IMG/VR virus record: IMGVR_UViG_3300021961_000459
Location: 1-28,621 of that record
Length of the DNA stretch: 28,621 nt
Reading direction: 5' to 3' (one strand)
Source of the DNA: a virus
A program made the translations under genes and the position numbers. The notes below the pieces were generated by a model that had not been told where the DNA came from, did no database searches, and saw only the letters and a program-made list of their open reading frames with translations. Positions 1 through 28,621 of the stretch are shown here, one piece after another. The first letter of the stretch is position 1. The number at the start of each line of letters is the position of its first letter.

Positions 1-4
1 CTCC

Positions 5-784
5 TTAACGAACGTCATAATGGTATCCAGAAACAGAATATTCATCGTTGTTTCCTGGATAATCTGCTGGACTTTCACCCTCATATTCTGGGATGAGTCT
101 TTCTCCATCTTTTCTTGTTCCATATATGTGGAAGAAACAATCAATTGGCATTCCTCCCTGTGCCTGAAGATAGATTTTTTTCTCATCCATCCTCTTTACA
201 ATCACATCTTGGTGAGCACCAACCGGAGTTAGATTAACTGTAATTGTTGTCCAATCAACTAGTCCTTCCCAATAATCTGGTAAGATAATTTCTTTTTTAC
301 CAGTAACTCTTCCACGATAATAAACATCATTAGATGGACCTTCTGGACAAGTGTGTCTCAGTCTCCATCCTTCTTTTGTTGGATGCTTTATATCAAAGTT
401 TTTCTTTGCAGCGAGAATATGTCCCCCGCAATTTGATATAACATGTCCCTGTGCCAAAAGGTTTCCACCAACAGTTACGTTTGAGGCAGTATCAACAGCA
501 GACATAAATGCCGATGGACCAACTACTGCTAACGAATATGGATTATTTACTCCATAACACAGAGAACCAGGAATAGTAGGAGTCGGTGAATCCTCATTGG
601 TTAATGGTGCAATATTTACTGTTGCATATGGGAATGGAAAAGTAGTTGGTGATCCAAAAACAGATGGACCTTCGATCATTGATGATCCATTAACTTTTGT
701 TGGACCCTCTCCTGCAGCAGGACAAATTCCAACACCAACTTTTAATTGTCCTCCTATAACAGCGTCGTCTAAATTAAATGCCAT
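5..784 (-). CDS. Virion fibre-associated structural protein
   Basis: This 259-aa protein looks like a cyanophage virion or tail-fibre component. What is visible is a Gly/Pro/Ser-rich N-terminal half (about residues 1-125, with repeated VGG/GPS turns) and a conserved C-terminal beta-rich module (about 125-259). That module starts with a KKNFDIKHPTKEGWRLRH stretch and includes RGRV, LPDYWEGLVD and EGESPADYPGNNDEYSVSG. I recall this block at the ends of many marine phage fibre proteins, often next to intramolecular chaperone domains, but no S74-like chaperone is fused here. The start is supported by an AGGAG box about 7 nt upstream. It is the last gene in the window of the minus-strand virion operon, 10 nt after the spike-like gene. 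The virion role is fairly safe; the exact location in the particle is inferred. Confidence 0.7.
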   Translation of the reverse strand: MAFNLDDAVIGGQLKVGVGICPAAGEGPTKVNGSSMIEGPSVFGSPTTFPFPYATVNIAPLTNEDSPTPTIPGSLCYGVNNPYSLAVVGPSAFMSAVDTASNVTVGGNLLAQGHVISNCGGHILAAKKNFDIKHPTKEGWRLRHTCPEGPSNDVYYRGRVTGKKEIILPDYWEGLVDWTTITVNLTPVGAHQDVIVKRMDEKKIYLQAQGGMPIDCFFHIYGTRKDGERLIPEYEGESPADYPGNNDEYSVSGYHYDVR

Positions 785-794
785 TTGTTAACTC

Positions 795-1502
795 CTATCC
801 TGCAGAACTATTTGCTACTTGAATTTTTTGGTGTGCGTTTTTAGAATCTTTTAATGCACATGCATCACTCACTCCACGAATAATAGATGAATATATTTTC
901 ATTTGAGAGTTTGCAACAACTTCAGCAGATCCAGACGATGCCAACTTATAAAAGTTCTTTGCATTCATCAGCAATTTTTTAGAATCTGTCTCGATATTTT
1001 CTGTTGCTTTTAGTCTAATATTACCCTTGCTTCCTCCTTCACCAACAGCAATTAACTCAATATCAGTTGCTTGCATTCTAATTTTACCATTAGTTGCAAC
1101 AATTACAATATTACCATTAGCGGCATGAAGAAACATAGAATCTTCTGCTTCTTCATTTCTATGTCCACAAGTGACTTGGAAATTATTAGGACTTACTGAT
1201 GAAGTCCAACCCTTTCGTTGTCCATCACCATCCATAAAGAATTTATGATCTCCCTCATGGGTTTGGAGCATAACACCAGCAGTTACATCACCTGGTTTAT
1301 GAATATGTCCAAAGGATATTGATCCTTTGTCATTACCATATCTCAGTGCTGTATAATTTTCCTTTGCTGTATCTGTAGGATTATTAGAATTCCCAAAAGA
1401 GTTTGCCTCTTCACTACTAATTATACCATCATTATTCGCATCTATATTCTTTTTTAGTCTGTCATTGACTTTATTCTTAGAGGTGGGTGCTGGATTTGTC
1501 AT
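795..1502 (-). CDS. Baseplate spike-like beta-repeat protein with EF-hand loop
   Basis: This 235-aa protein is probably a tail spike or baseplate component. Residues 21-32 (DANNDGIISSEE) match the canonical EF-hand/dockerin calcium loop at positions 1, 3, 5, 6, 8 and 12. Residues from about 125 to 200 carry short alternating beta-strand repeats of the type NGNIVIVATNGKIRMQAT and GNIRLKATENI. These resemble the triple-stranded beta-helix of T4 gp5 C-terminus and VgrG/gpV spikes. It lies 2 nt after the 1652-aa gene and in the same operon as gp5, whose own sequence lacks such a beta-helix. I therefore infer that this could be the membrane-piercing needle as a separate chain. An alternative is a generic virion decoration protein. 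No strong Shine-Dalgarno is seen. Confidence 0.55.
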   Translation of the reverse strand: MTNPAPTSKNKVNDRLKKNIDANNDGIISSEEANSFGNSNNPTDTAKENYTALRYGNDKGSISFGHIHKPGDVTAGVMLQTHEGDHKFFMDGDGQRKGWTSSVSPNNFQVTCGHRNEEAEDSMFLHAANGNIVIVATNGKIRMQATDIELIAVGEGGSKGNIRLKATENIETDSKKLLMNAKNFYKLASSGSAEVVANSQMKIYSSIIRGVSDACALKDSKNAHQKIQVANSSAG

Positions 1503-1504
1503 GT

Positions 1505-4500
1505 TTAAATAAGATTTTCTGGAGTACCTGGAATATTGAGTCTTGGATCATTACTACGGATGTCTGTACCCTGTCTCTGAATTGCTGATGGAGGTGTAGT
1601 TACCTCAGCATCAATACTTTCTTGTAGTGTATCATAAACTTGTACAAGTTGTCCAGGGGTTTCATAAAGACCAGCATAACGAACGTTATCCTTATAGAAG
1701 ACGGCACCATAGTAAGGTCTTCCTCTATAGTATCCAGTCTGTTTGAGACCAACCAAATCAGTAACCTGAATCAGTTTGTCTGGATCATCAAGGATAGCGA
1801 TAGGATCTCTAATAACTTCAAATATTGGTCTAAATTCAGCATTAACTCCAGTGAGAGACGGCATAGTAATTTCGGGATACGTTGTATATCCAATCGCTGG
1901 AGTATCAACATTCACTCTTACAATTCTACCAAAACTATCACATTCATATGAAAGTTCTATACCATTGCTTGGTGTGACTTTAATTTGATCTACTCCACAA
2001 TTGTAATTAATTCCTGGATTAATAACTTCTATGGCAGCTAACCTCAAAGTAGCTGGATATCCTGGTCCAGGTGTGATTGGGAATCCATTTCCAGGATCAT
2101 CAACAATTACTTTACAAATTCTACCTTTTCCAATAACTTCTTTTGGACAAGGTGGTGGAATCAAAATTGCAGATATTCCCATAGGATTTGTTGACCAAGG
2201 TTCTGATATGCCAGAATCAACGGAAACTTGTGTTGTGATGTCGATTTCCACTCCTGTTGGGTTTTGTTGGAATCCTGTGTTAGAGAGTCTAATATTAAAC
2301 AATTCAATTTCTACAGTTCTCTTTCCCGCTGAAGCATTAAATTCTAAGTAACGAAGTTCACCAGCACCCAATAGTCCTTCATATATTTTAAGTTCAGCAA
2401 CTTTTTCACCGTCAACTCTAACAATTGCTGCATCATCAACATTCCCTCTAATTTTATATCTACCACTCACAGGAAAATCAACATTATTCCATCTAAATAA
2501 CCAACTTCTTCCCTGAATTTCCTCACTAGGAAATGAATTTACATTCTGCAAAAGGGGAGATATCATGCCTGGAATATAGTTTGCAATTTCTGTTGGTCCA
2601 TCATAAACAGTGCCACCTCTGGTTGTTCCTGATTTGAGACCAGTAGGAGGTCCCTCAGGAATAATGAATTTGCATTTATTACCATCGAGTTTATAGAATT
2701 TTCCAATGCTACACGAAGCAATAATATCAGTAAAATCATTGTCTGTTGCATCTTCCATCTCAACAACACTTTCACCTCTATTCCTCAATACAATATTCCT
2801 AGTAGCATTTTTGGGTATTCTACCCCACTTTGGATCGGCAAGAAATTGTTTCATTTTTTCGCCAATGAGACCTGGAAAATCGTTTTCCAAATAGTATCTA
2901 ATATCAGAATCACTAAATCCTTGTGCTTTTGCATTGGGATAATCAACTCCATACCCGAAGTATTGATCACCACCCCTACCAGATTCATCAGCAGTTCCTT
3001 GAGAGTAATCAAAACCTTTCATACTCTTAACAACATTCTTTGCATTACTAGTCATGACCACATCATACTCAACACCAACCTGCAAATTACGAGTCACTGT
3101 TTCATTGAGTTGAGCACCTTTGTATTGTTTGCCAAAAGAAAATTGTCCTACCATCTCAATTGTATTTGCATAATCTGCTGCAGAAGTAATTTTAAAAGTG
3201 ACATCTTTAAATTCTGCTTGTTGTGTTGGTTTTGTAATCCAATCTTTGGTACTAAAAACTACTTTTTCTACATTTTCATAGGTTTTTGTTATACCATTTT
3301 CAACTTCGACTGTGATTTTATGAAGTCCTTCTTGTAGGAATATTTTTTTAACCTTGGGATTGTTTTCTCTCCAGTTATAAATTAGTCCACCTTCGATGTC
3401 CTCAATTCCACTTCTTCTTTGGAATCCATCCCCACCTCTTGTATTTACAAGAGAAGTTGGAATATAATTTGCCTGCATTACAGGTATTCCATCGATCAAT
3501 ATTCTTCCAGCATTATCTACCGTAGATTTAAAACCATAATATCCATTATATGGAATCTCAACATCCCATTCATTTCTATACACAATACCACCACTATCTG
3601 ACCCAGGAATAGAAAGTGGTGCAACTGGAGAAATAGCATATCGATTCATAAAATCGCTCCATCTATCTCCGCCAGAAGGATTTCTAGTAAATGTAACTGG
3701 ATACCATTTCTCTTTAGAATTTGGGAATCTTGTTGTCCAGATAGGATTATTTGGACATCTTCCTTCAGAAATAGGTTTTGGTTCTTGAGGAATAGGTGGG
3801 AAAGGTGCATCGATTGTCAATGCAACACCCATTGGATTTTCATTCCAAGACTTACTAGAAACAATTTCTACTTCATTAAAAGTAGAACTAATATTAATAG
3901 CAAGAGCCATTGGATTTCTTCCTCCAAGAGGATTCCCACTGATTTGAGTTAACTCTGCTCTGATTCTATATTTTCCAGCTTTAAAGAATTTTGTATAGGT
4001 ACTCTTTCCTGTGCTTTTACCTTCACCTCTTCTCCCATTACCTCCACCCACATATGTGAATCCTTGCTTTCTAATGATAACCTCATCTCCACCCTGTTCG
4101 ATGTCACGCAATCCATTTCCAATTTCCTTTGCCCCGCCACCATCTCTATTACCAATATAGATTACAACATCGTCGTCCACACCCACTTCGATATTATAAT
4201 TTCCATCAGTAGGAAACTCAATATATTCCCATCGAATAACATGCGTTCCAGCAAAATCAGAATTTTGTGCTTGCTTACTTCTTGGATCAAAAGGAAGAAT
4301 TCCATATCGATTTATAAACGCAGCATCTCTACCAGCACCAGGATCAATTCTCCAAAGTGCTCTATCTGCCTTATCAATGTAGTCAGCAGTGTTAAAAATA
4401 ACCTTTGTTACTTCAGAACTACTACTTGAGGAATATTTTGGTTTTGGTCTCTCTGTTGCAACAAATTTGCATTTGTTTCCAGATATTTTAATAAATTTTC

Positions 4501-6463
4501 CACAACTTGCAGATATAGTAAGATCTGACCAGTCTTCATCCGTTGCATCTTCTGTCTCGATGATACTTTCACCTCTATTTCTTAATCTAACATTTCTGTT
4601 ATTGTTCGTAGGAATTTTACCCCACTTTGGATCCGAAAGAACTTTTTGCATCTTTGGACCAATAAGTCCAGGAAAATCGTTTTCCAAATAGTATCTAATA
4701 TCGGAGTCACTAAATCCCTCGGACTTTGCTTTTGGGTAGTCAACTTCATATCCAAAATAAACTCCAGCATTATCTTGATTACCTTGGGAGTAATCAAAAC
4801 CAATCATACTCTTAACGATATTCTTTGCGTTACTAATGATTGTTACATCATATTCTTTTCCAAACTCTATAGTTTTTGTTATTGTTTCGTTTATATTTGC
4901 TGCCTTATACTGTTTACCAATATCAATACCAAGTTCTGGTATCAATATTCTATTTGCATATTCAGCTTCGGTTTTTATATTAAACGTAATTTCATTCGAA
5001 GTGCATCCTTCGGTACTATTTTGTACTACAATCTTTTCTTTAATCGGAGCATTTATGAGATCGACTCTAATTCTATGAACTCCAGACTCAATATTTCTTT
5101 TAATAGGTTGTGGAGTTCCATTAAATTTTTGAAGATCTGCAACTTTTTGATTATCAAGATAAAGAGTCGCTACGTTGTCACATAAACCCTTAAAAATATA
5201 ATCTCCTTTATAAGGAAAATCTTCTTCCCACTCGATTGTAAAAGGAATGCTTGCATAATCACTTCCTGGAACGTTCGATGGTGGAACAGGAGAGATTGCA
5301 TTCTGATTCATAAAGTCACTCCACGGACTTTTACTATCAGGAAGCCTTCCCCAATTAGGATCGGCAAGGATCTCTTTCATCTTTGGACCGATAAGTCCCT
5401 TAAAATCATTTTCTAGATAATATCTAACTTCAGAATCAGTGTAACCTTGATTCTTTGCGTTCTGATAATCTACTCCATACCCAAAATATTGATCTCCACC
5501 ACGACCAATAGAATCAGAAGATCCTGGAGAGTAATCAAATCCAACCATGCTTCGGAGACTTTGATTACCATAATAAGATACACTATGTACAGTTCTTGTT
5601 TTTTTTGTCGAAGAAGTAACAGCAATTGGTGTATTTTTTCTTGCTGTCCACCAATTATAAATTGTTGCTGAATTAACATCAACACTAGTTCCACCTTTTA
5701 GCAACTGAAGATAATCTTGATATCTTTGTATTTCTAGTCTGACAGGATCGTTATCAAAGTTTGCATATAAAGTTGGATCCCATTCTCCAATATCTTTACC
5801 TTCCGCATTATATCTTCTACCAGCACTGACTTTTGGTGGAGCAAAAGATACAAGATCATACTCCTCAAAGTCATCTTCTTGGTCAAACACTTCAAAAGTG
5901 CGAGTAAAAGTACAATCTGGATATTTAGGATCCCCAACAAGAATAGATCTTACAACTGCACCAGCAGCAATTCCATATGGATCCAATACAGTTGTAACGG
6001 GTGCATATTTGTATCCCCATCCACCATCAATTAAATCAACAGCAAGTAAAGATCCATCATTACCAAAAACTGGATTGGCAACGGCACCAACTCCACCACC
6101 ACCACTAAAAATAACTTTTGTTGGTCTCTCTTGAAAAACTTCTGGTTTAATATTTGTTCCCGATCCACCATCTCCAAAAGATCCAACAGGAGTATCTCCA
6201 TAGATATCGAGTCCAGTTACCCCATCACAATTTTCAGAAGAACTTGATGGCAATAAGTCTTTTGGTGTTAATGCATTAACCTCATTAATATTTAAATATT
6301 TTATTATATCTCTATTTTTAAAAACAAAAGTTGTTCCAGGATTTAATTTTGCATATACATTTGCTTCGTGCAAAGTAACATCTGATACGAATCCCCTTTC
6401 AGGATCAACATATCCAACTCTAATATCTTTTTTTGATGCTGATCCAAAGATATCAAACGACAT
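1505..6463 (-). CDS. Giant virion structural protein with four PA14-like modules
   Basis: The longest gene in the window encodes 1652 aa. Four beta-sandwich modules of PA14 type recur at about residues 405-475, 741-845, 958-1060 and 1315-1395. Each has a pattern like EWEEDFPYKGDYIFKGLCDN ... LYLDNQKV ... GVHRIRVDL. Such modules usually bind carbohydrate or act as spacers in surface proteins. Between them a second unit with a GFDYSxG / QYFGYGVDY / RYYLENDFxGLIG core occurs three times (about 307, 554 and 1149). Two W-x-x-NPMG motifs and a Ser6 run are also present. Gly-rich GGWGY-type repeats mark the N-terminus and similar ones the C-terminus. An AAAGGG box precedes the ATG, and a T4-late-like box lies 40 nt upstream. 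A tail or baseplate appendage binding cell-surface glycans is an inference. Confidence 0.7.
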   Translation of the reverse strand: MSFDIFGSASKKDIRVGYVDPERGFVSDVTLHEANVYAKLNPGTTFVFKNRDIIKYLNINEVNALTPKDLLPSSSSENCDGVTGLDIYGDTPVGSFGDGGSGTNIKPEVFQERPTKVIFSGGGGVGAVANPVFGNDGSLLAVDLIDGGWGYKYAPVTTVLDPYGIAAGAVVRSILVGDPKYPDCTFTRTFEVFDQEDDFEEYDLVSFAPPKVSAGRRYNAEGKDIGEWDPTLYANFDNDPVRLEIQRYQDYLQLLKGGTSVDVNSATIYNWWTARKNTPIAVTSSTKKTRTVHSVSYYGNQSLRSMVGFDYSPGSSDSIGRGGDQYFGYGVDYQNAKNQGYTDSEVRYYLENDFKGLIGPKMKEILADPNWGRLPDSKSPWSDFMNQNAISPVPPSNVPGSDYASIPFTIEWEEDFPYKGDYIFKGLCDNVATLYLDNQKVADLQKFNGTPQPIKRNIESGVHRIRVDLINAPIKEKIVVQNSTEGCTSNEITFNIKTEAEYANRILIPELGIDIGKQYKAANINETITKTIEFGKEYDVTIISNAKNIVKSMIGFDYSQGNQDNAGVYFGYEVDYPKAKSEGFSDSDIRYYLENDFPGLIGPKMQKVLSDPKWGKIPTNNNRNVRLRNRGESIIETEDATDEDWSDLTISASCGKFIKISGNKCKFVATERPKPKYSSSSSSEVTKVIFNTADYIDKADRALWRIDPGAGRDAAFINRYGILPFDPRSKQAQNSDFAGTHVIRWEYIEFPTDGNYNIEVGVDDDVVIYIGNRDGGGAKEIGNGLRDIEQGGDEVIIRKQGFTYVGGGNGRRGEGKSTGKSTYTKFFKAGKYRIRAELTQISGNPLGGRNPMALAINISSTFNEVEIVSSKSWNENPMGVALTIDAPFPPIPQEPKPISEGRCPNNPIWTTRFPNSKEKWYPVTFTRNPSGGDRWSDFMNRYAISPVAPLSIPGSDSGGIVYRNEWDVEIPYNGYYGFKSTVDNAGRILIDGIPVMQANYIPTSLVNTRGGDGFQRRSGIEDIEGGLIYNWRENNPKVKKIFLQEGLHKITVEVENGITKTYENVEKVVFSTKDWITKPTQQAEFKDVTFKITSAADYANTIEMVGQFSFGKQYKGAQLNETVTRNLQVGVEYDVVMTSNAKNVVKSMKGFDYSQGTADESGRGGDQYFGYGVDYPNAKAQGFSDSDIRYYLENDFPGLIGEKMKQFLADPKWGRIPKNATRNIVLRNRGESVVEMEDATDNDFTDIIASCSIGKFYKLDGNKCKFIIPEGPPTGLKSGTTRGGTVYDGPTEIANYIPGMISPLLQNVNSFPSEEIQGRSWLFRWNNVDFPVSGRYKIRGNVDDAAIVRVDGEKVAELKIYEGLLGAGELRYLEFNASAGKRTVEIELFNIRLSNTGFQQNPTGVEIDITTQVSVDSGISEPWSTNPMGISAILIPPPCPKEVIGKGRICKVIVDDPGNGFPITPGPGYPATLRLAAIEVINPGINYNCGVDQIKVTPSNGIELSYECDSFGRIVRVNVDTPAIGYTTYPEITMPSLTGVNAEFRPIFEVIRDPIAILDDPDKLIQVTDLVGLKQTGYYRGRPYYGAVFYKDNVRYAGLYETPGQLVQVYDTLQESIDAEVTTPPSAIQRQGTDIRSNDPRLNIPGTPENLI
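2725..3027 (-). repeat. Internal coding repeat, copy C of the giant virion protein
   Basis: This is the third copy of the GFDYSxG ... RYYLENDFPGLIG ... DPKWGRIP ... RNRGESVVEMEDATD unit, starting near residue 1149. It resembles copy B along its full length and copy A over its first 70 residues. Boundaries are approximate. Confidence 0.75.
4528..4811 (-). repeat. Internal coding repeat, copy B of the giant virion protein
   Basis: This copy starts near residue 554. It lacks the GRGGDQ residues present in copies A and C but keeps YFGYEVDY, RYYLENDFPGLIGPKM and RNRGESIIETEDATDED. Boundaries are approximate. Confidence 0.75.
5343..5551 (-). repeat. Internal coding repeat, copy A of the giant virion protein
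   Basis: This copy starts near residue 307 and ends after NWGRLP. The RNRGES tail found in copies B and C is missing; the sequence passes directly to SPWSDFMNQNAISPV, a motif that recurs before the third PA14-like module as WSDFMNRYAISPV. Confidence 0.7.
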
Positions 6464-6502
6464 ACCCTTTCTATACTTTATTATTTTCGTATTTCATAAT
6501 CA

Positions 6503-6510
6503 TATTTATC
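6503..6510 (-). promoter_or_regulatory. Putative T4-type late promoter box
   Basis: On the minus strand this reads GATAAATA, 7 of 8 bases of the T4 late consensus TATAAATA. It abuts the gp5 stop codon and lies 40 nt before the start of the 1652-aa gene. This spacing suits independent late expression of the downstream virion genes. Confidence 0.45.
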
Positions 6511-8022
6511 TTACTGAGCAAGGTTAACATTCGGTTGTGAAGAGGTTGGAGTAGCAAATGGAGTATCTTTTTTAGGTTCTAATGGAGGTTCGTTTTCTCT
6601 ATTAGATGCATTCTCAACAGATTTATTACTTGGTTCTGCAGAATCTGGTTGTGCCTGTCCACCAGTTGCCAAAGTATAAAAATCTGAAACTGAAACATTA
6701 GGTGATAATTCACACCCAAAAATATTTAATTTAAGATTCTCAAAGTTGAGGGCAGCTGTGATACTGGTAGTAATTCCATTAATTAAAGACGAAATATCTC
6801 CAAGAACACCGCTTATCCCAGCAAGTTCTTCCTGAACATCTTCTAAAAAATTGTTTATATTATTAAGCAAATTATTATTTGCTTCGTTAATTTGGTCTTT
6901 ACTAGAATAAAGAACTTTTCCTACCATATCTTCAGCAGAACACATTGGAACATTCGGTTTTCTTTTAACCGCACTGTTTAAAGGATCATTAACATTATCT
7001 CGTGCCTTTTGTTCTGCATTTTTTATATCCAAAATATCATCAAGTATTCCTTGGATTAAAGCACATAGACCATTTGTAATTTTATTATATAAACACAATA
7101 TTAGTTCAGTAATTAACTCTTTAATATCGGCAAACTTTGCTCTCATATGAGAGGGTAATGCTGCTACAATCTTAGTAAGTTGTTCATTTAAAACCTTCAT
7201 AACATACTCCATAACCTTATCAAGGAGTATTTTCATATACTTTGCAATTTCGCAAGCAGCATCTGAAATAATTTTTTGTATGTCATCGATAACTGAAGAA
7301 ACTGCATCAATATAACTTGAGATCGCACTCAAGTAACCATTTAACTTTTCGGTCAGATTATCAATAGTTGTCTGAATTGCTTTTGTTGCAGAAGAAACAG
7401 TATTATCTGGTTTTAATTCTACAACTTTTTCTCTTATTCTTGTTTCTAATTTTACATCACCTGCAGATAATCTGTGGATACTATCTGGGTCCTCAATTGT
7501 TGCTCCAGTCGTAGCACCAGTAGTAACAAGACCTTCATCAGGAACTACCTCTTTTCTTGTTCCCTCTTTTGGTACTCTACCTTCTGCAAAACCACTAGTC
7601 GGAGCAAAGTTAGATTCATTATTACCAATTGTCTTTTTTAATTCTATCTGGGCATTAGTTCCCAAAACTCCCATGATGACAGGAACTTCTTGTTCCTGTC
7701 CATCAAGAAAAAATCCAAATACAAAATTGCCCTGACGAAGATTTGGAGTTTGAGATGATTTAGTTTGCCCACCACCTGCAGTGATAGGATACATAACATT
7801 TGCCCAAGGAAGATATTGAGACTCAATAGTTTCCTCTTCCCTATCATGGATTCCCATGATACGAACTTTATATCTTCTACCCCATCCAGGAATAGAATTT
7901 TTGTCCTCAAATTTTCCTGGGAGAATGTTATCTCTCCACTCGGAATCATCAGCGATCTGTCCGATCCACCAATAAAAATTATTACCTAAGAACCCAGAGT
8001 TAAATAATGCTCCTCCTTCCAT
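6511..8022 (-). CDS. gp5: Baseplate hub subunit gp5 (OB-fold, no lysozyme domain)
   Basis: This 503-aa protein carries the N-terminal OB-fold of the T4 gp5 hub (about residues 10-150). It shows NNFYWWIGQIADD, RRYKVRIMGIH, LPWANVMYPIT and NFVFGFFLDGQEQEVPVIMGVLG, which parallel the T4 gp5 segments around LPWMSVIQPIT and YGHFLD. After residue 200 the protein is mostly predicted helical and hydrophilic (to about 420), with a Pro/Asn-rich tail. Neither the T4 lysozyme domain nor the gp5 beta-helix repeats are visible, so it is a shortened functional variant. The start ATG overlaps the cp12 stop (TGATG), which implies coupled translation. It assembles with the gp27-like hub protein encoded two genes upstream. 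Confidence 0.8.
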   Translation of the reverse strand: MEGGALFNSGFLGNNFYWWIGQIADDSEWRDNILPGKFEDKNSIPGWGRRYKVRIMGIHDREEETIESQYLPWANVMYPITAGGGQTKSSQTPNLRQGNFVFGFFLDGQEQEVPVIMGVLGTNAQIELKKTIGNNESNFAPTSGFAEGRVPKEGTRKEVVPDEGLVTTGATTGATIEDPDSIHRLSAGDVKLETRIREKVVELKPDNTVSSATKAIQTTIDNLTEKLNGYLSAISSYIDAVSSVIDDIQKIISDAACEIAKYMKILLDKVMEYVMKVLNEQLTKIVAALPSHMRAKFADIKELITELILCLYNKITNGLCALIQGILDDILDIKNAEQKARDNVNDPLNSAVKRKPNVPMCSAEDMVGKVLYSSKDQINEANNNLLNNINNFLEDVQEELAGISGVLGDISSLINGITTSITAALNFENLKLNIFGCELSPNVSVSDFYTLATGGQAQPDSAEPSNKSVENASNRENEPPLEPKKDTPFATPTSSQPNVNLAQ

Positions 8023-8234
8023 CAGTCGTCATACACTCGACACTCTAATGCTTCTGGATTTGCATCACAGTACAACTCCAGAGGAGTTGGATCATGATGA
8101 TCTTCTGGATGACGCTCTGCGTATGCTCTCAACTCTTCCAATTCTCCCTCTGTATGACGACGCATTTGCGGAGATAAAGTTGGATCATCAAGTATCTCTC
8201 TATCTTTTTGAATGTGCTTTTCGATGCTTTCCAT
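8022..8234 (-). CDS. cp12: CP12-like Calvin cycle inhibitor
   Basis: This 70-aa protein matches phage and cyanobacterial CP12, the redox-controlled linker that ties up GAPDH and phosphoribulokinase and so slows the Calvin cycle. The C-terminal signature is intact: LELYCDANPEALECRVYDD, with Cys56 and Cys65 spaced C-x8-C as in the GAPDH-binding hairpin. The N-terminal Cys pair found in many host CP12 proteins is absent; only a charged helical segment (about 2-42) is present. The start was set at the ATG at 8234, because upstream codons in this frame only mirror the end of the gp27-like gene and begin with TTG. It sits between the gp27-like gene (20-nt gap) and gp5 (TGATG overlap), an unusual place for a metabolic gene. 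Confidence 0.88.
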   Translation of the reverse strand: MESIEKHIQKDREILDDPTLSPQMRRHTEGELEELRAYAERHPEDHHDPTPLELYCDANPEALECRVYDD

Positions 8235-8254
8235 ATGTGTTAATCTGCAAAGGA

Positions 8255-9526
8255 TTATTTTCTTCCAAAAGAATCTCTGACTAACGTAAGATTTGTCAGA
8301 CACTCTTTCGGAGTAACGTAATGACAAAGTGCTGCTATAATATATAGTCCACCTACTTGCTTGTCAACATCATCATTTTTTAAATTTTCCTGCTGTGAGG
8401 GTGCATCAAAACGAACTGTATCACCTACATGTAATGTATAATCGGATGGAATGGTAATACTAATTTGAGAAATAAAGAGTTGATTATATCTCATTATAGC
8501 CTGATTACGAATCTCAGATATTTTAAAATTTTCTTCTTTTGACTTTTCTATCTGCTGTTGAGTGGTTCCAGATGGAAGAGTTCCAATATCACGAAGATAA
8601 TAAGTTGTTCTGGTAAAATCAGTTTCTTGCACTGGCATGGTTTTGCCAGCAAGAGTATATGCACCCATGAATTCTTGTGCATTATATACATTTACCTCAT
8701 AAAGAAAATCAAAAGGATTAAAGTTGACTATACGATTTGCATATGCTCCGATCTCTTCTTTTAGAACAACATCATTTCTATTAGATTTGTGATATGAAAG
8801 TGCTGTCGTATCATAACCAGGAGGAATTTTTTCTCCTCTTTTATCGGGGGTTTCATTATAGATGATTTTTGATTTTGGTTCTTGTCCCATCAAAAAATCT
8901 ATAGACTTAAACTTAATTCCCTCAGATGTTTCAAAGTAGAAAAATCCTGCTGTCTTTCCGTAAGCATCACTCGTTGCGCTAGGAACTGAATGTTGTGCTA
9001 ACCAATTTATCAAATAAATTGGTTTCTTATTTGCACCATAAAAATTGCGGGGAATTAAAGTATCCTCAATGTCAAGATTTTTAGTTGTCTTCAGATATTC
9101 TGTCAGAATTTGTCTGACATGATCAGATGGTTGACCATCGAAACGTATAGGAACTCTTACTCTATTATTCTCTCTAATTTCTTCCGAAACCATTATCAAA
9201 TTATAGATACCAGTTGTTGTTCTATCTCCAGTGGTTGGATTATTTTTTAAAAATAATTCTGCATTTATAGTCACACCATTAGCATCTTTAAAAGATACTT
9301 TTGTTTTTTCGCCACCAACAACAGGAAGTCCCTCAAAAACATTTTTTCCGCCAGGACCACGAACACCACTATCAGCATAAGTTGCAGTTACTACGATAGA
9401 GTCCTGTAATAGACTTTCATAATAGCAAAAAGTAATTATACCTGGGTGAATACCAACTCCCTCAATAGTAACTTCATTCAGCCCATAACTAAAAGGTCCA
9501 GTTTGTGATGTGGTAACTCTTGCCAT
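8255..9526 (-). CDS. Baseplate hub protein, gp27-like
   Basis: This 423-aa protein is most likely the hub protein that forms the torus under the tail tube and holds gp5, equivalent to T4 gp27 or phage gpD/gp44 hubs. T4 gp27 is 391 aa, so length fits. Visible features are an N-terminal beta-rich part (GVGIHPGIITFCYYESLLQ), a middle domain with DHVRQILTEYLK, and a C-terminal part with SITIPSDYTLHVGDTVRFD and a closing LTNLTLVRDSFGRK. The last two are typical of hub proteins whose C-terminal domain ends in a ligand-like strand. Position between the tape-measure-like genes and gp5 matches T4 tail gene logic. The assignment rests on position and pattern; sequence identity to T4 gp27 is not obvious by eye. 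Confidence 0.65.
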   Translation of the reverse strand: MARVTTSQTGPFSYGLNEVTIEGVGIHPGIITFCYYESLLQDSIVVTATYADSGVRGPGGKNVFEGLPVVGGEKTKVSFKDANGVTINAELFLKNNPTTGDRTTTGIYNLIMVSEEIRENNRVRVPIRFDGQPSDHVRQILTEYLKTTKNLDIEDTLIPRNFYGANKKPIYLINWLAQHSVPSATSDAYGKTAGFFYFETSEGIKFKSIDFLMGQEPKSKIIYNETPDKRGEKIPPGYDTTALSYHKSNRNDVVLKEEIGAYANRIVNFNPFDFLYEVNVYNAQEFMGAYTLAGKTMPVQETDFTRTTYYLRDIGTLPSGTTQQQIEKSKEENFKISEIRNQAIMRYNQLFISQISITIPSDYTLHVGDTVRFDAPSQQENLKNDDVDKQVGGLYIIAALCHYVTPKECLTNLTLVRDSFGRK

Positions 9527-9550
9527 TTTAAAATTTTCTTATATGTATAT

Positions 9551-12367
9551 TTAACGCATGTAAAGAATGTCTCCAGAATCATCAGATGAAGATGATGATC
9601 CAGAAAGAGAAATAGAAGAATCTTGAGAGTTTCCTGCATTGCCACCGACAGGAATTAAAACAGGAACTTGAATAGGAATGGCAATAGTCTCAGACAGTTC
9701 ATATTCAGCATAAGTCCTAAGAACATCAATTGCAGCTTTTCCATCTGCTTTATTAATTGCATTTAAGAATCCAGGGAAAGTTCCTTCTATTGCTTTTGTA
9801 GAATCTGCATCAATAACAAACTCTCTACCTTCTTCACCTAAGGTTGCTTTATGAGAAAATGCTTTAGTAAATCCACCTAAGCTATATGCAATATCACCAT
9901 GACCTGTCATTGCTACCCATTTACCTGATGAATCATAGATGTCTGCACTCTTACCATAACCACCGTACAATTTACCAACTTTAATTTTACCACCAAAATT
10001 CGGAACAAGAATATCAGCACCTTCTGCGGACTTACCAAATCTTCCTCTAGGATCATTTGCCTTTGGAATGTAATAATCAAAAGGTAAGAATCCTTCTGCT
10101 CTCATAAATCTCGAATGACTATGAGAATCAATAGCACCTTGCATCAAAGATCTTTTCTTATTAGTATCTGCCTTGTGATTATATTTTTGCCCAGCAACCA
10201 TATGACCAGACATCTCAATAACTCTTCCTTGATTAGCATACGCTTGAGATAATTTATCCATTGCAGATATCATACCACCCATACCAATACTCTTGTGGAA
10301 TTTGGTGTCAACATGATACTCAGCACTTCCACCAATTCTGCTACTTGGACCCGTTCTCAATGATTTACTACTAGCTCCAGCAGCAGGAGTTCCTGTTTCT
10401 GGTTCTCCCCCAGAACGCAAATATCTATTAGCAGGTGGTGTCCTTTTTTCTGGTTCATCAGATTTAGATGGCACTTCACTCTTTCCAGTAAAGACTCCCA
10501 ATGGATCCCACCATGCTTTTTTATTTTCATTTTTACCCATAAGTCCATCTGCAATTTCAGAAAGGTTTGGAAGTTTTTTAGCAAGATCACTAACCTGAGT
10601 CTGGATTCCACCAAGACCCAATGAGGAAATAACTTTATCTTCTCCTTGCTGTATTTGTGGAATAAAGTCTCTTGCAAAAAGATATGCATCCAGTCCTAAG
10701 GAAATACCTGGACCTGGGAGAAAACCAAATGCGCCAGATATATCAAGAATACCAGAAGTTGCCTCAAGTAATCCACCAATTATATCACCTTCAGCAAGAC
10801 GATCATATGCAAATAATAAATTAACAAGACCACCAAGAATTGGTATTGCTTTTGGACCAACCTTCTTTAAGAGTCCTTTTGCATCACCAAGTCCTTGGAT
10901 TCCATTCTTCTGTAAAACTTTTGTTACATTGCCGAATCCTGGAATTTTTGACAATTGTTTCATTATTATATCACCAATACTTTTCACCTTATTCAGTAAT
11001 GGTTTAAAGAATGGTTCTAATGGTTTTATAATACTCTCAACTATTTTTCTCTTTGCAGATTCTGCGACACTAGCAGCTGCATTTTTTAACTTACTTGCTC
11101 CCTCAGTAAACTTGCTCTTGATTCTATCACCAACTGATACGACTTTATCATATTGTCTTCTTACAGTAGCAGATGCATTACTATACTGACTTTTTAGAGC
11201 ATCGCCAAGTTTTCCAAGATTTCCACCAGAAATTTTATTCAGACCAGTTCCAACTTTAGCTGCTAAATCTTTTGTACCCTGAACTAACCTACCAAAGAAT
11301 CCTTGTGGTTTTACTGGTGCTGGTTTTGGTTTAAATTTCTTTGCTTGTGCCAATGCTTGGGGGGCATTAGCACCACCTTGTCTTGCCTTTTGATATACTT
11401 TTATCTGATCATCGGAAAGACCTTGCTTCTGAAGTAATTTTTCTGTCTTTGTTTTTGCTCTAACCTTACCAGTTACTGGATCAATAATCTGACCTTTCCT
11501 TGGTTTTGCTGTTGGTTTCTTTCCATCAGGAACTTCTCCCTTTGGGGTTTTAGGTGTTCTCTCACGAAAAGCCAATGCACCCATGGCAGCAATCAATGCC
11601 AGGTTAAGCATTGTATTGACATTCTCCATGAGACTGTCAAAATTCTTTTGTGCGGTTTCTCCTAGTTTGTCACCAATAAATCCACGAGCAGAATCGTAAA
11701 CTTTATATCCCCAATCAACTAGTGTAATTAATCCGTTTAATAATTTACCTCCGATATCAATAATAAAGTCTCCAACACCAACAATGACAGAAAAGACCTT
11801 AACTAATTGCGGTAAAAGATCCATGAAAGGATCTACTAAAGATGCAAGTATTGTATTAAATATAAATTTTTTGATCGCATCAAAAAAACTTAACTGAGGT
11901 AATTTGAGTTTAGATTTTGATTCTGATTTTTTCTTTCCTTTACCTTTTGATTCTAACTCTTCTTCTTTCTCTGTACGACTTTCTTTTTCTTTCTGCTTCT
12001 TTTCTTGATCTCTTCTTTTCTTTTCTTCAACAACAGATCCTTTAAGTAACTTGTCAATCTCAATGACTTTTACTTTAATTTTTATAATTGGATCATCTTT
12101 AGTTTCTGTAGATACTTTTATCTTTTCTATCTTATAATCAGAAACAACTCTTGGTGTAATAGCAAAGTTTGACCTTACTAATGCTCCACCTCTTCCCCCA
12201 TCAGAATAATTCTTTGGTTTGTCTGATTGAGTTTTTACTATTGCCCCACTTTTTACATTTTTTTTCTTTAATATCTTTGATGCAATTTCTGCACCAGTTT
12301 TTGTTTTTCCAGCAGATTTGGAAGAACCTGTAAGTAGTTTTGACCCGCCCTTTAAAAGTCCTGCCAT
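9551..12367 (-). CDS. Tape-measure/hub-like virion protein, 938 aa
   Basis: This is a long tail protein of tape-measure style. The N-terminus is basic. Residues 112-158 form a Lys/Glu-rich charged helix, followed by hydrophobic segments (about 160-245) like the membrane-inserting parts of tape measures, then many Lys/Ala-rich helices. The C-terminal part (about 675-800) is compact, with a His-rich stretch (GAIDSHSHSRF) and EGADILVP ... YGGYGKSADIYDSSGKWVAMTGHGD. This vaguely follows the beta layout of M23 endopeptidases, though the zinc ligands are not clearly conserved. Residues about 842-870 (LGEEGREFVIDADSTKAIEG) are a common tape-measure C-terminal motif. The very end is a Ser-rich, acidic tail. 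It is 4 nt after the related 870-aa gene. T4 gp29 is the expected counterpart of one of the two. Confidence 0.65.
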   Translation of the reverse strand: MAGLLKGGSKLLTGSSKSAGKTKTGAEIASKILKKKNVKSGAIVKTQSDKPKNYSDGGRGGALVRSNFAITPRVVSDYKIEKIKVSTETKDDPIIKIKVKVIEIDKLLKGSVVEEKKRRDQEKKQKEKESRTEKEEELESKGKGKKKSESKSKLKLPQLSFFDAIKKFIFNTILASLVDPFMDLLPQLVKVFSVIVGVGDFIIDIGGKLLNGLITLVDWGYKVYDSARGFIGDKLGETAQKNFDSLMENVNTMLNLALIAAMGALAFRERTPKTPKGEVPDGKKPTAKPRKGQIIDPVTGKVRAKTKTEKLLQKQGLSDDQIKVYQKARQGGANAPQALAQAKKFKPKPAPVKPQGFFGRLVQGTKDLAAKVGTGLNKISGGNLGKLGDALKSQYSNASATVRRQYDKVVSVGDRIKSKFTEGASKLKNAAASVAESAKRKIVESIIKPLEPFFKPLLNKVKSIGDIIMKQLSKIPGFGNVTKVLQKNGIQGLGDAKGLLKKVGPKAIPILGGLVNLLFAYDRLAEGDIIGGLLEATSGILDISGAFGFLPGPGISLGLDAYLFARDFIPQIQQGEDKVISSLGLGGIQTQVSDLAKKLPNLSEIADGLMGKNENKKAWWDPLGVFTGKSEVPSKSDEPEKRTPPANRYLRSGGEPETGTPAAGASSKSLRTGPSSRIGGSAEYHVDTKFHKSIGMGGMISAMDKLSQAYANQGRVIEMSGHMVAGQKYNHKADTNKKRSLMQGAIDSHSHSRFMRAEGFLPFDYYIPKANDPRGRFGKSAEGADILVPNFGGKIKVGKLYGGYGKSADIYDSSGKWVAMTGHGDIAYSLGGFTKAFSHKATLGEEGREFVIDADSTKAIEGTFPGFLNAINKADGKAAIDVLRTYAEYELSETIAIPIQVPVLIPVGGNAGNSQDSSISLSGSSSSSDDSGDILYMR

Positions 12368-12371
12368 GATT

Positions 12372-14984
12372 CTATATCATTATTCCTAAAGTTTTTATTT
12401 TTCTTGGAGAAATCATTGCCATGGAATCAAAATATGGAATATCAGTTCTTACTCTTTGAGAAGGGTTGATAGGTCCTCCAGGAGAGGATCCTCCATAACT
12501 CATTTGCTGAGATTGTCCTGGAGATATTAATGTAGATGGTTTAGATGATTTGGAGACAGATTCTACTTTACTATTCAAAGATTGTACGGATTCAAGTTTT
12601 GGTGCAGATGAGTATTCACTCTCAAAAATTCTTTTAGTTTTCTCATCAGATGCTTCATTACTCACACCCAATGCTGTTCTCATTGCTGCCCAATCAAAAG
12701 TTTTTACCTTTTGGCCACTACTTTCTCCACCTTGGATGATATATGAATCAGATGCTGCATCATAAACTAATTTTTGCTCTTCGACACCTCCATCACTACT
12801 AATATCAGCATCAGATCCAGATGAAGATGCAATATCCACATCTGCACCTACAGATGATCCTGTTGGCATTGATGGATCAAATTTAATTGGTTGCTTTCTT
12901 GCCTGAGCAATAATTGCCCTTTCTGCGTTAGTTGCCTTATCACTAGGACCAACCCAAGGCGATATACCACGTTCCTTCATTAACTGAAGTGCCATCAAAT
13001 CTTGTACACCTGCAGTAAATTTAGCATTGTCTGGTATACCTGCTCTCTTTGCAACACCTGGAAGAGTGTTTCCAATGAATTGATATCTTCCAACGGCATG
13101 TAACTTACCTGCTTTGATCCATTGAGAATCACTCATACTCTTATTTTCACGTTGAAGTGCTTTGATTTCACCAATAGTAAAATCGGTTAATGATCTGCCC
13201 TTGTGCTGTGACATTTTACGAATGTCACCAGAGAATCCTTTGACTCCCCTACCACCAGATGTTCCGATTTGATTCACTGCATTATATCCAGCTGCGCCAG
13301 ATTCATACTTAGCAAGAACTGCTAATGCTCTCTTCTGAATATCAGTCAATCCACCACTTTTGGGTTTTGCTGCTGCTGGTGTCGCTGGTGGTTTTGATCC
13401 TCCACCAAATAGATTTCCCATCCAACTCATGGGTCCTCTCTGTTCTTTTGTTTTAGCTTCGTCTCCTCCAGGAACGCTACCACCCCCTTGGAATCCCATC
13501 AATCCATCAGAGAAAGAGGGTATGTTTGTTCCACCACCCACAGAATTCATTGATGCAAGAGTGTTTGTTCCATACTTTGCAACTGCTCCCTTGCTCATGA
13601 CAAACTCACCAGGAGTAAGCATTGCAGGAATAGTATCTCTATTACCAGATCCAGGAACACTTCCACCCTTGGAAAATTCCATTGGTTCGGGTGTCGTACC
13701 ATCAGATTGTTTTGATTCTCCCTGATCTGTTTGGGACTGTGAAGTTTCTTCTCCAGAAGTATCTTCATCTTCACCACCAGCCTCTTTATTTGTTAATATC
13801 CTAGCACCCAGATATCCAGCACCAGCTAGAAGTATAGCAGTTCTTGGATTTTTAGATATAAATCTAAGAAGTTTTGGTATTGCAAATTTTGCAATCTGAA
13901 CTGCCCATTTACCTATTGTCCTAATAAGTTTTCCAAACTTAGTTCCGAATAGTAAATATGCACCAGCAATAACAGGCCAAAAATCAGATAAGAATCTAAT
14001 AAGACTTTTTAACTTCTGTTGATTTTCTCTATCTCCTAACCAGTCAAAGATTTTTGTAACTATTCTGGCAAAAAATATTGCGGTAAAGAAATCAAATATT
14101 TTTTTAAAAATAGACTTTACTGGTTGTAAGACTTTATCTACTCCTTTTGCAAGTCCTTTAAAGATCGATGACTCTAATTTTTCTTCTTTCTTCTTTCTTC
14201 TCTTCTTTTCTCTTTCTCTACTATCCTCTTTATCTTTTTTCTTCTTTGCTTTCTCCTCGTTTTTTATTGTATCAAGAATGGAATCAATCTTATCTAATAT
14301 GTCATCAAGATTTTCTTGAGTCTCTTCAGATGCTGGTGATACTACTTGTTCTGGTTCAGGTTTCTGTATAACTTTTTTATCATCAACTTTTGGTGTTGCA
14401 ATTGCTAGAGGGCTTTTTATTTGAGCACCAGAAAGTTTCTTTTTTTCTTGCGATATAAATTGGGATTCTTTCCTATCAAGAATTTTTTTAACAAAATCCT
14501 CGAATGCAATTTTATCTCCTCTCTTCTTAAATCCCTCTTTTCTCTCTGCAGGAGATAGTTGTTCACCATCTATCGTTCCACTAGAAGTCAATTCATCAAT
14601 ATATTTTTGATATTTACTTTCTCCAAAGAACTTTTTACCATCAACTTTTTTTCCACTGCCACCAACAGCAACAAGTGCCGATGATGTTATTTTTGTAACC
14701 TTAGCTTTTGGTGCTCTGATTGAATTCAGAAGATCATCAAGACCTTCTGGCATTTGTTCACTGTCTTCTTCTTCCTCAATAAAACCTCTTGCCATTTCAT
14801 GCAAGTCGGTATTAGTTTTTCCTTGTACAATCGCACTATCGATATTACTTTGTTCGCTATCGCTTAAAGAATTATAATACTTGGAAATCAGTTTTATTTG
14901 ATCATCGGAAAGTTTAGACACCAAGTTTTTACCGAGCTTGGACTCATATGCTTTTCTTAATCTTTCCGATTTACTGATTGGCAT
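12372..14984 (-). CDS. Tape-measure-like protein with lambda-R-type lysozyme domain
   Basis: This 870-aa tail protein has a Lys/Glu-rich coiled segment (about 218-275), then hydrophobic helices (about 290-400). Next comes the tape-measure signature GGSVPGSGNRDTIPAMLTPG with GEFVMSKGAVAKYG (about 437-485), then a muralytic domain (about 545-698). The last starts with ALAVLAKYESG, where Glu is the likely catalytic acid. It contains AVGRYQFIGNTLPGVAKRAG, then GVQDLMALQLMKERG. This parallels the GAGRYQLLSRWW and QDAVALQQIKERG parts of the lambda R transglycosylase (GH104-type). The domain likely opens the host peptidoglycan during injection, in place of the lysozyme domain missing from gp5. The C-terminal 170 residues are Ser/Gly-rich. 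The start overlaps the gp51-like gene by 14 nt. Confidence 0.75.
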   Translation of the reverse strand: MPISKSERLRKAYESKLGKNLVSKLSDDQIKLISKYYNSLSDSEQSNIDSAIVQGKTNTDLHEMARGFIEEEEDSEQMPEGLDDLLNSIRAPKAKVTKITSSALVAVGGSGKKVDGKKFFGESKYQKYIDELTSSGTIDGEQLSPAERKEGFKKRGDKIAFEDFVKKILDRKESQFISQEKKKLSGAQIKSPLAIATPKVDDKKVIQKPEPEQVVSPASEETQENLDDILDKIDSILDTIKNEEKAKKKKDKEDSREREKKRRKKKEEKLESSIFKGLAKGVDKVLQPVKSIFKKIFDFFTAIFFARIVTKIFDWLGDRENQQKLKSLIRFLSDFWPVIAGAYLLFGTKFGKLIRTIGKWAVQIAKFAIPKLLRFISKNPRTAILLAGAGYLGARILTNKEAGGEDEDTSGEETSQSQTDQGESKQSDGTTPEPMEFSKGGSVPGSGNRDTIPAMLTPGEFVMSKGAVAKYGTNTLASMNSVGGGTNIPSFSDGLMGFQGGGSVPGGDEAKTKEQRGPMSWMGNLFGGGSKPPATPAAAKPKSGGLTDIQKRALAVLAKYESGAAGYNAVNQIGTSGGRGVKGFSGDIRKMSQHKGRSLTDFTIGEIKALQRENKSMSDSQWIKAGKLHAVGRYQFIGNTLPGVAKRAGIPDNAKFTAGVQDLMALQLMKERGISPWVGPSDKATNAERAIIAQARKQPIKFDPSMPTGSSVGADVDIASSSGSDADISSDGGVEEQKLVYDAASDSYIIQGGESSGQKVKTFDWAAMRTALGVSNEASDEKTKRIFESEYSSAPKLESVQSLNSKVESVSKSSKPSTLISPGQSQQMSYGGSSPGGPINPSQRVRTDIPYFDSMAMISPRKIKTLGIMI

Positions 14985-15153
14985 TCCGTTGCTTTTGCTT
15001 TAATTCCTCTTCTTCAAGATGCTGTTGCAATAATCCAACATAGATGTCTCGTTCCCAAGGCATCATATTTTCAATTTCAGTCAATGAATATTTATGGTAC
15101 TGAATCAAAGCAAAGTTGAGTCTATAATAATTAACAAGATCCATATGGATCAT
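14971..15153 (-). CDS. gp51-like tail/baseplate assembly chaperone (frameshift partner)
   Basis: This 60-aa acidic protein (KYSLTEIENMMPWERDIYVG followed by LLQQHLEEEELKQKQ) looks like the second half of a phage tail-assembly chaperone: an EIExMPWxER helix, then a charged coiled C-terminus, as in the T part of lambda GT-type pairs. Its position directly after gp26 and before the tape-measure-like genes agrees with T4 gp51, the hub assembly catalyst, although T4 gp51 is much longer. It can start at ATG 15153, 2 nt after the gp26 stop, or at ATG 15144. Neither has a Shine-Dalgarno at normal distance. A -1 shift on the heptamer at 15162-15168 enters this frame without meeting a stop, so it may be made mainly as a gp26 fusion. 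Confidence 0.65.
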   Translation of the reverse strand: MIHMDLVNYYRLNFALIQYHKYSLTEIENMMPWERDIYVGLLQQHLEEEELKQKQRNANQ

Positions 15154-15155
15154 GC

Positions 15156-15875
15156 CTATGCGAAAAAAGACGCTAATCCCTCAAGAACAACTTCGCTTTC
15201 TTTTTTAGTTTTTGGATTCTTTACTTTAATAGTATGTGAAAGTTTTGGCATAGTCTCAAAGAACTTCTCAATCTCTTTAAACTGAGAAGAATTCATTTGC
15301 TCCAAGAATTCTACAATTTCTTTCTTAGTACAATCGGCAGCTGCCCATACCTCTTCCTCAGTATAAATTTTATCAATACATGACGCAATCAAATCAAAGG
15401 ATTGCTCCATTGCATTTCCATCTTCGAAGTCAAAATTGTTCTTAATAAACTGATCAAGAGATGGATACTTCATCTCCATCATAATAGAAGAATCTAATTT
15501 AATTTGTTTAGAATGATTATCATTTTTATTAACTTTAATTTCATCCAAATTAATAATCATATTAACTTGAGTTTCTCCATCATCTGGGCAGGTGACTTTA
15601 ACATCAAGTTCTTCTCCAACAGACTTACCACGAATATTAAGGAACAAATATTCGATATCAAAAGTTGGAAGTTCTTCTACTTTGATTCCTTTAGTTTTAA
15701 TGCAATTTGAGATTACTGTTTTAATTGCTGTCGTAATTTGCTTAGTATCTTCACTCTCTAAAGCAATTACAAGAACTTTTTCTTCTTTTACAAGAAAAGG
15801 TCTATACTGAATTGTCTCTCCTGTTGATGGCAATTCGAGTTCATACAAAGGGGTGGCAATTTTTGGTAAAGGCAT
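15156..15875 (-). CDS. gp26: Baseplate hub subunit/assembly chaperone gp26
   Basis: This 239-aa protein belongs to the T4 gp26-type baseplate family (T4_baseplate). It begins MPLPKIATPLYELELPSTGE, continues with QYRPFLVKEEKVLVIALES, and has FDIEYLFLNIRGKSVGEELDVKVTC and a helical C-terminal part (YTEEEVWAAADCTKKEIVEF). T4 gp26 is 208 aa. In T4 it takes part in hub formation and is now viewed as the counterpart of the G-type tail chaperone. The gene ends GCG TCT TTT TTC GCA TAG, which contains a slippery heptamer leading into the gp51-like frame. The start has an AGGAC box a few nt upstream and a late-promoter-like box about 31 nt upstream. Confidence 0.8.
   Translation of the reverse strand: MPLPKIATPLYELELPSTGETIQYRPFLVKEEKVLVIALESEDTKQITTAIKTVISNCIKTKGIKVEELPTFDIEYLFLNIRGKSVGEELDVKVTCPDDGETQVNMIINLDEIKVNKNDNHSKQIKLDSSIMMEMKYPSLDQFIKNNFDFEDGNAMEQSFDLIASCIDKIYTEEEVWAAADCTKKEIVEFLEQMNSSQFKEIEKFFETMPKLSHTIKVKNPKTKKESEVVLEGLASFFA
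15162..15168 (-). other. Probable -1 programmed ribosomal frameshift site (T TTT TTC)
   Basis: Read on the minus strand in the gp26 frame, the codons are TCT TTT TTC GCA TAG. The heptamer T TTT TTC fits the X XXY YYZ rule exactly. A -1 slip continues as CGC ATA GGC ATG ATC, which is in frame with the gp51-like ORF. The predicted fusion is about 300 aa and bypasses the gp26 stop two codons later. The layout equals that of G/GT tail-assembly chaperone pairs placed just before tape-measure genes. Confidence 0.75.
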
Positions 15876-15905
15876 AATGTCCTAAAAATATATTTCAGAT
15901 GTGAT

Positions 15906-15913
15906 TATTTATT
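15906..15913 (-). promoter_or_regulatory. Putative T4-type late promoter box before gp26
   Basis: On the minus strand this reads AATAAATA (7 of 8 bases of TATAAATA). It overlaps the stop codon of the upstream gene, 31 nt before the gp26 ATG, and would drive the hub/tape-measure gene set late in infection. Confidence 0.5.
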
Positions 15914-16739
15914 AGATACCAGAGAAAGGTGCAATAGGTCCAATATTTCTTCCAACATAAGGAAGACCTGCTTCTACTCTCCTATCAATAGCATTTCCAG
16001 ACGTTTTAGCAACATCTTTAGAGATTCCTCCAGTAGTAAGAAGATTCTCTCCCTCAAATCCAGGAATAGTCAGATTACTTGAGTTAAATTTTGCTTGTTC
16101 GATCGGACTAAAATAGTCTGTATTTGGTTGTGTTGATCTTAGTGGAGATTCTGATCCAGATGATTTAGAATCTGTTATAAGATATCTAATATAACTCATT
16201 GAGACAGTACATTTTAATAATGATGACGTGTCGTAAGAAACTGGCATCGATGAGATGCTGACGGGAAAACTTCTTACAAATTCATAAGTGAGTTGAGCCT
16301 GATAATCTCTTTCAAATTTTCTAACGATCAATCCCTGATCCATAATATAATCATCTGGATATCTTGAGTTATATGCATAGTCTTTACTCATGGCCTCATT
16401 GACATCCTCATCCATAATATAACGAATCCATGACTCAAATGCTCTAATTGGCAAATAATTTCTAGCATCGACATAGAAAGTAAGATCGATGCTATCATCA
16501 AAAATTCTTCTATAAGCGTGTCTCTCCGTCACACCAGTACGGCTATTATCAATTTCTGCCGTCGCTAAGCGAGATCCAGGAAGACTTGCTTCAGAACATG
16601 ATAAAAGAAGAGATTCTTTTTGAGATCCTATAGCAGATTGGACGCTACTAGGAAAAGGAATCTCAACCTCAAAGTGAGAAGTTAATGCAGGTCGCAGTAA
16701 ACTAGATTTAATTTGAGAAATTCTTTTTGGGCTAGGCAT
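15912..16739 (-). CDS. Tail-tube-like baseplate protein (gp54-like)
   Basis: This 275-aa virion protein resembles the tail-tube family used for tube initiation at the baseplate. It shows LTSHFEVEIPFPSS, CSEASLPGSRLATAEIDNSR, IDLTFYVDARNYLPIRAFESW and a late strand, FPVSISSMPVSYDTSSLLKC then SYIRYLI. Tube proteins of the gp19/gp54 type have the same order: an early strand, the LPG loop, an LTFYVD strand, the YIMDED region and a final FPxxxxxxxxSY strand. T4 gp54 is 320 aa. It is divergently transcribed from gp4 across a 32-nt promoter gap and is followed by gp26. The tube-like fold is likely; the choice of gp54 over another tube-like baseplate protein is from context. Confidence 0.55.
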   Translation of the reverse strand: MPSPKRISQIKSSLLRPALTSHFEVEIPFPSSVQSAIGSQKESLLLSCSEASLPGSRLATAEIDNSRTGVTERHAYRRIFDDSIDLTFYVDARNYLPIRAFESWIRYIMDEDVNEAMSKDYAYNSRYPDDYIMDQGLIVRKFERDYQAQLTYEFVRSFPVSISSMPVSYDTSSLLKCTVSMSYIRYLITDSKSSGSESPLRSTQPNTDYFSPIEQAKFNSSNLTIPGFEGENLLTTGGISKDVAKTSGNAIDRRVEAGLPYVGRNIGPIAPFSGI

Positions 16740-16740
16740 C

Positions 16741-16748
16741 TATAAATA
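16741..16748 (+). promoter_or_regulatory. T4-type late promoter (perfect TATAAATA)
   Basis: TATAAATA matches the T4 late consensus at all 8 positions, 23 nt before the gp4 ATG, leaving a leader of roughly 18 nt. Such promoters are read by RNA polymerase carrying gp55 with gp33 and the sliding clamp. The same 32-nt gap must also hold the start signal for the minus-strand gene at 16739; on that strand TATATAAGG is the nearest weak candidate. Confidence 0.75.
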
Positions 16749-16771
16749 GTTTTTGACCTTATATATTATGT

Positions 16772-17212
16772 ATGGCAGAAAGTAATAAAAGTATCTACAA
16801 ACCGTCATATCCACAAAAATATAAGGGCAATCCAAACAATATTATTTGTCGAAGTAGTTGGGAGCGTCATTTCTGTCGTTGGTGCGACCTAAATGAAAAC
16901 ATAATAGAATGGGGTAGTGAAGAATTTTATATACCATATGTCTCTCCAGTTGATAATAGAGTCCATCGTTACTTCCCAGACTTTATTATAAAGGTCAAGG
17001 AAAGTTCTGGTCAGGTCAAAACATATGTTGTTGAAGTGAAACCAAAGAAGCAAACGAGACCACCAAAGCAACCAAAAAGACAGACAAAATCATATCTGTA
17101 TGAGTGCAAAACTTATGCTGTAAATCAAGCAAAGTGGAAAGCAGCAAAAGAATTTTGTGATGATAGAAGAATAGACTTTAAAATCATCACAGAAGAGGAG
17201 TTATTCAGTTAA
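16772..17212 (+). CDS. gp4: Head completion protein gp4
   Basis: This 146-aa protein matches T4 gp4 (150 aa), which finishes filled heads before tail joining. The sequence has a PD-(D/E)XK nuclease-like core: Glu31 in SSWERHF, Asp70 in HRYFPDFII, and Glu88-x-Lys90 in VVEVKPKKQ. This is the layout of TnsA-like endonucleases, so trimming of packaged DNA ends is a reasonable inference. A basic, Pro-rich stretch follows (about 91-107). It is the first gene of the plus-strand late operon and its TAA overlaps the next start (TAATG). No Shine-Dalgarno is evident in the short leader. Confidence 0.85.
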   Translation: MAESNKSIYKPSYPQKYKGNPNNIICRSSWERHFCRWCDLNENIIEWGSEEFYIPYVSPVDNRVHRYFPDFIIKVKESSGQVKTYVVEVKPKKQTRPPKQPKRQTKSYLYECKTYAVNQAKWKAAKEFCDDRRIDFKIITEEELFS

Positions 17213-17601
17213 TGGCAGAAGGTTTCGGTCAATACAAAGGAACAGGAACAGCAAGAACTAGAGAACTTCTTAAAAGAGTGGATCAGTCTGGAACCAAAGA
17301 TCCAGAAGAAATCATGTTGATGATTATGGATATTTTTAAAGAAGAAGTATTATATCCAGAACCAGGAAAGTTTTATACCTTTATATACAATCCAAAAACA
17401 CCTGATATTGAATATGATCAGCACCCATTAATTGCTTGCACTTCATTAGAGAGATGGGGATTTAAAGCAATCAACTTTCATTGGAGAGAAGGAAGACAAT
17501 ACACATGGGAAGAAGTTGCAGGAAAACTTCATGTCGTCAAATATAACGAACTTGATGAGTTGTTATCATTACAATATGGAAAGTTCCGTCTAAATAAATA
17601 A
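17212..17601 (+). CDS. Conserved cyanophage protein of unknown function, 129 aa
   Basis: I cannot assign a function. The protein opens with a charged helical stretch (about 10-45) and then has a compact aromatic-rich domain: PEPGKFYTFIYNPKTPDIEYD, QHPLIACTSLERWGFKAINFHW and EGRQYTWEEVAG. The phrase KFYxFxYxPK...YDxxPL also appears, as I recall, in small proteins of other T4-like phages near tail and head-completion genes. Its coupled position between gp4 and gp48 suggests a role in late virion assembly. The start codon overlaps the gp4 stop. Confidence 0.7.
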   Translation: MAEGFGQYKGTGTARTRELLKRVDQSGTKDPEEIMLMIMDIFKEEVLYPEPGKFYTFIYNPKTPDIEYDQHPLIACTSLERWGFKAINFHWREGRQYTWEEVAGKLHVVKYNELDELLSLQYGKFRLNK

Positions 17602-17616
17602 AAAACACCATATCTA

Positions 17617-18936
17617 ATGGCAGTCACTAAAGAATCGACAAGATCTATATCTGGTATTCCAACTAGAATGATAGTGAATACCGAAACTGGTGCAGCAGAT
17701 TTATATAGTGACGAAGGGATTTTTGGAAGAACTCTAATCGCATCTGGAAGTGCAGTAGGAAATAATTGGACTGTCAACGACTCATTTGTAAAGAAGTACA
17801 ATAATAAAAACGGAACAAATCTAAATCAACAACAATTGCAAAAAGTTTTCAGTACTCAATATCAAAAAACTGCAAATAGTGATAGAGCAAATATTATCAA
17901 TACACATTCTCCATACAATACAAGAACATACTTACAAGAAAAAGCAGGTTTACCTGGGGTTGTAAATCCAAATACTGGAAAAAAACCTGGAGATACAACG
18001 CCAACCCCAACAACTGCAGACAAAGGTGCAGCTCCAGCTGGTGGTGGGGGTGGAGCAGCAGATACTGGAGATTCTGAAGGATCATCAACAGCAGCAGCAG
18101 TAGATAACAACCAAAATAATATAAAGTCCATAGAGAATCCAAAAACAAGAACCGAATATGGAAATACTGTTTTTCCAAAAGAAGCAAGAGGTGGTTCTCA
18201 GGGTTTAATTAAATTTACTGTATTAAAATATAACCCAATAGGCAAATCAGCTCCTATGGGATCTGTGACTCTTCCCGCATCAAACGGATTATCGGATAGT
18301 AATTCAGTTGATTGGGCAGGTCAAAGATTAGATGCAGTAAAAGCAGAACTTGCAAACATAGCAATGGCCACTGCCGAAGGTGGAGTAAAAGAAGGAGTTC
18401 AAGCTGCAAACGCTGCTGTAGATAGAGTTTTACAACAAAGAAAGATGTCATCGGATTTCTTTAGAAATGCTTTGATTGCAAATGCTGTTGGAACTGATCA
18501 GCAACTTTTCACAAGACAAACAGGTGCCATAATCAACCCAAATTTGGAATTGTTATTCTCCGGTCCAACATTGAGACAATTCCAATTCCAATTTAAGTTA
18601 TCAGCAAGAAATGCACCAGAAACAGAGGAAATAGCACATATTATTAAATTCTTTAAGCAGGGATCTGCTGTCCAAAGAACTACAGGAAATTTATTCTTAA
18701 AATCCCCCAACACTTTTGCAATAGAATATATACACAATGGGGGAATTAATCCTTACATTAACGTAATAAAAGAGTGTGCATTGCAATCAGTTTCTGTAAC
18801 CTACACCCCAGAAGGAACATATGCAGTACACCCAGATGGAGCAATGATATCTTACGAAATCAGTCTAGCATTCAGTGAACTAGAACCAATTTTTGAAGAT
18901 GATCATAGCGCAGCAAAAAATAAAGTAGGTTACTAA
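17617..18936 (+). CDS. gp48: Baseplate tail tube cap gp48
   Basis: This 439-aa protein corresponds to T4 gp48 (364 aa), which sits on the baseplate hub and starts tail tube growth together with gp54. The C-terminal 170 residues hold the tube-like fold: LELLFSGPTLRQFQFQFKLS, then ARNAPETEEIAHIIKFFKQG, FLKSPNTFAIEYIHNG and a final YEISLAFSELEPIFEDDH. An N-terminal third of unknown fold is separated by a low-complexity Pro/Thr/Gly/Ala stretch (about 125-170), which explains the extra length compared with T4. It lies 15 nt after the preceding gene and 1 nt before gp53. Confidence 0.82.
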   Translation: MAVTKESTRSISGIPTRMIVNTETGAADLYSDEGIFGRTLIASGSAVGNNWTVNDSFVKKYNNKNGTNLNQQQLQKVFSTQYQKTANSDRANIINTHSPYNTRTYLQEKAGLPGVVNPNTGKKPGDTTPTPTTADKGAAPAGGGGGAADTGDSEGSSTAAAVDNNQNNIKSIENPKTRTEYGNTVFPKEARGGSQGLIKFTVLKYNPIGKSAPMGSVTLPASNGLSDSNSVDWAGQRLDAVKAELANIAMATAEGGVKEGVQAANAAVDRVLQQRKMSSDFFRNALIANAVGTDQQLFTRQTGAIINPNLELLFSGPTLRQFQFQFKLSARNAPETEEIAHIIKFFKQGSAVQRTTGNLFLKSPNTFAIEYIHNGGINPYINVIKECALQSVSVTYTPEGTYAVHPDGAMISYEISLAFSELEPIFEDDHSAAKNKVGY

Positions 18937-18937
18937 G

Positions 18938-19606
18938 ATGTCAAATTACTTTAACCAAATCCCAAACTTCGAATACGTCAGCAGACTGCCAGGTGCTAAA
19001 ATATCTGACTATATTACTGTAAAAAACTTTTTTAAAAAAGGAAAATTAAGAGACGATATTTTTGACGACTTATCAGTCTTTACAAAATATCAAATTATAG
19101 GAGATGATAGACCAGATAATGTTGCATATGATTACTATGAAGACGCAAGTTTAGATTGGTTAGTCTTAGTATCAAATAATATTATCAATATTCAAACAGA
19201 GTGGCCTCTCAGTCAAAGAGATTTTGATCGTTATATGCTAGCCAAATATGGAGATTATAATACTCTATATAATGGAATTCATCATTACGAAACTTTAGAA
19301 GTTAAAGATAGCAATGATGTTACTATTCTACCAGCAGGATTGCAAGTAGATTCAACATTTAGTATCCAACATTTTGATGTTCAACTCGAAAGAAATATGG
19401 TATACAATAATGTCACAAAAGGAATTACTAATTATGAATATGAAATTGAGATAGAAGAAAACAAGAGAAATATCTTTTTACTCAAGAGAAATTATGTCAA
19501 CATCGCAAAAGATGGTCTGGAACAAATGATGAGATACCAAAAAGGTTCCACTCAATATAGGAGTGAAACCATGAAACGTGCTGATAATATTAGACTTTAT
19601 GAATGA
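18938..19606 (+). CDS. gp53: Baseplate wedge subunit gp53
   Basis: This 222-aa protein is the baseplate wedge component gp53 (T4: 196 aa), which clamps wedges around the hub. The start MSNYFNQIPNFEYVSRLPG, then VKNFFKKGKLRDDIFDDL, YQIIGDDRPDNVAYDYYED and LDWLVLVSNNIINIQTEWPL are typical of the family. The C-terminal region ends in an amphipathic stretch (RNYVNIAKDGLEQMMRY). It is the last gene of the plus-strand operon. Its TGA abuts the TGA of gp32 on the other strand (TGATCA), so no intergenic terminator exists here. Confidence 0.88.
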   Translation: MSNYFNQIPNFEYVSRLPGAKISDYITVKNFFKKGKLRDDIFDDLSVFTKYQIIGDDRPDNVAYDYYEDASLDWLVLVSNNIINIQTEWPLSQRDFDRYMLAKYGDYNTLYNGIHHYETLEVKDSNDVTILPAGLQVDSTFSIQHFDVQLERNMVYNNVTKGITNYEYEIEIEENKRNIFLLKRNYVNIAKDGLEQMMRYQKGSTQYRSETMKRADNIRLYE

Positions 19607-20548
19607 TCACTCTTCAGCAAGACGCTGGAAATAAGAGAGAGCATCATCCTCGTCCTCATCAGAATTAGAAGATCCAAGATTATTAAGTTGAGCACTCAAT
19701 TCTTCTGGAAGTTCCGACTTCTGTGAACGGGAAGAAAAGTCGGGAGCATAAGAACCGCGATCATTATCTTCATCATTAGTCTCTTCATCATAACTAGGAC
19801 GAGAAGAAGACTTCTGACCAAGAACCATCTTCAGACGTGTTTCGAGTTGCTCATAAGTTTTAAACTGATCTGAAGCAGTCAGAGCAGTCAAAGAATACTG
19901 CTTTTTCCAGAGTGCTTCGAGAGCATCATCATCGTCCAGAAGTGGAGAAATGCGGTCAAACTCAGAAGAATCATAATTCCAATAACCTTGGACTTTCTTC
20001 AGTTTGAGTTTGAAGTTAGCACCTTGCCAGAAGTCAAAAGGATTGATTGGAGTTTCATCTTCGAACTCTGGTTGCATTGCTTCCATGATCTTGTCAAAGA
20101 TCTTTTTACCAAACTTATACAGAAAGACTTTACCTTCATTCTGAGGATTTGCTTTGTCTTGGACAACGTAAATGTTCGCATAGTACGACAGTTTACGCTT
20201 CTGCTTACGAACAGTGTCCTTATCAGAATCAAGACCAGTGTTCCACAGTTCACGATTGTACTCGGATACTGGATCTTTTTGTCCAACAGTAGTCAGGGAG
20301 TTCTCAATGTACCAACCACCAGGACCTTGGAAGGCATGAGAATAGATCTTTGCCCAGGGAAGTTCTTCCCCTTCAGGTGCGGGCAGGAAACGGATGACTG
20401 CAAAACCATTGCCAGTCTTGTCCATTTCGGGTTTCCAGAGACGGTCATCACCACCGCCACTAGTATTATTCATCTTCTCAACTTCCTTTACCAGTTTGGA
20501 AGTCAGTGAACCAAGAGAAGATTGCTTCTTAAGATTTGCGAATGACAT
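19607..20548 (-). CDS. gp32: Single-stranded DNA-binding protein gp32
   Basis: This 313-aa protein is the T4-type ssDNA-binding protein (T4: 301 aa) that coats DNA in replication and recombination and recruits gp59. Visible parts are an N-terminal cooperativity region (SFANLKKQSSLGSLTSKLVKE), the OB-fold core (NGFAVIRFLPAPEGEELPWA, YSHAFQGPGGWYIE, KVFLYKFGKKIFDKI) and a long acidic tail (about 245-313). The whole protein has no cysteine, while T4 gp32 binds zinc with three Cys and one His in the matching loop; only the HAF histidine is kept. The start has a GAGGT box about 8 nt upstream. The order gp33-gp59-x-gp32 follows T4. Confidence 0.92.
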   Translation of the reverse strand: MSFANLKKQSSLGSLTSKLVKEVEKMNNTSGGGDDRLWKPEMDKTGNGFAVIRFLPAPEGEELPWAKIYSHAFQGPGGWYIENSLTTVGQKDPVSEYNRELWNTGLDSDKDTVRKQKRKLSYYANIYVVQDKANPQNEGKVFLYKFGKKIFDKIMEAMQPEFEDETPINPFDFWQGANFKLKLKKVQGYWNYDSSEFDRISPLLDDDDALEALWKKQYSLTALTASDQFKTYEQLETRLKMVLGQKSSSRPSYDEETNDEDNDRGSYAPDFSSRSQKSELPEELSAQLNNLGSSNSDEDEDDALSYFQRLAEE

Positions 20549-20598
20549 TCGGATTACCTCGGATTTGTTTGGATTTGGCCTTTGTGTACTTCGTTATT

Positions 20599-20943
20599 CT
20601 ACTGGTTAGAACCAGTTTTGTCAATCTGCTGCTTCATGACTTCGAGCATCTGAGACATATTGTTAAACAAAATGTTCATATCTACATCCTTTGGGAGTCC
20701 CATCAAAGTAGCAGAGTCAATAATGTTTTGTTTCATTAATTTTGCTTCAGGATCATCAGATAAACTCAAACGAGTATAAAGAATTTTTTGTTTATCTAAG
20801 AGTTTCTCCAACATAGAGACATGAAAGAGTTGTTCTTCTTTAGTCATTGTAGAAAATTTAAAGACATTTTTATAAATGTCTTCTTGCAATTCACTTATTT
20901 CTGTCATCTCAGCACGGACAACATCTGAATTAAAGAAACTCAT
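20599..20943 (-). CDS. Conserved small protein between gp59 and gp32 (DUF1825-like)
   Basis: This 114-aa protein is all helical: MSFFNSDVVRAEMTEISELQ, then EDIYKNVFKFSTMTKEEQLF, LDKQKILYTRLSLSDDPEA and a C-terminal Met-rich helix. The MSFF start and overall helical layout resemble the cyanobacterial DUF1825 family; I am not certain of that link. It starts on an ATGA overlap with the gp59 stop, with a GGAG box just upstream, and lies 50 nt before gp32. Because it is coupled to gp59 and precedes gp32, a role in replication or recombination is likely but not shown. T4 has no gene at this place. Confidence 0.75.
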   Translation of the reverse strand: MSFFNSDVVRAEMTEISELQEDIYKNVFKFSTMTKEEQLFHVSMLEKLLDKQKILYTRLSLSDDPEAKLMKQNIIDSATLMGLPKDVDMNILFNNMSQMLEVMKQQIDKTGSNQ

Positions 20944-21536
20944 CTTTCTCCTAAAACAATCTCTTTTAAAATTTTTTTATAACGAAATACATCTATATGT
21001 AGGAAAGAAGAATATTTTTTCATTCTCATACTGACGGTTTCCCACACTGGGTCTTTTAGTTTTTTATCAAAGTCATTCCCGAACAGGAATATTTTGTCAT
21101 AGATGACCATAGTTTCAGGGCTAATATTCCCGCTCAGGAAACTTTTTAAAACTGGCGGGTGACCCTTGGAACAATCAAAAATAGTATCAACTTTTTGATT
21201 GCGAAATAAATTTTCAGTCTCTTCTTTAAAAACATACGAAAGAGACTGATTTCTTTTCTTCCATGCAGTGTATCTACTTTCACCTTCTCGTATCATCTCT
21301 CCTATCCAAAGTTTACCTGGATCAGTACAGGTGATAAAGTTAGATACAAAAAACTCAATTACTTCTTGATCGGTCTTATTTCTTGCTAGTTTTTCAAACC
21401 AGAATCTATCTTTTCTTTTGTAGAAAGATTGTACAGTCGCACGACTCTTTCCACAATATTTGTGGTAGTCATACTTATCTTTCGTAAAGTGATTCTTTAG
21501 AGAAAGATATTGTCTATAAGCGTCGAAGGGCATCAT
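20940..21536 (-). CDS. gp59: Loader of gp41 DNA helicase, gp59
   Basis: This 198-aa, highly basic and aromatic protein matches T4 gp59 (217 aa), which loads the gp41 helicase at forks covered by gp32. Signature stretches are YLSLKNHFTKDKYDYHKYCG, KRKDRFWFEKLARNKTDQEV, FFVSNFITCTDPGKLWIGEM and ISPETMVIYDKIFLF. They parallel the T4 segments KQHMNGKYDVIKYNW, KRRDKYFFQKLSEKY and ISFETFILLD. The ATG at 21536 (or the next codon, also ATG) is preferred over the upstream TTG. It lies 54 nt after gp33, with no clear Shine-Dalgarno. Confidence 0.88.
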   Translation of the reverse strand: MMPFDAYRQYLSLKNHFTKDKYDYHKYCGKSRATVQSFYKRKDRFWFEKLARNKTDQEVIEFFVSNFITCTDPGKLWIGEMIREGESRYTAWKKRNQSLSYVFKEETENLFRNQKVDTIFDCSKGHPPVLKSFLSGNISPETMVIYDKIFLFGNDFDKKLKDPVWETVSMRMKKYSSFLHIDVFRYKKILKEIVLGER

Positions 21537-21590
21537 CAAAAAATAATATAAAGATTTCTTGTCGAAAAAATTTTCGCCCTAAAAATAAAT

Positions 21591-21848
21591 TTAAAGAGGA
21601 AGTTTTGCTCTAGAACTTCTCTTTAAAAAGTTAAGTTCTATTGCTTCGTATTTAATTTTTTCCTTTAATGGTTTTGATACAAGTTTTGGAACTGATTCCA
21701 AGTCTATGCCATTTTGCTCACAGAAATAAATGATAGCATCAATATAACTCATATCACTATTAACATGAACTAGACTTTCGATTTCTTGTGCAAAACGAGA
21801 TGGACAAAAGAACTTATTTTCTAGTGCTTTTTCTAACTCATTCTCCAT
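21591..21848 (-). CDS. gp33: Late transcription co-activator gp33
   Basis: This 85-aa protein fits T4 gp33 (112 aa), which bridges the RNA polymerase beta flap and the sliding clamp to activate late promoters. It has an N-terminal helix (MENELEKALENKFFCPSRFA), a DMSYIDAIIYFCEQNGIDLE segment, a VSKPLKEKIKYEAIELNFLK helix and a basic C-terminus ending KLPL. I chose the ATG at 21848; the longer reading frame begins with a TTG inside the upstream gene. The start overlaps the nuclease gene by 11 nt. Gene order before gp59 is as in T4, which supports the call. Confidence 0.82.
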   Translation of the reverse strand: MENELEKALENKFFCPSRFAQEIESLVHVNSDMSYIDAIIYFCEQNGIDLESVPKLVSKPLKEKIKYEAIELNFLKRSSRAKLPL

Positions 21849-22521
21849 TCTCTGACCTAAGATTGTGAGATACAAATTCTTTAATATACTTAACTAATAA
21901 CTTAATATAATCCCCTTTGTTTCTTTTGTCAAATACTTTGACTTCACCACCAGGGGTAACCATCAAAGTAATAAGTTTTTTGATGGGGATCTCTGTCATT
22001 TCATAGTATGCTGCGGCATAGAACATCTCTTGAACAAAATAGTTCTCAATCCATTTTTCTGGTTTGATTTTTTCAGATGTTTTAAAGTCTATTACCGCTA
22101 ATTCTCCGTCATATTCGGCAATACAATCAACTCTACCAGCTAACCCAAAGTATTCTGAATAGAGTGTTCTTTCGATTGCATGAATATTATTTATCTTATC
22201 TAGTTCTGGTTTTAAATGATGAAACATAAACTTTGATGCTGGAAGATAATTGTTCCAGTCCAGTTCTTTGTTTAGTAGATAGTCTTGTGCTACTTCATGA
22301 AAGTCAGTACCACGAGTTGTTGCTTTTTTGGTGATACGATTTGCTTCCTCAATACCGACTCGCTTACGCCAGTCAACAAAAATTTGTCGATTATAAAAAG
22401 AAGTCACAGATGTAATAGAAGGCACCCATGCTCCACTAGGAAGATTGTAGAGACGGATGCCATTTGTTTCTTTCTTTTCTAATTCAATATCACCGAGATA
22501 ATTATGATGAATAAAACTCAT
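21838..22521 (-). CDS. PD-(D/E)XK exonuclease (RecB/MGME1-like)
   Basis: This 227-aa protein has the complete catalytic set of RecB-type nucleases: His75 in GTDFHEV, Asp132 in AGRVDCI, Asp145-Phe-Lys147 in VIDFKTS, and a QEMFYAAAYYE helix with Gln164. The N-terminal part (WVPSITSVTSFYNRQ, FVDWRKRVG) resembles MGME1 and Cas4-like single-strand exonucleases. In T4 the neighbouring place holds RNase H, so processing of flaps or DNA ends at replication forks is a fair inference. Its ATG overlaps the phoH stop (ATGA), and its end overlaps gp33. Confidence 0.85.
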   Translation of the reverse strand: MSFIHHNYLGDIELEKKETNGIRLYNLPSGAWVPSITSVTSFYNRQIFVDWRKRVGIEEANRITKKATTRGTDFHEVAQDYLLNKELDWNNYLPASKFMFHHLKPELDKINNIHAIERTLYSEYFGLAGRVDCIAEYDGELAVIDFKTSEKIKPEKWIENYFVQEMFYAAAYYEMTEIPIKKLITLMVTPGGEVKVFDKRNKGDYIKLLVKYIKEFVSHNLRSENGE

Positions 22522-23273
22522 AAATTTAATTCCATTTTAGCAACAAGGTATTCTTTACAAAGACCAGAACGTACAATATCTTCTACACCAAATTCGATAA
22601 GATCGATCGATGGCATAACACGAAGAATTTTCATGAAATCAATAATACCATTCTTCTCATTTGTTTTTATCAAATCAGACTGAGTAGCATCACCACAGAA
22701 CATGATCTTTGAGTTCTCACCAACCCTTGTGATTATACTATCAAGTTCATGAAAATTCAAGTTTTGGAATTCATCAACAATAATAATACAATTGTCAAGA
22801 GTTGTGCCACGAATAAAAGAAGTACTCCAGAAAGAAATAGTTCCTTGAGTTTTAAGATTACCATAAAGCATTTCGAAGTCTGCTTCAGTTGGTAACTCAA
22901 ACATATACTTCACCATATTCTTATATGGAATTTGGTAAAGGGAAGACTTATCCTCATGGTCTCCAGGAAGAAAACCAATCTCTCTTGTTGCTACAAGCGA
23001 ACGCACAATGTAAATCTTTTCATAAGGAGTCTTTTCATTTAAGACATCTCTAAGTGCATTATAGAGAGTAATAAAAGTTTTACCCGTACCTGCTGCGCCA
23101 TAGGCAACAATGTTCTGATCGTTTTTGTAGCATCGGAAAAGTTCTTGTTGATTCTCTGTAAGAGGATCAATTGGTTTCATTAAATCTAAATTGATTGGTT
23201 TCTTTCTTTTCATGTGCTTGTTACTCATTCCAAATGGAACTATGGGGGTGGAAGTCTTTCTTTTTGCAGGCAT
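22518..23273 (-). CDS. phoH: PhoH-like ATPase
   Basis: This 251-aa P-loop ATPase is of the PhoH family, very common in marine phages. It has Walker A GAAGTGKT (59-66), Walker B IIIVDEFQN (163-171) and the sensor motif FCGDATQSD (192-200), plus RSLVATREIGFLPGD typical of PhoH. The fold is the superfamily 1 helicase-like half. In bacteria PhoH is linked to phosphate stress and RNA metabolism; its phage role is unsettled. The N-terminal 35 residues are basic and perhaps disordered. The start at 23273 lacks a Shine-Dalgarno; an internal ATG at residue 16 is an alternative. It is coupled to the nuclease by ATGA. Confidence 0.92.
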   Translation of the reverse strand: MPAKRKTSTPIVPFGMSNKHMKRKKPINLDLMKPIDPLTENQQELFRCYKNDQNIVAYGAAGTGKTFITLYNALRDVLNEKTPYEKIYIVRSLVATREIGFLPGDHEDKSSLYQIPYKNMVKYMFELPTEADFEMLYGNLKTQGTISFWSTSFIRGTTLDNCIIIVDEFQNLNFHELDSIITRVGENSKIMFCGDATQSDLIKTNEKNGIIDFMKILRVMPSIDLIEFGVEDIVRSGLCKEYLVAKMELNL

Positions 23274-23288
23274 AGGATTGAGAAAAGA

Positions 23289-23537
23289 TTAGACGGGGCG
23301 GACGTTAGAACCAGGCACTTTAGATGCCTTTCGAAGTACATCATTCCATCCAGGATGAGACTTCTTCAGTTTGTCATAGACTTCACCAACTTCTCCAAAA
23401 TTTGGAAATGTTGATGGATCCGAATAGTCTCGCTCCCAGGTTGGATTATCCTTTCTCCATTGGTCCCAATCGTGAACGCTCATCTTAACTTCTTTTTGTT
23501 CACCAGTTTCTCTATTAATAACAGGATATACAGCCAT
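23289..23537 (-). CDS. Conserved cyanophage small protein, 82 aa
   Basis: Function unknown. The protein reads VYPVINRETGEQKEVKMSVH, then WDQWRKDNPTWERDYSDPST and LKKSHPGWNDVLRKASKVPG. The Trp/Asp-rich middle and the closing PGW...KVPGS motif resemble the tail part of FmdB-type small phage proteins, but no zinc-binding Cys pair is present, so I do not name it so. The ATG at 23537 was chosen: the longer frame runs into thyX coding sequence. It lies 15 nt before phoH and 25 nt after the thyX stop, and may be part of a thyX-phoH transcript. Confidence 0.7.
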   Translation of the reverse strand: MAVYPVINRETGEQKEVKMSVHDWDQWRKDNPTWERDYSDPSTFPNFGEVGEVYDKLKKSHPGWNDVLRKASKVPGSNVRPV

Positions 23538-23562
23538 AAAAATCAATAAACTATAAGGATAT

Positions 23563-24279
23563 TTATTCGATAGTAATAGACGGTGCATCTACGCATTCGG
23601 AGCAACCATCACGAGTCCATCCAAGGGCTTCAGATACAGCAGGGAACTGACAAGTAAAGATACAACGTACTAGTTCAGCAATCTCCATGTGTTCCTTCTG
23701 TGTTCCATGAGCAGACCGTAGATCAATATAATGGATCCATGACCGCACAGAGCCAGTCATATAGAGTCTTGTAGGCGTCGCTAAGGGCAGTACAAACCTT
23801 GCACACTCTTTTGCCACTCCTGCCTCTAGGAGACGATTATAGAGTTGCATTCCACGATCAAAATAAAGACGAATCTCCTCAGTCATCTTTAATTTCAGAT
23901 AATCGGGAATATCATCAATACTATTCTGACGATTCTTATCATCCTGACGACGAAGTTCAGGAAGGGGAATAGACTTACCAAGAAGAGTGCTATCTGCATA
24001 GCGTTGTGAAAATTCTTGATATGTGAAAGACCTATGCCGGAGAATTTGAGCTGCGATACCACGAGTCGTATTGATCTCTACAGTCATCGAAGATTGTTCG
24101 AAGATACTCCAGTGTTGATGCTGAATACAATACTTGAGCAGTCCAGAGAACTTTTCATTCTCTTGATTAGCAGGATTACTCACCCTTGCACAGTAAGCCA
24201 TATGCTTCTCTGCATCAGGAGTAACACTAATAAGTTTTACTTCTGGTTTCATATACTCAAAATCAATCGGGGTATCCAT
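23563..24279 (-). CDS. thyX: FAD-dependent thymidylate synthase ThyX
   Basis: ThyX makes dTMP from dUMP using FAD and methylene-tetrahydrofolate, feeding phage DNA synthesis. The ThyX motif is visible as RHRSFTYQEFSQRY, with Thr in place of the usual first Ser. The flanking HWSIFEQSSMTVEI and the C-terminal TGSVRSWIHYIDLRS, with HGTQKEHMEIAELV, are standard. The 238-aa length is normal. Four in-frame ATGs occur close together; the one at 24279 has a GGAG box 6 nt upstream and is the best start. The gene overlaps the upstream 59-aa gene by 17 nt, suggesting coupled translation. Confidence 0.93.
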   Translation of the reverse strand: MDTPIDFEYMKPEVKLISVTPDAEKHMAYCARVSNPANQENEKFSGLLKYCIQHQHWSIFEQSSMTVEINTTRGIAAQILRHRSFTYQEFSQRYADSTLLGKSIPLPELRRQDDKNRQNSIDDIPDYLKLKMTEEIRLYFDRGMQLYNRLLEAGVAKECARFVLPLATPTRLYMTGSVRSWIHYIDLRSAHGTQKEHMEIAELVRCIFTCQFPAVSEALGWTRDGCSECVDAPSITIE

Positions 24280-24442
24280 CATCATCTCCATCGTAAAATA
24301 CTTCGTCGTAGTCTGAAACGTAAGGTGCTATTTCTTCATAACTTGGTTTATAAGCATCAACATCAGAATAAATCTCTGACTTTAGACACTCAACCAGAGA
24401 CTCAAGGTTTCTCACAATTAATTTGAGTTTTTCTCTGTCCAT
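24263..24442 (-). CDS. Conserved acidic small protein upstream of thyX, 59 aa
   Basis: Function unknown. It has an N-terminal amphipathic helix (MDREKLKLIVRNLESLVECL) and a very acidic, Tyr-rich C-terminus (YVSDYDEVFYDGDDDGYPD). I recall similar sequences next to thyX in other cyanophages. The start at 24442 lies about 15 nt after the expected transcription start of the promoter at 24465-24493; longer versions of the frame run back through that promoter and its terminator and are not credible. The gene leads the thyX transcript and overlaps thyX by 17 nt. Confidence 0.75.
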   Translation of the reverse strand: MDREKLKLIVRNLESLVECLKSEIYSDVDAYKPSYEEIAPYVSDYDEVFYDGDDDGYPD

Positions 24443-24464
24443 TTTTATAAACTCTAACGATTGT

Positions 24465-24493
24465 ATTATAGACAAAAAAAGGAGGGTAGTCAA
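24465..24493 (-). promoter_or_regulatory. Sigma70-type early promoter embedded in a terminator
   Basis: On the minus strand TTGACT (24493-24488) and TATAAT (24470-24465) are separated by exactly 17 nt. The -35 box forms the loop and first stem base of the terminator at 24474-24499, and the T-tract is the spacer. It would drive the 59-aa gene and thyX with host RNA polymerase. Confidence 0.8.
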
Positions 24494-24499
24494 CCCTCC
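24474..24499 (-). terminator. Rho-independent terminator
   Basis: On the minus strand GGAGGGT-TGACT-ACCCTCC forms a 7-bp GC-rich stem with a 5-nt loop, followed by seven T. It lies 7 nt after the stop of the 60-aa gene at 24507. On the plus strand five A follow the stem, so it is directional. Confidence 0.88.
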
Positions 24500-24506
24500 A
24501 AAAAGA

Positions 24507-24689
24507 CTATTGTAAAATCCTCCGACATTCTCTCTTGCATGTTGTCTGGTCATCATCGCATTCAATCAGGCAGTTGTAGTAATCATTAATGAGATCAGAT
24601 TCCTCTATGCTCCTTTCTAAAGTTTTTCCCAATCTCGTAACACTTTGGTTCCATCCTGCTAATTGATTGTGTGAAATAAGATTATGCAT
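24507..24689 (-). CDS. Small Cys-containing protein, 60 aa
   Basis: Function unknown. The protein is helical and polar. It has four cysteines in its second half (residues 39-57, in NCLIECDD and TCKRECRRIL), which could form a disulfide pair or bind metal. The ATG at 24689 has a GGGGG box about 5 nt upstream and is preferred over a TTG four codons earlier. It appears to be a single-gene transcription unit: a sigma70-type promoter at 24757-24784 and a terminator right after its stop. Confidence 0.7.
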   Translation of the reverse strand: MHNLISHNQLAGWNQSVTRLGKTLERSIEESDLINDYYNCLIECDDDQTTCKRECRRILQ

Positions 24690-24756
24690 AATAACCCCCA
24701 AGGATAATTTAATTCATAATGAAGTTCGAATTTTGGTACAATTTTCTCACCTCTTA

Positions 24757-24784
24757 ATTCTATCACTATCTAGCTAAATTACAA
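24757..24784 (-). promoter_or_regulatory. Putative extended -10 promoter of the 60-aa gene
   Basis: On the minus strand TTGTAA is followed after 16 nt by TAGAAT, with TGA directly before the -10 (extended TGn motif). The leader to the ATG at 24689 is about 60 nt. Confidence 0.55.
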
Positions 24785-24826
24785 CAAATTCTTTACAAAA
24801 ATTTATGCCTACTAGTTTATACCTAT

Positions 24827-24849
24827 AAAAAAAGGGAGACTAATCTCCC
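24827..24849 (-). terminator. Rho-independent terminator of the micro-operon
   Basis: On the minus strand GGGAGA-TTAG-TCTCCC, a 6-bp stem with tetraloop, is followed by seven T. The stop codon of the 51-aa gene (TAG, 24842-24840) lies inside the loop, so a terminating ribosome would cover the hairpin. Confidence 0.85.
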
Positions 24850-24995
24850 TCAAAATTAAAAAGTTTTTCAAACCACTCATCCAAATGAATGAGATAACAC
24901 GACCAATATTTACAACCCCTATATGTTAATTGATAACATGCGGGAGGTCTGTTATCCTTGTCCATATCATCATTATGATATGTGTAGTTTTCCAT
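24840..24995 (-). CDS. Small YRGxKY protein, 51 aa (DUF4278-like)
   Basis: This gene is too short for usual gene calling. It reads MENYTYHNDDMDKDNRPPAC, then YQLTYRGCKYWSC and an amphipathic C-terminus (YLIHLDEWFEKLFNFEGD). The LTYRGCKY core matches the cyanobacterial DUF4278 type, whose hallmark is a short YRGxxY strand. A second copy of the same core is in the 45-aa gene upstream. Its ATG overlaps the stop of the 28-aa gene (TAATG), and its stop lies in the terminator loop. Three cysteines cluster around the core. The role is unknown; the coupling and terminator support it as a real gene. Confidence 0.7.
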   Translation of the reverse strand: MENYTYHNDDMDKDNRPPACYQLTYRGCKYWSCYLIHLDEWFEKLFNFEGD

Positions 24996-25081
24996 TACTT
25001 ATTCAGTAATAGAACTTCTGCATAAATTAAAAAGATGAATGCTGTTGATGCTCCAGTAATTGCAGCAATTGTAGCAATCAT
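24995..25081 (-). CDS. Tiny single-span membrane protein, 28 aa
   Basis: The whole protein is one hydrophobic segment (MIATIAAITGASTAFIFLIY) followed by AEVLLLNK. That is the size and style of small photosystem or cytochrome b6f subunits and of phage membrane micropeptides, but I do not recognise it as any named subunit. The start overlaps the stop of the 45-aa gene (ATGA) and its stop overlaps the next start (TAATG), so it is translationally coupled on both sides. This makes it very unlikely to be chance. Confidence 0.65.
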   Translation of the reverse strand: MIATIAAITGASTAFIFLIYAEVLLLNK

Positions 25082-25215
25082 TTGTGCCCTTCCTTTACAT
25101 ACTTAACACCACGATAGGTTTCGTTGTATTGTTGGGGTTGTTGCATCATTTGCTGCTGATACTCCAGACGCTTCTGAGTATCATATTCGATGCCACGATA
25201 TACGACTTTAGACAT
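25078..25215 (-). CDS. Small YRGxKY protein, 45 aa (DUF4278-like)
   Basis: The first gene of the micro-operon encodes MSKVVYRGIEYDTQKRLEYQ, a Gln/Met-rich linker, and YNETYRGVKYVKEGHK at the end. Two YRGxxY motifs occur in one chain (YRGIEY and YRGVKY), the pattern of DUF4278 proteins of cyanobacteria and their phages. A textbook AAGGAG box sits 8 nt before the ATG, the strongest in this region, so high translation is expected. It follows a long structured leader. Function is unknown. Confidence 0.8.
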   Translation of the reverse strand: MSKVVYRGIEYDTQKRLEYQQQMMQQPQQYNETYRGVKYVKEGHK

Positions 25216-25343
25216 TAGGTTTTCTCCTTAAGTGTTTAGGTTAAAGAGCGTTCCTTCAGTCGGCGTTTGCGTTCGCTATTTGAGAATAGCGAATGAACGA
25301 TCCGTTCCGCGTCGGCTTACTTCCGTCCCATAGGGATGAACGT
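25216..25343 (-). promoter_or_regulatory. Structured 5' leader RNA of the micro-operon
   Basis: This roughly 128-nt leader is richer in GC than its surroundings and contains no gene. On the minus strand it holds a TCCC-TAT-GGGA hairpin (25336-25326), a GAACG-GAT-CGTTC hairpin (25307-25295) and a perfect 9-bp hairpin TTCGCTATT-CTCA-AATAGCGAA (25293-25272). Two direct repeats of GCCGAC...GGAACG (25316-25303 and 25264-25249) flank the last one. It ends at the AAGGAG box of the 45-aa gene. It may be a regulatory leader or a small RNA with its own function; no known riboswitch class is recognised. Confidence 0.6.
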
Positions 25344-25349
25344 GAGGTC

Positions 25350-25378
25350 ATTATAGACCTATTGGACTATATATGCAA
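25350..25378 (-). promoter_or_regulatory. Sigma70-type promoter with dyad around the -10
   Basis: On the minus strand TTGCAT and TATAAT are 17 nt apart. The -10 lies exactly between the arms of a perfect inverted repeat AGGTC-N6-GACCT (25345-25360), a possible operator. It drives the leader and the three small genes down to the terminator at 24827. The stretch 25379-25405 shows only an AT-rich inverted repeat after the glutaredoxin-like gene. Confidence 0.72.
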
Positions 25379-25405
25379 ATTCTTTTGTAAAATGTGATAC
25401 AAAAT

Positions 25406-25645
25406 TTAAATGATTTCGTTTTCTTTAAAATATTGCAAAGTTTCTTTCATACCACCAACATGTTTAAACCCAATGTTAATTTGTGGGTATTCAGCCTTTG
25501 GACCAAACTCTTCTTCAAATCCCCTTTGAGTAAAGTGTTGATTCAGTTTATATTCCAAGAACTCTCCACCAAGAGATTTAAGGAGCATTGCTATACGCTC
25601 ACACTCTTGACTTCCATTAGAATAAATTACTACTGTTTCAGTCAC
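25406..25645 (-). CDS. Glutaredoxin-like protein lacking the first active-site Cys
   Basis: This 79-aa protein has a glutaredoxin fold: VTETVVIYSNGSQECERIAM, then LEYKLNQHFTQRGFEEEFG, the cis-Pro loop AEYPQINIGFKHVGG, and a C-terminal helix. In place of the CPYC site it has S-Q-E-C, so the nucleophilic first Cys is missing and only Cys15 remains. A classical dithiol reaction is therefore unlikely. The start is best placed at the GTG at 25645, with GGAGG 4 nt upstream; upstream ATGs in frame have no such box and lie inside the previous gene. It overlaps that gene by 8 nt. A canonical paralogue is at 28042-28278. Confidence 0.78.
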   Translation of the reverse strand: MTETVVIYSNGSQECERIAMLLKSLGGEFLEYKLNQHFTQRGFEEEFGPKAEYPQINIGFKHVGGMKETLQYFKENEII

Positions 25646-25955
25646 GTTGCCTCCAGTCATCAGGTCTATCTTCATTAAACCAATCTACAATCTCATCGGC
25701 ACTTCCAAATCCAGTGCGATGATTTGATGGGTCAGGATCACCTAATCCCATTATATTCATAAAGTCATCAAGACTACCTTCTACCATATCTGGGTTGGCA
25801 GCACGGTGTCTTGCTTTTTTAAGCATCTCTCTTGCAGAAGTATTTGCCTTAGCAAGTTTTTCTGCCCAAATCATATCTTCCAATTTAACATCTTCACCAG
25901 TTACAATACACTTACAAATAAACTCCAAACGGAGTCTGTATTGGGTTGAGAGCAT
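25638..25955 (-). CDS. Conserved cyanophage protein of unknown function, 105 aa
   Basis: I do not recognise a function. The N-terminal two thirds are helical (LRLEFICKCIVTGEDVKLED, then MIWAEKLAKANTSAREMLKK and ARHRAANP). The acidic C-terminal part is Asp/Gly-rich (LDDFMNIMGLGDPDPSNHRT) and ends in WFNEDRPDDWRQRD. It overlaps the glutaredoxin-like gene by 8 nt and is 1 nt after the 63-aa gene, so all three are probably one transcript from the promoter at 26170-26198. No Shine-Dalgarno is evident. Confidence 0.75.
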   Translation of the reverse strand: MLSTQYRLRLEFICKCIVTGEDVKLEDMIWAEKLAKANTSAREMLKKARHRAANPDMVEGSLDDFMNIMGLGDPDPSNHRTGFGSADEIVDWFNEDRPDDWRQRD

Positions 25956-25956
25956 G

Positions 25957-26148
25957 TTAGTTACGCAATTTTGCTTCTAGATCGTTGAGTTTACTAAACT
26001 CATTGTATGCCGTTTCTGATCGATCACAGATGACGCTCAAGATATCATTTATAATTACTTGATTATCAACATAATCATCTAAGTATTTTTCAATGGCTTC
26101 TTTTAGATATCTATATCTATGCCATTCTTGTGAATAAGGTTTGTACAT
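25957..26148 (-). CDS. Small helical protein, 63 aa
   Basis: Function unknown. It is an acidic, aromatic helical protein: MYKPYSQEWHRYRYLKEAIE, then KYLDDYVDNQVIINDILSVI and a C-terminal helix. It is the first gene after the near-consensus promoter at 26170-26198, with a short AT-rich leader. It leads a three-gene unit with the 105-aa protein and the glutaredoxin-like protein. Confidence 0.72.
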   Translation of the reverse strand: MYKPYSQEWHRYRYLKEAIEKYLDDYVDNQVIINDILSVICDRSETAYNEFSKLNDLEAKLRN

Positions 26149-26169
26149 GATAAAAAAATATATGATTAG

Positions 26170-26198
26170 ATCATATTACTATTTACTATAGTTGTCAA
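26170..26198 (-). promoter_or_regulatory. Strong sigma70-type early promoter
   Basis: On the minus strand TTGACA (6 of 6) and TATGAT (5 of 6) are 17 nt apart. The -35 begins directly after the stop codon of the gene at 26199. No terminator lies between, so read-through from upstream is also possible. Confidence 0.8.
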
Positions 26199-26417
26199 CT
26201 ATTCAATAGCTTCGGAATCAATACCATATTTATTTACAAGTTTTTCGATAGCAGTTTCTTTACCTGATAGTTTTTGAACTTGATATAAGGAAGACTTCTG
26301 ATATTTTTTTAGTTTCTTGTAGTCCTTAATAATTTTACCAATTTCACTATTTCTAATTTTTAAACGAAGTTCTTTATCTTCGTTAGAAACATTAAATCCT
26401 TTAAAATTTTCACTCAT
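26199..26417 (-). CDS. Small charged protein, 72 aa
   Basis: Function unknown. It is a Lys/Glu-rich helical protein (RLKIRNSEIGKIIKDYKKLK, then KYQKSSLYQVQKLSGKETAI) that could be nucleic-acid binding by charge, though no motif shows this. The start overlaps the stop of the 101-aa gene (ATGA). A purine run (AAGAAGAAAAAG) replaces a normal Shine-Dalgarno. It ends right at the -35 box of the next promoter. Confidence 0.68.
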   Translation of the reverse strand: MSENFKGFNVSNEDKELRLKIRNSEIGKIIKDYKKLKKYQKSSLYQVQKLSGKETAIEKLVNKYGIDSEAIE

Positions 26418-26719
26418 TTCTTTTTCTTCTTATCTGGTGACTTATATCCCCACAGTTTAGGATTGGTTCTTCCATATCCAAAATCAATTTTTTGGACAAC
26501 ACCAGGACCATACTTATCATAATACATATCAAAAATACGAGTTCTTGTTCCTCTTACCAGATCAATACTTTCTTTTCCATCAACGTTATACCAGATAAGA
26601 TATGCATCATTTGGAAAAGAAGAATCTTTTGCATTTTCTACAGTTGTATTCTCTAAAAGAATATCACATCCATAACTAGATGGCAGAATAGTTCTTTCAT
26701 CTTTTCCGTAATCTGCCAT
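26414..26719 (-). CDS. Conserved cyanophage protein of unknown function, 101 aa
   Basis: The protein is beta-rich: ILPSSYGCDILLENTTVENA, NDAYLIWYNVDGKESIDLVR, IFDMYYDKYGPGVVQKIDFG, then a basic Lys-rich end (SPDKKKKK). It has the look of a small soluble domain, and I recall it as widely conserved in cyanophages, without a known function. The ATG at 26719 was chosen because a GGAGAAAG box lies just upstream; longer frames start in the previous gene. It is coupled to the 72-aa gene by ATGA. Confidence 0.72.
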   Translation of the reverse strand: MADYGKDERTILPSSYGCDILLENTTVENAKDSSFPNDAYLIWYNVDGKESIDLVRGTRTRIFDMYYDKYGPGVVQKIDFGYGRTNPKLWGYKSPDKKKKK

Positions 26720-26745
26720 ATCTTTCTCCATGCTTGTTGCAACGG

Positions 26746-27297
26746 TCACGAACGACCACCCCACTGAATGTCGGGATAAGATTCTTTTACAATATCAAGG
26801 GTTATTTTGTATTTAGTTTCGAGTTTCTTATCCTTTACAAGACACAGAAGTTCTGCCTCTTTTGGATGAAGACCTCTCAAAAGATTAATAAACATCATTT
26901 CTCTACGAATTGATGCAAGACTATCATTACCACCCTTTACAAAATGATAGAGATTTGCATATTCGCGGCGAAGAGAAGTTTTTCCTCTTCCATCCAAATC
27001 TTGGCCTGTAGCAGACTCTCCCCCTCTTGCTTCCTTCGCAAGGTTCTCCGAAAGAGTTCCAGAATAGACGGACTGATCTTCAGCATCGCCATAAGGAACG
27101 TCACCTTCAGGAATTAAGGAAATAACAGTTTCATCAAAGTTCCAAATAAAAATAGTTTTAAGAGCATCAGTTTCGTATTCTTTTAATACCTCTACTTTTT
27201 TTGCTCTACTTCTTTGCTTACTTACAAGTTCTAAAATTTCGTAAATAAATGGATTTGGAGGAAGTGCCTCATCAGTCTTCGTCGCTTTCTTCGTCAT
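26746..27297 (-). CDS. Conserved cyanophage protein (DUF6433-like), 183 aa
   Basis: Function unknown, but clearly a conserved T4-like phage protein. The core reads LPPNPFIYEILELVSKQRSR, then AKKVEVLKEYETDALKTIFI, WNFDETVISLIPEGDVPYGD and FINLLRGLHPKEAELLCLVK. The NPFxYExLxLxSKQ opening is, as I recall, that of DUF6433. The last part, LHPKEAELLCLVKDKKL, resembles a segment common in phage proteins linked to replication or clamp loading, but this is weak. The start was put at ATG 27297; 27309 is an alternative. It overlaps the membrane protein gene by 26 nt. Confidence 0.75.
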   Translation of the reverse strand: MTKKATKTDEALPPNPFIYEILELVSKQRSRAKKVEVLKEYETDALKTIFIWNFDETVISLIPEGDVPYGDAEDQSVYSGTLSENLAKEARGGESATGQDLDGRGKTSLRREYANLYHFVKGGNDSLASIRREMMFINLLRGLHPKEAELLCLVKDKKLETKYKITLDIVKESYPDIQWGGRS

Positions 27298-27499
27298 AGT
27301 AGTCGTCATAATTGTTTTCAAATCGTACTGCTAAAATTTCATCTGGCAAAATATTGCCGTTTTCATCAAACATCTCTGGGTGCGTATATGCAATATTAGT
27401 GGAATAGAAATGTTCTTTTGCTAACCATCCTACTACGCCTCCAACGAAAAAGAACATTATTGAAACGAGAGTGCCGATGGTGAGAGTTACTGCTAACAT
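27272..27499 (-). CDS. Single-span membrane protein with acidic tail, 75 aa
   Basis: Residues 4-26 form one transmembrane segment (VTLTIGTLVSIMFFFVGGVV), likely with the N-terminus outside and the C-terminal part in the cytoplasm. The tail is conserved-looking (AYTHPEMFDENGNILPDEIL) and ends in an extremely acidic run (DDYYDEESDED). A GGAG box lies upstream of the ATG. I recall similar single-span proteins in other cyanophages; the role is unknown. The gene overlaps the next one by 26 nt. Confidence 0.75.
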   Translation of the reverse strand: MLAVTLTIGTLVSIMFFFVGGVVGWLAKEHFYSTNIAYTHPEMFDENGNILPDEILAVRFENNYDDYYDEESDED

Positions 27500-27516
27500 T
27501 TTTTTCTCCAGAGAAT

Positions 27517-27723
27517 TTATTTTTTCCTGATATCCAAGTAGAAGTTCAGGTGTAAAACAAACTCTCTGCGGAAGAGAGTTACCATCTTACCAAACTTTAC
27601 TTGAAAAGTTTTTGGCGGTTCTGGTCTTTTCCTCCTATTTCTAAGTAATAACTCAACACCCCGATTAATTTGGGGTTCTGACTTATTTAGTTTGTTTTTT
27701 GCGTCTTCCTGGTTTTCGGTCAT
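27517..27723 (-). CDS. Small basic protein, 68 aa
   Basis: Function unknown. It is strongly basic in the middle (ELLLRNRRKRPEPPKTFQVK) and ends FRREFVLHLNFYLDIRKK, with a polar acidic N-terminus. The gene overlaps the upstream 119-aa gene by 41 nt. An internal start at VELLLRN is possible. The overlap and absence of motifs make it less certain than its neighbours. Confidence 0.55.
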   Translation of the reverse strand: MTENQEDAKNKLNKSEPQINRGVELLLRNRRKRPEPPKTFQVKFGKMVTLFRREFVLHLNFYLDIRKK

Positions 27724-28042
27724 GACTATATTTTACTGCATCTTCCAGAATGTTGTGCAGGTAATTTCTAATTTTTCTTGCTTGTGGTTTTGGAATGTGT
27801 CCATAACCCTCACGAAGTTGTTTATGCATTTCATCACTGCCACCCTCAAGGTAGTCATCAAGTTCACTTACAAGATCATTTAATTCGTGAGCGGTATTGC
27901 TTTCGATAAACTGTTCAACTTCGATTCTTTTTGTTCCACGAACTTTTAAGTAATCATAAAATTTTAGAACAAACTGTCCATTAAAAGCATAATCAATTGC
28001 TTTCTCAACATCATTATAAACTTCGTGAAAATTACTATTCAT
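27683..28042 (-). CDS. Conserved small protein with basic C-terminus, 119 aa
   Basis: Function unknown. It is helical, with a Glu/Asp-rich middle (NDLVSELDDYLEGGSDEMHK) and a basic C-terminal part (KPQARKIRNYLHNILEDAVK, then DRKPGRRKKQTK) that suggests nucleic-acid contact. The start overlaps the stop of the glutaredoxin gene (TAATG), so both are translated from one mRNA. Confidence 0.72.
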   Translation of the reverse strand: MNSNFHEVYNDVEKAIDYAFNGQFVLKFYDYLKVRGTKRIEVEQFIESNTAHELNDLVSELDDYLEGGSDEMHKQLREGYGHIPKPQARKIRNYLHNILEDAVKYSHDRKPGRRKKQTK

Positions 28043-28278
28043 TAAACTAAATTCTGCTCCTTCAGATATTTAACTGTATCCGTACATCCACCTAAATGTT
28101 TTTCGTCAACAATGACTTGTGGAAAAGTAGAACCTTGTCCAAATTTAGCATAGAATTCTTCACGAGTAAAGTCATTGTTTAGTTTATAAACAACGTGCTG
28201 CAGTTGTGCTAATTCTAAAACTTGTTGTACTTTTGTACAATAAGGACATCCATCTTTCGAATAAACTGTAAATTCCAT
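28042..28278 (-). CDS. grx: Glutaredoxin (CPYC)
   Basis: This 78-aa classical dithiol glutaredoxin has the active site Cys11-Pro-Tyr-Cys14 in MEFTVYSKDGCPYC, the cis-Pro loop STFPQVIVDEKHLGG and a C-terminal helix (DTVKYLKEQNLV). It can donate electrons to ribonucleotide reductase, which T4-like phages encode, and so fits with thyX in DNA precursor supply. It lies just after the psbD terminator with its own late-like promoter box, and precedes the 119-aa gene with a TAATG overlap. Confidence 0.92.
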   Translation of the reverse strand: MEFTVYSKDGCPYCTKVQQVLELAQLQHVVYKLNNDFTREEFYAKFGQGSTFPQVIVDEKHLGGCTDTVKYLKEQNLV

Positions 28279-28294
28279 AATATCTTTTAAAATT

Positions 28295-28302
28295 TATTTA
28301 TT
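28295..28302 (-). promoter_or_regulatory. Putative late promoter box before glutaredoxin
   Basis: On the minus strand AATAAATA (7 of 8 of the T4 late box) follows directly after the T-tract of the psbD terminator, 16 nt before the glutaredoxin ATG. The short leader makes it less certain. Confidence 0.4.
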
Positions 28303-28324
28303 AAAAAAGGAGGGTTTCCCCTCC
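28303..28324 (-). terminator. Rho-independent terminator after psbD
   Basis: On the minus strand GGAGGG-GAAA-CCCTCC, a 6-bp GC-rich stem with a GAAA tetraloop, is followed by six T. It lies 7 nt after the psbD stop and insulates psbD from the small-gene region. Confidence 0.88.
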
Positions 28325-28331
28325 TAGTATA

Positions 28332-28621
28332 TCACAGAGCGTTGCCCCTAGGCAACACTTCCTCTGGGAAAACAAAGTTTTCATGAGGTTGGTCTACTGG
28401 TGCCATCCAGGCACGGAGACCTTCATTCAGAAGAATGTTCTTTGTGTAGAACGTTTCAAACTCAGGATCCTCTGCCGCACGAATCTCTTGAGATACAAAG
28501 TCGTAAGCACGAAGATTAAGAGCGAGTCCAATAATACCGATAGAACTTGTCCAGAGACCCATGACGGGAACAAAGAGCATAAAGAAATGCAACCAACGCT
28601 TGTTACTAAAAGCAATACCGA
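28332..28621 (-). CDS. psbD: Photosystem II D2 protein PsbD, C-terminal part
   Basis: Only the last roughly 95 codons are in the window; the gene continues past its right edge. The sequence runs [20 protein letters not shown], then [34 protein letters not shown] and the invariant end [12 protein letters not shown]. The His in RWLHFF is the non-haem iron ligand (His268 in D2 numbering). D2 pairs with D1 in the photosystem II reaction centre. Cyanophages carry it to sustain photosynthesis while the host is shut down, usually beside psbA, which would lie outside the window. Nothing in this part suggests a pseudogene. Confidence 0.96.

Follow-up and report, generated by a model that had tools for sequence, protein, structure and literature searches.

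Does one short stretch of DNA between two co-directional genes of a cyanophage both end the upstream transcript and start the next one, and do relatives keep that arrangement? The question arises on the minus strand of a viral record of 28,621 nt (IMG/VR IMGVR_UViG_3300021961_000459; hereafter the window), which, by its nearest records (Kyanoviridae, e.g. Bellamy and S-SM2), is that of a T4-like cyanophage. The features concerned are:

24507..24701, minus strand: upstream ORF of 64 aa, with its stop codon 7 nt before the hairpin; similar DNA occurs in S-SKS1, S-SM2 and S-CAM1
24481..24499, minus strand: predicted terminator hairpin GGAGGGT-TGACT-ACCCTCC (7-bp stem, 5-nt loop), from folding and from stem covariation in relatives
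24488..24493, minus strand: −35 hexamer TTGACT, formed by loop bases and the closing T; TTGACN in 58 of 61 thyX relatives
24474..24480, minus strand: T-tract (T7) directly 3' of the stem and within the promoter spacer; at hli03 loci the T-run tracks the hairpin
24465..24470, minus strand: perfect −10 hexamer TATAAT, 17 nt past the −35; TATAAT in 53 of 61 relatives, spacer of 17 in 58 of 61
24458, minus strand: predicted transcription start, 7 nt past the −10, from sigma70 geometry
24263..24442, minus strand: first ORF of the downstream unit (59 aa, ATG at 24442), 71% identical to SynMITS9220M01_250
23563..24291, minus strand: thyX, FAD-dependent thymidylate synthase (Pfam Thy1 PF02511, E 8e-46)

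Read on the minus strand, positions 24499-24465 are GGAGGGT-TGACT-ACCCTCC-TTTTTTTGTC-TATAAT (in full, GGAGGGTTGACTACCCTCCTTTTTTTGTCTATAAT), a terminator hairpin and a promoter overlaid in 35 bp, the first 19 bases being the hairpin with its loop TGACT. The hairpin (24499-24481; five GC pairs of seven, dG about −11.8 kcal/mol) is GC-rich and has a U-tract immediately after it, as is typical of intrinsic (Rho-independent) terminators, and it is among the few strong terminator-like sites in the scanned part of the window; on the plus strand it is followed by A, not T, so that the element is one-directional. TTGACT-17-TATAAT agrees with the sigma70-type promoter (TTGACA and TATAAT with a spacer of 16–18 nt) at 11 of 12 positions, and the site at 24493-24465 is among the four best (11/12) in the scanned part of the window. 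The first-pass annotation had placed the −35 in the hairpin loop, which is correct for five of its six bases (TGACT), while the first T sits in the closing T-A pair; the T-tract that it saw inside the 17-nt spacer, with TATAAT following, is indeed there on the minus strand. It had also taken the element as the start of the thyX unit, and the element does precede that unit, but the first gene is the 59-aa ORF, whose end is overlapped by the thyX start and whose ATG lies 16 nt beyond the predicted start at ~24458. Genes for PhoH, a PD-(D/E)XK nuclease and a phage late-transcription coactivator (Pfam Trans_coact) follow thyX on the same strand.

Superposition of this kind is feasible because the promoter fixes letters only in the loop and the −10, and the terminator asks only for complementary stem arms, whatever their letters, and for Ts in the spacer. 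The reading that we prefer, with a probability of roughly 0.85, is that of a fused terminator-promoter, in effect an insulated sigma70 promoter compressed to 35 bp, which would end the upstream unit and start the unit of the 59-aa ORF and thyX. Three other strong terminator-like hairpins were seen on the minus strand of the window (28325-28308, 24851-24832 and 19570-19544), and the composite scan found no in-register promoter at any of them; one of the four strong hairpins in the window is thus fused, and the window, a 28.6-kb contig that makes up the whole record, holds a single copy of the fused element.

Comparison with orthologous thyX sites drew on 80 viral contigs, those whose thyX is closest to that of the window, and 68 of them had enough upstream sequence. 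The fused element is found in 61 of these 68 loci, many of which are close relatives, mostly 165–200 nt before thyX and therefore ahead of the same small ORF. Its copies comprise 39 distinct stem-loop-stem sequences, with TTGACN as the −35 in 58, a spacer of 17 in 58 and TATAAT as the −10 in 53 of the 61. Stems average 8.5 bp, compared with 6.2 bp when the 3' arms were permuted among loci (500 permutations, maximum 6.8), and two of the seven negative loci resemble hairpins missed or rejected by the strict scan (L313, and the imperfect L281). Past the TATAAT many thyX relatives (e.g. L282, L291 and L305) share ACCTTTGTNGAGGTT, a short dyad (ACCT/AGGT) that spans both the predicted start and the Shine-Dalgarno-like GAGG; in the window (24464-24442) it survives only in diverged form.

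Isolate genomes differ at this junction. A first, strict scan of the close isolates at thyX found no fused element, and relaxed settings recovered a weak version in SynMITS9220M01, GAGGGGCATTGCGACCCCTCTTTTTTTATGATATAAT, at the same site and ahead of the homologue of the 59-aa ORF (71% identical), with a weak −35 (TTGCGA). The strict scan missed this version since A-U pairs absorb its T-tract, and strict counts are thus lower bounds. S-CAM1 shares the three-part junction, with its promoter weaker and its TATAAT off register; in S-8S55, after similar upstream DNA, the recognisable parts are the hairpin, the T-tract and TATAAT only; Bellamy and S-SM2 carry a plain terminator rather than the fused element before thyX, and the strict scan found no fused element in Syn9.

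A second, independent site, directly before hli03, offers a natural comparison of the promoter with and without its hairpin. S-SM2, Bellamy and S-PM2 have the fused element there, behind different upstream genes. A sigma70 promoter lies about 22–28 nt before the gene in all 77 hli03 loci and is inside a terminator hairpin in 42 of them; a T-run of at least five accompanies the hairpin in 37 of those 42, versus 1 of the 35 loci without it (p 2e-15), and the single hairpin-less locus with a T-run (L735) proved on inspection to have a wobble-containing hairpin. This association indicates that the T-tract is part of the terminator and not of the promoter. Moreover, the variation at hli03 indicates that the promoter can occur free of the hairpin, whereas T-tract and hairpin appear and vanish as a single unit, as would be expected of a terminator set within a promoter. 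A few non-fused hli03 loci have a separate terminator ~60 nt farther upstream. At hairpin-less loci (e.g. L723, L736 and L740) the upstream ORF often seems to end in a TGA that is itself part of the −35 TTGACA; gene end and promoter then overlap directly and leave no space for a terminator.

The stems themselves were compared in an alignment of 22 distinct elements in one register from both sites, thyX and hli03. Standard pairs occupy 95.5% of the paired cells, a percentage that is inflated because the set was drawn from detected hairpins (the T-run test and the locus fractions are less biased). Eight of the nine stem pairs have changes on both sides, and double-change cells number 63, versus 20.2 ± 3.6 in shuffled alignments and no more than 29 with the register displaced. 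TTGAC, the Ts and TATAAT, by comparison, hardly vary in this alignment. As read from these patterns, the stem changes are compensatory and both signals have been kept together in relatives. The first-pass view that one element is at once terminator and promoter is upheld to this extent, by joint maintenance and compensatory stems, and the activity of each half is a prediction.

An inverted repeat over a −35 is a common placement for an operator, and the dyad around TTGACT could in principle be a protein-binding site for a repressor or activator rather than a terminator. Against this, the arms differ by locus (GGAACCC, GGACCTC, GCACCCC, GAGGGG, GGCAGG and others) and only their complementarity is kept; the T-run, in addition, occurs only on the side expected of a terminator and is absent where the hairpin is absent. 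We therefore consider an operator very improbable. It is almost as hard to credit that the element is a terminator only, with a coincidental or decayed match to TTGACT and TATAAT and with thyX transcribed from elsewhere. The poor −35 of some isolates at the thyX junction would suit that explanation, as would the 85 of 108 strong isolate-cyanophage terminators that have neither the TTGAC nor the TATAAT feature; against it, nothing in the element is as constant as the hexamers and their 17-nt spacing, whereas the stems vary freely, and the promoter before hli03 is present with or without a hairpin.

A chance origin was considered and ruled out by simulated windows, shuffles and a control motif. 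No composite of equal quality arose in 300 windows simulated with matching dinucleotide composition; the shuffles predict no occurrence of the 29-nt string from −35 to −10, even if 3 mismatches are allowed, and the fold of hairpin plus flanks is more stable than that of most shuffled versions (z −2.4). Viral contigs were then searched for TTGAC-N8-TTTTT-N5-TATAAT, with at least 120 records, as samples and not censuses. Among the matches listed, TTGAC was surrounded by a hairpin in 54 of 119 distinct viral contexts, versus 6.4 from local shuffles, and the control five-mer GTCAT in its place had a hairpin in 2 of 93 of the matches listed (Fisher p 2e-14). The idea that any TATAAT after a terminator would give this result is ruled out by the same control (2/93). 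With TATAAT moved to 22 nt, hairpins were still present in 22 of 98 (among the matches listed), but all 22 of these also have a −10-like hexamer at 17 nt, most with 5–6 of 6 matches. Taken with the GTCAT control, this indicates that the hairpin accompanies a properly spaced promoter.

As to a cellular origin of the element, bacterial genomes with the TTGAC/TATAAT pattern had a hairpin in 8 of 120 among the matches listed, several of them with the −35 in a stem arm, a comparison with the viral contigs that is indicative only, the bacterial sample being mostly Firmicutes. At 46 of the 54 viral composite loci (among the matches listed) at least two ORFs are similar to reference T4-like phage genomes, mostly of cyanophages. 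The first-pass annotation had suggested looking in other cyanophages for hairpins with TTGAC in the loop and TATAAT at 17 nt; the arrangement recurs, at the thyX and hli03 loci, and far from being a single occurrence lost in relatives it is present in 61 of 68 thyX loci. Sequence comparison thus marks the fused stop/start design as recurrent in T4-like cyanophages, neither chance nor one-off, and establishes its joint architecture, its conservation, the compensatory stems, the 17-nt rule and the association of the T-tract with the hairpin. A second topology was seen in five viral contigs (L498, L518, L528, L556 and L582), in which the −35 TTGAC lies in the 3' stem arm and the 5' arm thus carries its reverse complement, GTCAA.

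Eight isolate cyanophage genomes have 109 strong terminators. A −10-like hexamer begins 10–17 nt past the stem at 33 of these, where positions farther from the stem would predict ~8 (p 9e-11); many of these pairs have a degenerate −35, and the strict association of TTGAC with TATAAT at isolate terminators is marginal (4/10 versus 13/98, p 0.05). The composite hairpins have median energies of −13.6 and −15.6 kcal/mol and so match or exceed in strength the ordinary terminator-like hairpins of these genomes. P-SSM2 has four fused elements by the strict scan. Separately, P-SSM2 at 129076, 132741 and 245577 and S-8S55 (L795 928) show a terminator with TATAAT at the usual distance and a poor −35 in the loop; these sites may be weak or differently recognised promoters. 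RB49 and T4 follow another geometry, with −10-like hexamers peaking at 38–41 and 54–57 nt past the stem and some at 18–21; the stem end lies 12–32 nt before the −35, so that the two signals stand in tandem and do not overlap. At four RB49 promoters (record AY343333; 115005, 117381, 121708 and 134521, minus strand) an inverted repeat fills the 17-nt spacer (TTGACAGGGGATCGGTGATCCCCTATAAT), which is another overlap of promoter and hairpin, without a T-tract.

How might the two halves work together? For the fused terminator-promoter, the GGAGGGT/ACCCTCC hairpin would form in the upstream transcript, which would terminate within the U-tract, and host RNA polymerase with its primary sigma factor would independently bind the same DNA, using TTGACT as the −35 and TATAAT as the −10. 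Initiation at ~24458 would give a leader of ~16 nt for the 59-aa ORF, for thyX and probably for the co-directional genes beyond. Since the predicted start (~24458) is downstream of the hairpin, the initiated RNA would not contain the terminator; the two functions would share DNA only and would not disturb each other at the RNA level. With the start beyond the hairpin, the simplest function is insulation in very little space, by which the downstream unit would be shielded from read-through. What we infer from the sequence is the activity of both promoter and terminator, the start site, an early timing and the benefit of insulation.

The first-pass annotation proposed, in contrast, that competition for the same DNA couples the expression of the two genes, and we find insulation at least as likely. 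In the coupled case, terminating polymerases would occlude the promoter, so that upstream transcription would lower or time thyX expression. Geometry is consistent with this, because a transcript terminated here would have its 3' end ~15 nt short of the predicted start and a paused polymerase would therefore cover the promoter; about half of the hli03 loci, though, have the same promoter without a hairpin, which indicates that occlusion is not needed there, and a terminator also removes read-through, which decouples genes. Coupling is tentative, and it is compatible with the fused terminator-promoter: transient occlusion, while a polymerase pauses at the T-tract, may come on top of it, and so may local re-use of the polymerase that has just terminated. 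For re-use, an enzyme releasing its RNA at the T-tract while still over the promoter would keep or regain sigma and start the next unit, a relay that we regard as doubtful. Escherichia coli polymerase in vitro re-initiates at a downstream promoter after termination in ~37% of cases, and in 55% with added sigma (PMC6978380), on templates in which terminator and promoter are apart.

The element has the same parts and direction as the ordinary intrinsic terminators and sigma70 promoters of the same cyanophage genomes, but those usually stand separately, and here 35 bp serve both. Hairpins at phage promoters are also known from phage N4, where a hairpin in single-stranded DNA is the recognition signal for the virion RNA polymerase; the cyanophage promoter differs in that it stands without a hairpin in relatives, and its T-tract marks an RNA terminator. 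The closest known kind is the promoter-early stem-loop (PeSL) of T4-like phages such as RB49 and phi1, of which the cyanophage form is a fused variant. PeSLs of RB49 and phi1 were reportedly described by Arbiol (2010) and Comeau (2014). As cited in PMC4503421, PeSLs are cassettes of a promoter and a stem-loop, and the tandem layout of RB49 and T4 fits that description. As in PeSLs, which are likewise from T4-like phages, a terminator hairpin is joined to a strong sigma70 promoter where two genes of the same direction meet: the window has a strong, conserved sigma70-like promoter (11/12) and a paired stem-loop with terminator features (7-bp stem and T7). Unlike in RB49 and T4, where the stem-loop is followed by a separate promoter with its −35 12–32 nt after the stem, the −35 of the window is within the hairpin, in the loop, and the T-tract is in the spacer. 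The archaeal virus HGTV-1 has conserved TATA-box-like and inverted-repeat motifs before many genes, which its authors liken to PeSLs (PMC3950731); there too an inverted repeat is joined to a promoter element, but the promoter is archaeal and no terminator is shown within it. We found no description of a −35 inside a terminator loop in the open-access literature searched, and the novelty of the form is provisional.

Likeness to PeSLs raises the further idea that the element is kept as a recombination joint, for swapping gene modules that carry their own stop and start signals. PeSLs are described as mediators of shuffling in T4-like phages, as cited in PMC4503421, and the genes ahead of the hli03 element differ among S-SM2, Bellamy and S-PM2. 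DNA like the 64-aa ORF (24701-24507) is found at unrelated sites (L792 and L793), ahead of transaldolase in S-SKS1 and at 112 kb in S-SM2, with a similarity that stops before the hairpin, as in a small mobile gene. Upstream genes thus relocate. Of PeSLs one would also expect many similar copies, in hyperplastic regions; the window has one copy of the element and P-SSM2 four (strict scan). Against a joint stand the single copy in the window and the wide differences between stems at different sites, which leave only short homology for recombination; moreover, PeSLs were judged an unlikely cause of gene gain in S-PM2 (PMC4503421). A role as a recombination joint, although compatible with the fused terminator-promoter, therefore seems unlikely to us.

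In conclusion, two signals that are usually drawn separately can share the same letters, with selection keeping both through compensatory change. To synthetic biology the element offers a naturally occurring insulated promoter, and to transcription studies a clean template from nature on which to ask whether a polymerase that has terminated goes on to serve the promoter beneath it; were the relay true, gene units would be transcribed serially by re-used polymerase where host polymerase is limiting in the infected cell. Cyanophage promoters and terminators have so far been predicted separately (PMC3037559). For cyanophage genomics, the fused element provides a searchable signature of 35–40 bp that marks a unit boundary and a promoter position together.

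Follow-up and report, generated by a model that had tools for sequence, protein, structure and literature searches.

Glutamine riboswitches provide many cyanobacteria with an RNA-based means of sensing their nitrogen status. In cyanobacteria these riboswitches are associated with DUF4278 (PMC6316151), the domain that forms the N-terminus of IF17, a glutamine-synthetase inactivating factor whose synthesis is raised by glutamine (PMC6316151). IF17/gifB of Synechocystis combines DUF4278 with an IF7-like part. The type-1 glutamine riboswitch is represented by RF01739 (glnA-type), and tandem glnA RNAs are known (PMC2864571). The type-2 glutamine riboswitch (Downstream-peptide, RF01704) is often located before short open reading frames (ORFs). 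Glutamine riboswitches are also borne by phages. A glnA RNA has been noted in cyanophage S-CREM1 (PMC9964418), where the 99-nt match has the length of the composite aptamer described below, and another in phage Melnitz, but here before ssrA, beside the tmRNA (PMC9004378). The accessible parts of these two accounts make no mention of a composite fold, of nested ORFs or of a YRG micro-operon.

The window, i.e. the whole stretch of DNA analysed here, is a 28.6-kb IMG/VR viral fragment (28,621 nt), in which thyX, phoH, gp32-like and baseplate genes are neighbours as in T4-like cyanophages. Three tiny coupled genes of 45, 28 and 51 aa, joined by ATGA and TAATG overlaps between a promoter and a terminator, were found where the original prediction had placed them. 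We consider it likely, with a probability of roughly 0.7, that they form a T4-like cyanophage micro-operon under a glutamine riboswitch taken over from a cyanobacterial host. The features of the locus are as follows.

25350..25379, minus strand: sigma-70-type promoter, -35 TTTGCA, 18 nt, -10 TATAAT (25355-25350), 10/12 matches
25345-25360, promoter region: palindrome AGGTCattatagACCT enclosing the -10 element
25249..25342, minus strand: putative composite glutamine aptamer, whole (RF01739 scores; covariation and energies in relatives)
25338..25342, minus strand: 5' strand CGUUC of the outer P1, pairing with 25253-25249 (composite fold in the MFE structure)
25326..25336, minus strand: P2A hairpin UCCC-UAU-GGGA, 11 nt
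25318..25325, minus strand: J2/3 CGGAAGUA, canonical binding-core sequence that fits the RF01739 consensus
25310..25314, minus strand: 5' strand CGACG of the composite P3, covarying with 25265-25261 across 184 loci
25295..25307, minus strand: internal hairpin H3, GAACG-GAU-CGUUC, whose strands could alternatively be P1 strands of a tandem pair of aptamers
25272..25293, minus strand: P2B hairpin UUCGCUAUU...AAUAGCGAA, 22 nt
25261..25265, minus strand: 3' strand CGCCG of the composite P3 (CGACG/CGCCG combination in 18 loci)
25249..25257, minus strand: J3/1 GAAG and P1 3' strand GAACG, the canonical GAAGGAACG of RF01739
25224..25248, minus strand: predicted hairpin CUCUUUAA/UUAAGGAG pairing the ORF1 Shine-Dalgarno sequence AAGGAG (25229-25224)
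25215-25078, minus strand: ORF1, 45 aa, DUF4278-like YRG...YRG protein (PF14105, E 6.7e-4; phrog_5049, 3e-10)
25081-24995, minus strand: ORF2, 28 aa, transmembrane peptide of the AFxxLIYxEvxLLxK family, ATGA overlap with ORF1
24995-24840, minus strand: ORF3, 51 aa, YRGCKYWSCY protein, conserved (24 alignment columns invariant among 13 sequences), TAATG overlap with ORF2
24851-24832, minus strand: intrinsic terminator, 8-bp stem and T-run

In 44 of 91 relatives, a TATAAT box lies within the 30 nt that precede the first P1 strand, most often at a distance of 13-16 nt. The palindrome around the -10 element varies on both sides between phages (AGGTCTATAATGACCT, TGTGTTATTATTAACACA, GGTATGCTAACATACC) and is seen in many IMG/VR loci; it is possibly an operator for phage-specific repressors. 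The riboswitch operon lies mostly between nrdB and talC in marine Synechococcus phages (L133-L146) and adjoins thyX in the window and in P-SSM2, a region of nucleotide and carbon metabolism. Downstream in the window are small conserved cyanophage ORFs of phrog_665 (24507-24689, four cysteines) and phrog_878 (24286-24442), with a near-perfect promoter (24493-24465) and a terminator (24499-24481) between them. Upstream, at 25406-25675, a glutaredoxin-like protein (phrog_22) is encoded which has SNGSQEC in place of the usual CPYC.

Regarding the leader, Rfam at its gathering threshold gives no match in the window, so that the switch is visible only at a relaxed threshold. There, the leader contains two RF01739 matches, one covering 25301-25245 (33.6 bits, E 5e-5) and the other 25342-25303 (23.1 bits), with E-values of 2.1e-7 and 1.0e-6 when the record is searched alone. 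The better score lies just below the gathering score of 35; relatives exceed it with 53.7 bits (a single aptamer, L178), 37.2 bits (a composite aligned as one) and 35.6 bits. We claim a diverged RF01739 variant and not a standard member, since the aptamer is composite, is split for the model and stays below the cut-off. RF01704 scores 15.5 bits in the window and does not reach its gathering score of 33, and some relatives score about equally for both types. Photosynthesis-related RNA families have no match in the window. The leader had been described simply as structured; the structure is present, but the description was incomplete, as the leader corresponds to a glutamine riboswitch at the relaxed threshold. 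With RF01739 the window shares P1 (CGUUC/GAACG), P2, CGGAAGUA and GAAGGAACG, and the core is completed by P3, a long-range composite helix of which 4/5 pairs are formed. As in cyanobacteria, DUF4278-type small genes are located downstream (PMC6316151). The phage RNA differs from RF01739 by a longer P3 arm, which includes a second P1-like hairpin as well as a second P2, and, in relatives, by whole ORFs in the P2 loops.

The same RF01739 elements precede ORF1 relatives in DSL-LC02, S-SRM01, P-SSM2/P-SSM5 and single-cell marine viruses. An aptamer is located upstream in 80/80 window-like ORF1 loci (72 detected, eight CGUUG/CAACG variants recognised by inspection) and in 63/64 ORF3-first loci; the IMG/VR loci came from searches requiring part of the leader, or the YRG or ORF3 proteins, and the proportions are proportions of these samples. 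At the level of sequence, we show that the leader carries a glnA-type glutamine aptamer core, with a DUF4278-type gene and the tiny genes coupled to it downstream.

The three ORFs are widely conserved. ORF1 relatives are present in at least 391 confirmed IMG/VR stretches, ORF3 relatives in at least 375 IMG/VR loci and 38 GenBank phages, and ORF2 in at least 26 contigs with 75-96% identity. Relatives keep the order ORF1 > (ORFb) > ORF2 > ORF3, as the original prediction had asked to be checked, and the ORF2-ORF3 spacing (TAATG) is identical in 47/49 loci. Broken reading frames or a lack of selection on the peptides had been named as refuting observations; instead, the frames of all three ORFs are intact and median dN/dS is far below 1 (ORF1 0.037, ORF2 0.20 and ORF3 0.066 in 73, 41 and 61 distinct sequences, respectively), with third-position excess. 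Judged by these coding signatures, ORF1, ORF2 and ORF3 are genuine genes under purifying selection in relatives. Two of them carry the expected YRG motifs (YRGIEY/YRGVKY in ORF1, YRGCKY in ORF3), and the middle gene indeed encodes a bare hydrophobic (transmembrane) helix. The view that gene callers would miss most of the operon was partly borne out: ORF3 lacks an overlapping annotation in many S-RIM8 records, but ORF1 and ORF3 are often annotated.

Concerning protein families, ORF1 scores 20.4 bits against DUF4278 (PF14105), below the Pfam gathering score of 25.3; its homolog at the same place in L031 reaches 31.1 bits. ORF3 scores 13.1 bits against PF14105, also below the gathering score, and has only the YRGxxY motif in common with it; its structure model is poor (pLDDT 64). 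Pfam, PHROGs, NCBIfam and PDB sequences gave no known function for any of the ORFs. ORF1 resembles IF17 as a YRG/DUF4278-type protein under a glutamine riboswitch, but its 45 aa comprise the YRG part only, and an IF7-like glutamine-synthetase-binding region was not found in the window operon. Unlike IF17, most phage relatives have a separate ORFb of about 31 aa, a basic helix encoded between ORF1 and ORF2, which overlaps ORF1 by 4 nt in 80/80 window-like loci and is absent from the window. Four ORF1 matches (L129, L130, L131, L132) are located on contigs that are labelled as genomes of Rhodospirillaceae, Dehalococcoidia and Prochlorococcus. Because phage-type composite leaders are present, we treated them as phage and not as host sequence; they are likely cyanophage contigs inside bacterial assemblies. 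In Marine virus AG-345-E15 (L005, 1680-1881), a strong manA RNA (162 bits) lies directly 3' of the YRG gene.

The leader is best read, from comparison with its relatives, as a single composite aptamer, with the second P1-like hairpin and the second P2 lying within its P3 arm. The outer P1 would then consist of the first 5' and the last 3' strand, with P3 joining the two halves. An alternative, considered first and lowered on the P3 covariation, is a tandem of independent glutamine aptamers (A then B) that bind one glutamine apiece and together give a steeper response. In the window A and B receive separate Rfam scores, CGUUC/GAACG is kept in all four P1 strands, and glnA RNAs in tandem have been reported (PMC2864571); we nevertheless regard this arrangement as unlikely. 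In A the canonical J2/3 CGGAAGUA is present but the 3' P1 strand is not preceded by GAAG, B contains GAAGGAACG but lacks the GUA of J2/3, and because each unit alone misses one part, the full core exists only in the composite. Moreover, the tail of A and the head of B covary. Across 184 loci with 22 distinct combinations, the first pair of the composite P3 is G-C in 100, U-A in 67, A-U in 14, G-U in two and mismatched in one. On average 0.79 of the composite P3 is paired as compared to 0.52 after shuffling, a value reached by 0/5000 shuffles, and sliding the register lowers pairing from 0.80 (plain leaders) or 0.90 (ORF-bearing leaders) to 0.03-0.40. An A x C mismatch is frequent at the third P3 pair. 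Of 54 distinct plain leaders, 53 have a lower predicted energy as a composite than as a tandem, the average difference being 2.9 kcal/mol. The linker between the inner strands has hairpin-loop length (3-6 nt) in 246/255 leaders scanned, always so where found, and H3 is part of the MFE structure of most plain leaders. Single canonical aptamers in close relatives (L178; L213-L221) show the core of the composite with the inner module absent, and in L213-L221 P1 is altered on both sides to CGUUG/CAACG. Covariation does not separate tandem from composite P1, because the P1 strands are invariant. As the fold of the window leader is no more stable than shuffles (z -0.92), the case for the composite rests on the comparison with relatives. 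An exchange between the composite and the tandem folds may itself be the switch. The 22-nt hairpin of the window P2B (TTCGCTATT...AATAGCGAA) is shared with other phages, serving as P2A in part of them and as P2B in the rest (L051, L060, L077, L099, L100, L104); those of its non-P2 matches that were inspected are the reverse complement of the same sites.

By analogy with the host gifB leader, a rise in glutamine would let the aptamer form and free the ribosome-binding site of ORF1, which would make it an ON switch. In the off state this site would be paired, as predicted folds suggest. The ORF1 Shine-Dalgarno sequence is paired in the predicted folds of 92% of 48 relatives, a raw figure without shuffle control; since the hairpin in the window is no more stable than shuffles (z -0.16), its sequestration is something we infer. 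The AAGGAG box had been taken as a sign of high expression. Because a riboswitch precedes it and it is predicted to pair with upstream sequence, the box is no evidence for this. Once made, the YRG protein might tune host nitrogen assimilation together with the small proteins coupled to it, as IF17 would suggest.

The sub-threshold Rfam score of the window and the lack of excess stability would also fit a host riboswitch that has decayed to a remnant, retained for its structure or as a spacer, and no longer switches. Such a remnant is improbable, however, given that the core and its compensatory pairs are conserved over hundreds of viral loci, that one lineage has changed both sides of P1 (CGUUG/CAACG) and that the association with YRG genes is constant. 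A different role was proposed in the original prediction, in which the membrane helix and two soluble partners assemble into a complex that targets a host membrane or photosystem. This would suit a conserved bare transmembrane peptide encoded together with ORF1 and ORF3, but we found nothing that supports it and consider it very unlikely. No tie of the peptides to photosystems was found, Pfam, PHROG and NCBIfam gave no function, and both the regulation and the family context (DUF4278/IF17, PMC6316151) point to nitrogen metabolism.

In the window both P2 loops (11 and 22 nt) are empty of ORFs. Many relatives of the riboswitch carry a 60-70 aa ORF in P2A, and most an ORF of about 50 aa, of phrog_504 type, in P2B. 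The distance from the P1 5' strand to J2/3 is bimodal among distinct inserts: in P2A 95 are of up to 47 nt and 60 of 186-225 nt, with none of 60-130 nt; in P2B 54 are of up to 29 nt and 113 of 138-230 nt, with two intermediate. Of 173 distinct inserts of 138-230 nt, 172 are an ATG-initiated ORF filling the loop. The ATG stands just after CGUUCA and its frame is open to the aptamer core in 172/173, as against 1/346 for the other two frames. The loop ORFs (49-69 aa) have a hydrophobic start and two cysteines in common. They often end in ...DAND or ...DAKAD, for which the aptamer itself supplies the codons (GACGCAAA...GAC) and then the stop (UGA/UAA). Leaving out the aptamer overlap, their median dN/dS is 0.22 in the first loop and 0.24 in the second, and no counted pair reaches 1. 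The P2 stems closing the loops show two-sided changes (UCCCA/UGGGA, UCUAU/AUAGA, UCUUA/UAAGA, UCCUA/UAGGA), and in the second loop the first four pairs are kept in 100% of cases versus 87% after shuffling (0/5000 shuffles). At least one base of the AUG is in the contiguous P2 stem in 78/94 nested ORFs. Based on the alignments, we show that P2A and P2B in relatives are loops carrying complete small ORFs, whose start is usually in the P2 stem and whose last codons are in the aptamer core. A fold search with a loop ORF model (helical, pLDDT 77) gave no significant match.

In these relatives, the geometry suggests that the aptamer fold would hide the start of the loop ORF, so that loop and downstream ORFs would be expressed reciprocally. 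We tentatively propose, at somewhat less than even odds, that the riboswitch has been turned into a gene-carrying device: with glutamine the loop gene would be off and the downstream genes on, and a ribosome on the loop gene would keep the aptamer open and the downstream genes off. The loop ORFs could instead be passengers in a loop that tolerates any insert, with translation and riboswitch action mutually independent, which we hold to be possible though doubtful. It is the P2 loops that vary in the aptamer, in 16/94 nested ORFs the AUG lies wholly outside the contiguous stem, and the first-aptamer loop ORFs show no SD-like tetramer. Passengers of any kind, however, do not account well for inserts that are always of the same ORF type, with nothing of 60-130 nt in A and only two intermediates in B, for a stem kept in addition to the coding constraint, or for a nearly fixed AUG offset of 9-12 nt (once 16).

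Hypothetical cyanophage families are hereby placed in a context. Phrog_504, phrog_6471, phrog_545 and phrog_5049 (e.g. syn9 gp196-gp198) comprise loop ORFs and downstream YRG ORFs, and we found no description of their place inside riboswitch loops. In 14/14 phages, picked protein-first down the phrog_504 ranking, phrog_504 is located inside the second loop; the first loop is also ORF-sized in syn9 (gp196), S-CAM1, S-IOM18 and S-TIM54. The open-access papers searched yielded no description of ORFs inside a glutamine aptamer, which is no proof of absence.

Among cyanobacteria, 72 of the 201 sampled genomes have RF01739 matches (family of a picocyanobacterial locus). The host aptamers inspected have short P2 hairpins and P1 CGUUG/CAACG, as compared to CGUUC/GAACG in the window. 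Canonical host aptamers precede either YRG-repeat proteins of 66-74 aa or basic peptides of 37-42 aa (15 host loci); the latter recall the basic helix of phage ORFb and are possibly IF7-like factors. Phrog_504 was found in 0/201 picocyanobacterial genomes by a search that was positive in syn9 and two viral contigs, and a host origin of the loop ORFs was rejected on this ground.

That T4-like cyanophages share a rebuilt switch ahead of a conserved micro-operon suggests that, during infection, phages read the nitrogen state of the cell. Since short P2 hairpins are expected by Rfam-type searches, ORF-bearing aptamers are missed by them. The nested-gene form would represent a new riboswitch architecture, with a conserved ORF in an aptamer loop and bases constrained both as codons and as RNA structure. 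It would provide a regulatory context for some of the commonest cyanophage genes of unknown function, such as phrog_504 with its 316 GenBank phage records.

Follow-up and report, generated by a model that had tools for sequence, protein, structure and literature searches.

What does the 128-nt leader at 25343 to 25216, read on the minus strand at the head of a compact transcription unit, do in the virus that carries it? The window, by which we mean the whole stretch of DNA analyzed (28,621 nucleotides, IMG/VR record IMGVR_UViG_3300021961_000459), is a fragment of the genome of a T4-like cyanophage, a virus of marine cyanobacteria. It encodes members of the gp32, PhoH and Thy1 families and part of a photosynthetic reaction-centre protein (Photo_RC), and its nearest named record is Synechococcus phage S-SM2, with 76% identity over 42% of the 10.6 kb compared. 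A 75-aa protein elsewhere in the window (27272-27499, minus strand) contains DUF2973, another small family, at the Pfam cut-off (22.2 bits).

A sequence-only reading of the leader had pointed to local GC richness, three hairpins, a perfect 9-bp stem and direct repeats, and all of these are present. The leader is 47.7% GC against 35.9% for the window, only 1.8% of whose 128-nt stretches are as GC-rich. The hairpins lie on the minus strand at 25336-25326, 25307-25295 and 25293-25272, the last being the 9-bp stem with its 4-nt loop (UUCGCUAUU-CUCA-AAUAGCGAA), and GCCGAC and GGAACG each occur twice, nearly in register. The absence of protein coding in the leader holds for this window. The fold is only mildly more stable than expected (z = -1.9; 6 of 200 shuffles reach the same stability or better). 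Among the roles suggested, control of micro-operon translation by a regulatory RNA was right in kind, but the identity of the RNA, a nested double aptamer of the glutamine-riboswitch type, was missed. Nothing supports processing into a small RNA, and host-RNA mimicry has no more in its favour than that cyanobacteria, too, use riboswitches of this kind.

Relatives of the element were collected from pattern scans of viral contigs (the matches listed), named phages and genome contigs. Of 456 rows parsed, 12 without a parsable inner J2/3 were dropped, a number equal to that of the plain tandems seen (12), and the other 444 gave 366 unique composites, as we call elements of this architecture; at least that many exist. 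P-HM1 is outside all counts. A less biased subset (n = 252) leaves out the loci found only by the two scans that fix P3, and the alignment was built from 80 of the 186 eligible sequences, with no type represented more than twice. By our reading, 20 genome-contig stretches comprise 6 composites (L443, L446, L454, L455, L460 and L461), which may be phage DNA in assemblies, 10 plain tandems and 4 unrelated matches. A host origin of the composite was considered and set aside, only these 6 of the 20 stretches carrying it and phage DNA in those assemblies being possible. Plain tandem glutamine-I-like aptamers were seen in genomes of the SAR86 and SAR92 clusters, outside the cyanobacteria (L444, L445, L448, L449, L451, L456 and others).

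Scanned against Rfam at the gathering threshold, the window gives no match, and a tRNA and tmRNA search found none. A permissive scan places the glutamine-I riboswitch (glnA RNA, RF01739) twice in the window in the right orientation, at 33.6 and 23.1 bits, and a second RF01739 search gives 33.6 and 31.1 bits; both halves of the leader match, each just under the gathering cut-off of 35 bits. Relatives of the same architecture score 37.9, 35.6 and 35.1 bits, and in one (L128) cmscan itself picks the nested reading described below, as a single 92-nt match above the cut-off (37.9 bits). Named cyanophages with relatives are S-PM2, S-CREM1, Bellamy, ACG-2014f, P-SSM2, P-SSM4, P-RSM6, S-SSM7, S-SRM01, S-SZBM1, DSL-LC02 and DSL-LC03, where the element lies near nrdB, talC, td/thyX, phoH or other genes. 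RF01739 is found at E ≤ 0.01 in 11 of 12 named cyanophage records, and above the cut-off in 3. A manA RNA lies near the glutamine element in P-RSM6 (L125:1969-2154, 188 bits) and P-SSM4 (L130:1019-1204, 184 bits).

The leader carries every conserved element of two glutamine-riboswitch aptamers. The outer one holds the RF01739 elements P1 CGUUC/GAACG, J2/3 CGGAAGUA and J3/1 GAAG, and equivalents of the pocket bases C1:G59, G22 and C58 and of the linchpin, as given in passages of PMC6698751, are present in both sites. Judging from this conservation, each site probably binds one glutamine. The contiguous three-way junction with a P3 hairpin that typifies RF01739 is absent; the P3 strands are 44 nt apart, with the second aptamer between them. 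On comparative evidence from the relatives, the two aptamers form a nested pair: the opening CGUUC is partnered by the final GAACG, the middle GAACG-GAU-CGUUC is an inner hairpin, and the outer aptamer, of the glutamine-I type, bears at the end of its P3 another one that is circularly permuted. Of the direct repeats, the GAACG copies supply the 3' strands of both P1 helices, and the GCCGAC copies are the opposite strands of a single P3 common to both aptamers. The parts of the element are the following.

25248-25342, minus strand: nested double glutamine aptamer, whole (95 nt), from Rfam, covariation, linchpins and ensemble
25338-25342, minus strand: C1, outer P1 5' strand CGUUC, partner 25249-25253, invariant in 80 of 80 aligned sequences, pair probability 0.91 in the window
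25326-25336, minus strand: outer P2 hairpin UCCC-UAU-GGGA, covarying in relatives
25318-25325, minus strand: outer J2/3 CGGAAGUA, with 25323, its third base, equivalent to G23 and pairing with C25248 (Watson-Crick in 80 of 80 aligned sequences)
25310-25317, minus strand: X, 5' strand of the shared P3, AGCCGACG, covarying with 25258-25265
25303-25307, minus strand: G1, inner P1 3' strand GAACG, pairing with C2 (probability 0.75)
25300-25302, minus strand: 3-nt loop GAU, with G25302 the inner linchpin base
25295-25299, minus strand: C2, inner P1 5' strand CGUUC, from alignment and ensemble
25272-25293, minus strand: inner P2, 9-bp stem with 4-nt loop, where many relatives have an ORF-bearing insert instead
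25266-25271, minus strand: inner J2/3 CGCAAA, third base C25269 pairing with G25302, from linchpin counts and alignment
25258-25265, minus strand: Y, 3' strand of the shared P3, CGCCGACU, from covariation
25254-25257, minus strand: J3/1 GAAG, E-loop strand of the outer aptamer, fitting the RF01739 consensus
25249-25253, minus strand: G2, outer P1 3' strand GAACG, from alignment and ensemble
25224-25248, minus strand: predicted expression platform, CUCUUUAA (25248-25241) pairing with UUAAGGAG (25231-25224) in the segment MFE

The identical P1 strands would allow C1 to pair with G1, which can happen before the second module is made. The leader might then fold early into a form like the glutamine-II pseudoknot and exchange strands into the nested fold later, with the timing of transcription as part of the control. 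We consider this exchange unlikely. The 5' half of the P-RSM6 relative (L125) scores 33.1 bits with glutamine-II (Downstream-peptide, RF01704), at its cut-off of 33, whereas the first half of the window scores only 11.8 bits. Glutamine-II does resemble the window in the CGCA after P2, in the inner-site GGAACGG with a C-G linchpin and in the small DUF4278 ORF downstream. Its P1, however, is a pseudoknot with GGAACG in the P3 loop, while that of the window is unknotted, as covariation favours, and the RF01704 scores of the window are 15.5 and 11.8 bits.

The fold could also be conserved without glutamine sensing, as a structural RNA or protein-binding leader derived from a riboswitch. The window's score below the Rfam cut-off would fit, as would the two C.A mismatches in P3, which are kept in most sequences of the 9-nt form, the window's type. 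Against this stand the pocket bases described in PMC6698751, found in both sites, and the usual gene behind the leader, and we hold the loss of sensing to be improbable.

A plain tandem, in which two glutamine aptamers fold independently through separate P1 helices (C1-G1 and C2-G2), was our first reading; it was abandoned on covariation, and we now give it very little credence. Rfam gives two separate matches in the window, the identity of the P1 strands makes either pairing possible, and plain tandems occur in the same sequence space in the SAR86 and SAR92 contigs. In those tandems, however, every unit contains a P3 hairpin and a GAAGGAACGC of its own, both of which are missing from unit 1 of the window, and the window does not combine an own P3 hairpin with an own linchpin in each unit. 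P1 is invariant in the alignment and therefore silent on topology. The linchpin is informative: in the ligand-bound glutamine-I crystal structure, G23 of J2/3 is paired to C60, which immediately follows P1, and the glutamine-II equivalent is C19-G41 (as far as described in passages of PMC11477058, PMC5393176 and PMC6698751). In plain single aptamers, the third base of J2/3 forms this linchpin with the base after P1 in 58 of 59 cases.

In the nested reading, the outer linchpin is Watson-Crick in all 366 listed composites (246 C-G, 120 G-C), and the inner one, between the inner J2/3 base and the base after the first GAACG, in 359. In the tandem reading, the first-half J2/3 base matches the base after the first GAACG in 245, and the inner J2/3 base matches the base after the last GAACG in 243, so that the linchpins fail in 121 and 123 of the 366; as the linchpin has two states only, few evolutionary events may underlie these counts. 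The subset of 252 gives 252 and 248 for the nested linchpins and 196 and 194 for the tandem ones, and of the 80 aligned sequences only 76.3% and 71.3% can pair the linchpins in the tandem reading. Because this ligand-dependent pair is Watson-Crick in the nested and often not in the tandem reading, we take the topology to be nested.

P3 covaries between the units, which in a tandem would be a pseudoknot. Counting against the nested fold, most sequences with the 9-nt P3 retain the two C.A mismatches. Its pair X8:Y-8 is U-A in 101, G-C in 28, A-U in 23 and something else in 3 sequences (n = 155), and the variable pair of the 6-nt form is G-C in 67 and A-U in 8 of 75; other families have the strands AGUCG/CGACU, AGUCA/UGACU, GGACGG/CCGCCC and AAACGAC/GUUGUUU. 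Covariation had been named beforehand by the sequence-only reading as the evidence to look for, and it is strong. With the nested structure, 95.0% of cells in the 80-sequence alignment are paired and 13 pairs are changed on both sides; the score is 0.252 against a shuffled mean of 0.079, and none of 500 shuffles was as good by any measure. In these aligned sequences, covariation shows the linchpins and P3 of the nested fold. One relative (L252) is without G1 and C2 and keeps C1 and G2, as nesting predicts.

The thermodynamic ensemble favours the nested fold in 80 of 80 sequences, with a mean probability of 0.925 for outer P1 and 0.021 for tandem P1 (means of the two tandem P1 helices, 0.02 and 0.01); in the window the values are 0.910 and 0.006. 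As fixed structures, the nested fold lies below the tandem in only 48 of 80 sequences, and in the window the tandem is lower (-22.6 against -20.9), while the unconstrained MFE of -26.0 is nested. Chance structure in a GC-rich stretch, for which the folding z-score of only -1.9 could be cited, is a negligible prospect in view of the covariation and conservation across hundreds of relatives.

The P2 loops of the nested element can hold genes. In 142 of the 366 listed composites, an insert of at least 90 nt takes the place of the inner P2 hairpin, and 132 of these inserts are an ORF with its ATG a few bases after CGUUCA and its UGA or UAA stop exactly at J3/1, so that the P3 3' strand and J2/3 double as codons. 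The P2 strands flanking the inner gene form 5 of 5 pairs in 130 of the 142 (0 of 2000 permutations) and covary across genes (UCUAU/AUAGA, UCCUC/GAGGA, GAUUA/UAAUC, GUUUA/UAAAC). An ORF-sized insert interrupts outer P2 in 61 of the 366 listed composites. The flanking strands form 5 of 5 pairs in 48 of these (0 of 2000 permutations), though choosing the best among several CGTTCA sites biases this count towards pairing; 4 of the 366 had no upstream CGTTCA. The subset of 252 divides into 97 with no insert, 115 with an inner one, 13 with an outer one, 25 with both and 2 with an inner one and the outer side uncalled, and an embedded ORF of about 50-70 aa lies in the inner and/or outer P2 loop of 155 of the 252.

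The embedded ORF has its start codon within or next to the 5' strand of P2. Of the ORFs compared, five inner ones match phrog_504 (one at E 0.015, the other four strongly) and two outer ones phrog_6471, both families being of unknown function; several embedded phage ORFs are annotated as genes. Between close inner ORFs, differences at codon positions 1, 2 and 3 number 1343, 607 and 2317, the third position varying most and the second least. S-SRM01 has C-G in place of A-U as its first P3 pair, a change that deprives the embedded ORF of its stop at this position; keeping P3 paired seems to take precedence over keeping the stop codon. The window belongs to the class without embedded ORFs, neither of its P2 loops holding a gene.

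The inner P2 hairpin of the window (25272-25293) recurs almost letter for letter as P2 in many phages. In the form UUCGCUAUU-N3-5-AAUAGCGAA it directly follows CGTTCA at 104 of 105 places, the other (L148) being inside an outer P2, and it may have a role of its own, because P2 is otherwise free to vary. A mobile repeat was considered and rejected on these positions.

The leader stands in the following transcription unit.

25350-25379, minus strand: sigma70-like promoter TTTGCA-18-TATAAT, from a consensus scan (10 of 12 matches), directly upstream of the leader
25345-25360, minus strand: inverted repeat AGGTC-TATAAT-GACCT around the -10 box, from the dyad count in relatives
25343-25216, minus strand: leader
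25078-25215, minus strand: 45-aa DUF4278-like ORF with two YRG motifs (PF14105 at E 6.7e-4, under the Pfam cut-off; phrog_5049 at E 3e-10)
24995-25081, minus strand: 28-aa hydrophobic peptide MIATIAAITGASTAFIFLIYAEVLLLNK, with an ATGA overlap with the 45-aa ORF upstream
24840-24995, minus strand: 51-aa ORF with a YRG motif, in TAATG overlap with the 28-aa ORF (DUF4278 only at E 0.13)
24832-24851, minus strand: intrinsic-terminator-like hairpin behind the third ORF, closing the micro-operon (scan: 1 found, 0.3 expected)

Judging from the promoter match, the transcript would start at about the first base of outer P1. Dyad arms of at least 5 surround 113 of 145 TATAAT boxes just upstream of the riboswitch, compared with 124 of 2079 other TATAAT in the same loci. 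The arms vary between phages with complementarity kept and TATAAT in the loop; the repeat may form a promoter hairpin in the DNA, or else a hairpin adjoining P1 in the RNA. The element is followed by a DUF4278-type gene, as indicated by the weak Pfam match, phrog_5049 and the YRG/YKG motifs of relatives. An ORF with such a motif is next downstream in 334 of 344 listed relatives, 22 of the 366 having no downstream ORF called. The 28-aa ORF overlaps both neighbours, and small ORFs occupy the same place in S-SRM01 and S-PM2.

We are fairly confident that the leader is a two-site glutamine riboswitch of nested architecture, which would act as an ON switch in front of the three-ORF micro-operon. 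The outer aptamer would be a glutamine-I three-way junction whose P3 runs on into the permuted aptamer instead of ending in a loop, and the inner aptamer would consist of a P1 closed by the 3-nt loop, P2 and the same P3 helix, each site having its own P1 and its own long-range linchpin pair. Without glutamine, the strand behind the aptamer would fold back and hide the Shine-Dalgarno sequence of the DUF4278-like ORF. With glutamine, the linchpin would capture C25248, the first base of the Shine-Dalgarno hairpin, and the overlapping three-ORF micro-operon would be translated. Because the hairpin and the linchpin share C25248, glutamine most likely switches translation on, and by stabilising the linchpin and P1 it should favour translation. 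Two sites on one common helix would be expected to respond more steeply than a single site. ON switches before DUF4278 genes are described among cyanobacterial glutamine riboswitches in passages of PMC6316151 and PMC6698751. The Shine-Dalgarno hairpin is predicted in only 139 of 344 listed relatives, and covariation does not support it among these 344 (own 4.86, cross 4.50); the platform is therefore a prediction for the window's type only, and general sequestration across relatives was rejected on this covariation.

More tentatively, the nested sensor may frame genes as a reciprocal, self-reinforcing translational switch that reads the nitrogen state of the host during infection. When glutamine is high and the sensor folds, the start of the embedded gene would be masked and the DUF4278 gene behind the element released; translation of the embedded gene would pull the sensor apart.

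The element shares with glutamine-I riboswitches its P1, J2/3, J3/1, linchpin and place before a DUF4278-type ORF; it differs in that P3 has no end loop and bears a second, permuted aptamer, and in that its halves score under the cut-off. Tandem glutamine riboswitches are already known (PMC2864571), with 157 doublets and 4 triplets counted (PMC9481103), and share with the window two sites before one gene. In the passages of these papers that bear on them, doublets are taken as self-contained units in a row, whereas the units of the window are interleaved and have P3 in common. Cyanophage glutamine riboswitches are known as well (PMC9964418, PMC9602691). The glnA riboswitch of S-CREM1 in PMC9964418 is the same element, listed in its Table 4 as one 99-nt RF01739 match of 44.0 bits, about the whole nested length; the paper's passages on it do not remark on its double nature or nesting.

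Group I introns can carry ORFs in their peripheral loops. As in the relatives described here, coding sequence then lies inside a structured RNA, and translation and folding can interfere. A translated uORF inside the B12 aptamer of M. tuberculosis metE, described in a passage of PMC11260477, is likewise coding sequence within a structured RNA. Unlike both, the phage ORFs of the relatives fill P2 loops of a metabolite aptamer, with the P2 helix closing across them. The open-licence literature searched contained no description of the nested, permuted, P3-sharing architecture or of genes in its P2 loops.

P-SSM4, whose element is split twofold, has no RF01739 match at E 0.01 in its whole genome; because split forms can thus escape standard annotation, phage glutamine riboswitches are probably undercounted. 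The element would be a metabolite sensor in which circular permutation interleaves the two sites instead of setting one behind the other, and whose loops can accommodate whole genes. It lends itself to testing cooperativity through a common helix, the contest between translation and folding of the RNA, and the sensing of host nitrogen status by viruses.
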